Translations under genes and position numbers: made by a program
In this document: positions 1 through 64,000 of the stretch, one piece after another
Layout of the letters: each line of letters starts with the position of its first letter
Numbering within the stretch: position 1 is the stretch's first letter
The notes under the pieces: model-generated
Seen by the model: the letters and a program-made list of their open reading frames with translations, nothing else
Told to the model about the DNA's origin: nothing
Database searches by the model: none
Assembly: GCF_019192965.1 (NCBI RefSeq)
Contig: NZ_JAHTKU010000023.1
Location: forward strand, 1-64,000
Source of the DNA: Nocardioides daeguensis
GTDB taxonomy: Bacteria; Actinomycetota; Actinomycetes; Propionibacteriales; Nocardioidaceae
Length of the DNA: 64,000 bases
Direction of reading: 5' to 3'

Positions 1-192
1 ACGACAGGCGCCGTTCACGCCGGTCGGTCAAGCTCCTGATCAGGCCAGTCGCTCCAACCCGGGCCGGGGCCGGCAACCACGAGCGGACAAGTCCACTTCA
101 AGGCACGAAGCCAGTCTCGAGATGAGTACACCCGCGGTCACCGCCCCACAGCCCATCACTGATCAGGCTGCAAAGGAATCCTCACAGTCTCG
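1..192 (-). mobile_element. Left-end noncoding region of an IS110-family element (copy A), cut by the window edge
   Basis: Positions 1-192 are the reverse complement of 45520-45712, the 5' noncoding part of the intact IS110 element, and differ only by one missing base between positions 127 and 128. The transposase of this copy would lie to the left of the window and be transcribed leftwards. Its outer boundary abuts the same palindromic repeat family that flanks the other copy. Whether the rest of the element is intact cannot be seen. Confidence 0.9.
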
Positions 193-294
193 TGACGCGC
201 CACGACCTCGCTTGCTTCGCTGCGCGAGCTCGCCGGCGCTCCTCGACCTTCGGCCGCTCACCGCAGGTTCGCAGGCTCACCTGCGGGCGGCCTC
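187..294 (-). repeat. Intergenic palindromic repeat R1
   Basis: About 108 bases matching 45423-45525 (R2) and 34880-34986 (R3), and in shortened form 46875-46961 (R4). Read on the minus strand it begins at the last codons of the response regulator, supplies its stop codon, forms a hairpin (GCAGGTGAGCCTGC region), and ends at CGAGACT where the IS110 left end starts. It shares its distinguishing variant bases with R4 rather than R2. Confidence 0.8.
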
Positions 295-933
295 GATGGT
301 CAGCGCGATCTGGACCCGGTTGGTGGTCTCCAGCTTCTCGAACAGCTTCGACACGTGGCCCTTCACGGTCGGGACCGACAGGTGGAGCTCGCGGGCGATC
401 TCGGCGTTGGACAGCCCGCGGCCGACGGCGCCGGCGACCTCGAGCTCGCGCTCGGTCAGCCGGTCCAGGCGGCGCTGGGCGTCGCTGGCGCGGCTGTCGC
501 CGGAATCGGTGCGGACCCGTTCGATCAGGGTCCGGGTGACCGACGGGGAGAGCATCGGGTCGCCGTCGGCGACCTTCCGCAGGGCGGCGACGATCTCCGG
601 GGGAGCGGTGTCCTTGAGCAGGAAGCCGTCGGCGCCGGCTGCCAACGCCCCGACGACGTAGTCGTCGGCGTCGAAGGTGGTCAGCACGATCACCCGCGGC
701 GGCTGCGGGTCGGCGTGCAGGACCCGGGTCGCGGCCAAGCCGTCGAGGACCGGCATCCGGATGTCCATCAGGACCACGTTGGGCCGCAGCTCGCGGGCCA
801 GGGCGATGCCGGCGCGCCCGTCGGGCGCCTCGCCGACGACCGCGATGTCGGCCTGCCCGCCGAGCATCAGGGTGAGCGCGGAGCGCACCAGCGGGTCGTC
901 GTCGACGACGAGGACGCGGATCTGGTCGGTCAC
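277..933 (-). CDS. NarL/LuxR-family response regulator
   Basis: Two-component response regulator of 218 aa that binds DNA when phosphorylated. The N-terminal receiver domain has the acidic triad DDD at residues 11-13, phospho-acceptor D57 in LMDIRMP, and a conserved Lys in LLKDTAP near 107. A C-terminal LuxR-type helix-turn-helix (LTERELEVAGAVGRGLS onward) spans roughly 150-205. The GTG at 933 is preceded by AGGAGG and overlaps the kinase stop as GTGA, so the pair is translationally coupled. The last codons and stop fall inside repeat R1. It probably controls the divergent ABC exporter at 2265-3997; that is inferred from position. Confidence 0.93.
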   Translation of the reverse strand: MTDQIRVLVVDDDPLVRSALTLMLGGQADIAVVGEAPDGRAGIALARELRPNVVLMDIRMPVLDGLAATRVLHADPQPPRVIVLTTFDADDYVVGALAAGADGFLLKDTAPPEIVAALRKVADGDPMLSPSVTRTLIERVRTDSGDSRASDAQRRLDRLTERELEVAGAVGRGLSNAEIARELHLSVPTVKGHVSKLFEKLETTNRVQIALTIEAARR

Positions 934-2135
934 AAGGATGCCTCCTGCTCGGCGGTCCACGGTAGCCATGCGCGCAGCACGAACTGGTCCGGGGCGCCGG
1001 TCGTCGTGGCGCGCTCGATGCCGTGGGTCAGCGTGCCCCCGCGCAGCTCGGCCCGCTCGGTGAGACCGACCAGCCCCAGGCCGGCGCCGGGTGTGTGGGT
1101 GGGGCCGAACCCCAGCGCGTTGTGCAGCGCCACCTCGACGCCGTCGGCAGGGGAGCCGCCGACCCGGATCCGCAGCATCGCCGCCGGTGCATGCTTGCCG
1201 GCGTTGGTGATGCCCTCCTGCACGATCCGGTACACGGTGCGGCCCACCGCCTCGGGCAGGTCCTCGCCGGAGGACAGCGCGTCGTCGTACTCGACGGCGG
1301 TGCCGGCGCGGCGGGCGTCCGCGACGAGGGCGTCGAGGTCGCAGTAGGTCGGTTGCGGCCCGGTCAGCGGACCGGTGCCGGGCGCGCCGTCGACGTCGCG
1401 GAGCACGCCGAGCACCTCGCGCAGGTCGCTCAGCGCCTCGTGCGCCTTGGCCTGGATGACCGCGACGCTGCTGCGCATCTCGTCGGCGCTCAGATCCTCG
1501 CGGAAGGTGAGGGCGCCGGCGTGCATCGAGATCTGGGAGATCCGGTGGGCGAGCACGTCGTGCATCTCCCGGGCGATCCGGGCACGCTCGGTGGACCGGG
1601 CCTGCGCGGCGCGCAGGTCGCGCTCGGCCTCGGCGGTCTCGGCGCGCTGGCGCAACGTCCACACCAGCTCGCGGCGCGAGCCGATGAACATGCCCCACGC
1701 GGTGATCGCCAGGACCACGGCGACGGTGACGGCCAGGTTCACCCACCACGGGTCGCCGGAGTCGCTGGGCTGCACGGCGTAGTAGACCAGGCTGAACACC
1801 ACGTTGAGCGCGCCGACGGTGATCACCTGCCACCAGCGGCGCCGGGTCGCCAGGGAGACGGTGGCGAGGGCGGCCGGGCCGGCGGACAGAGAGCTCAGGG
1901 GCGCCATCAGGATCGTGACCACCGCGATCGTGAACGGCCAGCGGCGGCGGAACGCGACCAGCACGAAGGCCAGCAGGCCCACGAGGAGGTCGCCCCAGAA
2001 CAGCAGCGGGTTCCGGTCGAGCTGGGCGTTCATCACCGGCGTCCACACCAGCAGTCCGATGGCGAGAGCCAGGAGGTAGCGCCAGACCTGGCTGTACCAA
2101 CGCAGGCGCGGCTGGTAGTCCTCCGGCGTGTCCAC
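930..2135 (-). CDS. DesK/NarX-type sensor histidine kinase
   Basis: Membrane sensor kinase of 401 aa that autophosphorylates and passes phosphate to the adjacent regulator. It has several hydrophobic helices in residues 15-150, a coiled-coil linker at about 160-185, a HisKA_3 dimerisation helix with H192 (ARIAREMHDVLAHRIS) and a HATPase domain with N box (GITNAGKHA) and G box (GAGLGLVGL). The GTG start at 2135 lies six bases after TAGCCT, so a leaderless transcript is likely. A kinase-regulator operon divergent from an ABC exporter is a common Gram-positive arrangement for sensing drugs or envelope stress. The ligand is unknown. Confidence 0.93.
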   Translation of the reverse strand: MDTPEDYQPRLRWYSQVWRYLLALAIGLLVWTPVMNAQLDRNPLLFWGDLLVGLLAFVLVAFRRRWPFTIAVVTILMAPLSSLSAGPAALATVSLATRRRWWQVITVGALNVVFSLVYYAVQPSDSGDPWWVNLAVTVAVVLAITAWGMFIGSRRELVWTLRQRAETAEAERDLRAAQARSTERARIAREMHDVLAHRISQISMHAGALTFREDLSADEMRSSVAVIQAKAHEALSDLREVLGVLRDVDGAPGTGPLTGPQPTYCDLDALVADARRAGTAVEYDDALSSGEDLPEAVGRTVYRIVQEGITNAGKHAPAAMLRIRVGGSPADGVEVALHNALGFGPTHTPGAGLGLVGLTERAELRGGTLTHGIERATTTGAPDQFVLRAWLPWTAEQEASL

Positions 2136-2264
2136 GCTCCGAGGCTAGGGCCTCCCCATCGGGACGGGCAGCGCCCCGGGGCCGGAGCGACCCCTACTTT
2201 GGTCGGGGCGACTCGCGACGCCGGTTCGGTGTGCGGGTCGGCCGCGTCGGGCAGGCTGGGCCCC
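2136..2264. promoter_or_regulatory. Divergent promoter region between sensor kinase and ABC exporter
   Basis: On the minus strand TAGCCT lies six bases before the kinase GTG. On the plus strand CAGGCT (2252-2257) lies seven bases before the ATPase ATG at 2265. Both look like leaderless -10 elements. The 129 bases between the starts are the obvious place for the response regulator to bind, though I see no clear inverted repeat. Confidence 0.55.
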
Positions 2265-3203
2265 ATGATCACCGTTGATCGACTCACCAAGACCTACGGC
2301 GCGTACACCGCCGTGGACGACGTCAGCTTTGCGTGCCAGCCCGGCCGCGTGACCGGCTTCCTCGGCCCCAACGGCGCGGGGAAGACGACCACCATGCGGA
2401 TCATGGTCGGCCTGAGCCTCCCCACCCGCGGCAACGTCACGATCGGTGGCCTGCGCTACCACGACATCCCCAACCCGGGCCGCCACGTCGGGACCCTGCT
2501 CGACGCGTCGGCGCAGCACGTCGGTCGCAGCGGCCGCGAGATCCTCGCGATCGCCGCGCAGACCATGGGTCTGCCGAAGACCCGGGTCGACGAGATGCTC
2601 GCCCTGGTCGGGCTCACCGACGACGAGGCCGGTCGCCGGCTGCGCAACTACTCGCTCGGCATGAAGCAGCGCCTCGGCATCGCCCACGCGCTGCTCGGCG
2701 ACCCGTCGGTGCTCATCCTCGACGAGCCGGCCAACGGCCTGGACCCGGCCGGCATCCGCTGGATGCGCGGCCTGCTCAAGGGGTACGCCGACCGGGGCGG
2801 CACCGTCCTGCTGTCCAGCCACCTGCTGCACGAGGTCGAGCAGATCGCGGACGAGATGATCCTCATCGGCCGCGGCAAGATCGTCGCCCGGGGCGACCGC
2901 GAGACCCTGCTGGCCGGCGCCAACGGCACGCCGGTCACGCTGGTCACCTCGCTCGACAACACCGCTCTCGGCGCGGCGCTGACCCACGCTGGCCACGGCG
3001 TCGAGCCCGCCGGCCCCGGCCTCAAGGTGCAGGCGAGCCCCGAGCAGGTCGGCCGTGCCGCCCTGGCCGCCGGTGTCGTCCTCACCGACCTCCGGTCCGG
3101 CGGTGCCGGCCTGGAGGACCTCTTCCTCGAGCTGACCTCGGCCGACGCCCGCGAGGCCGTCGCCGGCTTCGGCGCCCCGACCCCCGGAGGTATCCCCGCA
3201 TGA
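2265..3203 (+). CDS. ABC transporter ATP-binding protein (DrrA/CcmA-like exporter)
   Basis: ATPase subunit of an ABC-2 type exporter, 312 aa. It shows Walker A GPNGAGKTT near residue 40, the signature YSLGMKQRLGIAHALLG, Walker B VLILDEPANGLDP and the switch His in LLSSHLLHE. A C-terminal extension of about 90 residues is typical of bacitracin- or daunorubicin-type exporter ATPases. The ATG follows a CAGGCT hexamer by seven bases. Its stop overlaps the start of the permease as ATGA, so the two proteins form one transporter. The substrate is not evident; the neighbouring two-component system suggests inducible export. Confidence 0.94.
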   Translation: MITVDRLTKTYGAYTAVDDVSFACQPGRVTGFLGPNGAGKTTTMRIMVGLSLPTRGNVTIGGLRYHDIPNPGRHVGTLLDASAQHVGRSGREILAIAAQTMGLPKTRVDEMLALVGLTDDEAGRRLRNYSLGMKQRLGIAHALLGDPSVLILDEPANGLDPAGIRWMRGLLKGYADRGGTVLLSSHLLHEVEQIADEMILIGRGKIVARGDRETLLAGANGTPVTLVTSLDNTALGAALTHAGHGVEPAGPGLKVQASPEQVGRAALAAGVVLTDLRSGGAGLEDLFLELTSADAREAVAGFGAPTPGGIPA

Positions 3204-3997
3204 GCAGCACAGCCGTCCCGACCCTGGACATCTCAGGTACCCCGCGCACCCCGCTGAGCCGCCTGGTCGGGGTGGAGCTTCGCAAGGCGATCGACACCCG
3301 CGCGGGCTTCTGGTTCGCGACCTCGATCGTCGGGCTTGTCTGCGCGGTTCTGCTGATCTACACCCTCGCCGCCCCCGACGGCTCGAAGAACCTCGACGAC
3401 ATGCTGCCGATCGCAGGCGGCGTCCTCGGCTACTTCCTGCCGATCCTGATCATCATGCTGGTCACCAGCGAGCAGTCCCAGCGCAACGGTCTGGTCACCT
3501 TCACACTCGAGCCGCAACGCTCGCGCGTCGTGGCCGCGAAGTTCCTCGCCGGCATCAGCCTCGCTGCCGTGGTCATGGTGCTGGCTGCGCTGCTGGCCGT
3601 CGTGTTCACCGGCATCGGTGCGGTGACCGGCGGCGCGCCCGACTGGTCGGTCGACGGCAACCTGCTGTTCAACGGCTTCGTCCTCGCCAACCTGATCGGC
3701 ATCTTCGTCGGCTTCGCCATCGCGATGCTGCTGATGAACACCCCGGCCGGCATCGTCGTGTACTTCGCCTACAGCCTGATCCTCCCGATCGCCGCCGGCA
3801 TCCTGAGCGCGCTCAGCAGCGGCTTCGAGAAGGTCGCGCCTTGGATCGAGTTCAACACCGCCCAAGCGCCGCTGCTCACCGGTGACTTCCAGCCCTCCGG
3901 CGAGGAGTGGGCCCAGTTCGCCACTGCCGGCTTCCTGTGGTTGGTGGTCCCTCTCGTCCTCGGCACGCTGCGGCTGCTGCGCATCGAGTTCAAGTAG
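3200..3997 (+). CDS. ABC-2 type permease
   Basis: Membrane subunit of 265 aa partnering the preceding ATPase. After a hydrophilic N-terminus of about 30 residues there are about six hydrophobic segments (around 38-60, 75-92, 110-135, 155-175, 178-205, 235-255). The ATG at 3200 has GGAGG ten bases upstream and overlaps the ATPase stop. It looks like the ABC2_membrane_4 type seen in lantibiotic-immunity or bacitracin-export systems, although family assignment from sequence alone is approximate. A strong hairpin at 4045-4085 follows. Confidence 0.88.
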   Translation: MSSTAVPTLDISGTPRTPLSRLVGVELRKAIDTRAGFWFATSIVGLVCAVLLIYTLAAPDGSKNLDDMLPIAGGVLGYFLPILIIMLVTSEQSQRNGLVTFTLEPQRSRVVAAKFLAGISLAAVVMVLAALLAVVFTGIGAVTGGAPDWSVDGNLLFNGFVLANLIGIFVGFAIAMLLMNTPAGIVVYFAYSLILPIAAGILSALSSGFEKVAPWIEFNTAQAPLLTGDFQPSGEEWAQFATAGFLWLVVPLVLGTLRLLRIEFK

Positions 3998-4044
3998 CTC
4001 TCCCGGAACAGCCCCGGCCCTTCATCGAAGGTTGCCGGACACGT

Positions 4045-4085
4045 CACCGTGGCGGAGCCTGCGCGTAGCGGGCTCCGCCACGGTG
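4045..4085 (+). terminator. Hairpin terminator after the ABC exporter
   Basis: Perfect 15-bp stem (CACCGTGGCGGAGCC with its complement at 4071-4085) and an 11-base loop, located 47 bases after the permease stop. There is no T-run, as is common for hairpin terminators in GC-rich actinobacteria. It ends just before the next gene. Confidence 0.7.
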
Positions 4086-4092
4086 CTGTGGC

Positions 4093-4851
4093 GTGGGCAA
4101 CGGATACCTCCGCCTCGCCGCTCTCGGCGACAGCACCACCGTCGGTCTCGGTGACCCGCTCCCGGGTGGCGGGTGGCGGGGCTGGGCCCGGCTGCTGGCC
4201 GAGGCGTTGCAGGCGTCGTACGACGTCTCGTTCTGCAACGTGGCCCGCTCCGGGGCCACCGCCGCGAGCGTGCGCGAGCAGCAGCTCGCCGAGGCGCTCG
4301 CGCACCGCCCCGACCTCGCCTCGCTGCCGGTCGGCGTCAACGACACGCTCCGCTCGACCTGGGACCCGGAGCGGCTGCATGCCGACCTCGCCGAGGTCGC
4401 CGGCGCGCTGGTCGGTGGAGGCGCCACCCTGATGACCGTCCGCTGGCACGACCACGCCGCGCTGCTCGGGCTGCCGCGGGTCGTCGTGCGGCCGATGGCG
4501 GAGCGGATCGCGCTCGTCAACGAGGTCTACGACGACCTGCACGCGACGTACGGCGGCCTCCGGCTCGACCTCGCCCTCATGCCCGAGGTGCGGGACCGGA
4601 CCTGCTGGTCGATCGACCGCTTCCACCCCTCCGAGCTGGGCCACCGGGCGCTGGCGCGCGCCTGGGGCGAGCGGCTGCACGCGGCCGGATTCGACTTCCC
4701 GCTGCCGAGCCTCGAGCGGGGCGGCGGCTGTTCGCCGAGCTGGCGCCGCGACGTCGCGTGGATGGTCACCGAGGGCGCGCCCTGGTTCGGCCGCCGGGCC
4801 CGCGACCTCGGGCCGTGGGCGGTCCGCCGGGCGCTCGCGGTCGCCCGCTGA
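4093..4851 (+). CDS. SGNH/GDSL-family hydrolase
   Basis: Predicted esterase or lipase of 252 aa with the SGNH fold. Block I GDSTT holds the nucleophilic Ser near residue 14, followed by the Gly block ARSGATA, the Asn block GVNDTL, and the terminal catalytic pair in DRFHPSELGH. The usual block III Gly is in PVGVND. There is no signal peptide, so it acts in the cytoplasm. The GTG at 4093 starts eight bases after the preceding hairpin and has no obvious ribosome binding site. The substrate cannot be inferred; the C-terminal 50 residues, rich in Arg and Trp, are outside the core domain. Confidence 0.85.
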   Translation: MGNGYLRLAALGDSTTVGLGDPLPGGGWRGWARLLAEALQASYDVSFCNVARSGATAASVREQQLAEALAHRPDLASLPVGVNDTLRSTWDPERLHADLAEVAGALVGGGATLMTVRWHDHAALLGLPRVVVRPMAERIALVNEVYDDLHATYGGLRLDLALMPEVRDRTCWSIDRFHPSELGHRALARAWGERLHAAGFDFPLPSLERGGGCSPSWRRDVAWMVTEGAPWFGRRARDLGPWAVRRALAVAR

Positions 4852-4871
4852 GCGCTCGGTAGGTTGGGCCC

Positions 4872-5585
4872 ATGAGCACCCGTGAGGACGGCCGCGCCGA
4901 CGACGAGCTGCGCCCGATCAAGATCACCCGCAACTGGCTCGACCACCCCGCCGGCTCGGTGCTGGTGGAGTTCGGTCGGACCCGCGTGCTCTGCGCGGCG
5001 TCCGCGTCCGAGGGCGTGCCGCGGTGGCGCAAGGGCTCGGGGCTCGGCTGGGTCACCGCCGAGTACGCCATGCTCCCGGCCGCCACCAACACCCGCTCGG
5101 ACCGCGAGTCGGTCAAGGGTCGCATCGGTGGCCGCACCCACGAGATCAGCCGGCTGATCGGCCGATCCCTGCGCGCCGTCATCGACGACAAGGCGCTCGG
5201 CGAGAACACCATCCAGATCGACTGCGACGTCCTCCAGGCCGACGGCGGCACCCGTACCGCCGCCATCACCGGCGCGTACGTCGCCCTGGCCGACGCCTGC
5301 GCCAAGCTGCGGGTGCCCAGCGCGCTCACCGGGTCGGTGGCCGCCGTCAGCGTCGGCATCATCGACGGCGTGCCGCGCCTCGACCTGCCCTACGTCGAGG
5401 ACGTCCGCGCCGAGACCGACATGAACGTCGTGATGACCGGCGACGGCAAGTTCGTCGAGGTCCAGGGCACCGCCGAGGGCGTCGCCTTCGACCGGGCCGA
5501 GCTCGACGCGCTTCTCGCGCTGGCCGAGAAGGGCTGCGCCGACCTCACGCGGCTGCAGCGCGAGGCCCTGGAACTCGGTGGTTGA
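4872..5585 (+). CDS. rph: Ribonuclease PH
   Basis: Phosphate-dependent 3'-5' exoribonuclease that trims tRNA 3' ends, 237 aa, the usual length. It has the N-terminal [16 protein letters not shown], the phosphate/RNA-binding segment [19 protein letters not shown], and the [18 protein letters not shown] core. The ATG at 4872 lies six bases after TAGGTT (4860-4865), a leaderless arrangement. Its last codons and stop lie inside a palindromic repeat at 5577-5613 that also overlaps the start of rdgB. In many actinobacteria rph-rdgB follows murI and an MBL hydrolase, which here sit 42 kb away in opposite orientation. Confidence 0.97.
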
Positions 5586-5613
5586 GGTGCGAGCGCCAGC
5601 GAGCCTCGAAACC
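5577..5613 (+). repeat. Short palindromic repeat at the rph/rdgB junction
   Basis: GGTGGTTGAGGTGCGAGCG then CCAGCGAGCCTCGAAACC: two arms that pair with a small loop (GGTTgaGGtgCGagcgC against its partner). It provides the terminal codons and TGA of rph and the in-frame GTG codons upstream of the conserved part of rdgB. I recall this palindrome as frequent in Nocardioides genomes, which should be confirmed. Confidence 0.65.
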
Positions 5614-6222
5614 AAGGTGCTCGTCGCGTCCCGCAACGCCAAGAAGCTCGAGGAGATGCGCCGGATCCTGGCCGAGCAGATGACGGCCGTCGAGGTGGTC
5701 GGCCTCGACGACGTCGCGCCGTTCGAGGAGCCGGTCGAGGACCAGCCGACCTTCGAGGGCAACGCCCTGCTCAAGGCCCGCGCGGGTGTCGCCGCCACCG
5801 GTCTGCCGACGCTCGCCGACGACTCCGGCCTGTGCGTCGACGCCCTCAACGGCATGCCCGGTGTGCTCTCGGCCCGGTGGTCGGGCCCGCCCAAGAGCGA
5901 CGAGCGCAACAACGAGCTGCTGCTCGCCCAGCTGCACGACGTCCCCGACGAGCGTCGTACGGCCCACTTCGTGTGCGCCGTCGCCGTCGTCCACCCCGAC
6001 GGCCGCGAGATCGTCGTCGAGGGCCGGATGGACGGGCACGTCGTCCGGGAGGTCCGCGGCACCGGCGGGTTCGGCTACGACGTCCTGTTCGTCGCCGCCG
6101 ACCGCCCGGGCGTCACCACCGCCGAGCTGTCCCGCGAGGACAAGGACGCGATCTCGCACCGCGGGAAGGCCCTGCGCGAGGTCGCGCCCCTGGTGGCGCA
6201 GCTGCTGTCCGCGTCGTCCTGA
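5578..6222 (+). CDS. rdgB: XTP/dITP diphosphatase (non-canonical purine NTP pyrophosphatase)
   Basis: House-cleaning enzyme that hydrolyses ITP, dITP and XTP to the monophosphate so deaminated purines stay out of nucleic acids. The protein of up to 214 aa has the N-terminal [14 protein letters not shown], the acidic substrate site [26 protein letters not shown], and the C-terminal SHRGKALR. The start is uncertain: GTG at 5578 overlaps rph by eight bases, but conservation begins only near 5617, and everything before it derives from the repeat at 5577-5613. GTG 5587 or 5617 are alternatives. Its stop is four bases from the convergent tRNA-Leu. Confidence 0.93.
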
Positions 6223-6226
6223 TCGG

Positions 6227-6308
6227 TGCCGAAGGCGGGACTCGAACCCGCACACCCGAAGGCACGGCATCCTAAGTGCCGCGTGTCTGCCAGTTCCACC
6301 ACTCCGGC
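6227..6308 (-). tRNA. tRNA-Leu (anticodon TAG)
   Basis: On the minus strand the acceptor GCCGGAG pairs with CTTCGGC and the anticodon loop is CTTAGGA. A long variable arm typical of class II tRNAs and the T-arm GGGTTCGAGTCCC follow. CCA is not encoded. It converges with rdgB, four bases from its stop. Confidence 0.95.
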
Positions 6309-6358
6309 GTGAGCGGGACGAGTCTAGGACGCCCGCTCCGCCGACCCGCGGGCCGCCG

Positions 6359-7573
6359 CTACTGCGTCCACTGCCAGGAGCCGAGGATCTCGTCGAAGCG
6401 GGTGAGCACGTCGTCGTCGCCGTCCTTGAGCGAGACGGTGATCGAGTACGCCGTGTCGCCGCTGATCACGAGGTAGGACCGCTGGGCGACGTCGATGCCG
6501 TTCTCGTTGGTCCGGGTGATGTCGACGCCGAGCGCCGTCTCGCCGCCGATGGTGGTGTCGTCGATGTCAGTCGCGTACGCGGTCTCGTCGCCGTCGGTCA
6601 GCGCGGTCTTCCAGTCGTCCGCGAGGTCGTTCGGGTCGGTCGAGCCGTAGGCCGACTGGGTCTCCACGATCACGTTGCCGCGAGCGGTGTTGAACGTCGC
6701 GCCCCAGATGAACACCCGGTCGAGCGTGCTCAGGCCCGGGTTCTGCGCGGTGAAGTCCGCGGTGCCGTCGACCCAGCCGTCGGGCAGCTCGGTCTCGTAG
6801 CCCGTGCCGGTCGCGTTGTTGCCGCTGGCGCTCGCGTCGTCGGTGGGCTCGTCGGTGGGCGAGTCGGTGCTGTCGGTGGTCTTCGTGGTCTCCGAGGCCG
6901 GGTCGGAGGCCTTCTTCTCGTCGTCGCTGCCGGCGATCGCGATGATGCCGATGATGCCGGCCACGATGACGACGAGCGCGACCGCGATCGCGGCGACGAC
7001 GAAACCGGTGCTGGACTTCTTCTTCGGCGGTGTCGGCTGCCCCCAGGACGCCTGGCCCGGGGCGGCGTACGACGGCGGGGTGGGCTGGTGCGGCGGCGAC
7101 ACGATCGGCTGCTGCGCGGGCGCCGGGTACGGCGAGGCGACCGGCGAGGCGACCGGGGAGGTGACCGGCGGCTGGTTCGGCGCGGTGCCGCCGGGGCCGA
7201 AGCCGGGCGGGGTCGACGTGGCGGCATCAGGGTCGAGCCCCTCGACCAGCGACTCGGGCACCTTGCCCAGCGCGAAGCCGAGGACCGCGATCGCCCACTG
7301 GCAGCCGCGCACGTCGGCGCTGCCGCGGTCGCGGGCCAGGCGCTGGCCGGCGGACTCGACGGCGTCGGCCGGGTTGGCGCCGCTGTCGAGCATCGTGACC
7401 AGCCCGTCGAGGGCGCCGAGCCGGACCGCGTCGGTGAGCAGGTTGATCGTCCCCGCGGACGCCTGGCCCTCGTCGAGGTAGTCGTCGAGGGAGCCGCGGA
7501 ACGCGGTCGCGTCGCGGAACAGCGTGGTGCCGTGGTCGCGGGCGAGCTCGGCGAGCGACTGGTGGAGCTTCAT
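6359..7573 (-). CDS. Single-pass membrane protein with proline-rich linker
   Basis: Protein of 404 aa and unknown function. Residues 1-130 form an Ala/Leu-rich helical domain. A Pro/Ala/Gln-rich linker (about 130-195) leads to a KKK stop-transfer motif and one transmembrane helix near 200-222, then a Ser/Thr/Asp-rich stalk and a C-terminal extracytoplasmic domain of about 130 residues ending in GSWQWTQ. The topology implies a cytoplasmic N-terminus and an outer C-terminal domain. The ATG at 7573 is the first Met before the conserved-looking helix. It sits between bcp and tRNA-Leu on the same strand. I recognise no enzymatic motif. Confidence 0.8.
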   Translation of the reverse strand: MKLHQSLAELARDHGTTLFRDATAFRGSLDDYLDEGQASAGTINLLTDAVRLGALDGLVTMLDSGANPADAVESAGQRLARDRGSADVRGCQWAIAVLGFALGKVPESLVEGLDPDAATSTPPGFGPGGTAPNQPPVTSPVASPVASPYPAPAQQPIVSPPHQPTPPSYAAPGQASWGQPTPPKKKSSTGFVVAAIAVALVVIVAGIIGIIAIAGSDDEKKASDPASETTKTTDSTDSPTDEPTDDASASGNNATGTGYETELPDGWVDGTADFTAQNPGLSTLDRVFIWGATFNTARGNVIVETQSAYGSTDPNDLADDWKTALTDGDETAYATDIDDTTIGGETALGVDITRTNENGIDVAQRSYLVISGDTAYSITVSLKDGDDDVLTRFDEILGSWQWTQ

Positions 7574-7644
7574 CGGGCGGTGTCCTTCAGTTACGTACGG
7601 GCGGGTTCGGGTGGGCAGGCGGGGGAGCGGGGGAGCGGAACGGA

Positions 7645-8127
7645 CTAGGCGAGACCGAGGTCGCGGCGGAGCTTGGCCACGTGGCCGGTCGCCTTGACGT
7701 TGTACTGCGCGAGCTCGACCTTGCCGTCGGTGCCGACCACGAAGGTCGAGCGGATGACGCCCTCGACGACCTTGCCGTAGAGCTTCTTCTCGCCGTACGC
7801 GCCGTAGGTGCGGTGGACCGCCAGCTCGGGGTCGGAGAGCAGCGTGATCGTCAGGTTGTCGCGCTCGCGGAACTTCGCGAGCTTCGTCGTGGGGTCCTTC
7901 GAGATGCCGACGACGGTGTAGCCCGCGCCCTGGAGCGCGTCGAGGGAGTCGGTGAAGTCGCAGGCCTGCTTGGTGCAGCCCGGCGTCATCGCGGCGGGGT
8001 AGAAGTACACGATGACCTTCCGGCCCTGCTCGAGCAGGTCGTAGAGGTCCACCTCGGTGCCGTCGTCCGACGCGAGGGAGAAGTCCGGCGCGGGATCGCC
8101 CGCGGACAGCCTGGCCTGGTCGCTCAT
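7645..8127 (-). CDS. bcp: Thioredoxin-dependent peroxiredoxin, BCP/PrxQ type
   Basis: Reduces hydrogen peroxide and organic peroxides using thioredoxin. The 160-aa protein has the AhpC/TSA fold; the motif TPGCTKQACDF contains the peroxidatic Cys near residue 50 and the resolving Cys five residues later, the BCP arrangement. GDPAPDFSLAS at the N-terminus is also typical. GGAGAAACCG precedes the ATG at 8127. In Streptomyces-like genomes bcp lies near rdgB, tRNA-Leu, a DUF3618 gene and a GroES-like gene, all of which are close here too. Confidence 0.95.
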   Translation of the reverse strand: MSDQARLSAGDPAPDFSLASDDGTEVDLYDLLEQGRKVIVYFYPAAMTPGCTKQACDFTDSLDALQGAGYTVVGISKDPTTKLAKFRERDNLTITLLSDPELAVHRTYGAYGEKKLYGKVVEGVIRSTFVVGTDGKVELAQYNVKATGHVAKLRRDLGLA

Positions 8128-8153
8128 CGGTTTCTCCTGACGCGGTGGCGCTG

Positions 8154-8170
8154 TTGCAAACTACATGCAA
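8154..8170 (+). promoter_or_regulatory. Nur-box-like operator upstream of the nickel/cobalt ECF transporter
   Basis: TTGCAA-ACTAC-ATGCAA, an inverted repeat with a 5-base spacer. It fits the published Streptomyces Nur consensus (tTGCaa-N5-ttGCaA, from memory) with one change in the second arm. It lies 79-95 bases before nikM and 27 bases before the start of bcp, so it could affect both. A second imperfect inverted repeat (CCGGTGT...ACACCGG, near 8205-8230) lies in the likely leader. Confidence 0.6.
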
Positions 8171-8248
8171 TAAGGTGGGTCGTGCTCGTGACCATCTAAC
8201 TACCCCGGTGTCGGGTATCCGAACACCGGATCGAGGCAGGTGCCCCCC

Positions 8249-8935
8249 ATGCACGTCCCCGACGGCTTCCTCGACGCGCCGACGTCGGTCGCGACCGGCG
8301 TCGTCGCCGCCGCCGGCGTGGGCGTCGCGCTGCGCAAGGCGCGCGCGGAGCTCGACGACCGGACTGCGCCGATGGCGGGCCTCGTGGCCGCCTTCGTGTT
8401 CGCCGGCCAGATGATCAACTTCCCGGTCGGAGCCGGGACCAGCGGTCACCTCCTGGGGGGCGCGCTCGCCGCGGTCCTGGTCGGGCCGTGGACCGGCGCG
8501 CTGTGCATCAGCGTCGTCCTCCTCGTGCAGAGCCTGTTCATGGCCGACGGCGGCCTGACCGCGCTCGGCACCAACATCACCCTCATGGGCCTGGTCGGCG
8601 TGTTCGTCGGGTACGGCGCCTTCCGGCTCGCCCTCGCCGTGCTGCCCCGCAAGCTCGGCTCGGTGCCCCTCGCCGCGGCGCTCGGCGCGTTCGTCTCCGT
8701 CCCCGCGGCGGCGACCGTGTTCAGCGTGCTGTTCGCGATCGGCGGCACCGCCGACATCGCCACGGGCAAGGTGTTCGCCGCCATGGTCGGCTGGCACCTC
8801 GTCATCGGCCTCGGCGAGGCGGTGATCACCGGGCTGGTGGTCAGCGCCGTCGTCGCCTCCCGGCCCGACCTGGTCCACGGCGCACGCGGGCTCGCCGGCC
8901 GGCGCCCGCTGCTCGCCGGGGAGGTCGTCGCGTGA
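8249..8935 (+). CDS. nikM: ECF transporter S component, NikM/CbiM family
   Basis: Metal-binding membrane subunit of a nickel or cobalt energy-coupling-factor importer, 228 aa. The start is fixed by the conserved N-terminus MHVPDGFLD: in this family the N-terminal amine and His2 bind the metal. A second conserved His lies in AGTSGHLLGG near residue 67. About six hydrophobic helices follow. GTG at 8240 is in frame but would bury His2. The stop overlaps nikN as GTGA. The Nur-like box upstream favours nickel over cobalt, though the protein alone does not distinguish them. Confidence 0.93.
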   Translation: MHVPDGFLDAPTSVATGVVAAAGVGVALRKARAELDDRTAPMAGLVAAFVFAGQMINFPVGAGTSGHLLGGALAAVLVGPWTGALCISVVLLVQSLFMADGGLTALGTNITLMGLVGVFVGYGAFRLALAVLPRKLGSVPLAAALGAFVSVPAAATVFSVLFAIGGTADIATGKVFAAMVGWHLVIGLGEAVITGLVVSAVVASRPDLVHGARGLAGRRPLLAGEVVA

Positions 8936-9240
8936 AGAACCGTCGCTTCCTCGTCATCGGTCTGTTCGTCGCCCTCCTCGTCGCGGGGGTCGGCAGCTAC
9001 TACGCCAGCAGCCACCCCGACGGCCTGGAGTACGTCGCCCACCGGACCGGCTTCCTCGACTCGGCGAAGGAGCCGGTCGACACCGGCAGCCCGTTCGCCG
9101 ACTACAGCACCGAGGGTGTCGACGACGCCCGGCTGAGCGGGGGGATCGCGGGCGTGGCCGGCGTCCTGCTCACCCTCGGCCTCGGCGGCGGCCTGTTCTG
9201 GGTGCTGCGCCGGCGCCCCCCGGCCGAGCAGCAGGACTGA
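8932..9240 (+). CDS. nikN: ECF transporter auxiliary subunit with PDGLE domain (NikN/CbiN-like)
   Basis: Small membrane protein of 102 aa that completes the metal-binding unit together with NikM. It has an N-terminal transmembrane helix (residues 6-25), the SSHPDGLEYVA motif defining the PDGLE family in the extracytoplasmic loop, and a second helix at about 70-92 followed by positive residues. The GTG at 8932 overlaps the nikM stop. The spacing to nikQ is three bases, so all four transporter genes form one operon. Confidence 0.9.
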   Translation: MKNRRFLVIGLFVALLVAGVGSYYASSHPDGLEYVAHRTGFLDSAKEPVDTGSPFADYSTEGVDDARLSGGIAGVAGVLLTLGLGGGLFWVLRRRPPAEQQD

Positions 9241-9243
9241 CCC

Positions 9244-9933
9244 GTGGGCGCGGGGCACGGCCACCGGCTGCACTTCCACGGGCACTCCGTGGTGCACCGC
9301 GCGCCCGCGCACCTGAAGATCCTGCTCCTGCTCGGGTTCGTGCTGACGGTGGTCGCCACGCCGCGCGAGTGGTACCCGGTCTTCGGCGCCTACCTCGCGG
9401 TCCTGCTCGGCGTCGTGCTGCTGGCCCAGGTGCCGCTGGGCTACCTGCTGCCGCGGATGGTCGTCGAGGTGCCCTTCCTCGTCTTCGCCGCGCTCATGCC
9501 GCTGGTCGCCGAGGGCCCGCGGGTCGTCGTACCCGTCGGCGGGTGGGAGCTGTCGCTCTCGGAGTCGGGGCTGCTGGGCGCGTGGGGACTGGTCGCCAAA
9601 GGCACCCTCGGTGTGCTCGCGTCGCTGACGCTTGCCGCCACGACCGAGCCCGCCGACGTGTTGCGCGGCCTGCAGCGGCTGCGGATGCCCGACCTGCTGG
9701 TGCAGATCATGGGCTTCATGATCCGCTACCTCGACGTGGTCACCAGCGACCTCGGGCGGATGGTCACCGCGATGCGCTCGCGCGGCGTCGACCCCCGGTC
9801 GCCTCGGCACTGGCCCGCGTTGGCGCGTACGCTCGGCGCGCTGTTCGTCAGGTCCTACGAGAGGGGAGAGCGGGTGCATCTCGCCATGCTGTCCCGGGGG
9901 TACGACGGAAAGCTGCCGGAGGCCGTGCAGTGA
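9244..9933 (+). CDS. nikQ: ECF transporter transmembrane coupling component (NikQ/CbiQ)
   Basis: EcfT-type subunit of 229 aa linking the ATPase to the metal-binding subunits. It starts with a His-rich stretch (GHGHRLHFHGH), then about five hydrophobic helices. The cytoplasmic coupling motifs are RLRMPDLL and ERVHLAMLSRGYDG, the latter matching the family's A-x-x-x-R-G signature. GTG at 9244 is the first plausible start after nikN. Its stop overlaps nikO as GTGA. Confidence 0.92.
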   Translation: MGAGHGHRLHFHGHSVVHRAPAHLKILLLLGFVLTVVATPREWYPVFGAYLAVLLGVVLLAQVPLGYLLPRMVVEVPFLVFAALMPLVAEGPRVVVPVGGWELSLSESGLLGAWGLVAKGTLGVLASLTLAATTEPADVLRGLQRLRMPDLLVQIMGFMIRYLDVVTSDLGRMVTAMRSRGVDPRSPRHWPALARTLGALFVRSYERGERVHLAMLSRGYDGKLPEAVQ

Positions 9934-10700
9934 CACCGGTCCTCGACGTCCAGCGTCTTGCCTTCGCCTATCCCGACGGTCACCAGGCGCTCTTCGGCGT
10001 CGACCTGCACGTCCACCGGGCTGAGCGGGTGGCGCTGCTCGGGCCCAACGGCGCCGGCAAGACCACCCTGGTGCTCCACCTCAACGGCATCCTGTCCGGT
10101 CAGACCGGCCACGGCGAGGGCAGCGTCGCGGTCAGTGGCCTGCCGGTGACGAAGAAGAACCTGCTCGAGATCCGCCGCCGGGTCGGCATCGTCTTCCAGG
10201 ACCCCGACGACCAGCTCTTCATGGGCTCGGTGCGCGCCGACGTCGCCTTCGGCCCCGCCAACCTCGGCCTCAAGGGTGCCGCCCTCGACCGGCGGGTGAT
10301 GGGCGCGCTCGAGCAGGTCGGGATGGCCGACTTCGCCGACCGGCCGCCCCACCACCTCTCCTTCGGTCAGCGCCGGCGGGTCGCGGTGGCGACCGTGCTG
10401 GCCATGGAGCCGGAGATCCTGGTCCTCGACGAGCCCAGCTCGAACCTCGACCCCGCGTCGCGCCGCGAGCTCGCCGACATCCTGCGCAGCCTCGAGGTGA
10501 CCCTGCTGATGGTCACCCACGACCTGCCCTACGCGCTGGAGCTGTGCCCGCGGTCGGTGGTGCTCAGCGACGGCCGGGTGGTGGCCGACGGGACGACGTA
10601 CGACGTGCTGACCGACGAGGCCCTCATGCATGCCCACCGACTGGAACTCCCGTGGGGGTTCGACCCCAGGAACATCGGCATTGATAGCCTGCCCGGGTGA
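9930..10700 (+). CDS. nikO: ECF transporter ATPase (NikO/CbiO)
   Basis: Energises nickel/cobalt uptake. The 256-aa ABC ATPase has Walker A GPNGAGKTT near residue 37, the Q-loop VFQDPDDQLF, the signature LSFGQRRRVAVA (F in place of the usual second G), Walker B LVLDEPSSNLD and the switch MVTHD. The GTG at 9930 overlaps the nikQ stop. The last gene of the operon overlaps the start of the DUF3618 gene as GTGA, although that gene also has its own -10 hexamer. Confidence 0.94.
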   Translation: MTPVLDVQRLAFAYPDGHQALFGVDLHVHRAERVALLGPNGAGKTTLVLHLNGILSGQTGHGEGSVAVSGLPVTKKNLLEIRRRVGIVFQDPDDQLFMGSVRADVAFGPANLGLKGAALDRRVMGALEQVGMADFADRPPHHLSFGQRRRVAVATVLAMEPEILVLDEPSSNLDPASRRELADILRSLEVTLLMVTHDLPYALELCPRSVVLSDGRVVADGTTYDVLTDEALMHAHRLELPWGFDPRNIGIDSLPG

Positions 10701-10945
10701 GTGAGACTCCCTCTGACATCGAGCGCGAGATCGAGGAGGCCCGTGAGCGCCTCGCGGGCACGATCGACCAGCTGCTGTACCGCTCGCACCCCAAGACCAT
10801 CGTGAGCCGCGAGGTCGCGCAGCTGAAGGCGTACTACGTCGACGCCGCGACTGGGGAGCCGCGCACCGACAACATCCTCAAGACGGTCGGCGGGGTCGTC
10901 GGCGTGATCGCGCTGTTCGCCGTGCTGCGCAAGATCACCCACTGA
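10697..10945 (+). CDS. DUF3618 membrane-anchored small protein
   Basis: An 82-aa protein of the DUF3618 family, recognisable from the N-terminal IEREIEEARERLAGTIDQLL amphipathic helix and a C-terminal transmembrane helix (VGGVVGVIALFAVL). Function is unknown; the family is widespread in actinobacteria. The GTG at 10697 overlaps the nikO stop, but TAGCCT at 10685-10690 lies six bases before it, so it probably also has its own leaderless promoter. The association with the nickel operon may therefore be incidental. Confidence 0.88.
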   Translation: MSETPSDIEREIEEARERLAGTIDQLLYRSHPKTIVSREVAQLKAYYVDAATGEPRTDNILKTVGGVVGVIALFAVLRKITH

Positions 10946-10970
10946 ACCTGCTCCGAGGTTGAACGCGCCC

Positions 10971-11294
10971 GTGTCCGACAAGACCCCCATCAAGATGCTG
11001 CACGACCGCATCCTGTGCGAGGCCGACAGCGAGGCCGGTGAGCGCCGCTCGTCCGGCGGCATCGTCATCCCGGCGACCGCCGCGATGGGTGCGCGTCGCC
11101 TGGCCTGGTCCCGCGTGGTCGCGGTCGGCCCCCACTGCCGCTCCGTGGTGGCCGGCGACCGCGTGCTCTACGACCCCGAGGACAAGGCCGAGGTCGAGGT
11201 CTCCGGCGAGGTGTACGTCGTCATGCGCGAGCGCGACATCCACGCGGTCGCCGCCGACCGGCTCGGCGACGAGGCGGCCGGTCTGTACCTGTGA
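10971..11294 (+). CDS. GroES-like co-chaperonin paralogue
   Basis: A 107-aa protein related to the Cpn10 fold. PIKMLHDRILCEA and the turn RRSSGGIVIPATAA correspond to the GroES N-terminal strand and mobile loop; GDRVLYDPEDKAEVEVSGEVYVVMRERDI matches its C-terminal half. It is divergent from true groES, is not next to groEL, and belongs to an actinobacterial paralogue group. GTG at 10971 is preferred over the TTG at 10959. Whether it works with a chaperonin is unknown. Confidence 0.82.
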   Translation: MSDKTPIKMLHDRILCEADSEAGERRSSGGIVIPATAAMGARRLAWSRVVAVGPHCRSVVAGDRVLYDPEDKAEVEVSGEVYVVMRERDIHAVAADRLGDEAAGLYL

Positions 11295-11391
11295 CGCCCT
11301 CGGGTCGGCGCGAAGGCGTCGCCCCTGGTCGGCTCTCCGGGTGCGCCATCGGCCGGTCTGCGGCGTGAGACGTGGCCTCTAGGCTCGGACC

Positions 11392-12171
11392 ATGTCCGTC
11401 GAGGTGGAGAAGCGCGGTCCCGTCACCGTCGTCACGCTGTCCCGGCCCGAGGTGCGCAACGCCGTCGACGCCGAGCACGCGCGGCTGCTGACCGAGGCGT
11501 TCACGGCGTTCGACGCCGACGAGAGCGCCGCGGTCGCCGTCCTGCACGGCGCCGGCGGAGTGTTCTGCGCCGGCGCCGACCTCAAGGCGGTCGCCGAGGG
11601 GCGGGTCGACGTCGGCGCTCCCGGCGACGGCCCGGACGCCGGTCCCGCCGGCATGGGCCCGACCCGGATGCTGCTGTCGAAGCCGGTGATCGCCGCCGTC
11701 GACGGGTACGCCGTCGCCGGCGGCCTCGAGCTCGCGCTGTGGTGCGACCTGCGGGTCGCCGACCCCGCCGCCGCCTTCGGTGTCTTCTGCAGGCGCTGGG
11801 GCGTCCCGCTCATCGACGGCGGGACCATCCGGCTGCCCCGTCTCATCGGCCACTCCCACGCGCTCGACCTGATCCTCACCGGGCGCGAGGTGGGCGCCGA
11901 GGAGGCGCACCGGATGGGCCTGGCCAACCGGGTCTCCGCCCCCGGCGCGGCGCTGGAGGAGGCGGTGGCGCTGGCCACCCAGATCGCCGGCTTCCCGCAG
12001 ACCTGTCTGCGCGAGGACCGCCTGTCGTCGTACGGGCAGCACGGGCTGGACCTCGACGACGCCCTGGCTGTGGAGTGGGAGCACGGGCTGCGCTCCCTCG
12101 ACGCCGATACCCTCGCGGGGGCGACGCGCTTCGCCGGCGGAGCGGGCCGGCACGGCAGCTTCGCCGGCTGA
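11392..12171 (+). CDS. Enoyl-CoA hydratase/isomerase (crotonase) family
   Basis: A 259-aa crotonase-fold protein probably acting on an acyl-CoA thioester. The oxyanion-hole segments are GVFCAGADLKAV and DGYAVAGGLELAL. In the hydratase position it has GVPLIDGGTIRLPRL, with Asp in place of the more usual second catalytic Glu, so the exact reaction is uncertain. The ATG lies six bases after TAGGCT (11380-11385), a leaderless arrangement. It stands alone between the GroES-like gene and the WYL pair. Confidence 0.9.
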   Translation: MSVEVEKRGPVTVVTLSRPEVRNAVDAEHARLLTEAFTAFDADESAAVAVLHGAGGVFCAGADLKAVAEGRVDVGAPGDGPDAGPAGMGPTRMLLSKPVIAAVDGYAVAGGLELALWCDLRVADPAAAFGVFCRRWGVPLIDGGTIRLPRLIGHSHALDLILTGREVGAEEAHRMGLANRVSAPGAALEEAVALATQIAGFPQTCLREDRLSSYGQHGLDLDDALAVEWEHGLRSLDADTLAGATRFAGGAGRHGSFAG

Positions 12172-12208
12172 CACATCGCGCACGGCGGCACGAGACAGGA
12201 GGACGGCG

Positions 12209-13135
12209 GTGGCGAACCCGGGACGGGACCAGCGCGGACCGATGGAGCGGCTGGTTCGGATCGCCGCCATGCTGCAGGCGCACCCCGAGCTGGGGGTCAG
12301 CGCCGAGAAGCTCAACGCGGTGGCCGGCTTCCCGGACACGCCGGGCCACGACCAGCTCAAGCGCGACATCCGGCACCTCGAGCACCAGGGCTGGCGGATC
12401 GAGAACATCGCGCCCGCCGGGCAGGGCGCGGTCTACCGGATGAGGACCGTCGACAACCGGCTCCGGGTGCGGCTCTCGCTCGGCCAGCAGGCCGCACTGC
12501 GGCGCGCGATGCTGCTTGCCGACAACGGCGACCTGGTGCAGCGGCTCGGGCTGGCGCCCGCGGCGGAGGCGGGGGAGACCACCGGCGCGACGATCCAGCT
12601 CTCCGTCCCTGCGGCGCTGCGGCTGGTGGTCGACGCGGTGCGCGACCAGCGGCTGCTGCGCTTCGACTACAAGGGCGTCGAGCGGGTCGTGCACCCCGAG
12701 TCGGTCCGCACCGAGAACGGCGTGTGGTACCTGCGCGGCGTCGAGGACCCCGACCCCGACCGGCGGCTGAAGACCTTCGTGGTCTCCCGGATGCTCGACG
12801 TCGACATCGACGCCCCCCGGAGCGCCCGGCCGCTGCCGCCCACCCGGCACGCCGCGCTGCACCCGATGTCTTGGGAGATCGACCCGCCCGTCGAGGTGAC
12901 CCTGCGGACAGCGGCCGACTTCGAGCCCGACGTACGCCGCTGGCTCGGGGAGCCGCTCGCCGTCGAGCCCGACGGTGCCGACGTGCTGCTGCGCTACCGG
13001 GTGACCCACAAGGCGGCGCTGCACGCCCGGCTGGTCGAGATCGGCGACCGGGTCCGGGTCGTGGGGCCGCCGGAGGCCCAGGCGGACCTGGTCGCCTTCT
13101 TGGAGACCGCGCGCGGCGAGGAGGCCGGAGCATGA
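12209..13135 (+). CDS. pafB: WYL-domain transcriptional regulator, PafB-like
   Basis: A 308-aa regulator with an N-terminal winged helix (MERLVRIAAMLQAHP; DQLKRDIRHLEHQGW) and a WYL domain at about 140-225 (RFDYKGVERVVHPESVRTEN; WYLRGV), then a WCX C-terminal region. GACAGGAGG lies ten bases before the GTG. It overlaps the next WYL gene by ATGA. In mycobacteria the PafB-PafC heterodimer activates the LexA-independent DNA damage response. Here the usual proteasome and tatA/tatC neighbours are absent, so the pair may be a paralogous set; the symbol is by similarity. Confidence 0.82.
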   Translation: MANPGRDQRGPMERLVRIAAMLQAHPELGVSAEKLNAVAGFPDTPGHDQLKRDIRHLEHQGWRIENIAPAGQGAVYRMRTVDNRLRVRLSLGQQAALRRAMLLADNGDLVQRLGLAPAAEAGETTGATIQLSVPAALRLVVDAVRDQRLLRFDYKGVERVVHPESVRTENGVWYLRGVEDPDPDRRLKTFVVSRMLDVDIDAPRSARPLPPTRHAALHPMSWEIDPPVEVTLRTAADFEPDVRRWLGEPLAVEPDGADVLLRYRVTHKAALHARLVEIGDRVRVVGPPEAQADLVAFLETARGEEAGA

Positions 13136-14184
13136 GCAACGTCCCGAAGTACGTCAGCCGGATCGCCCGCCTCCCCGAGGTCTTCGCCCGCCTCGCCGCC
13201 AGCCCCGACGGCCGCGCGCTGCAGGACCTGGCCGCTGAGTTCGACACCACCGTCGCCGAGCTCCGCGAGGACCTGCTGGCCTTCTACACCGCCGACGTGG
13301 GCGGTGTCTGGGGCCTCTCGCGGCCCGAGGTGCTGGAGTTCCTCGGCCCCGACGGCGTCACCGAGGACCCCGGGACGGCCGACCTCGTCCGACTGGTCTC
13401 GGAGAGCCCGATCGACCTCGGCGTGGAGTACGTCGACGCCGGCGAGCTCGCTCGCGTCCACGCCGCCGCGCAGGCGCTGCTCGAGATCGAGCCCGACAAC
13501 ACCGAGCTCGCCGAGGCCCTCGACGTACTCGCCCACACCCTGTTCGGCGAGGCAGCCTCCGAGGCCGTCTCCGAGATGTCCGGCGCCGGTGAGGGAGCCG
13601 GCTCGTCGTCGCGGGGCGCGGCCCGGAACCGGCTGCTCCCGCAGCTGCGCCAGGCGCAGGACGAGCAGCGGGTGGTCAGGATCGTCTACTCCCGCGCATG
13701 GGAGCCCGGCGTCACCGAGCGCGAGATCGAGCCGTACCGGCTGGTGCAGACCCGACGAGGCTGGGAGGTCGACGCCGGCCCGGTCGACGACCAGGGCCGG
13801 ATCCGCACCTATCTGCTCTCCAACATCCGCTCGGCCGAGGTGCTCGACCGTGCCTTCGTCGTACCCGACGACGTCGCGGAGCTGCTCGCCCGCCAGCGCG
13901 CCACCACTCGGGTCCGGGTCCTCCTGCCGCAGGAGTCGCGCTGGGTGGCGGACTTCTACGCCGAGCAGGTCACCTTCGTCGAGGACGACGAGCGGGACGT
14001 GGTCGTCGACCTCGAGCTGCTCCCGCCCGTCGAGGACCGGGTCGGACGGCTCCTCGTCACGGCGGGCCCGACGGCGACCGTGCTGGATCCGCCCGCCCTC
14101 GACAGCGCCGGCGTGGTGCTCGCCGAGGAGCTGCTGGTCCATCACACCTCGGGAGCGGTCAGCCGCGCTCGACGTGCTCCTTGA
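13132..14184 (+). CDS. pafC: WYL-domain transcriptional regulator, PafC-like
   Basis: Partner of the preceding WYL protein, 350 aa. The N-terminal region (residues 1-85) resembles the PafC helical HTH, followed by a Ser/Gly/Ala-rich linker near 140-165, the WYL domain (VVRIVYSRAWEPGVTEREIEPYRLV; RGWEVDAGPV) and a C-terminal WCX domain. The expected W-Y-L triplet is degenerate (GWEVDA). The ATG at 13132 overlaps the upstream stop. Its last 26 bases overlap the convergent SRPBCC gene. Confidence 0.85.
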   Translation: MSNVPKYVSRIARLPEVFARLAASPDGRALQDLAAEFDTTVAELREDLLAFYTADVGGVWGLSRPEVLEFLGPDGVTEDPGTADLVRLVSESPIDLGVEYVDAGELARVHAAAQALLEIEPDNTELAEALDVLAHTLFGEAASEAVSEMSGAGEGAGSSSRGAARNRLLPQLRQAQDEQRVVRIVYSRAWEPGVTEREIEPYRLVQTRRGWEVDAGPVDDQGRIRTYLLSNIRSAEVLDRAFVVPDDVAELLARQRATTRVRVLLPQESRWVADFYAEQVTFVEDDERDVVVDLELLPPVEDRVGRLLVTAGPTATVLDPPALDSAGVVLAEELLVHHTSGAVSRARRAP

Positions 14185-14584
14185 GCTGACGGAGCACGGT
14201 GGTCCAGTTCTCCCTCGACGGACCCTCCTGCTCGCCCTCGGTGAGCGACTGCTCCACGCTGACCTCGGTGCGGTCGCCGTCGTCGCGGACCGACCAGGTG
14301 ACGCGGTGGTAGTTCTCGGGTCTGTCGGGCTTGCCCGTGAGCGGGCTGAAGTGGGTCATCACCAGACGCCGCCCGGGTTCGACCTCGAGCACCTCGCCCT
14401 TGTCCTCGAACGGACGGCCGTCGTACTCGCCCCGCCAGGTGATGGGGGATCCCGGCTCCCAGGAGGTGTCGACCTGCGCGCCGAAGAGGTAGGCCCGGAT
14501 CTGGTCGGGCTCGGTCAGGGCCCGCCAGACCTGGCCGGGTGCGGCGGAGATCTTCACCTCTGCCCTTGCGCTGTGCTGGGTCAT
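14159..14584 (-). CDS. SRPBCC (AHSA1-like) domain protein
   Basis: A 141-aa START/Bet v1-fold protein of the activator-of-Hsp90 homologue type, with KISAAPGQVWRALTEPDQI, FGAQVDTSWEPGSPITWRGE and the C-terminal helix ENWTTVLRQLKEHVERG. Such proteins bind hydrophobic ligands; the function here is unknown. ATG at 14584 matches where family similarity starts. An upstream in-frame Met at 14659 would add 25 Pro/Arg-rich residues that look noncoding. It overlaps pafC tail to tail. Confidence 0.88.
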   Translation of the reverse strand: MTQHSARAEVKISAAPGQVWRALTEPDQIRAYLFGAQVDTSWEPGSPITWRGEYDGRPFEDKGEVLEVEPGRRLVMTHFSPLTGKPDRPENYHRVTWSVRDDGDRTEVSVEQSLTEGEQEGPSRENWTTVLRQLKEHVERG

Positions 14585-14762
14585 GTCCCGGCGGTACCCC
14601 GTCACGTCCGGGCGAGCCGCCCCGGCTGTGCGATGCGGGGGCCGGGGCGTCCGGAGCATGTCCAGCGGCGGGAGCCTTGGCGGGAGCCCCTAGACTGGGG
14701 GCGCAGCTCAGGACGCGGGTTGCGAGGGGGATCGACCGATCCCGATCGCCGAAGGACCCGCC

Positions 14763-14924
14763 TTGTCCGAGTCTGTCCACGTCATCATCGACGACCTTGT
14801 CCACCCCGCTCTGCTGCTGAAGTGGGACGGCACGCGCATGCGCGCGCTGGTCACCTTGGAGGTCGACGGTCGGGTCGACACCCGCTGGGTGATGGCCGAC
14901 CTCGTCCAGCCGTCGCCCGCCTGA
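14763..14924 (+). CDS. Small protein of 53 aa
   Basis: Short gene starting with TTG, preceded by GAAGGA at the right spacing. The product begins LSESVHVIIDDLVHPALLLK and ends in VQPSPA. The sequence looks like a compact beta-rich protein (ALVTLEVDGRVDTRWVMADL) with normal actinobacterial codon bias and no low-complexity character. A -10-like TAGACT lies at about 14692, giving a leader of about 60 bases. It converges with the ANTAR gene. No family recognised. Confidence 0.6.
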   Translation: MSESVHVIIDDLVHPALLLKWDGTRMRALVTLEVDGRVDTRWVMADLVQPSPA

Positions 14925-14952
14925 GTGCCCGTGCCGGGTACGGCGAGCCGCC

Positions 14953-15660
14953 TCAGGGCGCGCCGGGCGCCGTCATCTGCTCGTTCGTGCTGTCGACGAC
15001 ATCCTGGGCGATCACCCGCAGCTTCACGTTGCTGGTGCTGCTCGCGCGGACCAGGAACTGGAAGGCTCGCTGCTCGGTGATCCGGTAGCGCTCCATGATG
15101 ATCCCCACAGCCGTGCCGATCGCCTGCCGCGAGGCCACCGACTCGTTGAGCTGGTGTGCCTGCCGGGCCTTGCCGAGCGCGATCGCGGCGTGGGTCGCGA
15201 AGAGCTCGGCGAGCTGGACGGCGTCCGCGTGGGCGCCGTAGGTGCGCGTCGAGTAGAAGTTGAGCCCACCGAGCGTGCGGCCCTCGGCGTAGAGGCGCAG
15301 GCCCATCTGGGAGCGCAGGCCCCGCTCGCGCGCCTTGGTCAGGTACGTCGGCCAGCGGGACTCGGTCCGGGCGTCCTCCAACAGGAGCACGGCGTCGTCC
15401 GCCATCGCCTCGAAGCACGGACCCTCGCCGAGCTCGTACTGCAGCTGGTCGAGCTCCCAGACCAGCTCACCGGTGCCGGCGCGGGTCTCCACCTCGCCCT
15501 GGGCGTGCGCGACGGTGATGCCGACATGTTCGAAGCCCGGCACCGTGTCCTGGGCGGCACGGACGATCGCGTCGAGCGTGTCGTCGAGCGAGCGGGGACT
15601 GTTGATCGCCGTGGCGGCTTCGGCGAGCGCCTCGGCGATGTCGGCGCACTCCTCGAGCAT
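14953..15660 (-). CDS. GAF and ANTAR domain protein
   Basis: A 235-aa protein that probably acts as an RNA-binding antiterminator responding to a small molecule or to redox. A GAF domain covers about residues 15-160 (VGITVAHAQGEVETRAGTGE; ELGEGPCFEAMADD), and a C-terminal ANTAR three-helix domain follows (RQAIGTAVGIIMERYRITEQ; AFQFLVRASSTSN). CAGGAGGGTCC lies just before the ATG at 15660, a strong ribosome binding site. Such proteins are numerous in Nocardioides and Mycobacterium. No dedicated target is evident nearby. Confidence 0.92.
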   Translation of the reverse strand: MLEECADIAEALAEAATAINSPRSLDDTLDAIVRAAQDTVPGFEHVGITVAHAQGEVETRAGTGELVWELDQLQYELGEGPCFEAMADDAVLLLEDARTESRWPTYLTKARERGLRSQMGLRLYAEGRTLGGLNFYSTRTYGAHADAVQLAELFATHAAIALGKARQAHQLNESVASRQAIGTAVGIIMERYRITEQRAFQFLVRASSTSNVKLRVIAQDVVDSTNEQMTAPGAP

Positions 15661-15834
15661 GGACCCTCCTGTCGTCCTTTCTCCTTCCTCCTGCGATACC
15701 CGGTCCGCGGCGGTCCAGCCGGGGTGCCGGCCCGACGTGCCGCGGAGAGAGCCCGGCGGACGTCGTAAGGACCACGGGCATGCGCCCGTCCTCCCCAGGA
15801 GCGCTGTGCGGTGCAGCCGCAGGGGGAGGGATGC

Positions 15835-16680
15835 ATGTCGCGGTGGTGGTACATCGGTGTCGTGGGCGCCGTGGTCGTGCTGGTGGGAGTGGTGTGGGCC
15901 GTGCCCGGCTCCGCGATGCCGACAGCACGCACGGGCGGCTCCTACGAGATCGTCGCGCATCGCGGCGGTGCGCACGGATCGGGGCACGCCGAGAACTCCT
16001 ACGGCGCGCTGCGCTACGCGGCGTCGAGGGGCGTGGACCGGGTCGAGGTGGACCTCCGGCCGACGGCCGACCGCCGGATCGTGATGCTGCACGACGACAG
16101 CCTCGCGAGGACGACCTCCTGTCACGGTCGAGCCTCGACGCGCACGTTGTCGTGGATCCACGCCCACTGCCGGCTTCGCGACGGCTCCCAGGTCCCGGCT
16201 CTGCCCGACTACGTCGCCCTGGCGAGCAGGCTCGGCGTGCCCTTGATGCTGGAGCTGAAGGAATCTCCCCGCTGGGGGAGGGGGGCGTACGACCGCGTGG
16301 CCGAGACCATCGCGGCCGTCGGCTACGAGGACCGCGTCCGGTTCATGGAGCTGAACTCCCAGTACCCCCGCCACGGCAGGCTGCTGCGGGCGATGGCGGC
16401 TCGGCTGCCGCGGGTCGACCGGGTGCTGATCGTGAGCCCCGCGCGTCCCGTCCCGTCCCCGGGGACCACACGTGCGCGAGGCGGTACCGGGGTTTCGGTC
16501 GACGTGAAGGACATGACGGCCGGCCTGGTGGACCGCTACCACGCTGCCGGGATGCGCGTCTTCGGACGCTCCTCGACGTTCGAGGACTGGGGCGACTTCG
16601 ACAAGGCCCTTCGCGCCGGCGCCGACGGGCACGTGACCGACCGGTTCGTGAGCTCGGTGCGCTGGGCCCGGAACCGCTGA
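15835..16680 (+). CDS. Secreted or membrane-tethered glycerophosphodiester phosphodiesterase
   Basis: A 281-aa enzyme predicted to hydrolyse deacylated phospholipids to glycerol-3-phosphate and alcohol. An N-terminal hydrophobic segment (residues 4-26) is a signal peptide or anchor. The GDPD active site is clear: VAHRGG, HAENSYGALRYAASRG, VEVDLRPTADR and MLHDDSLART, with Glu metal ligands in LELKES and VDVKDM later. GGGGGAGGG precedes ATG 15835; GTG 15811 in the same frame would extend ahead of the signal peptide. It is divergent from the ANTAR gene across 174 bases that contain a small inverted repeat (ACGGGC-ATGC-GCCCGT). Confidence 0.9.
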   Translation: MSRWWYIGVVGAVVVLVGVVWAVPGSAMPTARTGGSYEIVAHRGGAHGSGHAENSYGALRYAASRGVDRVEVDLRPTADRRIVMLHDDSLARTTSCHGRASTRTLSWIHAHCRLRDGSQVPALPDYVALASRLGVPLMLELKESPRWGRGAYDRVAETIAAVGYEDRVRFMELNSQYPRHGRLLRAMAARLPRVDRVLIVSPARPVPSPGTTRARGGTGVSVDVKDMTAGLVDRYHAAGMRVFGRSSTFEDWGDFDKALRAGADGHVTDRFVSSVRWARNR

Positions 16681-16698
16681 CCCGCCTGTCGCCGCCGA

Positions 16699-18114
16699 CT
16701 AGGAGCTCGTCAGCCGCGCCAGGCAGGCGAACCAGCGCTGGCCCTGCAGGAAGGCCGTGCTGCTCGGCGGCAGCACGAACACGTCGTACTCGCCCTTCGG
16801 TCGGGTGCCGCCGGTGTCCGCGTCGTAGCCGCGCAGGGTCTCGGCGGTGCAGGTGCTCTGCGCCGCGGCGTCGGCCTCGACGGCGTCGGTCGTCACGTCG
16901 GTGGTCGTGTCGTCGAGCTGGCCGACCGCGAAGGTGAACCAGTTGTCGTCGGCGCAGCTGCCCTTCGTGGCGCTCAGCGCCTGGCCGAGCTGCTGCACGC
17001 CGCTGTAGCAGGCGCCGAGGTCGGGGGCACCGGCCAGCGGGTCGGCCGCCGCCCCCGTCGCCCCGGCGCGGGGCTGCGCGTCCTCTGGCGTGGCAGGAGC
17101 AGGGTCCGGGGCGAGCAGGAAGCCGCCGAGCCCGCCGAGTCCGAGGCCGACCAGCGCAGCGGCCACCGCGAACGGCCAGCGGCGCCGCCCAGCAGCAGGA
17201 CGCGGAGCCGGGGCCGGCAGCGGGCGGAGCTGCGTGAAGCTCGCCTCCGGACCGCCGACGACCACCCCACCGACCGACGCCCCGGCAGGCCGGATCGCGC
17301 GCAGCGCGTCGTGCAGCTCGCGGGCGGTGGGGTAGCGCCGCGTGGCGTCGTACGCCGTGGCGGAGCGGATGACCCGCATCAGGGCCTCGCTGCCGGGCAC
17401 GCCGGGATCGGGGAGCTCGGCGTGCAGGCTGGCGAGGAGCTGGTCGATCGGCACCGGACCGCCGTCGGCCGAGCGGCGGGGCGAGGCGCCGCTGATCATC
17501 GCGTGCAGGGTCGCGCCCATGGAGAACACGTCGGACTGTGGGGTCGGCGGTGAGAAGGAGAACGCCTCCGGCGACGCGTACGCCGGTGTCAGCGCCTCGA
17601 GCGTCACCGACGGGTCCTGTCCGGGCTGGGGGAGCGCGGCGAGGCCGAAGTCGGAGAGCCGTGGCGTTCCCCAGGCGTCGATGAGGATGTTGCCGGGCTT
17701 GATGTCGCGGTGCAGGATCCCCGCCTCGTGCGCGGCGGCCAGCGCGCTGGTGACGGCGAGCCCGACCTCGACCGCCTCGTCGGCGCCGAGCGGCCCGTGC
17801 CGCGCGAGGTACGACGCCAGGCTGCCGTTGCTGCACAGCTCCATCACGAGGTAGGGCCGGTTGTCCCGGGTCACGCCGACGTCGATCAGCGAGACCACGT
17901 GGGGGTGCCCGCTGATCCGGCTGACAGCCGTGGCCTCGCGCACGAACCGCCGCCGGTTGGCGTCGTCGTCGAGGACCCGGTCGTCGATCTTCACGGCGAC
18001 GTCGCGCCCGACCGCCAGCTGCCGTCCCCGCCACACCTTGGCGAACCCGCCGCGGCCGATCTCCTCGACCAGCTCGACACCGGGCAGCAGGAGGGCGCGC
18101 TGGGTGGTCTCCAC
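16699..18114 (-). CDS. Eukaryotic-type Ser/Thr protein kinase with extracytoplasmic domain
   Basis: A 471-aa membrane kinase. The kinase domain occupies residues 10-265: GRGGFAKVWRG, catalytic Lys in VAVKI, HRDIKPGN, SDFG and YASPEA. A proline-rich juxtamembrane stretch leads to a transmembrane helix near 315-338. The outer domain has four Cys (ACYSG, GSCADD, STCTAE, FACLAR) and resembles septum-formation-type domains of actinobacteria (low certainty). The GTG at 18114 lies seven bases after TACGAT, a leaderless promoter. tRNA-Lys and its terminator lie just upstream on the same strand. Confidence 0.9.
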   Translation of the reverse strand: METTQRALLLPGVELVEEIGRGGFAKVWRGRQLAVGRDVAVKIDDRVLDDDANRRRFVREATAVSRISGHPHVVSLIDVGVTRDNRPYLVMELCSNGSLASYLARHGPLGADEAVEVGLAVTSALAAAHEAGILHRDIKPGNILIDAWGTPRLSDFGLAALPQPGQDPSVTLEALTPAYASPEAFSFSPPTPQSDVFSMGATLHAMISGASPRRSADGGPVPIDQLLASLHAELPDPGVPGSEALMRVIRSATAYDATRRYPTARELHDALRAIRPAGASVGGVVVGGPEASFTQLRPLPAPAPRPAAGRRRWPFAVAAALVGLGLGGLGGFLLAPDPAPATPEDAQPRAGATGAAADPLAGAPDLGACYSGVQQLGQALSATKGSCADDNWFTFAVGQLDDTTTDVTTDAVEADAAAQSTCTAETLRGYDADTGGTRPKGEYDVFVLPPSSTAFLQGQRWFACLARLTSS

Positions 18115-18140
18115 GTCCGGAATCGTAGTGAGCCCTCGCC

Positions 18141-18181
18141 GGAAAACGGCCAGAGGCCCCCTCCCGAAGGAGAGGGCCTCT
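18141..18181 (-). terminator. Intrinsic terminator downstream of tRNA-Lys
   Basis: On the minus strand a stem of 8 + 4 bp (AGAGGCCC/GGGCCTCT, one mismatch, then CTCC/GGAG) with a TTCG loop is followed by GGCCGTTTTCC. The T-run lies at 18143-18146. It separates tRNA-Lys from the kinase gene. Confidence 0.8.
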
Positions 18182-18187
18182 GTTCTG

Positions 18188-18260
<73 letters not shown>

Positions 18261-18492
18261 TCCGCGTCTCAACGCGAGATGGAACATTACCAGCGTACTT
18301 CTCGGCACACGAAATCGGGACGGCAGACGGCCGCCCGCTCGCAGCACTCAGGCGGCGCAGCCACCCGCGAGGATGGTCGGGTCGCGTTCGGGGAGCGGGA
18401 GCTCGCTGCGGTGGAGGTCTCGTGGAACCCGGTCGACTCAACGGTGAGGACGCGGCAGGTCACCGGTGAGGAAGGGGCAGGTCGACGAAGCC

Positions 18493-20073
18493 TCAGCCGG
18501 CGACGGACTCGAGCACGGCCTGGGCGGCGTTCTGGCCGCCGAGGCCGGAGACCGCGCCGCCGCGACGGGCGCCCGACCCGCACAGGAGGACGGCGGGGTG
18601 CTCGGTCTGCACGCCCCACCGCTCGCCCGGCGTCTCGAGCCGGGCGTGGGCGGGCGCCCAGGGCCACTCGAGGTCGCCGTGGAAGATGTGCCCACCCGGC
18701 ATCGCGAGGTCGGCCTCGATGTCCTGCGGGATCTTCGCCTCGATGCAGGGGGAGCCGTCGGGGTTGCGCAGCACGACCTCGTCGATCGGCTCCTCGAGCA
18801 CCGCGTCGAGCGAGGCGATCGCCAGTCGCAGTGCCTCGGCGCGCCGGCCCTCGGGGTCCTTCGCGAACAGGCGCGCGGGCGTGTGCAGACCGAAGTAGGT
18901 CAGGGTGTGGGTGCCCGGCGGCACGTCCCCGAGGATCGAGGGGTCGGTCAGCGAGTGGCAGTAGACCTCGCCGGGCAGTGGGTCGGGCAGCTCGCCGCGC
19001 TGTGCGGCCGCCCAGGCGACCTCGAGGTCCGCGGCGGTCTCGGCGAGGTGCAAGGTGCCCGCGAACGCGACCTCCGGATCGATGCCGGAGCGCAGGCGGG
19101 GAAGCCGTGACAGCAGGAGGTTCACCTTCAGCTGGGCGCCCTCCGGCTTGGTGGTGGGGTCCTCGTCGTCGCCGAGCAGGATCCGCAGCACCCACGGCGC
19201 CACGTTCGCCAGGACGTACGACGCCTCGACCGCGTGCTCCGAGGAGCCGTCGTGCCACCGCACCTCCACCGGCGCGGCCCCGCCGTCCTGGGGCCGGATC
19301 GCGCTCACCCCGGCGCCGGTGACGATCTCGGCGCCCGCGTCGACGGCGGCCTTCGCGAGGGCGTCGGTCACCGCGCCCATCCCGCCGACCGGCACCCGCC
19401 ACTCGCCGGTCCCGTTGCCGATCAGGTGGTAGAGGAAGCAGCGGTTCTGCGCCAGCGAGCGGTCGTGCAGGGACGCGAAGGTCCCGATCAGGGCGTCGGT
19501 GCCGACGACGCCGCGCACCAGGTCGTCGCGGAACCGGCGCCCGATCGCCACGCCGATCGGCTGCTCGACGACATCGCGCCAGACCTGCGGGTCGACCTGC
19601 GCGCGGATCGCGGCAGCGGTGCCGAGCGGCTGCGTCAGGGTCGGGGCGACGGCCTGCGCCAGCTCGGCCACGCCGTCGTAGAACGCCCGCCAGGCGTCGT
19701 ACTCGTCGTCGCTGCCGGTCAGCTCGCGGAACGACGCCCGCGTCGCGTCGCCCTCCGTCCGTTCGACGAGCAGTCCGGTCGCGCGCCCGTCGCGCACCGT
19801 CGGGGAGTACGACGCCGTGGGCCGGCTCACGAGGTCGAGGCCGAGGTCGAGGTCGGCGACGACCTGGTCGGGCAGCAGCGAGACCAGGTAGGAGTAGCGG
19901 GACAGCCGGGTCGGGAAGCCCGGGAAGGCCTGCGCCGAGATCGCCGCCCCGCCGACGTGGCCGAGCCGCTCGAGGACCAGCACCGAGAACCCGGCGCGGG
20001 CCAGGTAGGCCGCAGCGGTCAGGCCGTTGTGGCCGGCGCCCACGACGACGACGTCGTACTTCCCCCGGGTCAT
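18493..20073 (-). CDS. FAD-dependent NAD(P)/FAD oxidoreductase, phytoene-desaturase/PYROXD2-like
   Basis: A 526-aa flavoprotein. The dinucleotide-binding motif VVVGAGHNGLTAAAYLARAG is at the N-terminus, followed by GHVGGAAISA, a central substrate domain (residues 120-330) and the C-terminal FAD motif LLCGSGARRGGAVSGLGGQN. It resembles the carotenoid-desaturase superfamily but there are no carotenoid genes nearby; the closest match is the PYROXD2-like group of unknown substrate. ATG 20073 lies seven bases after TAGAGT, a leaderless start, chosen over the in-frame GTG at 20082. Confidence 0.88.
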   Translation of the reverse strand: MTRGKYDVVVVGAGHNGLTAAAYLARAGFSVLVLERLGHVGGAAISAQAFPGFPTRLSRYSYLVSLLPDQVVADLDLGLDLVSRPTASYSPTVRDGRATGLLVERTEGDATRASFRELTGSDDEYDAWRAFYDGVAELAQAVAPTLTQPLGTAAAIRAQVDPQVWRDVVEQPIGVAIGRRFRDDLVRGVVGTDALIGTFASLHDRSLAQNRCFLYHLIGNGTGEWRVPVGGMGAVTDALAKAAVDAGAEIVTGAGVSAIRPQDGGAAPVEVRWHDGSSEHAVEASYVLANVAPWVLRILLGDDEDPTTKPEGAQLKVNLLLSRLPRLRSGIDPEVAFAGTLHLAETAADLEVAWAAAQRGELPDPLPGEVYCHSLTDPSILGDVPPGTHTLTYFGLHTPARLFAKDPEGRRAEALRLAIASLDAVLEEPIDEVVLRNPDGSPCIEAKIPQDIEADLAMPGGHIFHGDLEWPWAPAHARLETPGERWGVQTEHPAVLLCGSGARRGGAVSGLGGQNAAQAVLESVAG

Positions 20074-20116
20074 GGGCCGCACTCTAGGGGTGCCGGAATG
20101 TTCCGCCGTGCGTTAT

Positions 20117-20132
20117 GGTTGACATGGCAACC
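20117..20132. promoter_or_regulatory. Candidate operator upstream of pirin
   Basis: Inverted repeat GGTTG-N6-CAACC, 31 bases before the pirin ATG and close to the FAD oxidoreductase start. It overlaps a TTGACA hexamer. The MarR-GNAT protein downstream is a possible ligand, but its own operator has a different sequence. Confidence 0.35.
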
Positions 20133-20162
20133 AATCCGACAAGCCACCTGGAGGTGGATGCG

Positions 20163-21116
20163 ATGCCCGCCATCACCGTCGACGACCTGACCGTCCTGCC
20201 GCGCCTCAGCGCGCCCGGACTCGGGGACCAGCCCCGCCCGGTGTGGCAGGTGAGCACCGCGCCGCAGGGCTACGAGGGGGAGGGCTTCCCGGTGCGGCGC
20301 GCGTTCGCCGGCATCGACATGGCGCACCTCGACCCCTTCATCATGATGGACCAGATGGGCGAGGTGGAGTACGCGCCCGGCGAGCCCAAGGGCACGCCGT
20401 GGCACCCGCACCGCGGCTTCGAGACCGTCACCTACATCATCGACGGGGTCTTCGACCACCAGGACAGCCACGGCGGTGGCGGCAGCATCACCAACGGTGA
20501 CACCCAGTGGATGACCGCCGGCAGCGGGCTGCTGCACATCGAGACGCCGCCGGAATGGCTGGTCCAGGCGGGCGGCCTGTTCCACGGCATCCAGCTGTGG
20601 GTCAACCTGCCCAAGGCCGACAAGATGAACGACCCGCGCTACCAGGACATCCGCTCCGGCGAGGTCGCCCTGCTCGCCAGCGACGACGCCGGCGCGCTGG
20701 TCCGCGTGATCGCGGGCGAGGTCGACGGGCACGCCGGCCCGGGCTCGACCTACAGCCCGATGACACTGGTCCACGCCACCGTGGAGCCCGGCGCGCGGCT
20801 CGACCTGCCCTGGCAGGTGGACTACAACGCGCTCGTCTACGTCCTCAACGGCTCCGGCGCCGTCGGTGCCACCGAGCCGAGCGCGCTGCGCACCGGCCAG
20901 ACCGCCGTTCTCGGCGCCGGTGACTACCTGACCATCACCGCCGACGGCCGGCAGGAGAGCCGGTCGCCGAAGCTCGATGTCATCGTCGTCGGCGGCCGGC
21001 CCATCCGTGAGCCGATCGCATGGGCCGGGCCGTTCGTGATGAACACCAAGTCCGAGGTGATGGCCGCCTACGAGGACTTCCAGAAGGGACGCTTCGGGCT
21101 GCCCATCGGCGGCTGA
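20163..21116 (+). CDS. Pirin family protein
   Basis: A 317-aa bicupin of the pirin family. The iron-site residues are visible: HPHRGFETVTYIIDG gives two His, QDSH a further His in the loop, and LHIETP the Glu-containing strand. Family members act as quercetinases or redox-sensing regulators; the role here is unknown. CTGGAGGTGG lies ahead of ATG 20163. GTG- or ATG-like codons further upstream at 20115-20124 would cover the palindrome and are less likely. It converges with the MarR-GNAT gene. Confidence 0.9.
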   Translation: MPAITVDDLTVLPRLSAPGLGDQPRPVWQVSTAPQGYEGEGFPVRRAFAGIDMAHLDPFIMMDQMGEVEYAPGEPKGTPWHPHRGFETVTYIIDGVFDHQDSHGGGGSITNGDTQWMTAGSGLLHIETPPEWLVQAGGLFHGIQLWVNLPKADKMNDPRYQDIRSGEVALLASDDAGALVRVIAGEVDGHAGPGSTYSPMTLVHATVEPGARLDLPWQVDYNALVYVLNGSGAVGATEPSALRTGQTAVLGAGDYLTITADGRQESRSPKLDVIVVGGRPIREPIAWAGPFVMNTKSEVMAAYEDFQKGRFGLPIGG

Positions 21117-21125
21117 CCGGCGCGG

Positions 21126-21986
21126 TCACAGCGTCTTGGCGAAGAAGGCCTCGGCGTACGGGTTGTCGTTGTAGCGCTCGACCCGCTCGTAGCCGGCGCG
21201 CTCGTACATCGCGATTGCCTCGTGCAGAGCGCGGTTGGTGTCGAGCACGACCCGGCGATGGCCCTGCGCGGCGGCGAGCGTCTCGAGATGGCGCAGCATC
21301 CGGGCGCCCAGGCCCGCCCCGCGCCACTCGGCGTCCACCCACATCCGCTTGATCTCGGCCGTCTCGTCGTCCAGCACCGGGCGGATCCCGCCGTAGGCGA
21401 CCGGCTCGCCGTCCGAGGTCGCGACGACGAAGGTCGATCCGGCCTCGGGCGCGTCGGGGCCGCCCGGGTCGAAGCCGTCGGGGAAGCGGGCGGCCAGCTC
21501 GGCGACGTAGCGCCGCGTCGCCTCCCGGGCCATCGGGTGGTCGCTGCGCACCTCGGTGAGCCGGACCGTCGCCGCGCGGACCAGCAGGTCGGCGGTGCGC
21601 AAGGCCTCGGCCAGTCGCTCCTGCTGGCGCGGGGTGAGGGGCTCGACCAGCGCGACGGCTCGCTCCTCGGAGCGGCGCTCGAGGTCGTCGTACGCCGCCG
21701 CGCCGGCGGGTGTCAGCCGCGCCACCCGGCGCCGACGGTCGGCCGCGTCCGGCTCGGTCGCGACGAGGCCCTCGCCCTCCAGGCGGCGCAGCATCCGCGA
21801 CAGGTGCCCTGAGTCGAGGTCGAGCCGGTCGCGCAGCTCGCGCACGCTCGCCCCCTCCGCGCGGCCGATCTCGAGGAGCAGGCGCGACACGGCAAGCGGT
21901 CGACCGGTGCCGAGGAAGGAGTCGTCGAGCGCGCCGATGCGCTGGGTGTAGGTCCGGTTGAAGCCGCGCAGCACCTCGACGATCAT
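21126..21986 (-). CDS. MarR-GNAT fusion (transcriptional regulator with acetyltransferase domain)
   Basis: A 286-aa two-domain protein. Residues 1-140 form a MarR winged helix (LLLEIGRAEGASVRELRDRL; SGHLSRMLRRLEGEGLV; DRRRRVARLTPAG). Residues 145-286 form a GNAT acetyltransferase with the acetyl-CoA loop WRGAGLGARMLRHLE and the C-terminal NDNPYAEAFFAKTL. The ATG at 21986 lies six bases after TAAGGT, which sits inside a perfect 10-bp inverted repeat (21985-22008), so it very probably represses itself. The acetyl acceptor is unknown. Confidence 0.92.
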   Translation of the reverse strand: MIVEVLRGFNRTYTQRIGALDDSFLGTGRPLAVSRLLLEIGRAEGASVRELRDRLDLDSGHLSRMLRRLEGEGLVATEPDAADRRRRVARLTPAGAAAYDDLERRSEERAVALVEPLTPRQQERLAEALRTADLLVRAATVRLTEVRSDHPMAREATRRYVAELAARFPDGFDPGGPDAPEAGSTFVVATSDGEPVAYGGIRPVLDDETAEIKRMWVDAEWRGAGLGARMLRHLETLAAAQGHRRVVLDTNRALHEAIAMYERAGYERVERYNDNPYAEAFFAKTL

Positions 21987-22008
21987 TCTCTGACCTTAGT
22001 CAGAGAAT
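21985..22008 (-). promoter_or_regulatory. Autoregulatory operator and leaderless promoter of the MarR-GNAT gene
   Basis: ATTCTCTGAC-CTTA-GTCAGAGAAT: 10-bp arms, perfect, spacer of four. It covers the start codon and the -10 hexamer TAAGGT, an arrangement expected for a MarR repressor controlling its own gene. Confidence 0.75.
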
Positions 22009-22044
22009 CCGAGTCCGTCGAGAGGCTGAGCCCCGGGCGCGGGC

Positions 22045-22094
22045 GTGTCGATCCGCGTCGCGACCTCGTCCCTCGGTCGCGGCGCTACTCGATC
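22045..22094 (+). repeat. Degenerate copy of the intergenic palindromic repeat
   Basis: GTGTCGATCCGCGTCGCGAC followed by CTCGTCCCTCGGTCGCGGCG and CTACTCGATC. The order of elements (cgcgtc-cgacctcg-ct..tcgc-gcgc-actcg) parallels the end of repeats R1 and R2. It lies in the 185 bases between the MarR-GNAT start and tRNA-His, which hold no gene. Confidence 0.5.
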
Positions 22095-22145
22095 TCTCCG
22101 CCTGGTCCGGGACGCCGCTCGTTCCTCGCCGCGTCCAGGGGCGGT

Positions 22146-22184
22146 GAAAAGCGCCTCAGCCGGACCCTGTGGGGTCCGGCTGAG
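22146..22184 (-). terminator. Intrinsic terminator downstream of tRNA-His
   Basis: Perfect 13-bp stem (CTCAGCCGGACCC and complement) with a four-base loop. On the minus strand it is followed by GCGCTTTTC. It lies ten bases beyond the tRNA 3' end. Confidence 0.85.
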
Positions 22185-22193
22185 ATCGGTTGG

Positions 22194-22267
22194 GGTGAGT
22201 AACGGGACTCGAACCCGCGACATCTGCGACCACAACGCAGCGCTCTACCAGCTGAGCTATACCCACC
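22194..22267 (-). tRNA. tRNA-His (anticodon GTG)
   Basis: The acceptor GTGGGTA pairs with TACTCAC and is preceded by an encoded G-1 opposite C73, the tRNA-His identity element. The anticodon loop is TTGTGGT and the T-arm is CGGGTTCGAGTCCCG. Confidence 0.95.
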
Positions 22268-22315
22268 ATCGACTCTTGCGAGCCGTGGACGAGTGTAGAG
22301 GCAAGCGGTCCCGAA

Positions 22316-22951
22316 TCAGGAATCGGTATCCGAATCCGGGGACCCCAGGCCGGTGAGCGAGCCGCCGTGCCGCGCGGCGGCCTCCTTCGCGGCTCCGGAG
22401 TCCGGGCCCGGGAGGGGCACGAACACGGTGTCGCGGTAGTAGCGCAGCTCCTCGATGCTCTCCTGGATGTCGGCCAGGGCGCGGTGGTTGCCGCGCTTGA
22501 CCGGCGCGTTGAAGTAGGCGCGCGGGAACCAGCGCTTCGACAGCTCCTTGACCGAGGAGACGTCGACGATCCGGTAGTGCAAGAACGCGTCCAGCTCGGC
22601 CATGTCGCGCGCCACGAAGCCGCGGTCGGTCGCGACCGAGTTGCCGGCGAGCGGCGGGCGGCTGTCGGGACCGCACTGCTCACGCAGGTAGGTCATCACC
22701 TGCTCCTCGGCCTCGCGCAGGGTCACGCCGTTCTCGAGCTCGGCGAGCAGGCCCGAGGTCTCGTGCATGTTGCGGACGAACTCGATCATCTGGTCCAGCG
22801 CCTCCGCCGGCGGCTTGATGATGACGTCGACGCCCTCGCCGAGCACGTTGAGGTCGAAGTCCGTTACCAGCGCCGCGACCTCGATGAGCGCGTCGGCCCC
22901 GAGGTCGAGCCCGGTCATCTCGCAGTCGATCCACACGAGTCGTTCGTTCAC
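22316..22951 (-). CDS. orn: Oligoribonuclease
   Basis: 3'-5' exoribonuclease that degrades di- to pentanucleotides at the end of mRNA decay and of c-di-GMP breakdown. The 211-aa DEDDh enzyme has WIDCEMTGLD (D and E), a central Asp in NSVATDRGFVARDM, and the final His and Asp in NHRALADIQESIEEL. The C-terminal 30 residues (GAAKEAAARHGG onward) extend past the E. coli enzyme, as in other actinobacteria. GTG 22951 is chosen because VNERLVWIDCEMTG aligns with the family start; TAGTGT lies eight bases upstream. Confidence 0.95.
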   Translation of the reverse strand: MNERLVWIDCEMTGLDLGADALIEVAALVTDFDLNVLGEGVDVIIKPPAEALDQMIEFVRNMHETSGLLAELENGVTLREAEEQVMTYLREQCGPDSRPPLAGNSVATDRGFVARDMAELDAFLHYRIVDVSSVKELSKRWFPRAYFNAPVKRGNHRALADIQESIEELRYYRDTVFVPLPGPDSGAAKEAAARHGGSLTGLGSPDSDTDS

Positions 22952-23030
22952 GAGGGAGGACACTACGCCGTACGCCCGATGTCGGGGTGTTCTCAGGTGG
23001 CGCTCAGCGGACCCGGCTAACCTCGCGGGC

Positions 23031-23543
23031 ATGAGGGAGACCGGACGACCGCTGCTCGCCTGGGTCGGCCTGGCCGCCCGGCTGGTGACCGGCATCGTCT
23101 GGATCGTCGCCGGCGGGCTGAAGATCACCCAGCCCGACGCGAGCATCAACGCGGTGCGCGCCTACCAGCTGCTGCCCTCCTCGGTCGCCGAGGTCGTCGG
23201 CATCGCGCTGCCCGCGACCGAGCTGGTCGTCGGCCTGGCGCTGGTGCTGGGCGTCTTCACCCGCGGCGCGGCCGTGATGTCGGCGGTGCTGTTCGCGGCG
23301 TTCATCGTCGGCATCTCCTCGGTGTGGGCGCGCGGGATCGAGATCGACTGCGGCTGCTTCGGCGGCGGCGGGACCAAGGCGGGCGCCGCGTCGGCGTACC
23401 CCTGGGAGATCGCCCGTGACACCGCCCTGCTGGCCGCGTCCCTGCTCGTCGCGTCCCTGCGGCGGACCCGGCTGTCCCTGGATTCCCTGCTGTTCGCAAC
23501 CCGGCCCGCCGAGCGGGCTGCCACCGAAGGAGCCATGACCTGA
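23031..23543 (+). CDS. MauE/DoxX-family membrane protein
   Basis: A 170-aa membrane protein with four hydrophobic helices and the conserved EIDCGCFGG motif of the MauE family. MauE-type proteins are linked to disulfide or redox maturation of exported proteins; here the next gene is an exported DsbA-like thioredoxin that overlaps it by one base (TGATG), which supports a joint redox role. ATG 23031 lies seven bases after TAACCT, a leaderless start. It is divergent from orn. Confidence 0.9.
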   Translation: MRETGRPLLAWVGLAARLVTGIVWIVAGGLKITQPDASINAVRAYQLLPSSVAEVVGIALPATELVVGLALVLGVFTRGAAVMSAVLFAAFIVGISSVWARGIEIDCGCFGGGGTKAGAASAYPWEIARDTALLAASLLVASLRRTRLSLDSLLFATRPAERAATEGAMT

Positions 23544-24274
23544 TGTCGTCGAACTCGAAGGCCAGTGCGCGGGCGCAGAAGGCCGCCGAGATGCGGGCCG
23601 CCCAGAACAAGCGGGAGGCCCGTCGCCGGATCCTGACCATCGCCGGCGTGCTCGGCGTGATGGTGCTCATCGTCGGCGGTTCGATCGGTGTCAGCCTGCT
23701 CAACAAGGAGGACGTCAAGGCCGCCGGCGCCGGTTCGAGCGAGTACGGCGTGACCATCGGCGAGTCGGACGCCCCGCACTCGGTGGTGATCTACGAGGAC
23801 TTCCTGTGCCCCTACTGCGGCCAGCTCGAGCGCGCCACGCGCAAGGACCTCGCGCGGCTCGCCGCCGACGGCAAGGTGTTCGTGGAGTACCGCCCGTTCG
23901 ACCTGCTGAGCAGCATCGCCGACTACCCGATCCGTGCCACGAACGCCTTCGCGGTGGTGCTGGAGAAGTCCGGTCCGGACGTGGCCAAGAAGTTCCACGA
24001 CCTGCTCTACGAGAACCAGCCCTCCGAGCAGGACCCCGGCTCGATGACCGATGACGACCTCGTGAAGCTCGCCGTCGAGGCCGGGGCCACCGAGGGCGAC
24101 GTGCGTGCCGACATCGAGGGCCTCGCGCAGCAGGCCTGGGTCGACAAGGCCACCCAGGAGGCCGCCGACAGCGGCGTCAAGAGCACCCCGACGATCCTGC
24201 TCGACGGCAAGGTCTTCCAGGACGGGCGCACCATCCAGGACATGGCCGACAACCTGATGGCCGAGCTCGAGTGA
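23543..24274 (+). CDS. Membrane-anchored DsbA-like thioredoxin-fold protein
   Basis: A 243-aa thiol-disulfide oxidoreductase. A charged cytoplasmic N-terminus (about 30 residues) and one transmembrane helix (about 32-54) place a DsbA/Thioredoxin_4 domain outside the membrane. The active site is CPYC (DFLCPYCGQLERAT), and the cis-Pro segment is KSTPTILLDGK. It probably catalyses disulfide formation in exported proteins, with the upstream MauE protein as a likely redox partner; that pairing is inferred from the overlap. Confidence 0.93.
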   Translation: MSSNSKASARAQKAAEMRAAQNKREARRRILTIAGVLGVMVLIVGGSIGVSLLNKEDVKAAGAGSSEYGVTIGESDAPHSVVIYEDFLCPYCGQLERATRKDLARLAADGKVFVEYRPFDLLSSIADYPIRATNAFAVVLEKSGPDVAKKFHDLLYENQPSEQDPGSMTDDDLVKLAVEAGATEGDVRADIEGLAQQAWVDKATQEAADSGVKSTPTILLDGKVFQDGRTIQDMADNLMAELE

Positions 24275-24305
24275 CCGGCGCCCCGCCGGCTGGCAGGCTC
24301 GTCCC

Positions 24306-25331
24306 GTGCTGAGCAGCTTCGTCGCCGGCCTGCCGAAGGCCGAGCTCCACGTCCACCACGTCGGCTCCGCGTCCCCGCGGATCGTCGCCGAGCTGGCCGA
24401 GCGCCACCCGGGCACGGTCCCGTCCGACCCGGCCCTGCTGCGCGACTTCTTCGCCTTCCGCGACTTCGCCCACTTCATCGAGGTCTACCTCGCGGTCGTC
24501 GACCTGGTCCGCACGCCCGAGGACGTCCGGTACCTCACCTACGAGATCGCCCGCGAGCTCCACGAGGGGCAGTCCGTCCGGTACGCCGAGCTCACCTGCA
24601 CGCCGTACACCTCGGTGCTGCCGGACGAGCCCGACCGCGGCATGCCGATCGAGGCCTACACCGAGGCGATCGAGGACGCGAGGACCGCCGCCGAGCGCGA
24701 CTTCGGCCTGGTGCTGCGCTGGATCTACGACGTCCCGGGGGAGGCCGGCGTCCCGGCAGCCGACGCGACCCTGGGGTTCGCGCTCGACCACCGACCCGAG
24801 GGGCTGGTGGGCTTCGGGCTCGGCGGGCCGGAGATCGGGGTTCCCCGCGACTGGTTCGTCCCCCACTTCGCCGCCGCCCGCGCGGCGGGCCTGCGCTCGG
24901 TCCCGCACGCCGGGGAGACCACCGGCCCGGAGACCATCTGGACCTCGCTGCGCGACCTCGGCGCCGAGCGGATCGGGCACGGGACGTCGGCCGCGCAGGA
25001 CCCGGCGCTGCTCGCGCACCTCGCCGAGCACCGGATCCCGCTCGAGGTGTGCCCGTCGTCCAACGTCGCCACCCGTGCGGTCGCCTCGCTCGCCGAGCAC
25101 CCGCTGCCGCAGTTCGTGGAGGCCGGCGTGGTCGTCACCATCAACTCCGACGACCCGCCGATGTTCGGCACGACCCTCAACCGCGAGTACGAGATCGCCG
25201 CCGACCTGCTCGGGCTCGACGAGTCCGGCCTGGCCGAGATGGCTCGCACCGGCGTGGACGCCTCGTTCGCCCCGGACGAGGTGAAGGAACGGATCCGCGC
25301 CGAGATCGCGTCGTACGCCGCCGGAGCATGA
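24306..25331 (+). CDS. Adenosine deaminase family protein
   Basis: A 341-aa zinc-dependent deaminase. Metal and catalytic residues: HVHH in AELHVHHVGSAS, HAGE, GHGTS, and tandem Asp in NSDDPPMF. The first motif is HVHH where most adenosine deaminases have HxH followed by L-D-G, so the substrate could be a related 6-aminopurine nucleoside rather than adenosine. GTG 24306 lies six bases after CAGGCT. A short hairpin follows at 25334-25349. Confidence 0.88.
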   Translation: MLSSFVAGLPKAELHVHHVGSASPRIVAELAERHPGTVPSDPALLRDFFAFRDFAHFIEVYLAVVDLVRTPEDVRYLTYEIARELHEGQSVRYAELTCTPYTSVLPDEPDRGMPIEAYTEAIEDARTAAERDFGLVLRWIYDVPGEAGVPAADATLGFALDHRPEGLVGFGLGGPEIGVPRDWFVPHFAAARAAGLRSVPHAGETTGPETIWTSLRDLGAERIGHGTSAAQDPALLAHLAEHRIPLEVCPSSNVATRAVASLAEHPLPQFVEAGVVVTINSDDPPMFGTTLNREYEIAADLLGLDESGLAEMARTGVDASFAPDEVKERIRAEIASYAAGA

Positions 25332-25333
25332 AC

Positions 25334-25349
25334 GAGCCCCACGGGGCTC
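25334..25349. terminator. Short hairpin between convergent genes
   Basis: GAGCCCC-AC-GGGGCTC, a 7-bp GC-rich stem with a tiny loop three bases after the deaminase stop. It may serve both the deaminase and the convergent gene at 25393. Confidence 0.5.
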
Positions 25350-25392
25350 ATACCTCCCGCGGGGCCGCCACCTTTGTACGGCGGGGGCCGGG

Positions 25393-26052
25393 TCAGCCGC
25401 GGGAGGCGCGCCGCAGCCGGCGGGCGGTGGCGTAGGACTGCTCGCGCAACCGCTCGACCCAGGGGTACTGCTCGAGGCCCGGCAGCGGGTTGAGCACCGG
25501 GTCGAACGAGATCTCTTCCCCGGCCGGCAGCGCGCCGTCCAGCGTGAGGTCGCCCAGGTGGTGCCATTCCCGGCCGACGAGCGCCCAGCACAGCTCGTAG
25601 CCGCGGACGTCGACCGGTCGCGCGCCGACCAGCAGGGGGCCGGCCGGGCTGCGGTAGGGGAGCAGCGAGGTCAGCGGCCGGCGCGTGTTCCACGCGGGCA
25701 CCAGGAGGTGACGGGTGACCGGGTCCCAGCCGGTGCTGGCGAGCAGCAGGTCGCTGGGCCCGGCCGGCCCCGGGCGCAACCGCAGGGCGAGGCCCTGGAC
25801 GTCGGGAAGCGGTCCCGGCAGCCCGATCGCCCGGGACAGCCGCACGCTCACCGCGTCCTCGCCGGCCTCGTCGATCCACGGCACCCCGACGGACTCGTCC
25901 GATCCGGGCCGGACCAGGCGGCCGGCGTACATCTCGCCGTCGGGGTGGAGCGGCTTCGCGGCCGGTGAGCGGAGCGCGGCGACGCCGCGCGTCATCCTCG
26001 CCAGCGCGCGTCCGGCGAGGTCGGCTGCGGTGGTGATCACGGAGGTCGGCAT
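25393..26052 (-). CDS. Protein of unknown function, possibly catalase-fold related
   Basis: A 219-aa soluble protein. Motifs such as AKPLHPDGEMYAGRLVRPGS, VRLSRAIGLPGPLPDVQGLA and DLLLASTGWDP recall proteins annotated as catalase-like or phosphodiesterase in actinobacteria, but I see no heme-ligating Tyr motif, so no activity is claimed. The ATG at 26052 follows an Arg/Pro-rich noncoding stretch. It lies downstream of tRNA-Arg on the same strand and converges with the deaminase gene. Confidence 0.7.
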   Translation of the reverse strand: MPTSVITTAADLAGRALARMTRGVAALRSPAAKPLHPDGEMYAGRLVRPGSDESVGVPWIDEAGEDAVSVRLSRAIGLPGPLPDVQGLALRLRPGPAGPSDLLLASTGWDPVTRHLLVPAWNTRRPLTSLLPYRSPAGPLLVGARPVDVRGYELCWALVGREWHHLGDLTLDGALPAGEEISFDPVLNPLPGLEQYPWVERLREQSYATARRLRRASRG

Positions 26053-26195
26053 CTCCGGGCGGTACCCGGGCCGCGACGGGCTACGCGCTGTGCAACCCGG
26101 GCGGGCGGCAGTGCCCGCGCGCGCCATCGAGCACGGGAGTTGGGTGGGTGAGGGGGAGCCAGGGGTAACCCACACCCACCCAACTGGGTGGGTGG

Positions 26196-26269
26196 CGCCC
26201 CCGGCAGGAGTCGAACCCGCAACCAGCCGGGTAGAAACCGGCGGCTCTATCCAGTTGAGCTACGGAGGC
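26196..26269 (-). tRNA. tRNA-Arg (anticodon TCT)
   Basis: 74 bases. The acceptor GCCTCCG pairs with CGGGGGC (one G-U), the anticodon stem-loop is GCCGG-TTTCTAC-CCGGC, and the T-arm GCGGGTTCGACTCCTGC. It is followed on the minus strand by a long inverted repeat (ACCCACCCA / TGGGTGGGT, about 26175-26195) that may terminate it. Confidence 0.95.
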
Positions 26270-26313
26270 CCGGGGTCAGGGTATCGCCCGCAGGGGGGAT
26301 CGTCGCGCGCCGG

Positions 26314-26340
26314 TTGCCAGATACCCCAGGGGGGTATAAT
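26314..26340 (+). promoter_or_regulatory. Promoter with CsoR/RicR-like copper operator
   Basis: A TTGCCA -35 (26314-26319) and a perfect TATAAT -10 (26335-26340) are separated by 15 bases. The inverted repeat ATACCCC-AGG-GGGGTAT (26321-26337) fills the spacer and overlaps the -10. This matches the published form of CsoR/RicR operators (from memory), implying copper-responsive repression. It drives the DUF4396 gene. Confidence 0.65.
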
Positions 26341-26374
26341 TTCGTCTCGTGACACCACTCGAGGAGGACGTCCG

Positions 26375-26848
26375 ATGAATCCGCGCAACACTGTCGCCGC
26401 CAGCGCGACGCTGCACTGCCTGACCGGCTGCGCGATCGGCGAGATCGCCGGCCTGATGATCGGTACGGCGCTCGGCCTGTCCAACGTGCAGACCATGGCG
26501 CTGGCCATCGGGCTGGCGTTCGGGTTCGGCTACGCGCTGTCGTCGCTGCCGCTGGTGGGCGCGGGCATGAGCCTCGGCACGGCGCTCAAGCTGGTCCTGG
26601 CTGCCGACACGGTCTCGATCATCGTGATGGAGATCGTCGACAACGCGGTGATGGCGGCGATCCCCGGCGCCATGGACGCCGGCCTCGTCGACCCGGTGTT
26701 CTGGCTCGGCATGATCGTCGCCCTGTCGGCGGCCTTCCTGGCCGCGTTCCCGGTCAACCGGTACCTCATCGACCGGGGCAGGGGCCACGCCCTCCACCAC
26801 GGCGCGCACGCCGACCACCACGCTCACGGATCGGAGCACCACGCATGA
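26375..26848 (+). CDS. DUF4396 membrane protein with histidine-rich tail
   Basis: A 157-aa integral membrane protein with about four hydrophobic helices (residues 10-30, 36-58, 66-92, 112-135). A HCLTGCAIGE motif lies at the N-terminus, where His and two Cys could bind metal. The C-terminus is His-rich (HALHHGAHADHHAHGSEHHA). GAGGAGGAC precedes the ATG. The CsoR-like operator in its promoter and the metal-liganding residues suggest a role in copper tolerance or delivery; that role is inference. Confidence 0.8.
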   Translation: MNPRNTVAASATLHCLTGCAIGEIAGLMIGTALGLSNVQTMALAIGLAFGFGYALSSLPLVGAGMSLGTALKLVLAADTVSIIVMEIVDNAVMAAIPGAMDAGLVDPVFWLGMIVALSAAFLAAFPVNRYLIDRGRGHALHHGAHADHHAHGSEHHA

Positions 26849-26985
26849 ACGTCAACACCCTCGCCGCCGGCGTGGTCGGCTTCCTGCTGGGTGGCCTGGT
26901 GGTCTCCACCGCCGCCGAGCTGGAGAAGGACGACGGCGGGCCGGCCCACGGGGTGGACCGACCCGCCGTCGTGCGGGTGCGCTGA
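26845..26985 (+). CDS. Small membrane protein of 46 aa coupled to DUF4396
   Basis: The ATG overlaps the upstream stop as ATGA. The product begins MNVNTLAAGVVGFLLGGLVV, a single transmembrane helix, and ends with a charged tail (ELEKDDGG..VVRVR). Translational coupling and conserved codon bias support a real gene, perhaps an accessory subunit. No family recognised. Confidence 0.65.
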   Translation: MNVNTLAAGVVGFLLGGLVVSTAAELEKDDGGPAHGVDRPAVVRVR

Positions 26986-26999
26986 GGGGTCGCCGGGCC

Positions 27000-28382
27000 T
27001 CAGTGCCCGGCGATCGCGGCCGCGACCGCGTGGTGCACCTCGGGGTGGAACACCGAGGGCATGATGAAGGACGCGTTCAGCTCCTCGTCGCGGACGACGT
27101 GGGCGATGGCCGCCGCGGCGCGCAGCATCATCTCCATCGTCACCTCCGAGGCCCGGGCGTCGAGAAGGCCCCGGAAGACGCCGGGGAATGCGAGCACGTT
27201 GTTGATCTGGTTGGGGAAGTCCGAGCGGCCCGAGGCCACGACGGCCGCGAAGCGGGCGGCCGCGGCCGGGTCGACCTCGGGGTCGGGGTTCGCCAGGGCG
27301 AACACGACCGGGTCGGTGGCCATGGTCTGGATCCACTCGGGCTTGAGGACGCCGGGGGCGCTGACGCCGATGAACACGTCGGCGCCGACGAGCACGTCCT
27401 GCAGGCCACCGGCCCGCTTCGCGCGGTTCGTCAGCCCGGCCAGCTCCTGGTGGGCCTGCGAGAGGGTGGGGTCGCCCGCGACCAGCGCGCCGGCCCGGTC
27501 GACGACCACCACGTCCTGGACGCCGGCCGCGATCAGCAGCTTGACGATGGCGGTGCCGGCCGCGCCGCCGCCGGAGACGACCACCCGCGCGGTGCCGATC
27601 TCCTTCTTCACCACGCGCAGGGCGTTGGTGAGCGCGGCCAGGACGACGATGGCGGTGCCGTGCTGGTCGTCGTGGAAGACGGGGATGTCGAGCCGCTCGC
27701 GCAGGCGAGCCTCGATCTCGAAGCAGCGCGGAGCCGCGATGTCCTCGAGGTTGATGCCGCCGAAGCCGGGTGCGATCAGCTCGACCGCGCGCACGATCTC
27801 GTCGGTGTCCTGGGTGTCGAGGCAGATCGGCCAGGCGTCGATCTCGCCGAACCGCTTGAACAGCGCGGCCTTGCCCTCCATCACCGGCAGCGCGGCGCCG
27901 GGCCCGAGGTTGCCGAGTCCGAGCACGGCCGAGCCGTCGGTGACGACCGCGACGGCATTGCCCTTGATGGTCAGGCGGCGGACGTCCTCGGGGTTCTCGT
28001 AGATCGCCATCGACACCCGGCCCACCCCCGGGGTGTAGGCCAGCGACATGTCGTCACGGGTCTTGAGCGGCACCTTCGAGGTGACCTCGATCTTGCCGCC
28101 GAGGTGGATGAGGAAGGTCCGGTCGGAGACCTTGTGGACCTCGACGCCCTTGACCGCGGCGACCGCGGCCTGGAGCTCGGCGGCGTGCTCGGCGTCGGCG
28201 GCCGAGCAGGTGACGTCGACGGTGAGCCGGTGCGCGCTGGAGTCCGCGACGTCGATCGCGGTCACCATCCCGCCGGCATCGGCGATCGCTGTGGCGACCT
28301 CGCCCACGACACCGTGGTCGACGGTGGTGTGCAGGCGCATCGTGATGGAGTACGACGAGGCAGTGGCGGTCTTGGAGGGCAC
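27000..28382 (-). CDS. ACT-domain malic enzyme (NAD(P)-dependent)
   Basis: Converts malate to pyruvate and CO2, linking the TCA cycle to gluconeogenesis and NAD(P)H supply. The 460-aa protein has an N-terminal ACT domain (residues 10-90) before a bacterial malic enzyme: catalytic Tyr in SLAYTPGVG, Lys in [13 protein letters not shown], metal site [14 protein letters not shown] and [12 protein letters not shown], and NAD loop [14 protein letters not shown]. The ACT domain implies allosteric control by an amino acid. GTG 28382 gives a short lead ([17 protein letters not shown]) into the ACT domain. Confidence 0.94.
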
Positions 28383-28449
28383 GGACCCAGTCTCGTCCCG
28401 TCCGGGGGTTACTTGGAAGTCGCAGGCCCCCCCGGGGTCGGCCGGTGCG

Positions 28450-28890
28450 CTACTTCTGATGCGTGTGCGCGATGTAGACGTCGCACGAGGCATGCACCGC
28501 GACGTCGCGCGCGATGCTGCCGAGCACCCGCCCGGCGATGCCCTGGACGCGCTTGTTGCCGACCACGATCAGCTCGGCCCCGAGCGCCTCGGCGGTGGCG
28601 ACCAGCGCCTCGCCGGGCTTGCCCTCGGCCGCACCGCTGGTGATCTCGACGTCCGGGTGTGCCGCACGCAGCGCCGCGGCGACCTTCGCGGCGACGTCCT
28701 CGGCATCCTTCTCCGAGCTGAGGAACATCGTGTCGCTGCCGATCTTCACGGTCTCCTGCTCGAGCTTCCCGTAGGCGGACACCACGTGCAGCCGCGCACC
28801 CAGTGCGCGGGCGAGCACGGCCGCCCGCTCGGCGGCCGTGCTCGCGGTCTCGCTGCCGTCCACCCCGGTCACGATCGTCTTGTCCGCCAT
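28450..28890 (-). CDS. Universal stress protein (UspA family)
   Basis: A 146-aa single-domain USP. It has the N-terminal strand KTIVTGVDGSETAS and the nucleotide-binding loop VVGNKRVQGIAGRVLGSIAR near the C-terminus, which fits the ATP-binding subgroup. CAGGAGAGAGCG precedes ATG 28890. The malic enzyme follows on the same strand with a 67-base gap. Function beyond a general stress role is not known. Confidence 0.92.
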   Translation of the reverse strand: MADKTIVTGVDGSETASTAAERAAVLARALGARLHVVSAYGKLEQETVKIGSDTMFLSSEKDAEDVAAKVAAALRAAHPDVEITSGAAEGKPGEALVATAEALGAELIVVGNKRVQGIAGRVLGSIARDVAVHASCDVYIAHTHQK

Positions 28891-28944
28891 CGCTCTCTCC
28901 TGTTCGCGTCCTGAGGAGAGCAACCTAGCGTGACCGACATCACA

Positions 28945-30375
28945 TCAGCCGCGCAACGTGGCCATCCACTCCTCGATGGCGTCCGGCGTGCGGGGGAGCG
29001 CGGCGGACAGGTTCTCGATGCCGTCGGCCGTGACCACGACGTCGTCCTCGATCCGGATGCCGATGCCGCGCAGCTCCTCGGGGACCAGCAGGTCGTCGGC
29101 CTGGAAGTAGAGCCCCGGCTCGACCGTGAGCACCATGCCCTCGACCAGCTCCGCCTCGCGGTAGGCCTCGGGAGCGGCCTGGCCGCAGTCGTGGACGTCC
29201 ATGCCGAGCATGTGGCTCACGCCGTGGAGGGTCCAGCGGGCGTAGACCCGCGAGTCGGGGGAGAGGGCCTCGTCGACGCTGACGGGCAGCAGGCCGAGGT
29301 CGTCGAGCCCGTGGGCGAGCACCTGCATCGCGGCGTCGTGACCGGCGAGGAAGCGCTCCCCGGGGCGCAGCGCCGCCATCGCGGCCTCCTGCGCGCGCAG
29401 GACCAGGGTGTAGAGGTCGCGCTGCAGCGGCGAGAAGGTGCCGGTCACCGGGAGGGTCCGGGTGACGTCGGCGGTGTAGAGGTTGGCGCCCTCGACGCCC
29501 ATGTCGCACAGCACCAGCTGGCCGGGGACGATCGGTCCGGAGTTCTCGATCCAGTGCAGGGTCGTGGCGTGCGGGCCGCCGGCGACGATCGAGTCGTAGC
29601 CGAGGTCGTTGCCCATCGTGCGCGCGCGGCGGAAGAAGGTGCCCTCGAGCCACCGCTCGCCGTGCTCGACCACGCGGTCCCACTCGCGCACGCAGTCCTC
29701 GAAGCCCAGCGTGGTGGCGTCGACGGCGGCCTGCAGCTCGGCGACCTCCCAGGAGTCCTTGACCAGGCGCATCTCGGAGGCCACCCGCGCCAGCTCGGCG
29801 TCGCGGGCGTCGTCGCCGGCGACCAGGCCGTCGACCGCCGCCGAGACTCCGCGGTGCACGCGGGTCTTCGCCCCCTTCGCCAGGTCGGCCTCGAGCTGGT
29901 CGACGTGCTTGACGGTGACGCCGAGCGCGGCCTCCAGCTCGCCGGCCGAGGGTCGCTTGCCGGCCCACAGGGCGCCGTACTGCCGGTCGCGGAAGAACTC
30001 GTCGGTGTCACGGCCGGAGCGAGGCCGGGCGTAGAGCACCGACGTGCCGTCGGGCTCGACGACCAGCACGGCGTCGGAGGTGTGGTTGCCGGAGTAGTAG
30101 GCGTGCGCGGTGTCGGCCCGGAAGCGGTAGTCGGTGTCGTAGGCCCGCACCTTGTAGCCACCGCCGGGGAGGACCAGGCGCTCACCAGGGAAGGCCTCGG
30201 CCAAGCGGGCACGGCGTACGGCGGCCAGGTCGGCGACCGGGTGCCGGGCGACGTCGTCGTCGCGGTCGTCCCAGCCGGTCCGCATGAAGGCGGCGTAGGC
30301 ATCCGGGACGGCCGGGTCGTGCTGCTCGGTCTTGGGGGCGTTCTGGGGGGTGTCCTTGGGGGTCTCCGCACTCAC
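28945..30375 (-). CDS. pepP: Xaa-Pro aminopeptidase (aminopeptidase P)
   Basis: Removes N-terminal residues preceding proline. The 476-aa protein has an AMP_N domain (residues 40-170) and a pita-bread metallopeptidase domain. Dinuclear metal ligands are visible: CDMGVEG, YTADVTR, HGVSHMLGMDVHD, TVEPGLYF and IRIEDDVVV. GTG 30375 lies seven bases after TACATT, whereas the GTG at 30399 lies upstream of that hexamer and would not be on a leaderless transcript. Confidence 0.94.
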   Translation of the reverse strand: MSAETPKDTPQNAPKTEQHDPAVPDAYAAFMRTGWDDRDDDVARHPVADLAAVRRARLAEAFPGERLVLPGGGYKVRAYDTDYRFRADTAHAYYSGNHTSDAVLVVEPDGTSVLYARPRSGRDTDEFFRDRQYGALWAGKRPSAGELEAALGVTVKHVDQLEADLAKGAKTRVHRGVSAAVDGLVAGDDARDAELARVASEMRLVKDSWEVAELQAAVDATTLGFEDCVREWDRVVEHGERWLEGTFFRRARTMGNDLGYDSIVAGGPHATTLHWIENSGPIVPGQLVLCDMGVEGANLYTADVTRTLPVTGTFSPLQRDLYTLVLRAQEAAMAALRPGERFLAGHDAAMQVLAHGLDDLGLLPVSVDEALSPDSRVYARWTLHGVSHMLGMDVHDCGQAAPEAYREAELVEGMVLTVEPGLYFQADDLLVPEELRGIGIRIEDDVVVTADGIENLSAALPRTPDAIEEWMATLRG

Positions 30376-30447
30376 ACCACTCAATGTACGCTCGCTCACC
30401 CCAACCGCGATCGGGGGCGCAGCGGCCGCTCCGGATAGGGTTCCCCC

Positions 30448-31569
30448 ATGTCCGCCGCCCGCCGCAACAGCCTTGCCTTCACGGTCGTCGTGACCGTGGC
30501 GGTGGTGCTCGGCGCGCTGCTCACCCTGCTGGTGCTCGCGCTGTCAGGTGCCCCGGGCATCACCCTGCTCGCGACCGCCCTCGCGGCACTGCCCGTCGGG
30601 CCCGTCCTGGCGGCGTACCTGTGGCTCGATCGCTACGAGCCCGAGCCCCGCGCGCTGCTCGCCGCCGGACTCGCCTGGGGCGCCTTCGTGGCGACCATGG
30701 CCGCCATCGTCGTCCAGGGCCTCGGCGGACTGTTCGTCGGCGTCGGCGACACGTCCTCGCTGGCGGTCGTCGCGCCCGTGACCGAGGAGGCCAGCAAGGG
30801 TCTCTTCCTCGTGCTGCTGCTGTGGTGGCGCCGCGCGGAGGTCGACGGCATCCTCGACGGGATCGTGTACGCCGGCATGGTCGGCGTCGGCTTCGCCTTC
30901 ACCGAGAACATCCTCTACCTGGCCTCCGCCTGGAACGGCACCGACGGGATGGGGCCCGGCGGTTTCGAGGCGGTCACCGGCACCTTCGTGGTCCGGTGCA
31001 TCTTCAGCCCGTTCGCGCACCCGCTGTTCACCGCGTTCACCGGCATCGGCATCGGGCTCGCCGTCGCGTCGCGGCGCCCCGCGGTGCGCTGGCTGGCCCC
31101 GGTCGGCGGCTACCTGCTCGCCGTCCTCGCCCATGCCACGTGGAACGGATCGACCGTGTTCGGCTTCGGCGGCTTCGCGGTCGTCTACGTCGTGATCATG
31201 GCGCCCGCCTTCGTCGGCATGATCGCGCTGGCGTGGTGGGCCCGCGAGACCGAGGCCCACGTGCTGCGGGTGGCGCTCACGGACGCCGCCCAGCGCGGGC
31301 TGCTGCCGGCCACCGACATCGGGTGGGTGGTCGACCTGCGGGCCCGCCGCCACGCCCGACGCCACGCCCGGCAGGCGGGCGGGGCCGTGGCCGAGCAGGC
31401 CATGCGCGACTACCAGCAGGCCGCGATCGAGCTCGGCTTCTTGCACCACCGGCTGTTGCGGGGCACCGCGCCGGCCGACTGGCAGGTGCGCGGACAGGAC
31501 TTCCTCGGTCGGATCCAGACGGCCCGACCAAGGATCGCATTCCCCGGACAGGTGGTACCCCAGCGATGA
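30448..31569 (+). CDS. PrsW-family intramembrane metalloprotease
   Basis: A 373-aa membrane protein with about eight hydrophobic helices. PrsW catalytic motifs are present: VTEEASKG (paired Glu), FAFTENILYL, SPFAHPLFTAF and AVLAHATWNGS (His). PrsW enzymes perform site-1 cleavage of membrane proteins such as anti-sigma factors. ATG 30448 follows TAGGGT by six bases, a leaderless start. The stop overlaps the first GTPase gene as ATGA, forming a three-gene operon, an arrangement worth noting because no functional link is established. Confidence 0.9.
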   Translation: MSAARRNSLAFTVVVTVAVVLGALLTLLVLALSGAPGITLLATALAALPVGPVLAAYLWLDRYEPEPRALLAAGLAWGAFVATMAAIVVQGLGGLFVGVGDTSSLAVVAPVTEEASKGLFLVLLLWWRRAEVDGILDGIVYAGMVGVGFAFTENILYLASAWNGTDGMGPGGFEAVTGTFVVRCIFSPFAHPLFTAFTGIGIGLAVASRRPAVRWLAPVGGYLLAVLAHATWNGSTVFGFGGFAVVYVVIMAPAFVGMIALAWWARETEAHVLRVALTDAAQRGLLPATDIGWVVDLRARRHARRHARQAGGAVAEQAMRDYQQAAIELGFLHHRLLRGTAPADWQVRGQDFLGRIQTARPRIAFPGQVVPQR

Positions 31570-33305
31570 CCCTCGGCGCCGATCTCAGCGACACCTTCCT
31601 CGGGAGCAGGATGCTCACCGAGGTGGTCCGCCTGCACGGATCCCTCCTCAACGCGCCGCTGCCGCTCGACCTGCCCGGCGTCGACGCGCTGCGCGTCGGA
31701 CGCGAGCACGTCATCGAGCAGCTCGAGGACTACATCATCCCGCGGCTCACCGAGATCGACGCGCCGCTGCTCGTCGTGGTGGGCGGCTCGACCGGTGCCG
31801 GCAAGTCCACCCTCGTCAACACGCTCGTCGGCAGCCGGGTCACCACCCCCGGCCTGCTACGGCCCACCACCCGATCGCCCGTCCTGGTCCACCACCCCGA
31901 CGACGGACGCTGGTTCGGTGCCGACCGGCTGCTGCCGGAGCTGGCGCGGGTCAGCCAGGCCACCAACGACCAGTTCGCGATCCAGCTGGTGCCCAGCACC
32001 GCCGTGCCGCGGGGCCTCGCGATCCTCGACGCCCCCGACGTCGACTCCGTCGACGAGCGCAACCGCGAGCTGGCCGCGCAGCTCCTCGCCGCCGCGGACC
32101 TGTGGCTGTTCGTCACCTCCGCGGCGCGCTACTCCGACCAGGTCCCGTGGGACCACCTGAAGAACGCCGTGGAGCGCAACACCGCCGTCGCCCTGGTCCT
32201 CAGCCGGACGCCGGCCGACGACGTCGCGACCGTCTCGGTCCACCTCGCCCGGATGATGGCGGCCCGCGGGCTGAAGGACAGCCCGCTGTTCGCCGTACCG
32301 CAGGGCGAGGTCAGCGAGGACGGGCTGCTGCCGGCGTCGTACGGCACCGAGATCAACGGCTGGCTCGCGGCGCTGGCCTCCGACGCCGCGGCCAAGCGCG
32401 ACGTCGTCAGCCAGACCGTCGCCGGTGCGGTGCGCACCGTGACCCGCAAGGCGTTCCCGATCGCCGACGCCGTCTCCCTCCAGGTCGAGGCCATGGCCGA
32501 GCTGCTCACCCTCGCCGACCGGGTCTACGACGAGGCGCAGGCGGCGCTGCTCTCCGCGGGCGGTGACGGCACGCTCCTGCGCGGCGACCTGCTCGCCCGC
32601 TGGCAGGAGTTCGTCGGCAGCGGCGAGCTGACCCGCACCCTCGAGGCGAAGGTCGGTTTCGTGCGGGAGCGCCTGGTCAACGCGATCAAGGGCAAGCCAC
32701 AGCAGGCCGAGCGCGTCGGTGTCGCGATCGAGATGGCCCTCGAGGCCCTCGTCGCCGACCACGCCGAGCGGGCGGCCGCGACCGCCGCCGCCGCCTGGCG
32801 CGAGCGGTCCTACGGCGAGGCGCTGCTGAAGTCCACGACCGACGACCTCGCCCGGGCCGGGCGAGGGCTGCGCTCGCAGTCCGAGCAGGAGATCCGGGCC
32901 TGGCACGACGAGCTCCAGGAGCTGGTCAAGCACGAGGCAGGCGATGCGCGCCACAGCGCGCGGTTCCTCGCCCTGGGCGCGCGCGGCCTCGCGGCCACCC
33001 TCGGTGTCGTGGCGCTGGCCGGCCCCGACGCGCACGGCGCGGCGGCCGAGTCGGTCCGGCTGGGCCAGACCCTGCTGGAGAGCACGCTCGGCGACGCCGG
33101 CACCGCCCGCGTGGTCGACCAGGCCCGCGGCAGCCTGGTCCGCCGGCTCACCACGCTGATGAGCGGCGAGCGCGCCCGGTACCTCGCACCCGCTGCGAAG
33201 TGGGAGCTCAAGCCGGACGCGCCCGACCAGCTCCGGCAGGCCGCGCGACGAGTGGACGACCTGCGGTTCGCCGCGGCGAAGAAGGGGACGGGTGGACACC
33301 TGTGA
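31566..33305 (+). CDS. Dynamin-like GTPase, first of a pair
   Basis: A 579-aa GTPase often misannotated as ABC transporter. P-loop GGSTGAGKSTLVN lies near residue 75, switch region around RPTTRSP, G3 ILDAPDVDS, and G4-like VLSRTPADD (T-P-A-D in place of NKxD). The C-terminal 350 residues are helical, without a clear transmembrane helix. The ATG overlaps the prsW stop and the gene overlaps its partner as GTGA. Streptomyces has a comparable tandem pair (DynA and DynB) that stabilises FtsZ rings; orthology is inferred. Confidence 0.88.
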   Translation: MTLGADLSDTFLGSRMLTEVVRLHGSLLNAPLPLDLPGVDALRVGREHVIEQLEDYIIPRLTEIDAPLLVVVGGSTGAGKSTLVNTLVGSRVTTPGLLRPTTRSPVLVHHPDDGRWFGADRLLPELARVSQATNDQFAIQLVPSTAVPRGLAILDAPDVDSVDERNRELAAQLLAAADLWLFVTSAARYSDQVPWDHLKNAVERNTAVALVLSRTPADDVATVSVHLARMMAARGLKDSPLFAVPQGEVSEDGLLPASYGTEINGWLAALASDAAAKRDVVSQTVAGAVRTVTRKAFPIADAVSLQVEAMAELLTLADRVYDEAQAALLSAGGDGTLLRGDLLARWQEFVGSGELTRTLEAKVGFVRERLVNAIKGKPQQAERVGVAIEMALEALVADHAERAAATAAAAWRERSYGEALLKSTTDDLARAGRGLRSQSEQEIRAWHDELQELVKHEAGDARHSARFLALGARGLAATLGVVALAGPDAHGAAAESVRLGQTLLESTLGDAGTARVVDQARGSLVRRLTTLMSGERARYLAPAAKWELKPDAPDQLRQAARRVDDLRFAAAKKGTGGHL

Positions 33306-34897
33306 CGTCACCGCTGACCGAAGGAACCGACAGCATCCCGGGCGACCTGGCGACCCGCGGGACACCGATCGCGACACGCGTCGAAGGTCTCGGCGCCGCC
33401 GTCGAGGCGGCCCGCGGCCGGGTGGCCGACGCCCTGCTCGACGACATCGCGGCGGCGGTCGAGAAGTCCACCGGCCGACTGCGCCTCTCGGCCCGTCACA
33501 CCGTCGTCGCCATCGCGGGCGCGACCGGATCCGGCAAGTCCTCGACCTACAACGCCCTGACCGGCCTCGAGCTGTCCTCGGTGGGCATCCGCCGCCCCAC
33601 GACCTCGTGGGCCACCGCGGTGGTCTGGGGGAGCCAGGGCGCCGGTGAGCTGCTCGAGTGGCTCGGCGTCCCGCCGCGCCACCAGACCATGCGCGACTCG
33701 ATGCTCGACACCCCTTCGGAGTCCGAGCTCGACGGCGTCGTCCTGCTCGACCTGCCCGACCACGACTCCACCGAGGTGGCCCACCACCTCGAGGTCGACC
33801 GGCTGATCGCCGTCGCCGACCTGATGGTCTGGATCCTCGACCCGCAGAAGTACGCCGACGCCGCGGTGCACGACCGCTACTTCAAGCCGATGGGCACCCA
33901 CCAGGACGTCATGCTGGTCGCGCTCAACCACATCGACACCGTGCCGGTGGAGCGCCGCCAGGCGATGGTCGACGACGTGAAGCGGCTGCTCGCCGAGGAC
34001 GGCCTGCCCGACGTCCAGGTGCTGCCGATCTCGGCGCGCGAGGGCATCGGCATGGCCGAGCTCCGTGCCGAGATCCTGCGGCGCGTCAACGACAAGCGCA
34101 GCACCACCTTGCGTGTCGAGGCCGACATCACGGCCGCCGCGGCCCGCCTCGAGCAGGCCGGTGGTACGACGCCCGCCCGCGAGCTCCCCGGCCGACGGGT
34201 CGAGGAGGCCGAGGACCGGGTCGCCGACGCGGCCGGTGTCTCCGCGGTCGTCGAGGGCATCGAGCGCACCGTCGGCGAACAGGCGCGCGGCGCGGTCACC
34301 TGGCCGCCGTTCGCGCTGCTGGGCCGCGGTGACGACGAGACCCCGGGCGGTGAGCCCACGGTCGCCCCGCTCGACCGGGCCACCGTCGACACCACCATCC
34401 GCGCGTTGGCCGACGAGGCCTCCGACGGCATCGGTCCCGCCTGGGCGCCGAAGGTGCGTGACGCCGTCACCGCCCGCCTGGCCGCCACCGGCGACCAGCT
34501 CGAGACGGGCCTGCAGGGCGTCGACCTCGGCCGCCGGCTGCCCGCCTGGGTGACCCTGGTCCGGGTGCTGCACTGGCTGCTCCTGCTCGCCACGGTCGGC
34601 GGGCTCGCCTGGTGGGGCGTCGCCGCCGTCCGGGGCACGACCGGCGACCTCCCCGAGGTCGCGGGTCTCCCGCTCCCGGCGGTGCTCGGAGTCGGTGGTC
34701 TCGTGCTCGGGCTGCTGCTCGCGCTCGTCGGTCGGATGCTGGTCCGCGGGCTGGCCCGCCAGCGCGCCGAGCAGGCCGACGAGCGCCTGCGCGGCGTGGT
34801 CCACCAGGTCCTCGAGACCAACGTCGTCGGCCCGATCGGCGCCGAGCTGGCGTCCTACGCCGCCTTCCGGCGAGGCGTGGAGGCCGCCCGCGCCTGA
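33302..34897 (+). CDS. Dynamin-like membrane GTPase, second of a pair
   Basis: A 531-aa GTPase with P-loop GATGSGKSSTYNALTG near residue 70, G2 Thr in RRPTTSW, G3 LDLPDHDST, and G4 LNHID. Two transmembrane helices (about residues 425-445 and 460-485) near the C-terminus form a hairpin, followed by a helical tail. GTG 33302 overlaps the first GTPase. Together with its partner, it is likely a membrane-remodelling or division-associated complex. The stop lies inside repeat R3. Confidence 0.9.
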   Translation: MTSPLTEGTDSIPGDLATRGTPIATRVEGLGAAVEAARGRVADALLDDIAAAVEKSTGRLRLSARHTVVAIAGATGSGKSSTYNALTGLELSSVGIRRPTTSWATAVVWGSQGAGELLEWLGVPPRHQTMRDSMLDTPSESELDGVVLLDLPDHDSTEVAHHLEVDRLIAVADLMVWILDPQKYADAAVHDRYFKPMGTHQDVMLVALNHIDTVPVERRQAMVDDVKRLLAEDGLPDVQVLPISAREGIGMAELRAEILRRVNDKRSTTLRVEADITAAAARLEQAGGTTPARELPGRRVEEAEDRVADAAGVSAVVEGIERTVGEQARGAVTWPPFALLGRGDDETPGGEPTVAPLDRATVDTTIRALADEASDGIGPAWAPKVRDAVTARLAATGDQLETGLQGVDLGRRLPAWVTLVRVLHWLLLLATVGGLAWWGVAAVRGTTGDLPEVAGLPLPAVLGVGGLVLGLLLALVGRMLVRGLARQRAEQADERLRGVVHQVLETNVVGPIGAELASYAAFRRGVEAARA

Positions 34898-34986
34898 GGA
34901 ACGAAGGCGCGGTCAGCGGCCGAAGGTCGAGGAGCGTCGGCGGACTCGCGCAGCGAAGCAAGCGAGGCCGCGACGCGTCGCGAGAC
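34880..34986 (+). repeat. Intergenic palindromic repeat R3 (uninterrupted copy)
   Basis: Begins GAGGCCGCCCGCGCCTGAGG at the end of the GTPase gene and ends GACGCGTCGCGAGAC. It matches R1 and R2 but with no IS110 insertion; after GAGAC it continues CCAGTCGC. It shows the family in its uninterrupted state and that it tends to supply gene ends. Confidence 0.75.
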
Positions 34987-35027
34987 CCAGTCGCTTGTGC
35001 CACAGAGCCCCCCCGAAGCGCCGTCGC

Positions 35028-35065
35028 TTGTCCACAGCGGCAGTTCTCCACCGCCGGTGTCCACA
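35028..35065 (+). promoter_or_regulatory. Pair of DnaA-box-like sites upstream of ssb
   Basis: TTGTCCACA (35028-35036), the actinobacterial DnaA-box consensus, and GTGTCCACA (35057-35065), one change, in the same orientation and 29 bases apart, 96-133 bases before the ssb ATG. They could link ssb expression to DnaA. No dnaA/dnaN or AT-rich region is present, so this is not the chromosomal origin. Confidence 0.45.
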
Positions 35066-35160
35066 GCCTCCCGCGGCGCCACGGCCTCGCGTCGGACCGA
35101 TGGCGTGGACTCCTCGTCGACCGGTCGCTCCCGCGGCCGGCACCGACGAAGGGACGTCCG

Positions 35161-35568
35161 ATGAACCAGACGATGGTCACCGTGCAGGGCTGGATCGGCA
35201 CGACGCCGATGCTGCGGGAGGTCGCGGGCGTGCCCGTCCTCCACTTCCGGCTGGGCTGCACCCCGCGCCACTTCAACCGTACGAGCGGGGCCTGGGTCGA
35301 CAGCGAGACGCAGTGGTACGGCGTCAGCGCGTGGCGCCGCCTCGCCAGCAACGGCCAGCCATCGCTGCGTCAGGGCGACCCCGTGGTCGTGCACGGCCGG
35401 CTCGACCACCGGACCTACGTCAACAAGAGCGGGGTGGAGGTCGTGGCGCTCGAGATCGAGGCGGTCACCATCGGTCACGACCTCACGCGGGGGACGGCGA
35501 CCTTCCTCAAGGCCGCCTCCGGCCCGGGCAGCGACCCCGAGCGCGACGGTGAGGTCGCTGCTGCGTAG
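35161..35568 (+). CDS. ssb: Single-stranded DNA-binding protein (short paralogue)
   Basis: A 135-aa OB-fold protein: TMVTVQGWIGTTPML, FRLGCTPRHFNR, WVDSETQWYGVSAWRRLA and GDPVVVHGRLDHRTYVNKSG match the SSB core. The C-terminus lacks the acidic DDDIPF tail and is short, so it resembles the second SSB of actinobacteria rather than the replicative one, which lies beside rpsF. GAAGGGACG precedes the ATG. Two DnaA-like boxes sit upstream and ettA follows with a gap of nine bases. Confidence 0.9.
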   Translation: MNQTMVTVQGWIGTTPMLREVAGVPVLHFRLGCTPRHFNRTSGAWVDSETQWYGVSAWRRLASNGQPSLRQGDPVVVHGRLDHRTYVNKSGVEVVALEIEAVTIGHDLTRGTATFLKAASGPGSDPERDGEVAAA

Positions 35569-35577
35569 ATTTGGGCC

Positions 35578-37260
<1,683 letters not shown>

Positions 37261-37267
37261 GCTGGAC

Positions 37268-37585
37268 GGCGCGAGCCCGTCGCTCGTGCCTCGCGCCGCG
37301 CTGCCGCGCGCGGTCGGGTCCCGTAGGGATCGGCTGCGCGTGGCGGCAAGCCGGTCGGCTCGCCGGAAGGCTCGGCTCCTGCGCTCCGGTCGCTCCTTCG
37401 TCGCTCCCTGCGCTCCGTCGCCGTCGCTTCCCGCGACGTCCGACGGGTGAGGGGAGGGGGCGCGAGCCCGTCGCTCGTGCCTCGCGCCGCGCTGCCGCGC
37501 GCGCGGTCGGGTCCCGTAGGGAGCGGCTGCGCGTGGCGGCAAGCCGGTCGGCTCGCCGGAAGGCTCGGCTCCTGCGCTCCGGTCG
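37268..37585 (+). repeat. Duplicated 125-bp structured noncoding repeat
   Basis: Unit one (37268-37392) and unit two (37459-37585) are nearly identical: one substitution and a 2-base expansion (GCGCGCGG to GCGCGCGCGG), separated by 66 bases. Each unit opens with GGCGCGAG, which pairs with CTCGCGCC downstream, and contains further inverted repeats around AGCCGGTCGGCT. The whole gap between ettA and the MarR gene (344 bases) holds nothing else; no credible reading frame. Confidence 0.85.
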
Positions 37586-37604
37586 TTCCGGCCCCTGACG
37601 GGTC

Positions 37605-38129
37605 CTACCGCCGGAACTCGCGCTCGGGGTGTGCGCAGATGAGCTGGTCGCAGACCGCGTCCATCACGCGGCCCAGTGCCATCAGGTCCGCGTGGTCGAC
37701 CAGGTCGACCAGCGACTGACGCACCGTCTCGACATGGTCGGGGGCGGCCCTGCGCAGCGTGTCCTGACCGGCGTCGGTGAGCCGGCAGTCGACGCCGCGG
37801 CCGTCCTCGGGCGACTCCTCCCGTACGACGAGGCCGGCGTTCTCCATCCGCTTGACGGTGTGGGTGACCCGGCTGCGGCTGTGGGCCAGTGCCGCGGCGA
37901 GCTGGGCCATCCGCAGCGTGCCGCCGGCCTCGGAGAGGCGGACCAGGATCTCGTACTCGACCGCGGACAGGCCGTGCTCACGGCGCAGGTCCTCGTCGAT
38001 GCGGTCGAGCAGGAGCGTCGTGCCGAGCAGGAAGGAGCGCCAGGTGCGCTGCTGTTCCGGGTCGAGCCAGCGCGGCTCGCGGCCGGTCGCCACGGCCGCA
38101 GCACTCTTCTCGGTCACCGCGTCGCTCAC
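37605..38129 (-). CDS. MarR-family transcriptional regulator
   Basis: A 174-aa winged-helix regulator. It has the dimer helix RTWRSFLLGTTLLLDRIDED, the recognition region LRMAQLAAALAHSRSRVTHT and the wing VVREESPEDGRGVDCRLTDAG. GTG 38129 lies six bases after TAGACT, leaderless. Immediately upstream on the same strand is a GNAT acetyltransferase gene ending at 38134. The ligand and targets are unknown. Confidence 0.93.
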   Translation of the reverse strand: MSDAVTEKSAAAVATGREPRWLDPEQQRTWRSFLLGTTLLLDRIDEDLRREHGLSAVEYEILVRLSEAGGTLRMAQLAAALAHSRSRVTHTVKRMENAGLVVREESPEDGRGVDCRLTDAGQDTLRRAAPDHVETVRQSLVDLVDHADLMALGRVMDAVCDQLICAHPEREFRR

Positions 38130-38133
38130 TGCG

Positions 38134-38703
38134 TCAGTCTAGGTCCCGTCGCATCAGGATCCGCGGGTGTCCGCTCAACACCGATGTCGTGTCGGCGGCG
38201 TGGTGGAACCCTGCTGCCTCGAAGTTGGCGCGCAGCCCGGGGTAGGCCATGGTCTGGTCCACCTTCACGCCGCCGTTGTCGAGGGGATAGGCCTCGAGCG
38301 CGGGGGCGCCGCGCTCGCGCGCGAAGGCCACCGCTCCCTCGATGAGGGCGTGGGAGATGCCCTGGCCGCGGTGCCCGGGGCGGACCCGGATGCACCACAG
38401 CGACCAGACGGGCAGGTCGTCGACGTGGGGGATCTTGCGGTTGCGGGCGAAGGTCGTGGCCGAACGTGGCGCGACGGCCGCCCAGCCGACGGGCTCCTCG
38501 CCGTCGTAGGCGAGCACCCCGAGCGGCCCGTCCTCGAGCAACCGGGCGACGTAGGCCCCGCGCTCCTGCCCGCGCAGCTCGTTGTTGAGCCGTGAGGGGA
38601 TCCGATAGCTCAGGCACCAGCACACGGTGGACTCGGGCCGCTTGGGCCCGACCAGGGCCGCCACGTCCTCGAAGACGACGGCGGGCCGTACCTCGATGCT
38701 CAT
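38134..38703 (-). CDS. GNAT-family N-acetyltransferase
   Basis: A 189-aa acetyltransferase with the acetyl-CoA binding loop CIRVRPGHRGQGISHALIEG and a C-terminal FEAAGFHHAAD strand. A CWCLSY motif near residue 28 is typical of a GNAT subgroup of unknown substrate. It precedes the MarR gene by four bases, so both could be on one transcript, although the MarR gene also has its own -10 hexamer within this gene's end. Confidence 0.9.
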   Translation of the reverse strand: MSIEVRPAVVFEDVAALVGPKRPESTVCWCLSYRIPSRLNNELRGQERGAYVARLLEDGPLGVLAYDGEEPVGWAAVAPRSATTFARNRKIPHVDDLPVWSLWCIRVRPGHRGQGISHALIEGAVAFARERGAPALEAYPLDNGGVKVDQTMAYPGLRANFEAAGFHHAADTTSVLSGHPRILMRRDLD

Positions 38704-38744
38704 GGCACGAAGGTACGGCCCGCCGGGGACAGTGAGCGCTCAGG

Positions 38745-39959
38745 TCAGCTGAGGCGCTCCAGGATCATCGCCATGCCCTGGCCGCCACCGACGCACATGG
38801 TGATCAGACCGGTGGACTTGTCGTGCCACTGCAGGGAGTTGATCAGCGTGTTCTGCAGGCGGGCGCCGGTCATGCCGAAGGGGTGACCGACGGCGATGGC
38901 GCCGCCGTTGACGTTGAGCTTCTCGATCGGGATGCCGAGGTCCTCGGCCGACGGCAGGACCTGGGCGGCGAAGGCCTCGTTGATCTCGGCGAGGTCGATG
39001 TCGTCGATGGTCATGCCGGCGTGCTTGAGGGCGTTGCGGGTCGCCTCGACCGGGCCCATGCCCATGATCTCGGGGGAGAGCCCGGAGACGCCGGTGGCCA
39101 CGATCCGGGCGAGCGGGGTCAGGCCCAGCTCGGCGGCCTTGGTGTCGGACATGATGACCACCGCGGCGGCACCGTCGTTGAGCGCGCAGCAGTTGCCGGC
39201 GGTGACCACGCCGTCGGGGCGGAACACCGGCTGGAGGCCGGAGAGCGCCTCATAGGTGACGCCGGCGCGCGGGCCGTCGTCCTTGCTGACGACCGTGCCG
39301 TCGGCGAGGGTCACGGGGGTGATCTCGCGCTCCCAGAAGCCGTCGGCGATGGCCTTCTCGGCGAGGTTCTGCGAGCGGACGCCGAAGTGGTCGAGGTCCT
39401 CGCGCTTGAGGCCGCGGATGCTCGCGACGTTCTCGGCCGTCTGGCCCATCGCGATGTAGATGTCGGGGAGCAGACCGTCCTCGCGGGGGTCGTGCCACAC
39501 CTTGCCGCCCTGGGCGTACTCCTCGGTGCGCTGCTGCGCGTCGGCGAAGAGCGGGTTCTTGGTGTTGGGGATGTGGTCGGAGGTGCCGAACTGGAAGCGG
39601 GACACGGTCTCGACGCCGGCGGAGATGAACACGTCACCCTCGCCCGCCTTGATGGCGTGGAAGGCCATCCGGGACGTCTGCACCGACGACGCGCAGTAGC
39701 GCGTGGTCGTGGCGCCGGGGATCTCGGTGCCCATCAGCGTGGTGACCACGCGGGCCATGTTGTTGCCGGCCTCGCCGCCGGGCAGGCCCACGCCGAGGTA
39801 GAAGTCGTCGACGTCCTTCGGGTCCAGTGCGGGGATCTTGTCGAGCGCCGCCTGGGCGATGAACGCGGTCAGGTCGTCGGGACGGAAGTCCTTGAGCGAG
39901 CCCTTGTTGGCACGCCCGATGGGCGTACGGGCGGCGGAAACGATCACGGCCTCGGGCAT
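38745..39959 (-). CDS. Acetyl-CoA C-acetyltransferase (thiolase)
   Basis: Performs thiolytic cleavage of 3-ketoacyl-CoA, the last step of beta-oxidation. The 404-aa thiolase has the nucleophilic Cys in TRYCASSVQTSRM near residue 90, NEAFAAQ, the catalytic His in VGHPFGMTGAR and the second Cys in MCVGGGQGMA. CCGAGGAG precedes ATG 39959. It is divergent from an acyl-ACP-thioesterase-like gene; a KstR-like inverted repeat (40016-40029) lies between them, as does a full-consensus site before the enoyl-CoA hydratase at 40995, so the three may share a regulator. Confidence 0.95.
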   Translation of the reverse strand: MPEAVIVSAARTPIGRANKGSLKDFRPDDLTAFIAQAALDKIPALDPKDVDDFYLGVGLPGGEAGNNMARVVTTLMGTEIPGATTTRYCASSVQTSRMAFHAIKAGEGDVFISAGVETVSRFQFGTSDHIPNTKNPLFADAQQRTEEYAQGGKVWHDPREDGLLPDIYIAMGQTAENVASIRGLKREDLDHFGVRSQNLAEKAIADGFWEREITPVTLADGTVVSKDDGPRAGVTYEALSGLQPVFRPDGVVTAGNCCALNDGAAAVVIMSDTKAAELGLTPLARIVATGVSGLSPEIMGMGPVEATRNALKHAGMTIDDIDLAEINEAFAAQVLPSAEDLGIPIEKLNVNGGAIAVGHPFGMTGARLQNTLINSLQWHDKSTGLITMCVGGGQGMAMILERLS

Positions 39960-40015
39960 GAAGACTCCTCGGTGCAGGTGAGAGGCAGAACCAGCCCAGC
40001 GTAGTCGCCGCGGAC

Positions 40016-40029
40016 TGCAACCTGTTCTG
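40016..40029. promoter_or_regulatory. KstR-like site, near-consensus
   Basis: TGCAACCTGTTCTG fits TNNAACNNGTTNNA at seven of eight fixed positions. It lies in the divergent promoter region of the thiolase and thioesterase genes and shares the 10-base core AACCTGTTCT with the site at 41782-41795. Confidence 0.5.
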
Positions 40030-40108
40030 GTGGTGGCGGACGCCACAGTGCCGTCCCGGCGTGCGGAGCCTCGCGCCGCCCCTCGGCGGGGTCTGGAAGC
40101 ATGTCGGG

Positions 40109-41011
40109 GTGCGGCACCGCTACGACTGCCCCCTGCGCTGGGGTGACATCGACCAGCTGAACCACGTCAACAACGTGAAGTACGTCGACTACCTCCAAGA
40201 GGCGCGCGGCGCACTGCTGCACGCCTGCCGGACCGCCGCGGGCGTCGAGCACCATCACAACGACGCCTACGTCGTGCGTCGGCACGAGGTCACCTTCCGC
40301 GCCCCGCTGCGCTTCCGGTTCCAGGCGGTCTCGATCGAGTCGTGGGTCAGCGAGATCCGCACGGCGAGCTTCACGCTCGACCACGAGGTCTTCGAGGAGC
40401 AGCCCGACGGGACTCGCACCGTCTACCTGCGCGCCCGGACCGTGCTGGCCCCGTTCGTGGTCGCGACCGGCGAGCCGCGTCGCCTCGAGGACCAGGAGCG
40501 CAACGCGCTGGCGCCGTACGCGGAGCTCGGCGACGTCCGCTCGCGCCCGGTCCTCGTCGACGTGCCCCGCGACCGCGCCGCGCACTATCCCGTGCAGGTG
40601 CGCTTCTCCGACCTCGACATCTACCGCCACGTCAACAACGTGAAGTACTTCGAGTTCTTCCAGGAGTCCCGGATCGCCTCGCTCGGCCGGCTACGGCACG
40701 CGCTCAAGGGCTTCCCGCGGATGGCGAGCGTGATCGCCCAGGCCGACGTCGAGTACGTCGCCCCGATCGTGCTGCGGCCCCAGTCCTACGACTGCTGGAC
40801 GGTGGTCTCCCAGATCGGGACGAAGTCGCTGACCGTCGAGTCTGAGATCACCGACGGCACCGACCGCTCGGCAGAGGGTGCGGTGCTGGCCCGGTCGAAG
40901 GTGGTGCTCGTCTTCTTCGACACCGAGACGCAACGGTCGGTGACGCCCGTCGACGGCTTCCGTGAGGCGCTCGTCGACGCGCTCGGCGACATGGTCACGG
41001 CAGCTGGGTGA
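40109..41011 (+). CDS. Double-hotdog acyl-thioesterase
   Basis: A 300-aa protein of two tandem hotdog domains, evidently an internal duplication: RWGDIDQLNHVNNVKYVDYL near residue 10 and FSDLDIYRHVNNVKYFEFFQ near 170 repeat the 4HBT/acyl-ACP thioesterase active-site strand with D and HVNN. Predicted to hydrolyse acyl-CoA or acyl-ACP. GTG 40109 lies six bases after AAGCAT and aligns with the domain start. Its last 17 bases overlap the convergent enoyl-CoA hydratase. Confidence 0.85.
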   Translation: MRHRYDCPLRWGDIDQLNHVNNVKYVDYLQEARGALLHACRTAAGVEHHHNDAYVVRRHEVTFRAPLRFRFQAVSIESWVSEIRTASFTLDHEVFEEQPDGTRTVYLRARTVLAPFVVATGEPRRLEDQERNALAPYAELGDVRSRPVLVDVPRDRAAHYPVQVRFSDLDIYRHVNNVKYFEFFQESRIASLGRLRHALKGFPRMASVIAQADVEYVAPIVLRPQSYDCWTVVSQIGTKSLTVESEITDGTDRSAEGAVLARSKVVLVFFDTETQRSVTPVDGFREALVDALGDMVTAAG

Positions 41012-41771
41012 AGTCGGGCTGCCGGCCCTCGGCGAAGGCGGCCAGCGCCTCCAGGTTGGCCGGGCCGCCCATCAGCTCGGCGAAGGCGGCGTTCTCCCGG
41101 TCCCGGGCGGCGCGGATCGCCTCGCGGTGCGGCTCGGTCATGGTGCGCTTGACGGCGACCAGTGACGAGATCGGCTTCGCGGCGAGGACCTCGGCGTGCC
41201 GGCGTGCGGTGGCGAGCAGCTGGTCGGGGGCGCAGACCTGCCTGACCAGGCCCATCTCGCGCGCCTCTGCGGCGCTGATCCACTCCGAGGACAGCAGCGC
41301 CCAGGCGGCGTGCTGGCGGCCCACCAGCGCCGGGAAGAGGTACGACGACGCGGCCTCCGGCGCGACGCCGAGCGCCGTGAAGGGGCACTTGAGCCGGGCG
41401 TCCTCGGCCATGAAGCCCAGGTCCGCGAACCCGAGGATGGTGGCGCCGATGCCGAGCCCGAGCCCGTTGACCGCGACGACGAGCGGCTTGGGGAAGTCGA
41501 CCAGCGCGTCGACCAGGCCGATGAACCCGTGCTTGCCGCGCGGGAAGTCCGGGTTCGTGGCGAGCTGGTGCATCTCGAGCAGGTCGGTGCCGGCGCTGAA
41601 CGCTCGGCCGGCCCCGGTCAGCAGCACCACCGCCACGGTGGGGTCCTCGGCTGCGGCGAGGAGTGCGTCGGCCGTGGCGTCGTACAGCTCCTCGTTGAAG
41701 GCGTTGAGCGCCTCGGGGCGGTCGAGCGTCAGGGTGCGGACCCGGTGGTCGTCGGACACGAGCAGCGTCAT
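40995..41771 (-). CDS. Enoyl-CoA hydratase/isomerase family protein
   Basis: A 258-aa crotonase. It has the oxyanion hole in GAGRAFSAGTDL and NGLGLGIGATI, and LGVAPEAASSYLFPALVG with Glu in a catalytic position. The C-terminal motif AVKRTMTEPHREA is usual. ATG 41771 lies six bases after TACTCT, and a perfect KstR-consensus palindrome overlaps this -10, pointing to direct repression by a TetR-family regulator of acyl-CoA metabolism. It overlaps the thioesterase gene tail to tail. Confidence 0.92.
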   Translation of the reverse strand: MTLLVSDDHRVRTLTLDRPEALNAFNEELYDATADALLAAAEDPTVAVVLLTGAGRAFSAGTDLLEMHQLATNPDFPRGKHGFIGLVDALVDFPKPLVVAVNGLGLGIGATILGFADLGFMAEDARLKCPFTALGVAPEAASSYLFPALVGRQHAAWALLSSEWISAAEAREMGLVRQVCAPDQLLATARRHAEVLAAKPISSLVAVKRTMTEPHREAIRAARDRENAAFAELMGGPANLEALAAFAEGRQPDFTQLP

Positions 41772-41781
41772 GGGAGAAGAG

Positions 41782-41795
41782 TAGAACCTGTTCTA
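41782..41795 (-). promoter_or_regulatory. KstR-consensus palindrome over the enoyl-CoA hydratase promoter
   Basis: TAGAACCTGTTCTA is a perfect 14-base palindrome matching TNNAACNNGTTNNA at every fixed position. It starts 11 bases before the gene, overlaps the -10 TACTCT, and also covers the stop codon of the upstream sigma factor. Confidence 0.65.
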
Positions 41796-42341
41796 GCCTG
41801 CGGACAGGTGGCTGCGCAGCCGCTTGAGCCCGCGGTGCCGGGCGACACGGACGGCCACCGCCGTCATGCCGAGCGCGGCGGCGGTCGAGGCCACGTCCAG
41901 GTCGAGCACCTCGGTGCAGGCGATCACGTCGCGCTCTCGGGGCGGCAGCGCGTCCAGCGCCCGGCGCACCCACTCGTCGGCGAGGATCCCGGTCTCCGGG
42001 CTCGCGGCGGTCCGCTCGGCGTCCGCGGCCAAGGTGTCGAAGCCCTTCACCCGGGTGGCGGTACGGCGACCCGCGTTGGCCGCGTGCTTGCGGGCGATGC
42101 CGAACAGCCAGCCGCCGAAGTCCGAGCCGTTGCCGTGGAAGTCGGCGATCCGTTCCGCCGCGACCAGCCAGGTGGCGGCAGCGATGTCGTCGGCTGCCTC
42201 GCCGCCGGGGGAGGAGCGGGCCTCGAGCCACAGCAAAAGCCGACCCGCGTGGTCGCGATAGAGCTCGCGCCACGCTGCGGCGTCACCGCGCTTCGCTGCA
42301 GTGACGAGCTCGTCGTCGGCCCGCACCGGACGTGTCCCCAC
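41793..42341 (-). CDS. ECF-type RNA polymerase sigma factor
   Basis: A 182-aa sigma-70 family factor containing only regions 2 and 4. Region 2 includes ELYRDHAGRLLLWLEARS and TWLVAAERIADF..GWLFGIARK; region 4 is LPPRERDVIACTEVLDLDVA with the helix-turn-helix AAALGMTAVAVRVARHRGLK. GTG 42341 is used; GTG at about 42326 is an alternative. The Gly/Lys-rich membrane protein at 42432 lies upstream on the same strand and may be its regulator. No standard zinc anti-sigma (HxxxCxxC) is seen. Confidence 0.9.
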   Translation of the reverse strand: MGTRPVRADDELVTAAKRGDAAAWRELYRDHAGRLLLWLEARSSPGGEAADDIAAATWLVAAERIADFHGNGSDFGGWLFGIARKHAANAGRRTATRVKGFDTLAADAERTAASPETGILADEWVRRALDALPPRERDVIACTEVLDLDVASTAAALGMTAVAVRVARHRGLKRLRSHLSAG

Positions 42342-42431
42342 CCCTGTTGTTCTGGCGTGCTCCGGACCTTGCCCCGGACCACGCGTCCCATTGTCCCGTC
42401 TGCGAGCCTGAAGCGGGACATTTCCTCGCGG

Positions 42432-43097
42432 TCAGTGCGCCGGACGTTGCTGGTCGTCGTACCGGTTGCCGTTCTCGGCCCCGCCGGCCGGGTTCTTCAA
42501 GATGCCGTCGAGGAGGTCTCCCAGCGGGTCGGCCGGTGGTGCGTCCTCCCGGGGCTGCCGGTCGTGGCCGGTGGCCTTGCCCTGGGCCTTGTCCTTCTGG
42601 TGCCCTTTGGCCTTGCCCGGGGACGCCTTGCCCTTGCCGTTCGCCTTGCCCTTGCCCTTGGCGTGGCCCTTGCCCTGGCCGCGGCCCTTCCCCCCGACGG
42701 CGCGGTCCGGGTCGGAGGCGTGCTCGGACGAGGGGGACGTGGAGTTGCCCGGCAGCCCCGGGGACAGGGGGCTGCCGGGCGTGGTGGTTACGTCGGAGTG
42801 TGGGGTTCCGACGTCTCCGGGACTCGGTGTGCCGGACGGTCCGATCCGGGTCGGGCTGTCAGCGGGAGTGTGTGGGACACCCCCGTTGGTGGGAACGCCC
42901 GCTGCCCAGGTGGCGGTCGCGACGACGGCTACGGAGCCGGTTGCGAGCGCCACGCGGAAACCGGCCGACCGAGTCGATCGGGGGAGAGTCGCCTGCGACG
43001 TCGCGCTCAGGTGGGTGAGCATGCCGAGGAACGCCGGGTCGGGCTCGAGCGTCGGTACGTCGACGCGGAGCCGCTCGGTGGCGCGTTCGTGGGTCAT
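42432..43097 (-). CDS. Membrane protein with Gly/Lys-rich extracytoplasmic repeats
   Basis: A 221-aa protein. A 45-residue cytoplasmic N-terminus (THERATERLRVDVPTLEPDP) is followed by one transmembrane helix (about 52-70), a Pro/Ser/Thr-rich segment and a low-complexity stretch of alternating Gly-Lys (GKGHAKGKGKANGKGKASPG) before an acidic C-terminus. An ATG further up (43148) is in frame but less likely. The position before the ECF sigma gene resembles a sigma/anti-sigma locus, but the cytoplasmic part does not contain a recognisable anti-sigma motif. Function unknown. Confidence 0.7.
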   Translation of the reverse strand: MTHERATERLRVDVPTLEPDPAFLGMLTHLSATSQATLPRSTRSAGFRVALATGSVAVVATATWAAGVPTNGGVPHTPADSPTRIGPSGTPSPGDVGTPHSDVTTTPGSPLSPGLPGNSTSPSSEHASDPDRAVGGKGRGQGKGHAKGKGKANGKGKASPGKAKGHQKDKAQGKATGHDRQPREDAPPADPLGDLLDGILKNPAGGAENGNRYDDQQRPAH

Positions 43098-43189
43098 GGC
43101 CTGCTCTGCTGTGCGGGGGACGGGCGAGAGTGCTCTCAACCGGAACATGTCGCCACCGCCGGCGGGTGTTACATGCGTCGGGAAATTTT

Positions 43190-43582
43190 TCAGCCGGGGG
43201 TGTTCACCATGAACGTGGCCGCGTGGGTGACGTACTCCCAGAACCGCGCGTCCTGCTCCGGCGTCAGGTCCACGCTGTCGAGCCCGGCCCGGAAGTGGCC
43301 CAGCCAGCGGTCCCGCGCCTCGGTGTCGACGGCGAACGGCGCGTGCCGCATCCGCAGCCGCGGGTGGCCGCGGTTCTCGGAGTACGTCGTCGGCCCGCCC
43401 CAGTACTGGACGAGGAAGAGCAGGAAGCGCTCCTCGGCCGGCCCGAGGTCCGCCTCGGGGTACATCGGGCGCAGCACCTCGTCGGCGGCGACGCCCTGGT
43501 AGAAGGTCGCGACGATCTTGCGGAAGGTCTCGAACCCGCCGATTTCGTCGTAGAAGCTGGTCTCGTCGCTCCCGGTGGTCAC
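43190..43582 (-). CDS. glbO: Group II truncated hemoglobin
   Basis: A 130-aa trHbO-type globin for oxygen or NO chemistry. SFYDEIGGFETFRKIVATFY is the N-terminal helix, and WGGPTTYSENRGHPRLRMRH contains group II residues (Trp, Tyr and the proximal His region) followed by WLGHFRAGLDSV, where the G8 Trp is present. GTG 43582 begins seven bases after the mscS stop, so the two are co-transcribed. Length and motifs match the actinobacterial GlbO family. Confidence 0.93.
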   Translation of the reverse strand: MTTGSDETSFYDEIGGFETFRKIVATFYQGVAADEVLRPMYPEADLGPAEERFLLFLVQYWGGPTTYSENRGHPRLRMRHAPFAVDTEARDRWLGHFRAGLDSVDLTPEQDARFWEYVTHAATFMVNTPG

Positions 43583-43589
43583 GTCGTCA

Positions 43590-44591
43590 TCATCCCTCGT
43601 CGGCGGAGGCGCCGGCCGGAGAGGTCCGGTCCTGCTGCGCGCGCCGGTCCTCGCGGTGCCACACCACGCGCTGGGCGTAGGGGATCTCGATGCCCTCGTG
43701 GTCGAAGCGCGCCTTGATCCGCTGTCGCAGCGCCCGTGCGACTCCCCACTGCTCGAGCGGCGCTGTCTTCACCAGCACCCGGATGGTCACCGAGTCGGGC
43801 TCCATCAGCTCCACGCCGGTCACCTCCGGCTCCTCGATGACGACGTGGCTGAACTCGTCGTCCTCCCACAGGTCGTGGGCGACGTCGCGCAGGATCCGCT
43901 GCACGCGGGCCAGGTCCTCGTCGTACCCGACCCGGACGTCGACGACGGCGCGCGACCAGTTCTGGCTCTTGTTGCCGACCCGCAGGATCTCCCCGTTGGG
44001 GACGTACCAGACCGTGCCCTCAAGGTCGCGCAGCCGGGTCATCCGCAGCGTGACCGCCTCGACCGTGCCGTTGGCGTCGCCGACGTCGACGACGTCGCCG
44101 ACGCCGTACTGGTCCTCGATGAAGATGAAGATCCCGGCGAGGAAGTCCCTGACCAGGGACTGGGCGCCGAAGCCGAGCGCGATGCCGATGATCCCGGCGC
44201 TGGCGATGATCGGGGCGATGTCGACGCCGACCTCGCTGAGCACCATCGTGCCGATGATCGCCACGACGACGAACGTGATGAAGCTCTTGAGGACGCCCGC
44301 CATCGTCGCGGCCCGCTGCTTGCGGCGAGCGGTCACCGCGCTCTCGACCCGTTCGGGGAGCACACCTCGCTCCGCGCGCCGGGCGACCCGGTCGACCACC
44401 CGTTGCAGCAGCCACCGGATCACCAGGCCCAGCAGGACCAGGCCGATGATCGCCAGCGGCTTGCCGATGACCACGTCGGACAGGGCCGCGAGCGTGCGGT
44501 TCCCGGTCACGTCCCAGGTCAGGTCGCAGACCGTCTCGCCGTCGGCGCACGGGCTGGTCGGGGCGGCGATCAGCAGGGGGAGGACTGGCAT
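43590..44591 (-). CDS. Small-conductance mechanosensitive channel (MscS family)
   Basis: A 333-aa osmotic safety valve. Hydrophobic helices occur at about 45-66, 100-122 and 128-150; the pore helix TM3 shows ASAGIIGIALGFGAQSLVRD with the Gly/Ala packing motif, then the beta domain (GDVVDVGDANGTVEAVTLRM; YVPNGEI) and the C-terminal alpha/beta domain. ATG 44591 lies six bases after GACACT. The C-terminal tail is charged. It precedes glbO. Confidence 0.92.
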   Translation of the reverse strand: MPVLPLLIAAPTSPCADGETVCDLTWDVTGNRTLAALSDVVIGKPLAIIGLVLLGLVIRWLLQRVVDRVARRAERGVLPERVESAVTARRKQRAATMAGVLKSFITFVVVAIIGTMVLSEVGVDIAPIIASAGIIGIALGFGAQSLVRDFLAGIFIFIEDQYGVGDVVDVGDANGTVEAVTLRMTRLRDLEGTVWYVPNGEILRVGNKSQNWSRAVVDVRVGYDEDLARVQRILRDVAHDLWEDDEFSHVVIEEPEVTGVELMEPDSVTIRVLVKTAPLEQWGVARALRQRIKARFDHEGIEIPYAQRVVWHREDRRAQQDRTSPAGASADEG

Positions 44592-44674
44592 CCGCCCAGT
44601 GTCCCAAAGCCGCCTGAGGCTCGGCGCGGACACCGCTACCCCACTCGGGAACCGGAGCCGATAGCATGCGCCTC

Positions 44675-45055
44675 GTGACCAGCACTGCCGTACGCCGCCT
44701 GCTCGCCGTGTTCTCCCTGCTCGGGGTGAGCGCCCTGCTCGTCGTCGCCGGAGCGGGTTCCGCGTCTGCGGACACCCCCGAGCCGCGCCCGGGTAGTGGG
44801 TCGGCCAGCTGGGAGGTCGAGCCCGACGTCGACGTGCTGCACGCCTTCCTTTACCTCGGTGGCATCCCGCTGCTCGTCTTCGTCGTCATCACGCTGCTCT
44901 TCGTCGCCCCGGCGCTGGCCCGCGGCGAGGACCTCAGCCCCGACGCCCTCGAGCCGGAGAACCAGTGGCTCGGCGGCCCGCGCAAGGCGGCCGGTGAGCT
45001 CGCGGCTCCCGACTCCGACGACTCCAAGGCCGGCGGCGCCGGCGGCAGCTGGTAG
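44675..45055 (+). CDS. Small exported membrane protein
   Basis: A 126-aa protein with an N-terminal signal-like segment (residues 8-30, ending GSASADTPEP), an extracytoplasmic stretch of about 25 residues, and a second hydrophobic helix (about 57-80). A Ser/Asp/Gly-rich tail ends in GGSW. GTG 44675 lies seven bases after TAGCAT (44662-44667); ATG 44666 overlaps that hexamer and so is disfavoured. It is divergent from mscS and followed by a DUF5130 gene ten bases on. No function known. Confidence 0.75.
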   Translation: MTSTAVRRLLAVFSLLGVSALLVVAGAGSASADTPEPRPGSGSASWEVEPDVDVLHAFLYLGGIPLLVFVVITLLFVAPALARGEDLSPDALEPENQWLGGPRKAAGELAAPDSDDSKAGGAGGSW

Positions 45056-45064
45056 TCCGCGGAC

Positions 45065-45424
45065 ATGAGGACCAACGCCCTGACCGCGGCCGAGCGTGCC
45101 GCCCTCGACGTCACGATCCGCAACGCGGAGCAGGTGTCTCGAGCCGAGATCTCGGTCTTCGTCGGCGCCGCGAGCGGTGAGCCGCGCGACTTCGCGACCA
45201 GCCTGCACAACACCCTCGTGCTGCCGGCGCGCAGCATCTTGATCATGGTCGACCCGGACCGTCGGGTCGTCGAGATCGTCACCGGTGGCCACGTCCGGGA
45301 GCGGATCACCGACGACGAGGCCCAGCAGGCCGCCGCCGCGATGACGGCCCGGTTCTCGGCCGGGGACCTCGCCGGCGGTCTCACCCGCGGCATCGAGCTG
45401 CTGGCCGAGCTCGCCCAGGACTGA
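45065..45424 (+). CDS. DUF5130 (TPM-like) protein
   Basis: A 119-aa protein related to the TPM-phosphatase fold: residues VSRAEISVFVGAASGEPRDF, RSILIMVDPDRRVVEIVTGG and RITDDEAQQAAAAM correspond to the core strands and helix. There is no transmembrane helix of its own; it may work with the preceding membrane protein. Function unknown. Its stop codon is the first codon of repeat R2. Confidence 0.8.
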   Translation: MRTNALTAAERAALDVTIRNAEQVSRAEISVFVGAASGEPRDFATSLHNTLVLPARSILIMVDPDRRVVEIVTGGHVRERITDDEAQQAAAAMTARFSAGDLAGGLTRGIELLAELAQD

Positions 45425-45525
45425 GGCCGCCCGCGGGTGAGCTTGCGAACCCGCGGTCAGCGGCCGAAGGTCGAGGAGGCGAGCTCGCGCCGCGAAGCAA
45501 GCGAGGTCGTGACGCGTCTCGAGAC
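45423..45525 (+). repeat. Intergenic palindromic repeat R2, interrupted by IS110
   Basis: Runs from the DUF5130 stop (GAGGCCGCCCGCGGGTGAGC) to TCTCGAGAC, where the IS110 left end begins. Compared with R1 it has CGGG for CAGG, GTGACGCGTCTCGA for GTGGCGCGTCACGA and CCGCGAAG for CAGCGAAG. The element lies in the same repeat position as copy A. Confidence 0.8.
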
Positions 45526-45540
45526 TGTGAGGATTCCTTT

Positions 45541-45690
45541 GCAGCCTGATCAGTGATGGGCTGTGGGGCGGTGACCGCGGGTGTGACTCATCTCGAGACT
45601 GGCTTCGTGCCTTGAAGTGGACTTGTCCGCTCGTGGTTGCCGGCCCCGGCCCGGGTTGGAGCGACTGGCCTGATCAGGAGCTTGACCGAC
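45541..45690 (+). ncRNA. Putative bridge RNA of the IS110 element
   Basis: The noncoding left region is bounded by CCTGATCAG (45545-45553) and CTGATCAGG (45670-45678), which can form a perfect 9-bp stem around 116 bases. Inside, TCTCGAGACT (45591-45600) is identical to the host-side junction at 45517-45526, as expected of a target-binding loop. Copy A retains the same sequence with one deletion just outside this motif. Exact ends of the RNA are not known. Confidence 0.55.
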
Positions 45691-45785
45691 CGGCGTGAAC
45701 GGCGCCTGTCGTGTCTCATCACAGTCCTGCCGAGTCTCCATCCCGGACCGGATTCCACATCCACTTCCGGCAAGGAGAGATGCAG

Positions 45786-46856
45786 ATGTCCAGTCTGACT
45801 GACCTCACCGATCTACGCGAGGCCATCGATGTGGTGATCGGGGTCGACACCCACGTGGCGACCCACGCCGCGGCCGTGGTCGATGCCCGCACCGGCGCGG
45901 TCCTCGAGCAGATCACGGTCGAGGCGACCGCCGAGGGCTACGCCGAGCTGGTCGAGTTCGCCGATGCCCACGCGGTGCTACGAATGTGGGCCATCGAGGG
46001 CACCGGCAGCCACGGCGCCGGCCTGACTCGCCACCTGAGCACGCTCGAAGAGGTCGTCATCGAGCTCGACCGACCGGTACGCGCCAAGCGCCGCAACGGC
46101 GCGAAGTCCGACCCCCTCGACGCGGTCCGAGCCGCACGCGAAGCACTCGCCCGCCCCCGGCTCGGCACTCCCCGCGCCGGTCACGACCGCCAAGCCCTGG
46201 CGGTGTTGGTCGCAGTACGCCGTTCCGCGGTCCAAGCCGCCGCGGATGCCCGCCGTCAGCTGTTCAGCCTGATCATGATCACCCCCGAACCCCTCCGCGC
46301 ACGCTTCCGGGGCGCCAACGGCATGGGCCTGGTCCGGATCGCCGCCAGCCTGCGGGTCCAGGCGTCGTGGGACATCGAGACCACCATCACCGTGACCGCG
46401 CTGCGGTCACTGGCCCGCCGGATCAAGGACCTCACCGACGAAGCCGAGGTCCACGAGAAGGCAATCGCACAGATCGTGCGGGACTGGCGCCCCGACCTGC
46501 TCGCCCAACCCGGCGTCGGGCCCATCACCGCCGCCATCGTGCTGTGCGCCTGGTCCCACCCCGGCCGGGTCCACTCAGAAGCAGCGTTCGCGATGCTCGC
46601 CGGTGTCGCCCCCATCCCCGCCAACAGCGGGCAAACCACCACCCGATGGCGACTCAACCGCTACGGAGACCGCCAGCTCAACCGCGCCCTGCACACCATC
46701 GCCCTCTCACGGGCCCGCTACGACGACCGCACACGCGGCTACATCGAACGACGCACCAGCCAAGGCAAGACCACCCGCGAAGCCCGCCGCTGCCTCAAGC
46801 GCTACATCGCCCGCGACCTCTACCGACTCCTCGAAAACCCACCCCGGACCGCTTGA
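45786..46856 (+). CDS. IS110-family DEDD transposase
   Basis: A 356-aa bridge-RNA-dependent recombinase. The N-terminal RuvC-like domain shows Asp in VIGVDTHVATH, Glu in AIEGTGSHGAG and Asp pair in KSDPLDAVRAAREAL. The C-terminal Transposase_20 domain has QPGVGPITAAI and the conserved Ser of PANSGQTTTRWRLNRYG. All catalytic residues are present and there is no frameshift. AAGGAG eight bases ahead supports ATG 45786 over ATG 45780. The stop lies only 18 bases before repeat R4. Confidence 0.95.
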   Translation: MSSLTDLTDLREAIDVVIGVDTHVATHAAAVVDARTGAVLEQITVEATAEGYAELVEFADAHAVLRMWAIEGTGSHGAGLTRHLSTLEEVVIELDRPVRAKRRNGAKSDPLDAVRAAREALARPRLGTPRAGHDRQALAVLVAVRRSAVQAAADARRQLFSLIMITPEPLRARFRGANGMGLVRIAASLRVQASWDIETTITVTALRSLARRIKDLTDEAEVHEKAIAQIVRDWRPDLLAQPGVGPITAAIVLCAWSHPGRVHSEAAFAMLAGVAPIPANSGQTTTRWRLNRYGDRQLNRALHTIALSRARYDDRTRGYIERRTSQGKTTREARRCLKRYIARDLYRLLENPPRTA

Positions 46857-46874
46857 CCAACCATAGGAGCGTCC

Positions 46875-46961
46875 AGGCCGCCCGCAGGTGAGCTTGCGCA
46901 GCGAAGCAAGCGAGGTCGTGGCGCGTCACGACGCCAGGCCGCCCGCAGGTGAGCCTGCGAG
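46875..46961 (+). repeat. Intergenic palindromic repeat R4 (shortened, partly tandem)
   Basis: AGGCCGCCCGCAGGTGAGC, joined directly to the distal half (GCAGCGAAGCAAGCGAGG then TCGTGGCGCGTCACGA), followed by a second partial start at 46936. Its variant bases match R1 at the other end of the 45-kb interval, not the adjoining R2. Confidence 0.75.
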
Positions 46962-46993
46962 TCGACCGGCACCTTCCCGGAAGCGCGGCCAGA

Positions 46994-47036
46994 CGTCTCG
47001 AGACGGTTGCTGCGCAACCTCCTCGACGACCGGGGG
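46994..47036 (+). repeat. Second type of short palindromic repeat
   Basis: CGTCTCGAGACGGTTGCTGC then GCAACCTCCTCGACGACCGG. GGTTG and CAACC pair around CTGCG. It resembles the repeat at 5577-5613 in layout. The gap of 209 bases between the transposase stop and the MBL gene consists of these repeats only. Confidence 0.5.
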
Positions 47037-47065
47037 TGCTGCGAACCTCCTGGACGTCCGGACGG

Positions 47066-47893
47066 CTACAGCTCGTAGACCGTGCCCTGGACAGCCAGCT
47101 CCGTCGGCCCGTCGTACGCCGCCTCGGCCTCGGCGAGCATCGTCGCGGCGTCGTGCCACGGCGGGACGTGGGTGACCACGAGCCGCTTGGCGCCGGCCTT
47201 GGTGGCGACGTCGCCGGCCTCGGTGCCGGTGAGGTGGAGGTTGGGCGGGTTGTCGTCGCAGGAGCGGAAGGACGCCTCGCACAAGAACAGGTCGGCGTCG
47301 GCGGCGATGTCCATCAGGGTCCCGGTGGGTCCGGTGTCACCGCTGTAGGCGAGCACCTTCCCGAACGCCGAGACCCGCAGACCGTACGCCGGCACCGGGT
47401 GGTCGACCTCGTAGGGCTCGACGCGGAACGGGCCGATCTCGATCGGGTCGCGGTAGACCCGGAAGGAGAACTCCTCCCGCATGCCGGGCTTGCGGGGCAG
47501 GTCGTAGGCCTTGGCGAGCCGCTTGGCGGTGCCCTTGGGGCCCCAGACCGGGATCTTCGGCTGGGTGCCGGTGGGGTGGTACTTGCGCAGCACGTAGTAG
47601 CTGGTCATGTCGACGCAGTGGTCCGCGTGCAGGTGGCTGATGAACACGGCGTCGACCTGCAGCGGGTCGACGTAGCGCTGCAGGGCGCCGAGCGCGCCGT
47701 TGCCCATGTCGAGCACCAGGCTCCAGGTGCGCAGCGAGTCGGTCGCCTGGACGAGGTAGCAGCTCGCGGGCGAGTCGGGGCCCGGGTAGGAGCCGGAGCA
47801 GCCGACGACCGTCACCTTGACGGTGTTGGGCGTCGGCGGCACGCGCAGCGCCGTCGTCGCCGGCGCTACGTCGGCACCGCTCTCGTCAACCAT
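47066..47893 (-). CDS. MBL-fold metal-dependent hydrolase (Rv1339-like)
   Basis: A 275-aa metallo-beta-lactamase-fold enzyme with HLHADHCVDM (metal site), GDTGPTG and a late His (THVPPWHD). It corresponds to the protein between murI and rph in mycobacteria, reported to be a cyclic-nucleotide phosphodiesterase. Its start overlaps the murI stop by one base (TGATG). In other actinobacteria the next gene is rph; here the IS110 element intervenes and rph lies at 4872. ATG 47893 is chosen over in-frame TTG 47896. Confidence 0.92.
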   Translation of the reverse strand: MVDESGADVAPATTALRVPPTPNTVKVTVVGCSGSYPGPDSPASCYLVQATDSLRTWSLVLDMGNGALGALQRYVDPLQVDAVFISHLHADHCVDMTSYYVLRKYHPTGTQPKIPVWGPKGTAKRLAKAYDLPRKPGMREEFSFRVYRDPIEIGPFRVEPYEVDHPVPAYGLRVSAFGKVLAYSGDTGPTGTLMDIAADADLFLCEASFRSCDDNPPNLHLTGTEAGDVATKAGAKRLVVTHVPPWHDAATMLAEAEAAYDGPTELAVQGTVYEL

Positions 47894-48732
47894 CAATGCA
47901 CACCCCCTGCGAACTGGCCTGCTGCGACGAGCTCGGGTCCGAGGAACCGTCGCCCGATCGTCTCGAACTCCGCCGGGGAGCCGGTCGTGGTGAACGTGTA
48001 CGACGGCTCGCCGGCCGGGCGCATGAGGCCGGAGTCGGCCAGCATCCGGTAGACGTCCTTGGCGCACTCCTCCGCACTGCTGACCAGCGTGACGTCGTCG
48101 CCCATCACGTAGGAGATGACGCCGGTCAGCAGCGGGTAGTGGGTGCAGCCGAGGATCAGGGTGTCGATGCCGAGCTCGGTCAGCGGGTCGAGGTAGTCGT
48201 GGGCGACGGCGATGAGCTCGTCGCCACCGGTCACCCCCGCCTCCACGAAGTCGACGAAGCGCGGGCAGGCCCGCGTGGTGAGGGTGATCTGGGGGGCCGC
48301 GGCGAACGCGTCGTCGTAGGCCATCGACTCGGCGGTGGCGCGCGTGGAGATGACGCCGATCCGGCCGTTGCGGGTCGCGGCGACCGCGCGCCGGGTGGCC
48401 GGGTAGATCACCTCGACCACCGGGACGTCGTAGCGCTCGCGGGCGTCGCGGAGCATCGCGGCCGAGGCGGAGTTGCAGGCGATGACGAGGGCCTTCACGC
48501 CCTGGTCGACGAGGTGGTCGAGGCACTCGAGGGCGTACTCGCGCACCTCGCCGATCGGCTTGGGGCCGTAGGGCTGGCGGGCGGTGTCGCCGACGTAGGT
48601 GATCGACTCGTGCGGCAGCTGGTCGATCACGGACCGGGCGACGGTGAGGCCGCCGAAGCCCGAGTCGAAGATCCCGATCGGCGCATCGAGGTCGACGCCG
48701 ACACCGCCATCGGGATGGTTCACCTGCCGCAC
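47893..48732 (-). CDS. murI: Glutamate racemase
   Basis: Makes D-glutamate for peptidoglycan. The 279-aa protein has [14 protein letters not shown], the two catalytic Cys in [12 protein letters not shown] and [11 protein letters not shown], and [14 protein letters not shown] 48732 lies six bases after TAGTCT, leaderless. It is followed by the MBL hydrolase in the usual actinobacterial order. Confidence 0.96.
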
Positions 48733-48821
48733 CCGGTCAGACTACGGCGTCGGGGTGCCCGCAGTCGGCATTCCGGGACCGAGATCACGTCGTCCGCCGG
48801 TCGCGACGTAGGCTCCCCCGG

Positions 48822-49847
48822 GTGAGCCACCTGCGCCGTCCTGCCGTCGTCCTCGCCGCCGCGCTCGCGGCCGCCTTCCTCGCCGCCCCCGGTACCGCCA
48901 CGGCCGAGCGTCCCGGCCCGGCACGCGAGACGGTCAACGGCAAGCACGTGATCGCGATCTCCGTCGACGGGCTGAACCCGCGGGCGCTGACCAAGCTCGG
49001 CCGCACCGGCACGCCGAACCTGCACCGCCTGATCAAGGACGAGGGTGCGGGCACGGTCAACGCCCGCACCCAGCTCGAGATGACGGTCACGCTGCCCAAC
49101 CACACCAGCATGGTGACCGGACGCCGGATCCGGGCCGGCAAGGGTGGGCACGGTGTGACCTGGAACGACGACACCGTGACCACGACGGTGCAGCAGGCGG
49201 CGGGCCACGAGGTCGACTCGGTGTTCACCCAGGTCCACGAGGCCGGCGGCACCACCGCCGTCTACGCCACCAAGTCGAAGTTCTGGCTGTTCGAGAACTC
49301 CTGGCCCAAGGCCGTCGACAAGAACGTCATCGAGGTCGAGAAGAACGGCGCCGTCGTGAAGGCGCTGCGCACCGACCTCGCGACCGACCCGGCGTCCTTC
49401 TCGTTCGTCCACCTCGGCAAGCCGGACCAGGTCGGGCACGACGCCGGCTGGATGTCGGCCCGCTACCTGCGTGCGGTCGGCCAGGTCGACAAGCTGGTCG
49501 GCTCGATCATGACGCAGGTGGAGTCGACGCCGTCGCTGCGCAACAACACGGTCATCGTGCTCACCTCCGACCACGGCGGCATCCCCGGCACGAAGAACCA
49601 CGCGATCAAGACCAGCCGCGAGGACTACCGGGTCGCGTTCGCCTTCTGGGGCGCGGGCGTCCCCCACACCGACCTCTACGCGCTGAACCCGGACCGCGCC
49701 AACCCCGGCCGCACCCGCCCCTCGTTCGGCGCCTCCCCGCAGCCGATCCGCAACGGCGAGGTCGCCAACGTCAGCCTCGACATCCTCGGCGTCGGGCCGG
49801 TCCCCGACAGCCTGTGGGACCTCGGCCAGGACCTCGCCTGGAAGTGA
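48822..49847 (+). CDS. Secreted alkaline-phosphatase-superfamily phosphodiesterase
   Basis: A 341-aa exported enzyme of the type I phosphodiesterase/nucleotide pyrophosphatase group. The signal peptide covers residues 1-28 (cleavage near GTATAERP). Metal-binding residues: ISVDGLNP, nucleophilic Thr in TVTLPNHTSMVTG, DQVGHDAGW and TSDHGGIPG. It probably hydrolyses nucleotide or phospholipid diesters outside the cell. GTG 48822 lies seven bases after TAGGCT. Divergent from murI. Confidence 0.9.
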   Translation: MSHLRRPAVVLAAALAAAFLAAPGTATAERPGPARETVNGKHVIAISVDGLNPRALTKLGRTGTPNLHRLIKDEGAGTVNARTQLEMTVTLPNHTSMVTGRRIRAGKGGHGVTWNDDTVTTTVQQAAGHEVDSVFTQVHEAGGTTAVYATKSKFWLFENSWPKAVDKNVIEVEKNGAVVKALRTDLATDPASFSFVHLGKPDQVGHDAGWMSARYLRAVGQVDKLVGSIMTQVESTPSLRNNTVIVLTSDHGGIPGTKNHAIKTSREDYRVAFAFWGAGVPHTDLYALNPDRANPGRTRPSFGASPQPIRNGEVANVSLDILGVGPVPDSLWDLGQDLAWK

Positions 49848-49868
49848 GCCCCGGGTTCGGCCCCCGGC

Positions 49869-50465
49869 TCAGTGCCGGCGCAGCTCGGCCGGCGTCGGCC
49901 AGGGGTTGAAGCGGCACCCGCCGGTGCCCTTCGACTGCTGCATCATCACGGGGGCGAGGGCTCCGCGCCGCGAGCACGACGCGTGCCCGTAGCCGAGCCA
50001 GTGGCCGGTCTCGTGGTTGACCACCAGGTGCCGGTAGTCGCGCAGCGGCAGCTTGGCCTTGCGCCACGCCGGTGAGGCACCGCGCCAGCGGTCGAGGTTG
50101 ATGATGACGTTGCGCCCGACCCGGCACGACCACTGGGCGCTGCACGCGCTCGAGAACGACGGCACCAGGCGTGCCCGCGACAGCCACAGGGTGAAGGCGC
50201 CACCCCGCTTCACCTGCTCGAAGCGCAGGCCCGGGCCCTTGCCGGACCAGCCGCGCGGGTCGTCGTAGGTCTCTTGAGCAAGGACCCGGAACTCACGCAC
50301 GGTCCGGCGGCTGACCGAGCCGCGCACGCGCACGGAGTAGCGGATGGTGCGGGGCTTGGCCTGCTGCTCGACGCGCGCCGCGGTGGCGTCGTCGGCGTGC
50401 GCCTCGCCGACGGGCGCGACCAGCCAGGTGGACAGGGCCAGCAACACGCCCAGGAGGATCCTCAC
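49869..50465 (-). CDS. Secreted DUF3152 metallopeptidase-like protein
   Basis: A 198-aa exported protein. The signal peptide covers residues 1-24 (VGEAHADD). The zinc-protease motif HETGHWLGYGH matches HExxHxxGxxH with Thr-Gly in the middle, so three His ligands and a Glu are in place. Four Cys (SAC, WSC, ASC, GGC) may form disulfides. The family is assumed to be metallopeptidases; substrate unknown. It converges with the phosphodiesterase gene. Confidence 0.88.
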   Translation of the reverse strand: MRILLGVLLALSTWLVAPVGEAHADDATAARVEQQAKPRTIRYSVRVRGSVSRRTVREFRVLAQETYDDPRGWSGKGPGLRFEQVKRGGAFTLWLSRARLVPSFSSACSAQWSCRVGRNVIINLDRWRGASPAWRKAKLPLRDYRHLVVNHETGHWLGYGHASCSRRGALAPVMMQQSKGTGGCRFNPWPTPAELRRH

Positions 50466-50495
50466 CGGGCCATCATGCCCGGCGCCCGCGTGGGG

Positions 50496-51765
<1,270 letters not shown>

Positions 51766-51766
51766 G

Positions 51767-52210
51767 TCAGCTGTTCTCCTCTGGGGTGTCACTGGCGGCG
51801 ACGGTGACCTCTTCCTCGGTCACGACGCCGTCGACGATTCTGTAGGACCTGAACTCCACGGGGCCGGGGTTATTCCCGTGCTCCCGCGTGCTCACCAGCA
51901 CGTAGTGCGCGCCGGGCTCGCTGGCCAGGTTGATGTCGGTCACGCTCGGGTACGCCTCGGTCGCGGAGTGCGAGTGGTAGATGACCACCGGCTCCTCGTC
52001 GCGGTCGTCCATCTCCCGGTAGAGGTGGAGCAGGTCCGTCGAGTCGTACTCGTAGAAGGTCGGGCTGCCGGCGGCGTTGACCATCTCGATCAGACGCGTG
52101 GGCCGGTCGCTGCCGACCGGGCCCGCGACCATCCCGCACGCCTCCACGGGGTGGTCCCGCTTGGCGTGCTCCACGATGGCGTCGTACGTCGCCTGCTCGA
52201 TCCGCAACAC
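51767..52210 (-). CDS. mec: CysO-cysteine peptidase (JAMM/M67)
   Basis: Zinc peptidase that releases cysteine from CysO-Cys. The 147-aa protein has Glu in HPVEACGM and the JAMM motif HSHS-N9-D (YHSHSATEAYPSVTDINL). GTG 52210 lies seven bases after TACCCT. It heads the operon mec-cysO-cysM. It may also trim the extra Ala-Arg on CysO; that is inference, based on related JAMM proteases that process extended sulfur carriers. Confidence 0.94.
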   Translation of the reverse strand: MLRIEQATYDAIVEHAKRDHPVEACGMVAGPVGSDRPTRLIEMVNAAGSPTFYEYDSTDLLHLYREMDDRDEEPVVIYHSHSATEAYPSVTDINLASEPGAHYVLVSTREHGNNPGPVEFRSYRIVDGVVTEEEVTVAASDTPEENS

Positions 52211-52292
52211 GCGCTCAAGGGTATGGCTTCGCGCGGGCCCGCCCGGAATCGGGCCGAGGCTCGGGACGGGGCCGCGCCGGCGGGCTCCGGGC

Positions 52293-53246
52293 TCAGCCGG
52301 CCGGGGAGACCGACTTGGCCCGGATCCGCTCCGGGGTCGGCCAGCGCACGTTACGGACCCAGCCCAGCTTCTCCAGGACCCAGATCACGCGCGCGGAGGT
52401 GTCGAACTGGAAGCGCTTCACGCCGTGGCGGGCGGAGGTGGGGTCGGCGTGGTGGAGGTTGTGCCACGACTCGCCGCCGGACGGGATGGCGAGCCACCAC
52501 ACGTTGCCGGAGAAGTCGCGGGAGGCGAAGGGCCGCTCGCCGAGCGTGTGGCAGATCGAGTTGATCGACCAGGTGACGTGGTGGATCAGGCCGATCCGGA
52601 CCACGGTGCCCCAGAAGAACGCCGTCAGCGCGCCCTGCCAGGACCAGGTGAGGAGCGCCCCCAGCACCGGCGGGAGGAAGATCGAGGTCAGCACCCACAG
52701 CCAGAACAACCGCGAGATCCGGACCAGGTCGCGGTCCTTGGCGAGGTCGGGGGCGTACTTCTCGATCGGCGTCTGCTCGGGGTCGAAGAGCCAGCCGACG
52801 TGCGCCCACACGAAGCCCTTGGTCAGTCCGCCCAGGCTGTTGCCGTAGCGCCACGGGGAGTGCGGGTCGCCGTCCTTGTCGGAATACTTGTGGTGCTTGC
52901 GGTGGTCGGCGACCCAGCGGATCACCGGACCCTCGACCGCCATCGAGCCGAGGATCGCGAGGGTGATCTTGACGACCCGGTTGGGCTTGAACGACTTGTG
53001 CGTGAACAGCCGGTGGAAGCCGACCGTGATCCCGTGCAGGGTCAGGCCATACATCACGAAGGTGATCGCGACGTCGCTCCAGCCGAGCCAGCCGCCCCAG
53101 GCGACGGGAACGGCGGCCGCGAAGGCGACGAACGGGACGGCGATGAACAGGCCGAGCGCGAACCGTTCCCAGAATCCCTGGGTGTCACCGGACATGGTGA
53201 CCTTGAGAGGGGCGGGCGGCTGCGGACGCTCGTCGATCGCGGTCAC
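52293..53246 (-). CDS. Membrane fatty-acid (acyl-CoA) desaturase
   Basis: Di-iron desaturase of 317 aa, probably delta-9. Three His boxes are intact: HRLFTHKSF, DHRKHHKYSD and SWHNLHHAD. Hydrophobic helices at about 28-50, 57-78, 92-112 and 160-205. GTG 53246 lies seven bases after TAGGCT. It sits between DUF2017 and mec; in mycobacteria a peptidase gene occupies the corresponding place. Confidence 0.93.
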   Translation of the reverse strand: MTAIDERPQPPAPLKVTMSGDTQGFWERFALGLFIAVPFVAFAAAVPVAWGGWLGWSDVAITFVMYGLTLHGITVGFHRLFTHKSFKPNRVVKITLAILGSMAVEGPVIRWVADHRKHHKYSDKDGDPHSPWRYGNSLGGLTKGFVWAHVGWLFDPEQTPIEKYAPDLAKDRDLVRISRLFWLWVLTSIFLPPVLGALLTWSWQGALTAFFWGTVVRIGLIHHVTWSINSICHTLGERPFASRDFSGNVWWLAIPSGGESWHNLHHADPTSARHGVKRFQFDTSARVIWVLEKLGWVRNVRWPTPERIRAKSVSPAG

Positions 53247-53305
53247 GCGGCCAAGCCTACGTCGCGATCCGGTACCGACGCTCCGGGCGTCCAGTGCCGC
53301 CGAGC

Positions 53306-53890
53306 TCAGCGCACCGCGGCGACCAGCGTCTCCTGCAGGAAGCCGAGCCACTCGTAGATGTGGTGGGCCTGGGCGCGGGGGTCCTCGTCGGGCAGCGAGT
53401 ACCAGTAGTCCTCGTCGCCCTCCTCGACCTCGAGGCGGGTGCCGAGGGCCAGCCGCAGGTCGGTCAGCGAACGCATCCAGACCAGGGCGGTCTCCGGGTC
53501 GAGCTCGACGTCGATGGTGATGTCCTCATCGGTCGGCTCCGGCGGCAGGCCGGCCTCCTCGAGGACGTCGATGACCGAGGCGGCGGCCCGGGCCTTGCCG
53601 TCGCGCAGCGCACCCTCGGTGTAGCGCCGGAACTCACCGGCCGCCTCGTCGTCGCCGCGGTAGGCGTTGGGGAACAGCCGGCGCAGCACCGGGTCCTCGG
53701 GCTCGGTCGTCGGGCCGGAGAAGTCGAGCAGCGCCTCGAGCGGGTCGCGCTCGGTGGCGGCCACGGCCGACTCGTTGTGCAGCAGCTCCACGAGCTGGGC
53801 GGCCAGCGAGCGCAGCAGGTCGGCCTCGAAGACCGAGAAGGTCGCGATGGCGCGCTTGCTCCGGCGGTGCCGGACGAATCCAGAGGTCAC
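53306..53890 (-). CDS. DUF2017 protein
   Basis: A 194-aa soluble protein of an actinobacterial family found directly after clpS. Its features are FSVFEADLLRSLAAQLVELL near the start and DPRAQAHHIYEWLGFLQETL at the end. No catalytic motif is apparent. It starts six bases after the clpS stop. The clpS-DUF2017 pair is widely conserved, so a role around the Clp protease is possible but unproven. Confidence 0.9.
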   Translation of the reverse strand: MTSGFVRHRRSKRAIATFSVFEADLLRSLAAQLVELLHNESAVAATERDPLEALLDFSGPTTEPEDPVLRRLFPNAYRGDDEAAGEFRRYTEGALRDGKARAAASVIDVLEEAGLPPEPTDEDITIDVELDPETALVWMRSLTDLRLALGTRLEVEEGDEDYWYSLPDEDPRAQAHHIYEWLGFLQETLVAAVR

Positions 53891-53896
53891 GTCAGC

Positions 53897-54205
53897 TCAT
53901 TCGGCCTTCGACAGCGTCGCCCACAGGCCGTACTCGTGCATCGCCTGGACGTCGCGCTCCATCTCCTCGCGCGTCCCGCTGCTGACGACCGACCGCCCGT
54001 CCTCGTGGACCTCCATCATCAGCTTCTCGGCCTTCTTCTTGCCGTAGCCGAAGTGCTTCTGGAAGACGAAGGTGACGTAGGACATCAGGTTCACGGGGTC
54101 GTTCCACACCACCGTCACCCAGGGGGTGTCGGTGAGCATGATCGCGTCCGGGGTGAGGTCCTGCTGGACTCCCGGATCGACCTTCTCCGGGCTCGCGGTC
54201 GTCAC
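53897..54205 (-). CDS. clpS: ATP-dependent Clp protease adaptor ClpS
   Basis: A 102-aa N-degron adaptor that delivers proteins to ClpAP/ClpCP. WVTVVWNDPVNLMSYVTFVF contains the N-degron pocket Asn-Asp; HFGYGKKKAEKLMMEVHEDG and HEYGLWATLSKAE complete the fold. GTG 54205 follows CACCAT by six bases and GGAG overlaps. It is the first gene of the clpS-DUF2017 unit. Confidence 0.96.
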   Translation of the reverse strand: MTTASPEKVDPGVQQDLTPDAIMLTDTPWVTVVWNDPVNLMSYVTFVFQKHFGYGKKKAEKLMMEVHEDGRSVVSSGTREEMERDVQAMHEYGLWATLSKAE

Positions 54206-54236
54206 GGCTCCATGGTGTCACAGCGCATCGGCGCGC

Positions 54237-54779
54237 TCACGAGCACCACTTGTCGGCCAGCGTCGTGACCACGTTGAAGTTGCGGTTGGTGGCGACGACC
54301 TGCAGCGCCTTCTCGCACGTGAACGGGTCCACCCCACCGGCCTGGTAGCCGGGTCCGAGGAGCACGTGGACCGCCCGGCGTCGTACGACGGCCGCGTTGG
54401 CCTCGTCGCTGCGCGCCTCGAGCTCGACGACCCGGGCCGGGTCGGGCTCGTCCTTGAGCAGGTAGACGTAGTGCCGCTCCCGGTCCGGGGGGGACGCGGT
54501 CAGCTCGCGGGCGTCGGCGGCGATGGCACGCAGCTCGGCCGGCGTGTAGACGATCGCCGGCACCGCGAACCCGGCCTGCGCGAGGTAGGCCTCCTCCAGC
54601 GCCGCCTCGACCTTCGGCCGCGAGCGCAGCGGGCTGGTCAGCCGGACGTTGCCGGTGTTGATGTGGGTCAGCACGTCCGTGCCCCCGGCGGCCTCGGTGG
54701 CGGCGACGATGTCGGCCTTGGCGAACTTGCGGTTGGGCCCGAGGTTGATTGCACGCAGGAACGCGACGTAGGTCGGCAT
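54237..54779 (-). CDS. DUF1697 protein
   Basis: A 180-aa protein of DUF1697: MPTYVAFLRAINLGPNRKF and the internal THINTGNVRL are typical. The fold is ferredoxin-like; function unknown. CACAAT lies seven bases before the ATG. It has 32 bases to clpS. Confidence 0.9.
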   Translation of the reverse strand: MPTYVAFLRAINLGPNRKFAKADIVAATEAAGGTDVLTHINTGNVRLTSPLRSRPKVEAALEEAYLAQAGFAVPAIVYTPAELRAIAADARELTASPPDRERHYVYLLKDEPDPARVVELEARSDEANAAVVRRRAVHVLLGPGYQAGGVDPFTCEKALQVVATNRNFNVVTTLADKWCS

Positions 54780-54807
54780 GGCACCGATTGTGTCGCGCCG
54801 GTCGACG

Positions 54808-55272
54808 TCAGCTGAAGATCATGCAGCTCGAGCTGGCGTAGGCGACGAGCCTGTCGCTCCCGTCGTACAGCTTCGCCTCGGCGAGGGCGGTGCGGCGGCC
54901 GCGCTGCAGGACCGTGCCGACGGCGCGCAGCCGGCCGGAGTCGACGGTGACCGGCTTGAGGAACTTCACCGTCAGGTCGAGCGAGGTGTAGGCCTCGCCG
55001 ACCTCGAGCGTGGAGTGGACGGCGCAGCCGCAGGCGGAGTCGAGCAGGGTGGCGAAGACACCGCCGTGCACGCTGCCGATCGGGTTGTAGTGACGCAGCT
55101 CCGGGTCGAGCTCGAAGCTCGCGGTCCCCCGCTCGGGCACCTCGAAGCCGACGAACCCGAGGGTGTCCGCGATCGGGGCGGCCGGCAGCCGGCCGTCGAG
55201 GATCGCGTGCAGCTGCTCGAAGCCGTCGAGCGCACCGGGGTCGACCTGGGTCTGGATCAGGGACTCAGTCAT
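54808..55272 (-). CDS. PaaI-type hotdog thioesterase
   Basis: A 154-aa single-hotdog acyl-CoA thioesterase. HYNPIGSVHGGVFATLLDSA contains the Asn and the HGG active-site loop; YTSLDLTVKFLKPV is the conserved strand. ATG 55272 is used; an upstream in-frame codon at 55308 would overlap the divergent HxlR promoter. It is divergent from the HxlR regulator, which might control it. Confidence 0.9.
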   Translation of the reverse strand: MTESLIQTQVDPGALDGFEQLHAILDGRLPAAPIADTLGFVGFEVPERGTASFELDPELRHYNPIGSVHGGVFATLLDSACGCAVHSTLEVGEAYTSLDLTVKFLKPVTVDSGRLRAVGTVLQRGRRTALAEAKLYDGSDRLVAYASSSCMIFS

Positions 55273-55336
55273 GGAGCCATCAGACCAACCCGAGGCTGAG
55301 TCTGTCAATGAGACCTGGGTCGCCTATGCTGGCCGG

Positions 55337-55846
55337 GTGGACACTCCGCCGGCGCTGGCATGGTCGGTCGACAACTGCACCCTCGGCCGGGCGATGGCGA
55401 TCCTCGGCGAGCGGTGGACCGTCGTCGTGCTGCGCGAGGTCTTCCTCGGCGTGCGCCGCTTCGACGACATCCGCCGACACGCGGGGATCCCCCGTCAGGT
55501 GCTGACCGACCGGCTCGCGCTGCTCGTCGCGCAGGGCATCTTGCGCAAGGAGCCCTACCGCGAGGACGGCGCCCGCACCCGCCACGAGTACCGGCTCACC
55601 GAGAAGGGTCTGGAGCTCCAGCCGATCCTGCTCGCGATCAGCCAGTGGGGCGACCGCCACCTGGCCGACCCCGACGGCCCGCCGACGGTGTTCGTGCACC
55701 GCGACTGCGAGGAGCCGGTCCACGTCGAGGTGCGCTGCGCCGCCGGCCACGAGGTCGACGACCCGCGCCGGGTCGCCACCCGGCCGGGGCCGGGCGTGCG
55801 GCCGTTCCGGGGATCGGGTCAAGCGCGCGAGCGGGCCAGCAGGTAG
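55337..55846 (+). CDS. HxlR-family transcriptional regulator
   Basis: A 169-aa winged helix. CTLGRAMAILGERWTVVVLR is the HxlR N-terminus with its conserved Cys, followed by FDDIRRHAGIPRQVLTDRLA and YRLTEKGLELQPIL. The C-terminal 55 residues add Cys and His (HRDCEEP, CAAGHE), possibly a zinc or redox site. GTG 55337 lies six bases after TATGCT. Its end overlaps the convergent siderophore permease by 28 bases. Confidence 0.92.
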   Translation: MDTPPALAWSVDNCTLGRAMAILGERWTVVVLREVFLGVRRFDDIRRHAGIPRQVLTDRLALLVAQGILRKEPYREDGARTRHEYRLTEKGLELQPILLAISQWGDRHLADPDGPPTVFVHRDCEEPVHVEVRCAAGHEVDDPRRVATRPGPGVRPFRGSGQARERASR

Positions 55847-57948
55847 ACGAAGTACGGCGCGCCGACCAGCGCCACCACCAGGCCGGCCGGGACCTGCGCG
55901 GGGGCGATCACCGTCCGGCCGACCAGGTCGGCGAGCCCGAGCAGCACGGCCCCGACGAGCACGGCGACCGGGACCGACCGGGCGTGCCGGCCGCCGACCA
56001 GGGCCCGCGCCAGGTGCGGGGCGACCAGGCCGACGAAGCCGACCACGCCGACCGCGGCGACGCTGGTCGCGGCGAGCAGGGCGGCCGTGAGCAGCACGAC
56101 GAGGCGGACCGTCTCCAGCCGCACCCCCACCAGCCGCGGCGTGTCCTCGTCGAGCGCGAGCAGGTCGAGCTCGCGGCGCGCCAGCCAGGCGAGCGGCAGC
56201 GCGAGGGCGAGCACCACGGCGACGGGCAGCACCTGCTCGAAGGTGCGGCCGTAGGTCGTCCCGGACATCCAGGTGTAGATCCGCGGGGTGTCCCACGGGT
56301 TCGAGCGGACCAGGAGGAAGGTGCTGAGCGCGCCAGCGGCGCACCAGGTGCCGATGCCGATGAGCAGCAGCCGGTCGGCGTCGAGGCCGTGCCGCCACGA
56401 CAGGCCGTAGACGAGGGCGAAGGACACCAGCGCGCCGACGACGGCACCGAGCAGGATCGCGCTGTTGCTGGCGGCCTGTGAGACTCCGGCGCCGGTCACC
56501 ACCACGACCGCGCCGAGCCCGGCGCCCCCGGTGATGCCGAGGACCCCGGGCTCGGCGAGTGGGTTGCGACAGGTCGCCTGGACCAGCGCGCCGGCGAGGG
56601 CGAGCGCGGCTCCGCCGAGGACGGCGGCCGCGACCCGCGGCGCCCGCTCGTCGAGCGCGAACCGGATCAGCGGCGCCGCCTCGCCGTCGAGCCACAGCGA
56701 GAGGTCGCCGACCTTGAGCCAGGTGTCGCCGGCCAGCAGGCCCAGCAGCGTGACCGTCGCGGCGCCCACGACGACCACGACCACCACGACCACGAACCGC
56801 AGCCGGCTGCCGACCCGGACCCGCGCCGCGGCCGGTCGCCGCGTCGGTCCGGAGTCAAGACTGCGTCGGGCCAGCACGATCATCACCACGGCACCGAGGA
56901 AGGTGGTCGTGATCCCGGTCGGGATCGAGATCGCCTCGTCGGCACCCAGCAGCGCGCGGATCGCGCCGTCGGCGAGGACGACGACGAGCGCGCCGGTCAG
57001 CCCGGCGGCCGGGATCAGCACGACGTGCCGGTTCAGCGCCGGCATCACCCGGCCGGCCAGCCGCACGATGACCGGTGCGAACAGGCCGACGAAGCCGATC
57101 GGCCCGGCGAGGGCGACCGACGCCGCGGTCAACAGCACCGCGAGCACGACGCCGGCAGCGCGGGTCGAGCGCACGGGTACGCCGAGGACGGCCGCGCTGT
57201 CGTCGCCGAGGCCGAGCAGGTCGAGGCGGCGCGCGAGGAGCAACGCTGCCGCGGTGCAGACCACCACGACCGGCGCCACCTGCTCGAACGCGCGCAACCC
57301 GAGCTGGCTCAGTGAACCGCTCCCCCAGGCGAACAGGCCCTTCGTCTCCTCCTCGAACAGGATGAGCAGCGTCGAGGTGGCCGCCTGCAGGGCGAGCGCG
57401 ACGGCCGATCCGGCGAGCACGAGCCGAGTGGTCGCCGTACCGGCACCGCCGGCGAGGCCGAGGACGAGGAAGGCCGCGAGCGAGCCGCCGGCGAAGGCGG
57501 TCAGGCCCGAGGCCCAGACCGGGACGGTGAGGCCGAACGCGGCGACCACGGTCACCGCGAGGTAGGCGCCACCGGTCACGGCGAGGGTGTCGGGCGAGGC
57601 CAGCGCGTTGCGGGCCAGCGACTGGAAGAGCGCACCGGCGACCCCGAGGGCGAAGCCGACCGTGATGCCGGCGGCGAGTCGGGGCACCCGGGAGCCGATC
57701 AGGACGTCGCCGGCGTCGGCGCCCCCACCCGGTCCGTCGCGCTCGCCGAGCAGCCAGCGGACCAGGTCGCCGGCACCGATGGCGGAGGTGCCCTGGGTGA
57801 GGTGCCAGGCGGACACCCCGAGCAGGGCGACGACGAGCAGCAGCAGCGCGCCGGTGGCGGTGGTGACACCGCCGCGACCGAGCCCGCGCTGCGGTGCAGG
57901 CTGCCCGGGAGGCGCGGCGGTGGGGCGCTGCTGCTGCTCGACGCTCAT
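55819..57948 (-). CDS. Fused double-length iron-siderophore ABC permease (FhuB-like)
   Basis: A 709-aa permease containing two FecCD halves (residues 30-365 and 385-705), each with about ten helices. Each half ends with a family motif: GPIGFVGLFAPVIVRLAGR and GVVGFVGLVAPHLARALVG. Fusion of both halves replaces the usual separate FecC/FecD genes. It is the last gene of fhuC-like, binding protein, permease, read on the minus strand; the gap to the binding-protein gene is 15 bases. Confidence 0.93.
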   Translation of the reverse strand: MSVEQQQRPTAAPPGQPAPQRGLGRGGVTTATGALLLLVVALLGVSAWHLTQGTSAIGAGDLVRWLLGERDGPGGGADAGDVLIGSRVPRLAAGITVGFALGVAGALFQSLARNALASPDTLAVTGGAYLAVTVVAAFGLTVPVWASGLTAFAGGSLAAFLVLGLAGGAGTATTRLVLAGSAVALALQAATSTLLILFEEETKGLFAWGSGSLSQLGLRAFEQVAPVVVVCTAAALLLARRLDLLGLGDDSAAVLGVPVRSTRAAGVVLAVLLTAASVALAGPIGFVGLFAPVIVRLAGRVMPALNRHVVLIPAAGLTGALVVVLADGAIRALLGADEAISIPTGITTTFLGAVVMIVLARRSLDSGPTRRPAAARVRVGSRLRFVVVVVVVVVGAATVTLLGLLAGDTWLKVGDLSLWLDGEAAPLIRFALDERAPRVAAAVLGGAALALAGALVQATCRNPLAEPGVLGITGGAGLGAVVVVTGAGVSQAASNSAILLGAVVGALVSFALVYGLSWRHGLDADRLLLIGIGTWCAAGALSTFLLVRSNPWDTPRIYTWMSGTTYGRTFEQVLPVAVVLALALPLAWLARRELDLLALDEDTPRLVGVRLETVRLVVLLTAALLAATSVAAVGVVGFVGLVAPHLARALVGGRHARSVPVAVLVGAVLLGLADLVGRTVIAPAQVPAGLVVALVGAPYFVYLLARSRA

Positions 57949-57963
57949 GGGACCCTCCGTCGG

Positions 57964-59001
57964 CTACTTGCTCGACGCGGTCAGCAGGTCGACGTACGCG
58001 TCGATGACCTGCTGGGCCGAGCGCGGGCCGCCGAAGGTCCACACCCCGGCCGGGAACGCGTGGGCGCGGCCCTCGGCGACGGCGGGGATCTTCTGCCACA
58101 CCGCGTTCTCGGCGAGCGCGGCGTTGACGTCGCCCTCCGGGTCCACGGTGCCGGTGGAGAAGAAGGTCGCGTCGCCGACCTCGCTCATGCCCTCGATGTC
58201 GGTCTGCCCGAGGCCGTACGCCGGGTCGACCTCGCCGGTCCAGGCGTTCTCCAGACCCAGCTCCTCGCCGAGCTCGCCCATCAGGGAGCCCTGGCCGAAC
58301 GGGCGGATGGAGACGTTGCCGCCCTGGATCCAGCCGTCGAAGTACACGAACCTGCCGGCGTCGACCGCGGCGACCTTCTCCTTGGCCGCGGCCAGGTGGG
58401 CGTTGAAGTCGTCGACGACGACCTTCGCGCGCTCCTCGCGGCCGGTCGCCCGGGCGATCAGCTCGAAGGTGTCGATCATGGTGGCGATCGGGTCCTTCGC
58501 GTCGGCGCCCTTGGTCGCGAGCACCGGGACGTCGTACTTCGCCAGCTGCTTGAGGATCTCGTCGTCGGGCGTGTAGGCCTCGACGATGACCAGGTCGGGA
58601 TCGGTGCCGAACAGGGTCTCCAGGTTCGGCTCGCCGCGGGTGCCGACGTCGGTGACGCCCTCGGGCAGCGTCTCGGCGGTGTCCCACGTCGTGTAGCCCT
58701 CGACGTCGGCGACCGCGACCGGCGTCACGCACAGGCTGAGCACGTCCTCGACCTGCTGCCACTCGAGGACGGCGACCCGCTGGGCCGGCTCGTCGAGCTC
58801 GACCGTGCGGCCGTAGCTGTCGGTCAGCTTCACCGGGCCGCTCGAGGTCGTGGTCTTGTCGGCGGCGCACTCGGCGGAGTCGGCGGCCTTCGGGGCGGGC
58901 TTGTCGTCGGCGTCGGCGTCGGTCGTGCCGCAGGCGGCCAGGATCAGGCCGAGCGGCAGCGCCGCGAGGGGAGCCAGGGCAGCGATCGGTCGGGTCTTCA
59001 T
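57964..59001 (-). CDS. Iron-siderophore substrate-binding lipoprotein
   Basis: A 345-aa exported receptor. The lipobox is LILAACGTT (Cys near residue 24), followed by an Asp-rich linker, then the Peripla_BP_2 fold: RTVELDEPAQRVAVLEWQQV, DLVIVEAYT, GELGEELGLENAWTG and DAYVDLLTASS. The domain order fits siderophore- or heme-binding proteins. ATG 59001 is the first before the signal sequence. It precedes the permease gene. Confidence 0.93.
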   Translation of the reverse strand: MKTRPIAALAPLAALPLGLILAACGTTDADADDKPAPKAADSAECAADKTTTSSGPVKLTDSYGRTVELDEPAQRVAVLEWQQVEDVLSLCVTPVAVADVEGYTTWDTAETLPEGVTDVGTRGEPNLETLFGTDPDLVIVEAYTPDDEILKQLAKYDVPVLATKGADAKDPIATMIDTFELIARATGREERAKVVVDDFNAHLAAAKEKVAAVDAGRFVYFDGWIQGGNVSIRPFGQGSLMGELGEELGLENAWTGEVDPAYGLGQTDIEGMSEVGDATFFSTGTVDPEGDVNAALAENAVWQKIPAVAEGRAHAFPAGVWTFGGPRSAQQVIDAYVDLLTASSK

Positions 59002-59056
59002 CGGGTTCCTCACTGGCGGGGTGGGTGGGGTGGGGTGCATGGGTCGGACGCGGGTG

Positions 59057-59857
59057 TCAGCGGCGTCGGGGGTGGTGCCTGCCCTGGGCCTCCACCCGCA
59101 CGGCGCCCGTGTCCGGGTCGACGTCGCAGTGGATGGGCAGCCCGTACACGGCGGAGAGGTGCTCGGCCGTGAGTACGTCGGCAGGCGCGCCGGCCGCGCG
59201 GACCGCGCCCCGGTGCAGCAGCACGACCTGGTCGGCCACCGCGGCGGCATGGTTCAGGTCGTGCAGCACGACCCCGAGCGCCGTCCCCTGCTGCTCCGCG
59301 AGGTCGCGGACCAGGTCGAGCGTCTCGACCTGGTAGCGCAGGTCGAGGTGGTTGGTGGGCTCGTCGAGGAGGACGACGGCCGTGTCCTGGGCCAGACAGG
59401 TGGCCAGCCAGACCCGCTGGAGCTCCCCTCCGGAGAGCTGGTCGACGGGCCGGTCGGCCATGTGGTCGACGCCGGTGAGCGCCATCGCGTGGTCGATGGC
59501 CGCGCGGTCGGCGTCCCTCACGCCGGCGAACCGGCCGCGGTGCGGGTGCCGGCCGAAGGCGACGACGTCGCGGACCTCCAGCCCGGACGGGTGGGGCCGC
59601 GACTGGGACAGCAGGGTCACCCGGCGCGCGAACTCCTTCGCGCTCAGCGGCGCGGCGTCGGTGTCGTCGAGGGTGATCCGGCCCTCGGCCACCGGGTGGA
59701 GCCGGGCGAGCGAGCGGAGCACCGTCGACTTGCCGCTGCCGTTGGGACCGATCAGCGCGGTCACCTCGCCCGGCGCGAGCCGCACGCAGACGCCGTGCAC
59801 CACGGTGCTGCGCTGGTAGCCCAGCACCAGGTCGCGGCCTTCGAGAACGCTCGTCAC
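59057..59857 (-). CDS. Iron-siderophore ABC transporter ATPase (FhuC/FepC-like)
   Basis: A 266-aa ATPase that powers siderophore import. Walker A GPNGSGKST near residue 39, signature QLSGGELQRVWLA, Walker B VVLLDEPTNHLD and switch VLHDLNH. GTG 59857 lies seven bases after TAGGCT, which is part of a DtxR-like box, so iron should repress the three-gene operon. The order is ATPase, binding protein, fused permease. GC-rich C-terminus ending HHPRRR. Confidence 0.94.
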   Translation of the reverse strand: MTSVLEGRDLVLGYQRSTVVHGVCVRLAPGEVTALIGPNGSGKSTVLRSLARLHPVAEGRITLDDTDAAPLSAKEFARRVTLLSQSRPHPSGLEVRDVVAFGRHPHRGRFAGVRDADRAAIDHAMALTGVDHMADRPVDQLSGGELQRVWLATCLAQDTAVVLLDEPTNHLDLRYQVETLDLVRDLAEQQGTALGVVLHDLNHAAAVADQVVLLHRGAVRAAGAPADVLTAEHLSAVYGLPIHCDVDPDTGAVRVEAQGRHHPRRR

Positions 59858-59896
59858 GAAAGGCAGCCTAACCTAAGTTAGGTGAGCCTTTCCTGT
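59858..59896 (-). promoter_or_regulatory. Overlapping DtxR/IdeR-like iron boxes
   Basis: The centre CCTAAGTTAGG carries a perfect CTAACCTAA half-site (59868-59876) and TTAGGTGAG (59878-59886), 8/9 to the other half. Read as 19-mers against TTAGGTTAGSCTAACCTAA, two imperfect boxes lie back to back and cover the -10 hexamer (59865-59870) of the ATPase gene. Confidence 0.65.
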
Positions 59897-59934
59897 GGGG
59901 TGGCTCACGGCCGCCCGTTCAGGGAGTGCGCGCG

Positions 59935-61713
59935 TCAGGACGTCTTGCGGGCCGCCCACTCCCGGATCCGGTCGATCCGCTTCTGCAGCTGGTCGGCGTT
60001 GGCGACCGCGGCCGCCGGTCCCCCGCACTCCTTGCGCAGGGCGGCGTGGGTGATGCCGTGCGCCTGCCCGGTGCGGTGGTGCCAGGACGCGACCAGGGAG
60101 TTGAGCTCGCGGCGCAGCAGGCCGAGGTGCTCGTGGGTGGTGACCTCGGTGAGGGTGTCGGCGGCCCGCTCGACCCCGGACTGCCCCGCGGCCTCCGGGC
60201 GACGGCTCCGGCGACGGTCGGCCTGCCGCTGCTGCAGCAGGGCGCTGACCTGGTCGGGCTCGAGCAGGCCCGGGATGCCGAGGAAGTCCATCTCCTCCTC
60301 CGACCCGACCTGGACCTCGCCCTCGTGGCCGAACTGCGCGCCGTCGTACAGCGCGTGGTCGAAGCGGGCCTCGGAGCCGAGCGCCTCGAAGGGCATCAGC
60401 TCCAGCTCGTCGGACGCGGCGTCGCCCTGGTTGGCCTGGTTCATCAGGTCTTCCTCGGCCGCGAAGATGTCGCCGTCCTCGCTGACCTTGCGCTTGAGGA
60501 CGTGGTCGCGCTGCGCCTCGAGCTCGGCGGCGAAGCCCAGCAGGTTGGGCACCGACGGCAGGAACACCGAGGCGATCTCACCGCGCTTGCGGGCCCGCAC
60601 GAAGCGGCCGACCGCCTGGGCGAAGAACAGCGGGGTCGACGTCGTGGTCGCCCACACGCCGACCGCGAGGCGCGGCACGTCGACGCCCTCGGACACCATC
60701 CGGACCGCGACCATCCAGCGCGAGTCGCTCTCACTGAAGGTGGAGATCTTCTTCGACGACGCCTTCTCGTCGGAGAGGACGACGGTGGCCGACTCGCCGC
60801 TGATCTGCTTGAGCAGCTTGGCGTAGGCGCGGGCACTGTCCTGGTCGGAGGCGATGACCAGGCCGCCGGCGTCGGGGACGTGGCGGCGCACCTCGGACAG
60901 GCGCTTGTCGGCGGCCTCCAGCACCGACGGCATCCAGGAGCCGTTGGGGTCCAGGGCGGTGCGCAGCGCCTGCGAGGTCATGTCCTTGGTGAGCGGCTCG
61001 CCCAGCGACGCGGCGACCTCGTCGCCGGCCCGGGTGCGCCAGCTCATCTGGCCGGAGTAGGCCAGGAAGAGGACCGGCCTGACGACGTGGTCGGCCAGCG
61101 CCTCGGAGTAGCCGTAGGTGTAGTCCGCCACCGACGTCGGTACGCCGTCCTCGCCGGGCGCGTAGGTCACGAACGGGATCGGGTTGATGTCGGAGCGGAA
61201 CGGCGTACCGGTCAGCGCCAGGCGACGCGCGGCTGGCTCGAACGCCTCGCGCACGCCCTCGCCCCAGCTCAGCGAGTCACCGGCGTGGTGGATCTCGTCG
61301 AGGATGACGAGGGTCTTGAACCGCTCGGTGCGGATCCGCATGGCGAGCGGGTTCACGCCGACGCCGGCATAGGTGACGGCGACGCCCACGTAGTCGCTGG
61401 CGATCTTGCCCGAGCCGGCCGAGTAGGTCGGGTCGATCGGAAGGCCCGCGCGTGCGGCCGCCTCGGCCCACTGCAGCTTGAGGTGCTCGGTGGGCGCGAC
61501 GATGATCAGCCGGTCGACCAGGCGCCGGCCGAGCAGCTCCGCGGCCACGGTGAGCGCGAAGGTGGTCTTGCCGGCGCCCGGCGTCGCGACGGCGAGGAAG
61601 TCACGCGGGGTGCGGCTGAGGTAGTCGGTGAGCGCAGCGGACTGCCAGGCACGCAGCGACGGCGCCGTGCCCCAGGCTGCCCGCTCCGGCCACGCCGGAC
61701 CGAGCGAGGTCAT
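59935..61713 (-). CDS. DEAH-box superfamily II helicase
   Basis: A 592-aa ATP-dependent helicase or translocase. Motif I TPGAGKTTF near residue 46, motif II LDEIHH (DEIH), motif III ALTGTP, then motif V region VSEGVDVPR and motif VI QAVGRFVRARKR. It belongs to the DEAD/DEAH type that follows DUF3039 in actinobacteria. The C-terminal 150 residues are charged and species-specific. It overlaps the DUF3039 gene by ATGA. Confidence 0.92.
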   Translation of the reverse strand: MTSLGPAWPERAAWGTAPSLRAWQSAALTDYLSRTPRDFLAVATPGAGKTTFALTVAAELLGRRLVDRLIIVAPTEHLKLQWAEAAARAGLPIDPTYSAGSGKIASDYVGVAVTYAGVGVNPLAMRIRTERFKTLVILDEIHHAGDSLSWGEGVREAFEPAARRLALTGTPFRSDINPIPFVTYAPGEDGVPTSVADYTYGYSEALADHVVRPVLFLAYSGQMSWRTRAGDEVAASLGEPLTKDMTSQALRTALDPNGSWMPSVLEAADKRLSEVRRHVPDAGGLVIASDQDSARAYAKLLKQISGESATVVLSDEKASSKKISTFSESDSRWMVAVRMVSEGVDVPRLAVGVWATTTSTPLFFAQAVGRFVRARKRGEIASVFLPSVPNLLGFAAELEAQRDHVLKRKVSEDGDIFAAEEDLMNQANQGDAASDELELMPFEALGSEARFDHALYDGAQFGHEGEVQVGSEEEMDFLGIPGLLEPDQVSALLQQRQADRRRSRRPEAAGQSGVERAADTLTEVTTHEHLGLLRRELNSLVASWHHRTGQAHGITHAALRKECGGPAAAVANADQLQKRIDRIREWAARKTS

Positions 61714-61985
61714 GCGTCGGGACCGGAGCCCTCCGGGCCCTTGTCGTCCGACAGGCCCTCCCAGATCTCCTTGCAGTCCGGGCAGACCGGGAACTTCTCC
61801 GGCGCCCGACTGGGCACCCAGACCTTCCCGCACAGGGCCACGACGGGCGTGCCCATGACCATCGCCTCGGTGAGCTTGTCCTTGTCCACGTAGTGGGAGA
61901 AACGCTCGTGGTCGCCCTCGTCGGTCGGGACGGTACGGCGGTCCTCCCGGACGTCCGTGTCTGTCGAGAATCCGATCGTGGTCAC
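61710..61985 (-). CDS. DUF3039 protein
   Basis: A 91-aa protein with a treble-clef-like Cys motif (ALCGKVWVPSR; FPVCPDCKEIW), so it may bind zinc. It is translationally coupled (ATGA) to the helicase that follows. GTG 61985 lies six bases after TAGACT. The pairing of DUF3039 with this helicase is conserved in actinobacteria, which suggests they act together. Confidence 0.92.
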   Translation of the reverse strand: MTTIGFSTDTDVREDRRTVPTDEGDHERFSHYVDKDKLTEAMVMGTPVVALCGKVWVPSRAPEKFPVCPDCKEIWEGLSDDKGPEGSGPDA

Positions 61986-62045
61986 ACCGGGAGTCTAGTG
62001 CCCACCGCAGACATCGACGTCCTCCGGGAGCTCGCGGCGCGGAGG

Positions 62046-62606
62046 TCAGTTGAGCTCGGGGTCGGCCGGGCGGGTGGCCTGGAGCGCGAGGTCGCCGGGC
62101 TGGCGGCGCAGCACCCGGCGGCGCAGCTCGCGAGTGTCGCCGACGAAGACGTCGTCGACCAGGCCGGGGACGACGTACCAGCTGCCCTCGGCGACCTCGG
62201 CCTCCAGCTGGCCGGCACCCCAGCCGGCGTACCCGGCGAAGATCCGCAGCCGGTCGACGCTGCCGTCGACGAGCTCGCGCGGGGTCTCGAGGTCGAGCAG
62301 GCCCACCCGGTCCCACAGCGGCCGGAACCCGGCGGCGTTCTCACCACCCGGCGACGCCAGCGCCACGGCGAGCGCGCCGTCGGTCGCGACCGGGCCACCC
62401 TGGAAGAGCACCTCGGGCTCCTCGACCACCTCGCCCCACTCCCCCAGCACCTCCGAGACGGGCAGGGCGGTCGGACGGTTGAGGACGACGCCGAGCGCGC
62501 CCTCGTCGCTGACGTCGAGCAGCAGCACCACGGTGTCGACGAAGTTCGGGTCGAGCAGCTCGGAGGACGCCAGCAGGAGGGTTCCCGCACTCAGCTCGGT
62601 CGACAT
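62046..62606 (-). CDS. YqgE/AlgH family protein (DUF179)
   Basis: A 186-aa protein of DUF179. AGTLLLASSELLDPNFVDTV, GALGVVLNRPT, FQGGPV and FAGYAGWGAGQLEAEVAEGS are family hallmarks. The function is not established. GATGAT lies six bases before the ATG. It stands alone, 60 bases from DUF3039 on the same strand. Confidence 0.94.
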   Translation of the reverse strand: MSTELSAGTLLLASSELLDPNFVDTVVLLLDVSDEGALGVVLNRPTALPVSEVLGEWGEVVEEPEVLFQGGPVATDGALAVALASPGGENAAGFRPLWDRVGLLDLETPRELVDGSVDRLRIFAGYAGWGAGQLEAEVAEGSWYVVPGLVDDVFVGDTRELRRRVLRRQPGDLALQATRPADPELN

Positions 62607-62739
62607 GGCTCCATCATCCCCCGCGCCCACCCCGCACGGAACGCAACGCGACCCCGGACCCGCGCGAGCTTGGGAGGGAGTCGCGCGGGTCCGGGGCCGC
62701 ACCCGGGAGGGGTTTGTGCCGGTTGGTTCTCGGGACCGG

Positions 62740-63285
62740 TCAGGCGGCGACCACGGCGCGCAGGCGCTCGAGGAGGGTGCCGCGGACCTCGGGCTCGGCG
62801 TACGCCGCGTCGGGGGTGACGACCGGCAGTCGGCGGTGGAGCTGGCGGGCCCGCTCCTCGATCTCCGCACCGATCCGGTGGGCGGTCTCGTCGCCGATGC
62901 TCGTGCGTCCGGCCATCACGGCGAGCAGGTGGTGCTCCTTGAAGGAGGCCGCCTCCATCGCCGACGCCATCGCGTCGTCGATCGGGTGGGCGCGGTAGTG
63001 GTCGATGATCATCCGCACGCCGGGCAGCTCGTGGGCGGTGTTGCTCCACGCGATGCCGACGGCCTCGGTCAGGTCCATCGGCTGGTGGGCGAGCATCCGC
63101 TCGATCTGGCCGGACAGGCGGGTGTGCCACTTCAGAGTCAGGGCGGCGAGCAGGTCGAGCTCGTCGCGGAACGCGACGGACACGCCGTCGATGTCCATGG
63201 GCAGCAGGCCGTCGCGACGCACGGCGGAGGTCGCGATGACGGAGCGGAGGGTCTCGCCCCGGTTGTGAAAGGCCGTCCAGGTCAT
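62740..63285 (-). CDS. Alpha-helical protein of unknown function
   Basis: A 181-aa soluble helical protein. TLKWHTRLSGQIERMLAHQP, LPGVRMIIDHYRAHPIDDAM and MEAASFKEHHLLAVMAG contain several His and Glu, suggestive of a metal-binding helical bundle but without a defined family. ACAGGAGTG precedes the ATG at 63285. The promoter region shares the 180-base gap with the divergent TetR gene, so that regulator could control it. Confidence 0.75.
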   Translation of the reverse strand: MTWTAFHNRGETLRSVIATSAVRRDGLLPMDIDGVSVAFRDELDLLAALTLKWHTRLSGQIERMLAHQPMDLTEAVGIAWSNTAHELPGVRMIIDHYRAHPIDDAMASAMEAASFKEHHLLAVMAGRTSIGDETAHRIGAEIEERARQLHRRLPVVTPDAAYAEPEVRGTLLERLRAVVAA

Positions 63286-63428
63286 GGTCAGCACTCCTGT
63301 TTCGATCGGCGGTCGTCCGGATCTCGGGGTATCCGACATACCGCTGGTACGTACTATGAGTATGGAGCCGACCACGGGTATGCCCAAGCATGCGACACCG
63401 TGATCCCGCCCACCCCGGCCAGTGACCG

Positions 63429-63454
63429 GTGTCACGTGCGACGGCACGTGACAC
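63429..63454 (+). promoter_or_regulatory. Perfect palindromic operator of the TetR gene
   Basis: GTGTCACGTGC-GACG-GCACGTGACAC, 11-bp perfect arms with a spacer of four. It ends two bases before the -10 TATGCT (63456-63461) of the TetR gene. The TetR protein is the likely ligand. Confidence 0.75.
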
Positions 63455-63467
63455 CTATGCTGGCCCC

Positions 63468-64000
63468 GTGGCGGCGAAGGCATCGGTGTCGAAACTCGTC
63501 CCCAAGGTCCCCGTGCCCGGGGTGCCAGGGGCGTCCCGGCGGGCGGCGTACTCGGCGTCGACCAAGCGGGCCCTGGTCGACGTCGCCGAGCAGCTCTTCA
63601 CCGAGAAGGGGTACGCCGCGACCTCGCTCGACGCCATCGTGGCCGGCGCCCGGGTCACCAAGGGCGCGCTCTACCACCACTTCTCCGGCAAGCAGGCGCT
63701 GTTCGAGTCCGTCTTCGAGCGGGTCGAGCAGGAGGCCGCGAAGCGGATCCAGAAGTCGCTGCGGGGCCAGAAGGACCCGTGGCGCAAGGCGACCGTGGGA
63801 CTGCGGTCCTTCCTCGACGTGGTCCAGGAGGCGCCATACCGCCGGATCGTGATCCAGGACGGCCCCGCGGTGCTCGGCTACGAGCGCTACCGCGAGCAGG
63901 AGGAGCGCTCGACCTTCGCCAACATCGTCGAGATCGTGCGCGCCACGCTCGACGCGGGCTCGTGGGACCTCGACGAGGACATGCTCCAGACGTTCGCGCG
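63468..64000 (+). CDS. TetR-family transcriptional regulator (3' end beyond the window)
   Basis: The first 177 codons are present. An N-terminal Pro/Val-rich lead of about 30 residues precedes the HTH: RALVDVAEQLFTEKGYAATS and ARVTKGALYHHFSGKQALFE. The ligand-binding domain begins near residue 90. GTG 63468 lies six bases after TATGCT, leaderless. It is divergent from the helical protein at 62740 and has a perfect palindrome upstream. Confidence 0.92.
   Translation, partial: MAAKASVSKLVPKVPVPGVPGASRRAAYSASTKRALVDVAEQLFTEKGYAATSLDAIVAGARVTKGALYHHFSGKQALFESVFERVEQEAAKRIQKSLRGQKDPWRKATVGLRSFLDVVQEAPYRRIVIQDGPAVLGYERYREQEERSTFANIVEIVRATLDAGSWDLDEDMLQTFA

Follow-up and report, generated by a model that had tools for sequence, protein, structure and literature searches.

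Among RNA-guided enzymes, bridge recombinases form a recent class for which few worked examples exist, and the mechanism of the IS110 family has been described (PMC11208160, PMC11208158, PMC11187229). A junction promoter is known for IS621 and ISEc21 (PMC11208160, PMC11187229); in IS621 the top strand is cut after the second core base, and the bases beside each guide, termed handshake guides, form pairs with the partner DNA once the strands have been exchanged (PMC11208158). The CT core belongs to IS621 and its orthologues and does not define the IS110 family. Here we analyse an IS110-group insertion sequence in a 64,000-nucleotide stretch of Nocardioides daeguensis DNA (the window), in the left end of which an earlier note had proposed a candidate bridge RNA. 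With a probability of roughly 95%, judged from sequence comparison, this left end encodes a bridge RNA of the IS621 type (Table 1).

Table 1. Features of the element and its target (window coordinates)
Feature	Position	Strand	Basis or remark
IS110-group insertion sequence, copy B	45525..46872	+	1348 bp; ends from ~35 relatives and empty sites in one relative
Copy A, left end only	1..187	-	cut off by contig start; guide at 113-122
Target sequence of copy B, written whole			TCTCGAGACCAGG
Left half of target, TCTCGAGA-C	45517..45525	+	end of dispersed repeat; agrees with LTG; further copies of the repeat in this genome and in other Nocardioides
Shared C of copy B	45525 or 46873		assignable to either position
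Right half of target, C-CAG	46873..46876	+	C, +1 and +2 match RTG
-10-like box GAGGAT	45529..45534	+	left end; 18 nt from TTGAC in 42/45 joined ends
Predicted bridge RNA (ends inferred)	45541..45752	+	three stem-loops, covariation
5' stem-loop	45541..45564	+	helix ≥7 bp in 34/34 relatives
Target-binding stem-loop	45566..45645	+	20-pair outer stem with 96% pairing; both sides changed in nine pairs
Left target guide (LTG), TCTCGAGAC	45591..45599	+	covaries with own left flank
Right target guide (RTG), GAAGTGG	45614..45620	+	covaries with own right flank
Handshake guide of target loop, AC	45621..45622	+	pairs with donor GT
Donor-binding stem-loop	45646..45751	+	fold, covariation, RNAalifold
Left donor guide (LDG) core, AGGAGC	45676..45681	+	equals right end 46865-46870
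Right donor guide (RDG), TCACAG	45719..45724	+	pairs with left end CTGTGA; invariant in family
Handshake guide of donor loop, UC	45725..45726	+	pairs with target GA
IS110 recombinase gene (DEDD and Ser), sole gene of element	45786..46856	+	start placed by ribosome-binding site AAGGAG at 45772
-35-like box TTGACC	46853..46858	+	right end, overlaps stop codon; TTGAC(G/A/C) in 45/45 relatives
Left donor sequence AGGAGCGT at right end	46865..46872	+	kept in all relatives

Results

The Element, Its Recombinase and Its Insertion Locus

The recombinase belongs to the IS110 group by its domains, its DEDD and Ser residues and its fold. It carries both IS110 Pfam domains (PF01548, the N-terminal, RuvC-like DEDD domain, and PF02371, the Tnp domain with the catalytic Ser) and scores 161.7 bits, vs. 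a cut-off of 140, against the NCBI model NF033542 (IS110 family RNA-guided transposase); residues D22, E72, D110, D113 and S282 are invariant in relatives down to 39% identity. The best matches of its predicted fold (pLDDT 80) are the bridge recombinases of IS621 and ISCro4 (E ~1e-10), with all remaining matches at E 4e-4 or weaker. The non-coding lengths, ~260 nt upstream of the gene and a right end of ~17 nt downstream, are those of the IS110 group; given so short a right end, and guides that lie upstream of the gene, the guide RNA that IS1111-group elements carry in a long right end is absent.

Base 1 of the window is also base 1 of the contig, and it is here that copy A is truncated; its remainder is found on no other contig, and further copies may be hidden by the assembly. 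The non-coding left end is kept in both copies, as the earlier note had stated: they are identical save for one G deleted in copy A. Both copies are inserted at the identical point of a dispersed repeat, GCGAAGCAAGCGAGGTCGTGRCGCGTC(A/T)CGAGAC-CAGG, which forms the left flank of copy B and has several copies in the same genome and others in further Nocardioides; this is why their flanks look alike. In the window, the GC-rich dispersed repeat (GCGAAGCAAGCGAGGTCGTG...) that is the element's target occurs at 34880-34986, 45423-45525, 46873-46983 and 190-294. A separate tandem duplication of ~190 bases (repeat families D3 and D5) lies at 37268-37589. The own genome contains no exact empty site of copy B, so that near-identical repeats served instead, and a search with the joined flanks in 147 Nocardioides genomes returned the repeat and no orthologous empty locus.

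Target Guides Covary With the Insertion Site

The earlier note had drawn attention to a ten-base sequence within the left end, TCTCGAGACT at 45591-45600, as identical to the left junction at 45517-45526. This identity is upheld, and together with a copy on the minus strand at 113-122 (copy A) the sequence has three exact occurrences in the window vs. 0.27 expected from shuffled windows; of the window's unrelated 10-mers, 0.08% are found again in the left end. The same note's statement that copy A's flank (GTCACGAGAC) matches only CGAGACT is correct for the contiguous match, but over the nine guide positions of TCTCGAGAC the flank departs from the guide by just one internal mismatch.

Relatives of the element were gathered from GTDB contigs and from the 147 Nocardioides genomes, and the left flank, the loops and the right flank were extracted for each. 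At the RNA position of TCTCGAGAC these relatives read TTGGCCTGAC, TTGGACTGAC, TTGTCGAGAC, TTCGACTGAC, CCGGTATGAC and others, and for the most part their own left flank carries the letters of the guide, with 0 or 1 mismatch over nine guide positions. Across 33 distinct site-guide pairs, guide and flank match at 175 of 231 variable positions, as compared with 97 ± 7.5 (maximum 132) for permuted guides; none of 20,000 permutations reached the observed value. The permutation ignores kinship among the elements, which is addressed by distant families and by a test restricted to a single site for each distinct guide (120 of 154 matches vs. 60.7 permuted). The first of the seven tested positions shows no match and therefore lies outside the guide. 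Sites outside the 33-pair test agree as well (L040, L102 and L103; among distant elements, L053, L056-L058 and L106); in L040 the target ends in GGC instead of GAC, and the guide likewise ends in GGC. The expectation in the earlier note that further copies should sit at sites resembling their internal guide was thus borne out on the relatives.

The right-hand target guide, reported in that note as not located, is present. Its sequence, GAAGTGG, is the reverse complement of the target stretch expected to start with the shared C, and it covaries with the right flank: in the 33 pairs, 117 of 231 positions after the C match vs. 80 ± 6.2 for permuted guides. Agreement is highest next to the C (97% at +1, 88% at +2) and fades beyond +2. 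Copy B's own RTG matches just C-CA of its flank (3 nt); strong single cases are found among the relatives, namely L018 and L033 (GAGCGA, 6/6) and L106 (CAGCGATG, 8/8, judged by eye). The two guides are complementary to the bottom-left and top-right of the target, as in IS621-type bridge RNAs.

These data bear on the possibility that the internal TCTCGAGACT is a chance match or an inherited copy of the repeat (e.g., captured flanking DNA) without a guiding role. True, a match is more likely in a flank that is a dispersed repeat with the palindrome CTCGAG; however, relatives at unrelated sites carry the letters of their own flank at the same RNA position, the right flank covaries separately, and chance recurrence of a 10-mer is as rare as given above. 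We consider this explanation very improbable.

Observations on Targets of Individual Relatives

In one genome (G038), seven near-identical IS110 copies (L104, L111, L115, L118, L120, L121 and L122), with a recombinase 44% identical, interrupt the same codons (WCDAH/HLDPW, placed by eye) of a multi-copy gene that gives a weak, sub-threshold match to DUF222; their guide is apparently aimed at a coding motif. The target of L023 in N. ganghwensis is, by its flanks, one arm of a REP-like inverted repeat (TGCGTCATACG ... CGTATGACGCA), and eleven GGTATGACGC sites were matched in that genome. The left ends of L016 and L018 (Nocardioides sp. Root190 and Root122) contain an N and a repeated stretch of ~100 bases near 1643-1745, probably an assembly artefact.

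Donor and Handshake Guides

The donor-binding loop contains sequences that would read the element's own ends. The RDG is exact over six bases in copy B, and in relatives at 39-45% identity the left end CAGTGA occurs with the guide TCACTG and the right end ATAGGAGC with the guide ATAGGAGC. Agreement of the LDG with the right end covers only six contiguous bases in the window family and at least eight in distant relatives. The handshake bases follow their predicted partners across families. In the target loop, AC is found where the right end has GT and AU where it has AT, so that the RTG side reads GAC or GAU with right ends GTC or ATC; in the donor loop, UC is found where targets end in GA, UU for AA (L053, L057) and UG for CA (G038). 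Handshake pairing would also be the reason why GA before the C is nearly invariant in targets of the close family. By these correspondences, the element has donor and handshake guides of the IS621 type, with all four guides located in two internal loops.

RNA Structure and Putative Junction Promoter

The region 45541-45752 folds into three stem-loops at -109.7 kcal/mol (z -3.84). When the structure is placed on 34 relatives, 84.6% of cells are paired and 23 pairs show double changes vs. 12.8 in shuffles, and pairing drops to 35-46% when it is slid by 1-3 columns; RNAalifold recovers the same target and donor stem-loops unprompted. A search of the region against Rfam, which holds no bridge RNA model, gave no bridge RNA family and one chance match. 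The perfect 9-bp pairing (45545-45553 with 45670-45678) that the earlier note took to bound the RNA does exist here, but relatives do not keep it: 56.9% of cells are paired, pairs with double changes are absent and a slid version does better. Its 3' arm, moreover, shares bases with the donor guide; we do not retain the pairing as a closing helix. A further helix, CUGUGA-UCACAG, arises in a fold begun at 45525 and was rejected as an RNA helix; because the RNA start is predicted at ~45541, this match is read as complementarity between donor DNA and guide.

Strong structure directly upstream of the gene would also suit a structured leader of the transposase mRNA (an attenuator or other translational control) instead of a guide RNA, and a read-through transcript would contain the left end. 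A leader, however, leaves the covariation of loop bases with flanking DNA and with the element ends unexplained, and we give it as an exclusive role no better odds than the chance copy; a double role of the left end, as guide RNA and mRNA leader, is possible.

When right and left ends are joined, the -35-like and -10-like boxes come to face each other, the latter reading GAGGAT, GAGTCT or similar at a spacing of exactly 18 nt in all but three of the 45 joined ends. At the level of motifs, this suggests a promoter formed where the two ends meet in the excised circle.

Crossover Point and Core

The complete genome of one relative (G054) carries the repeat uninterrupted 37 times and filled in five copies (control pattern, 0). 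Comparison of the empty site, GTTGTCGAGACCCCCGCAG, with a filled one such as L119 (GTTGTCGAGA-C-TGTGAG ... AGGAGCGT-C-CCCCGCAG) reveals that zero bases are lost or duplicated and that target and donor have one C in common, consistent with insertion without target duplication. The CT core suggested in the earlier note, by reference to IS621, is therefore not supported as common to target and donor: these empty sites share only the C.

Left junctions read GAC or GGC and the base after the C is always T; right junctions read GTC (40/41) or TTC (1/41), followed by G (24), C (14), A (2) or T (1). Immediately before the C, all 35 left junctions have the base of the target (A or G) and all 41 right junctions the T of the donor. 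In G038, with C or T at this target position, the base of the target is again seen at the left junction and the C of the donor at the right. Mixed junctions would be expected from random repair after a two-base staggered exchange. The junctions fit cleavage after the C and either one shared base or a repair that always proceeds in one direction.

Discussion

The reading of the left end as an IS110 bridge RNA, put forward in the earlier note, is strengthened by the guide-target covariation in 33 pairs, the RNA with three stem-loops, the donor and handshake guides, the promoter motif and the IS621-like fold of the recombinase. The matches of guides to target and donor, their covariation, the conservation of RNA structure and promoter motif and the empty sites are all seen directly in the genomes compared. 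Expression of the RNA, its binding by the recombinase, the chemistry of cleavage and the order of steps we infer from IS621. By this analogy, the element would excise as a circle, the joined ends of which would form a promoter (-35 TTGACC from the right end, 18 nt, -10 GAGGAT from the left end) that would transcribe the RNA from ~45541 to ~45752. The donor loop would read the joined ends of the element, 45676-45681 the right end and 45719-45724 the left end, and the dinucleotides 45621-45622 and 45725-45726 would pair with the partner DNA once strands are exchanged; the shared C would mark the point after which the DEDD/Ser recombinase cuts and swaps strands, so that the target is not duplicated.

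Protein recognition of the palindrome TCTCGAGA as the means of picking the target, with guide similarity due to common descent, would fit the palindromic target in the window and the CGAGAC targets that several Nocardioides relatives have in common, but it is the least probable explanation of all given that recombinases ~70-75% identical use the targets TGGACTGAC, GGTATGAC, CCTCTGAC and GCGAAAAGAC, each matched by the element's own RNA.

As to the core, the actinobacterial branch might recombine over one shared base, with handshake bases adjoining it and junctions resolved one way; we regard this proposal as tentative and on balance doubtful. If true, a one-base core would mean a looser core rule for programmable targets. 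A one-base shared core with uniformly resolved junctions would be the only novelty here, and a debatable one: our literature search, which covered the running text of openly available papers, found none on guides of Nocardioides IS110 elements, and a one-base core may have been published for another IS110 branch. The kind of bridge RNA is already known from IS621; what is new is that the guides of this element are read from ~35 relatives. With that many close relatives, the complete guide code becomes readable from genomes, together with natural retargeting among repeats, gene ends and coding motifs, and a set of relatives with an apparently relaxed core offers practical material on which to test target rules and the pairing of handshake bases in actinobacteria of high GC content.

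Among described systems, IS621 of Escherichia coli shares with the present element an RNA encoded in the left end, with a 5' stem-loop, a target loop and a donor loop, LTG, RTG, LDG, RDG and handshake guides in the same order, a junction promoter and a recombinase of the DEDD and Ser type. It differs in its target and in the recombinase, which is ~22% identical by structural alignment; moreover, its core is the dinucleotide CT, whereas here it is one C, and the target base that follows the C is unconstrained, being read by the RTG. ISEc21, an IS110-family element with a seekRNA that we set beside ours by its published description (PMC11187229), likewise has an upstream non-coding region in which a bottom-strand match lies 5' of a top-strand match, a circle with a junction promoter, duplication-free insertion and a transposase of similar size (358 aa); its target is different. 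ISCro4 (structure 9t56), compared at the protein level, provides the best match in fold and sequence among solved structures, although it is distant (~22% identity). Finally, a fixed insertion point in a dispersed extragenic repeat is shared with the REP-targeting elements ISPpu9, ISPpu10, ISPa11 and others (PMC1525189), which use other repeats in other hosts, whereas gene ends or coding motifs are the targets of some of the relatives analysed here.
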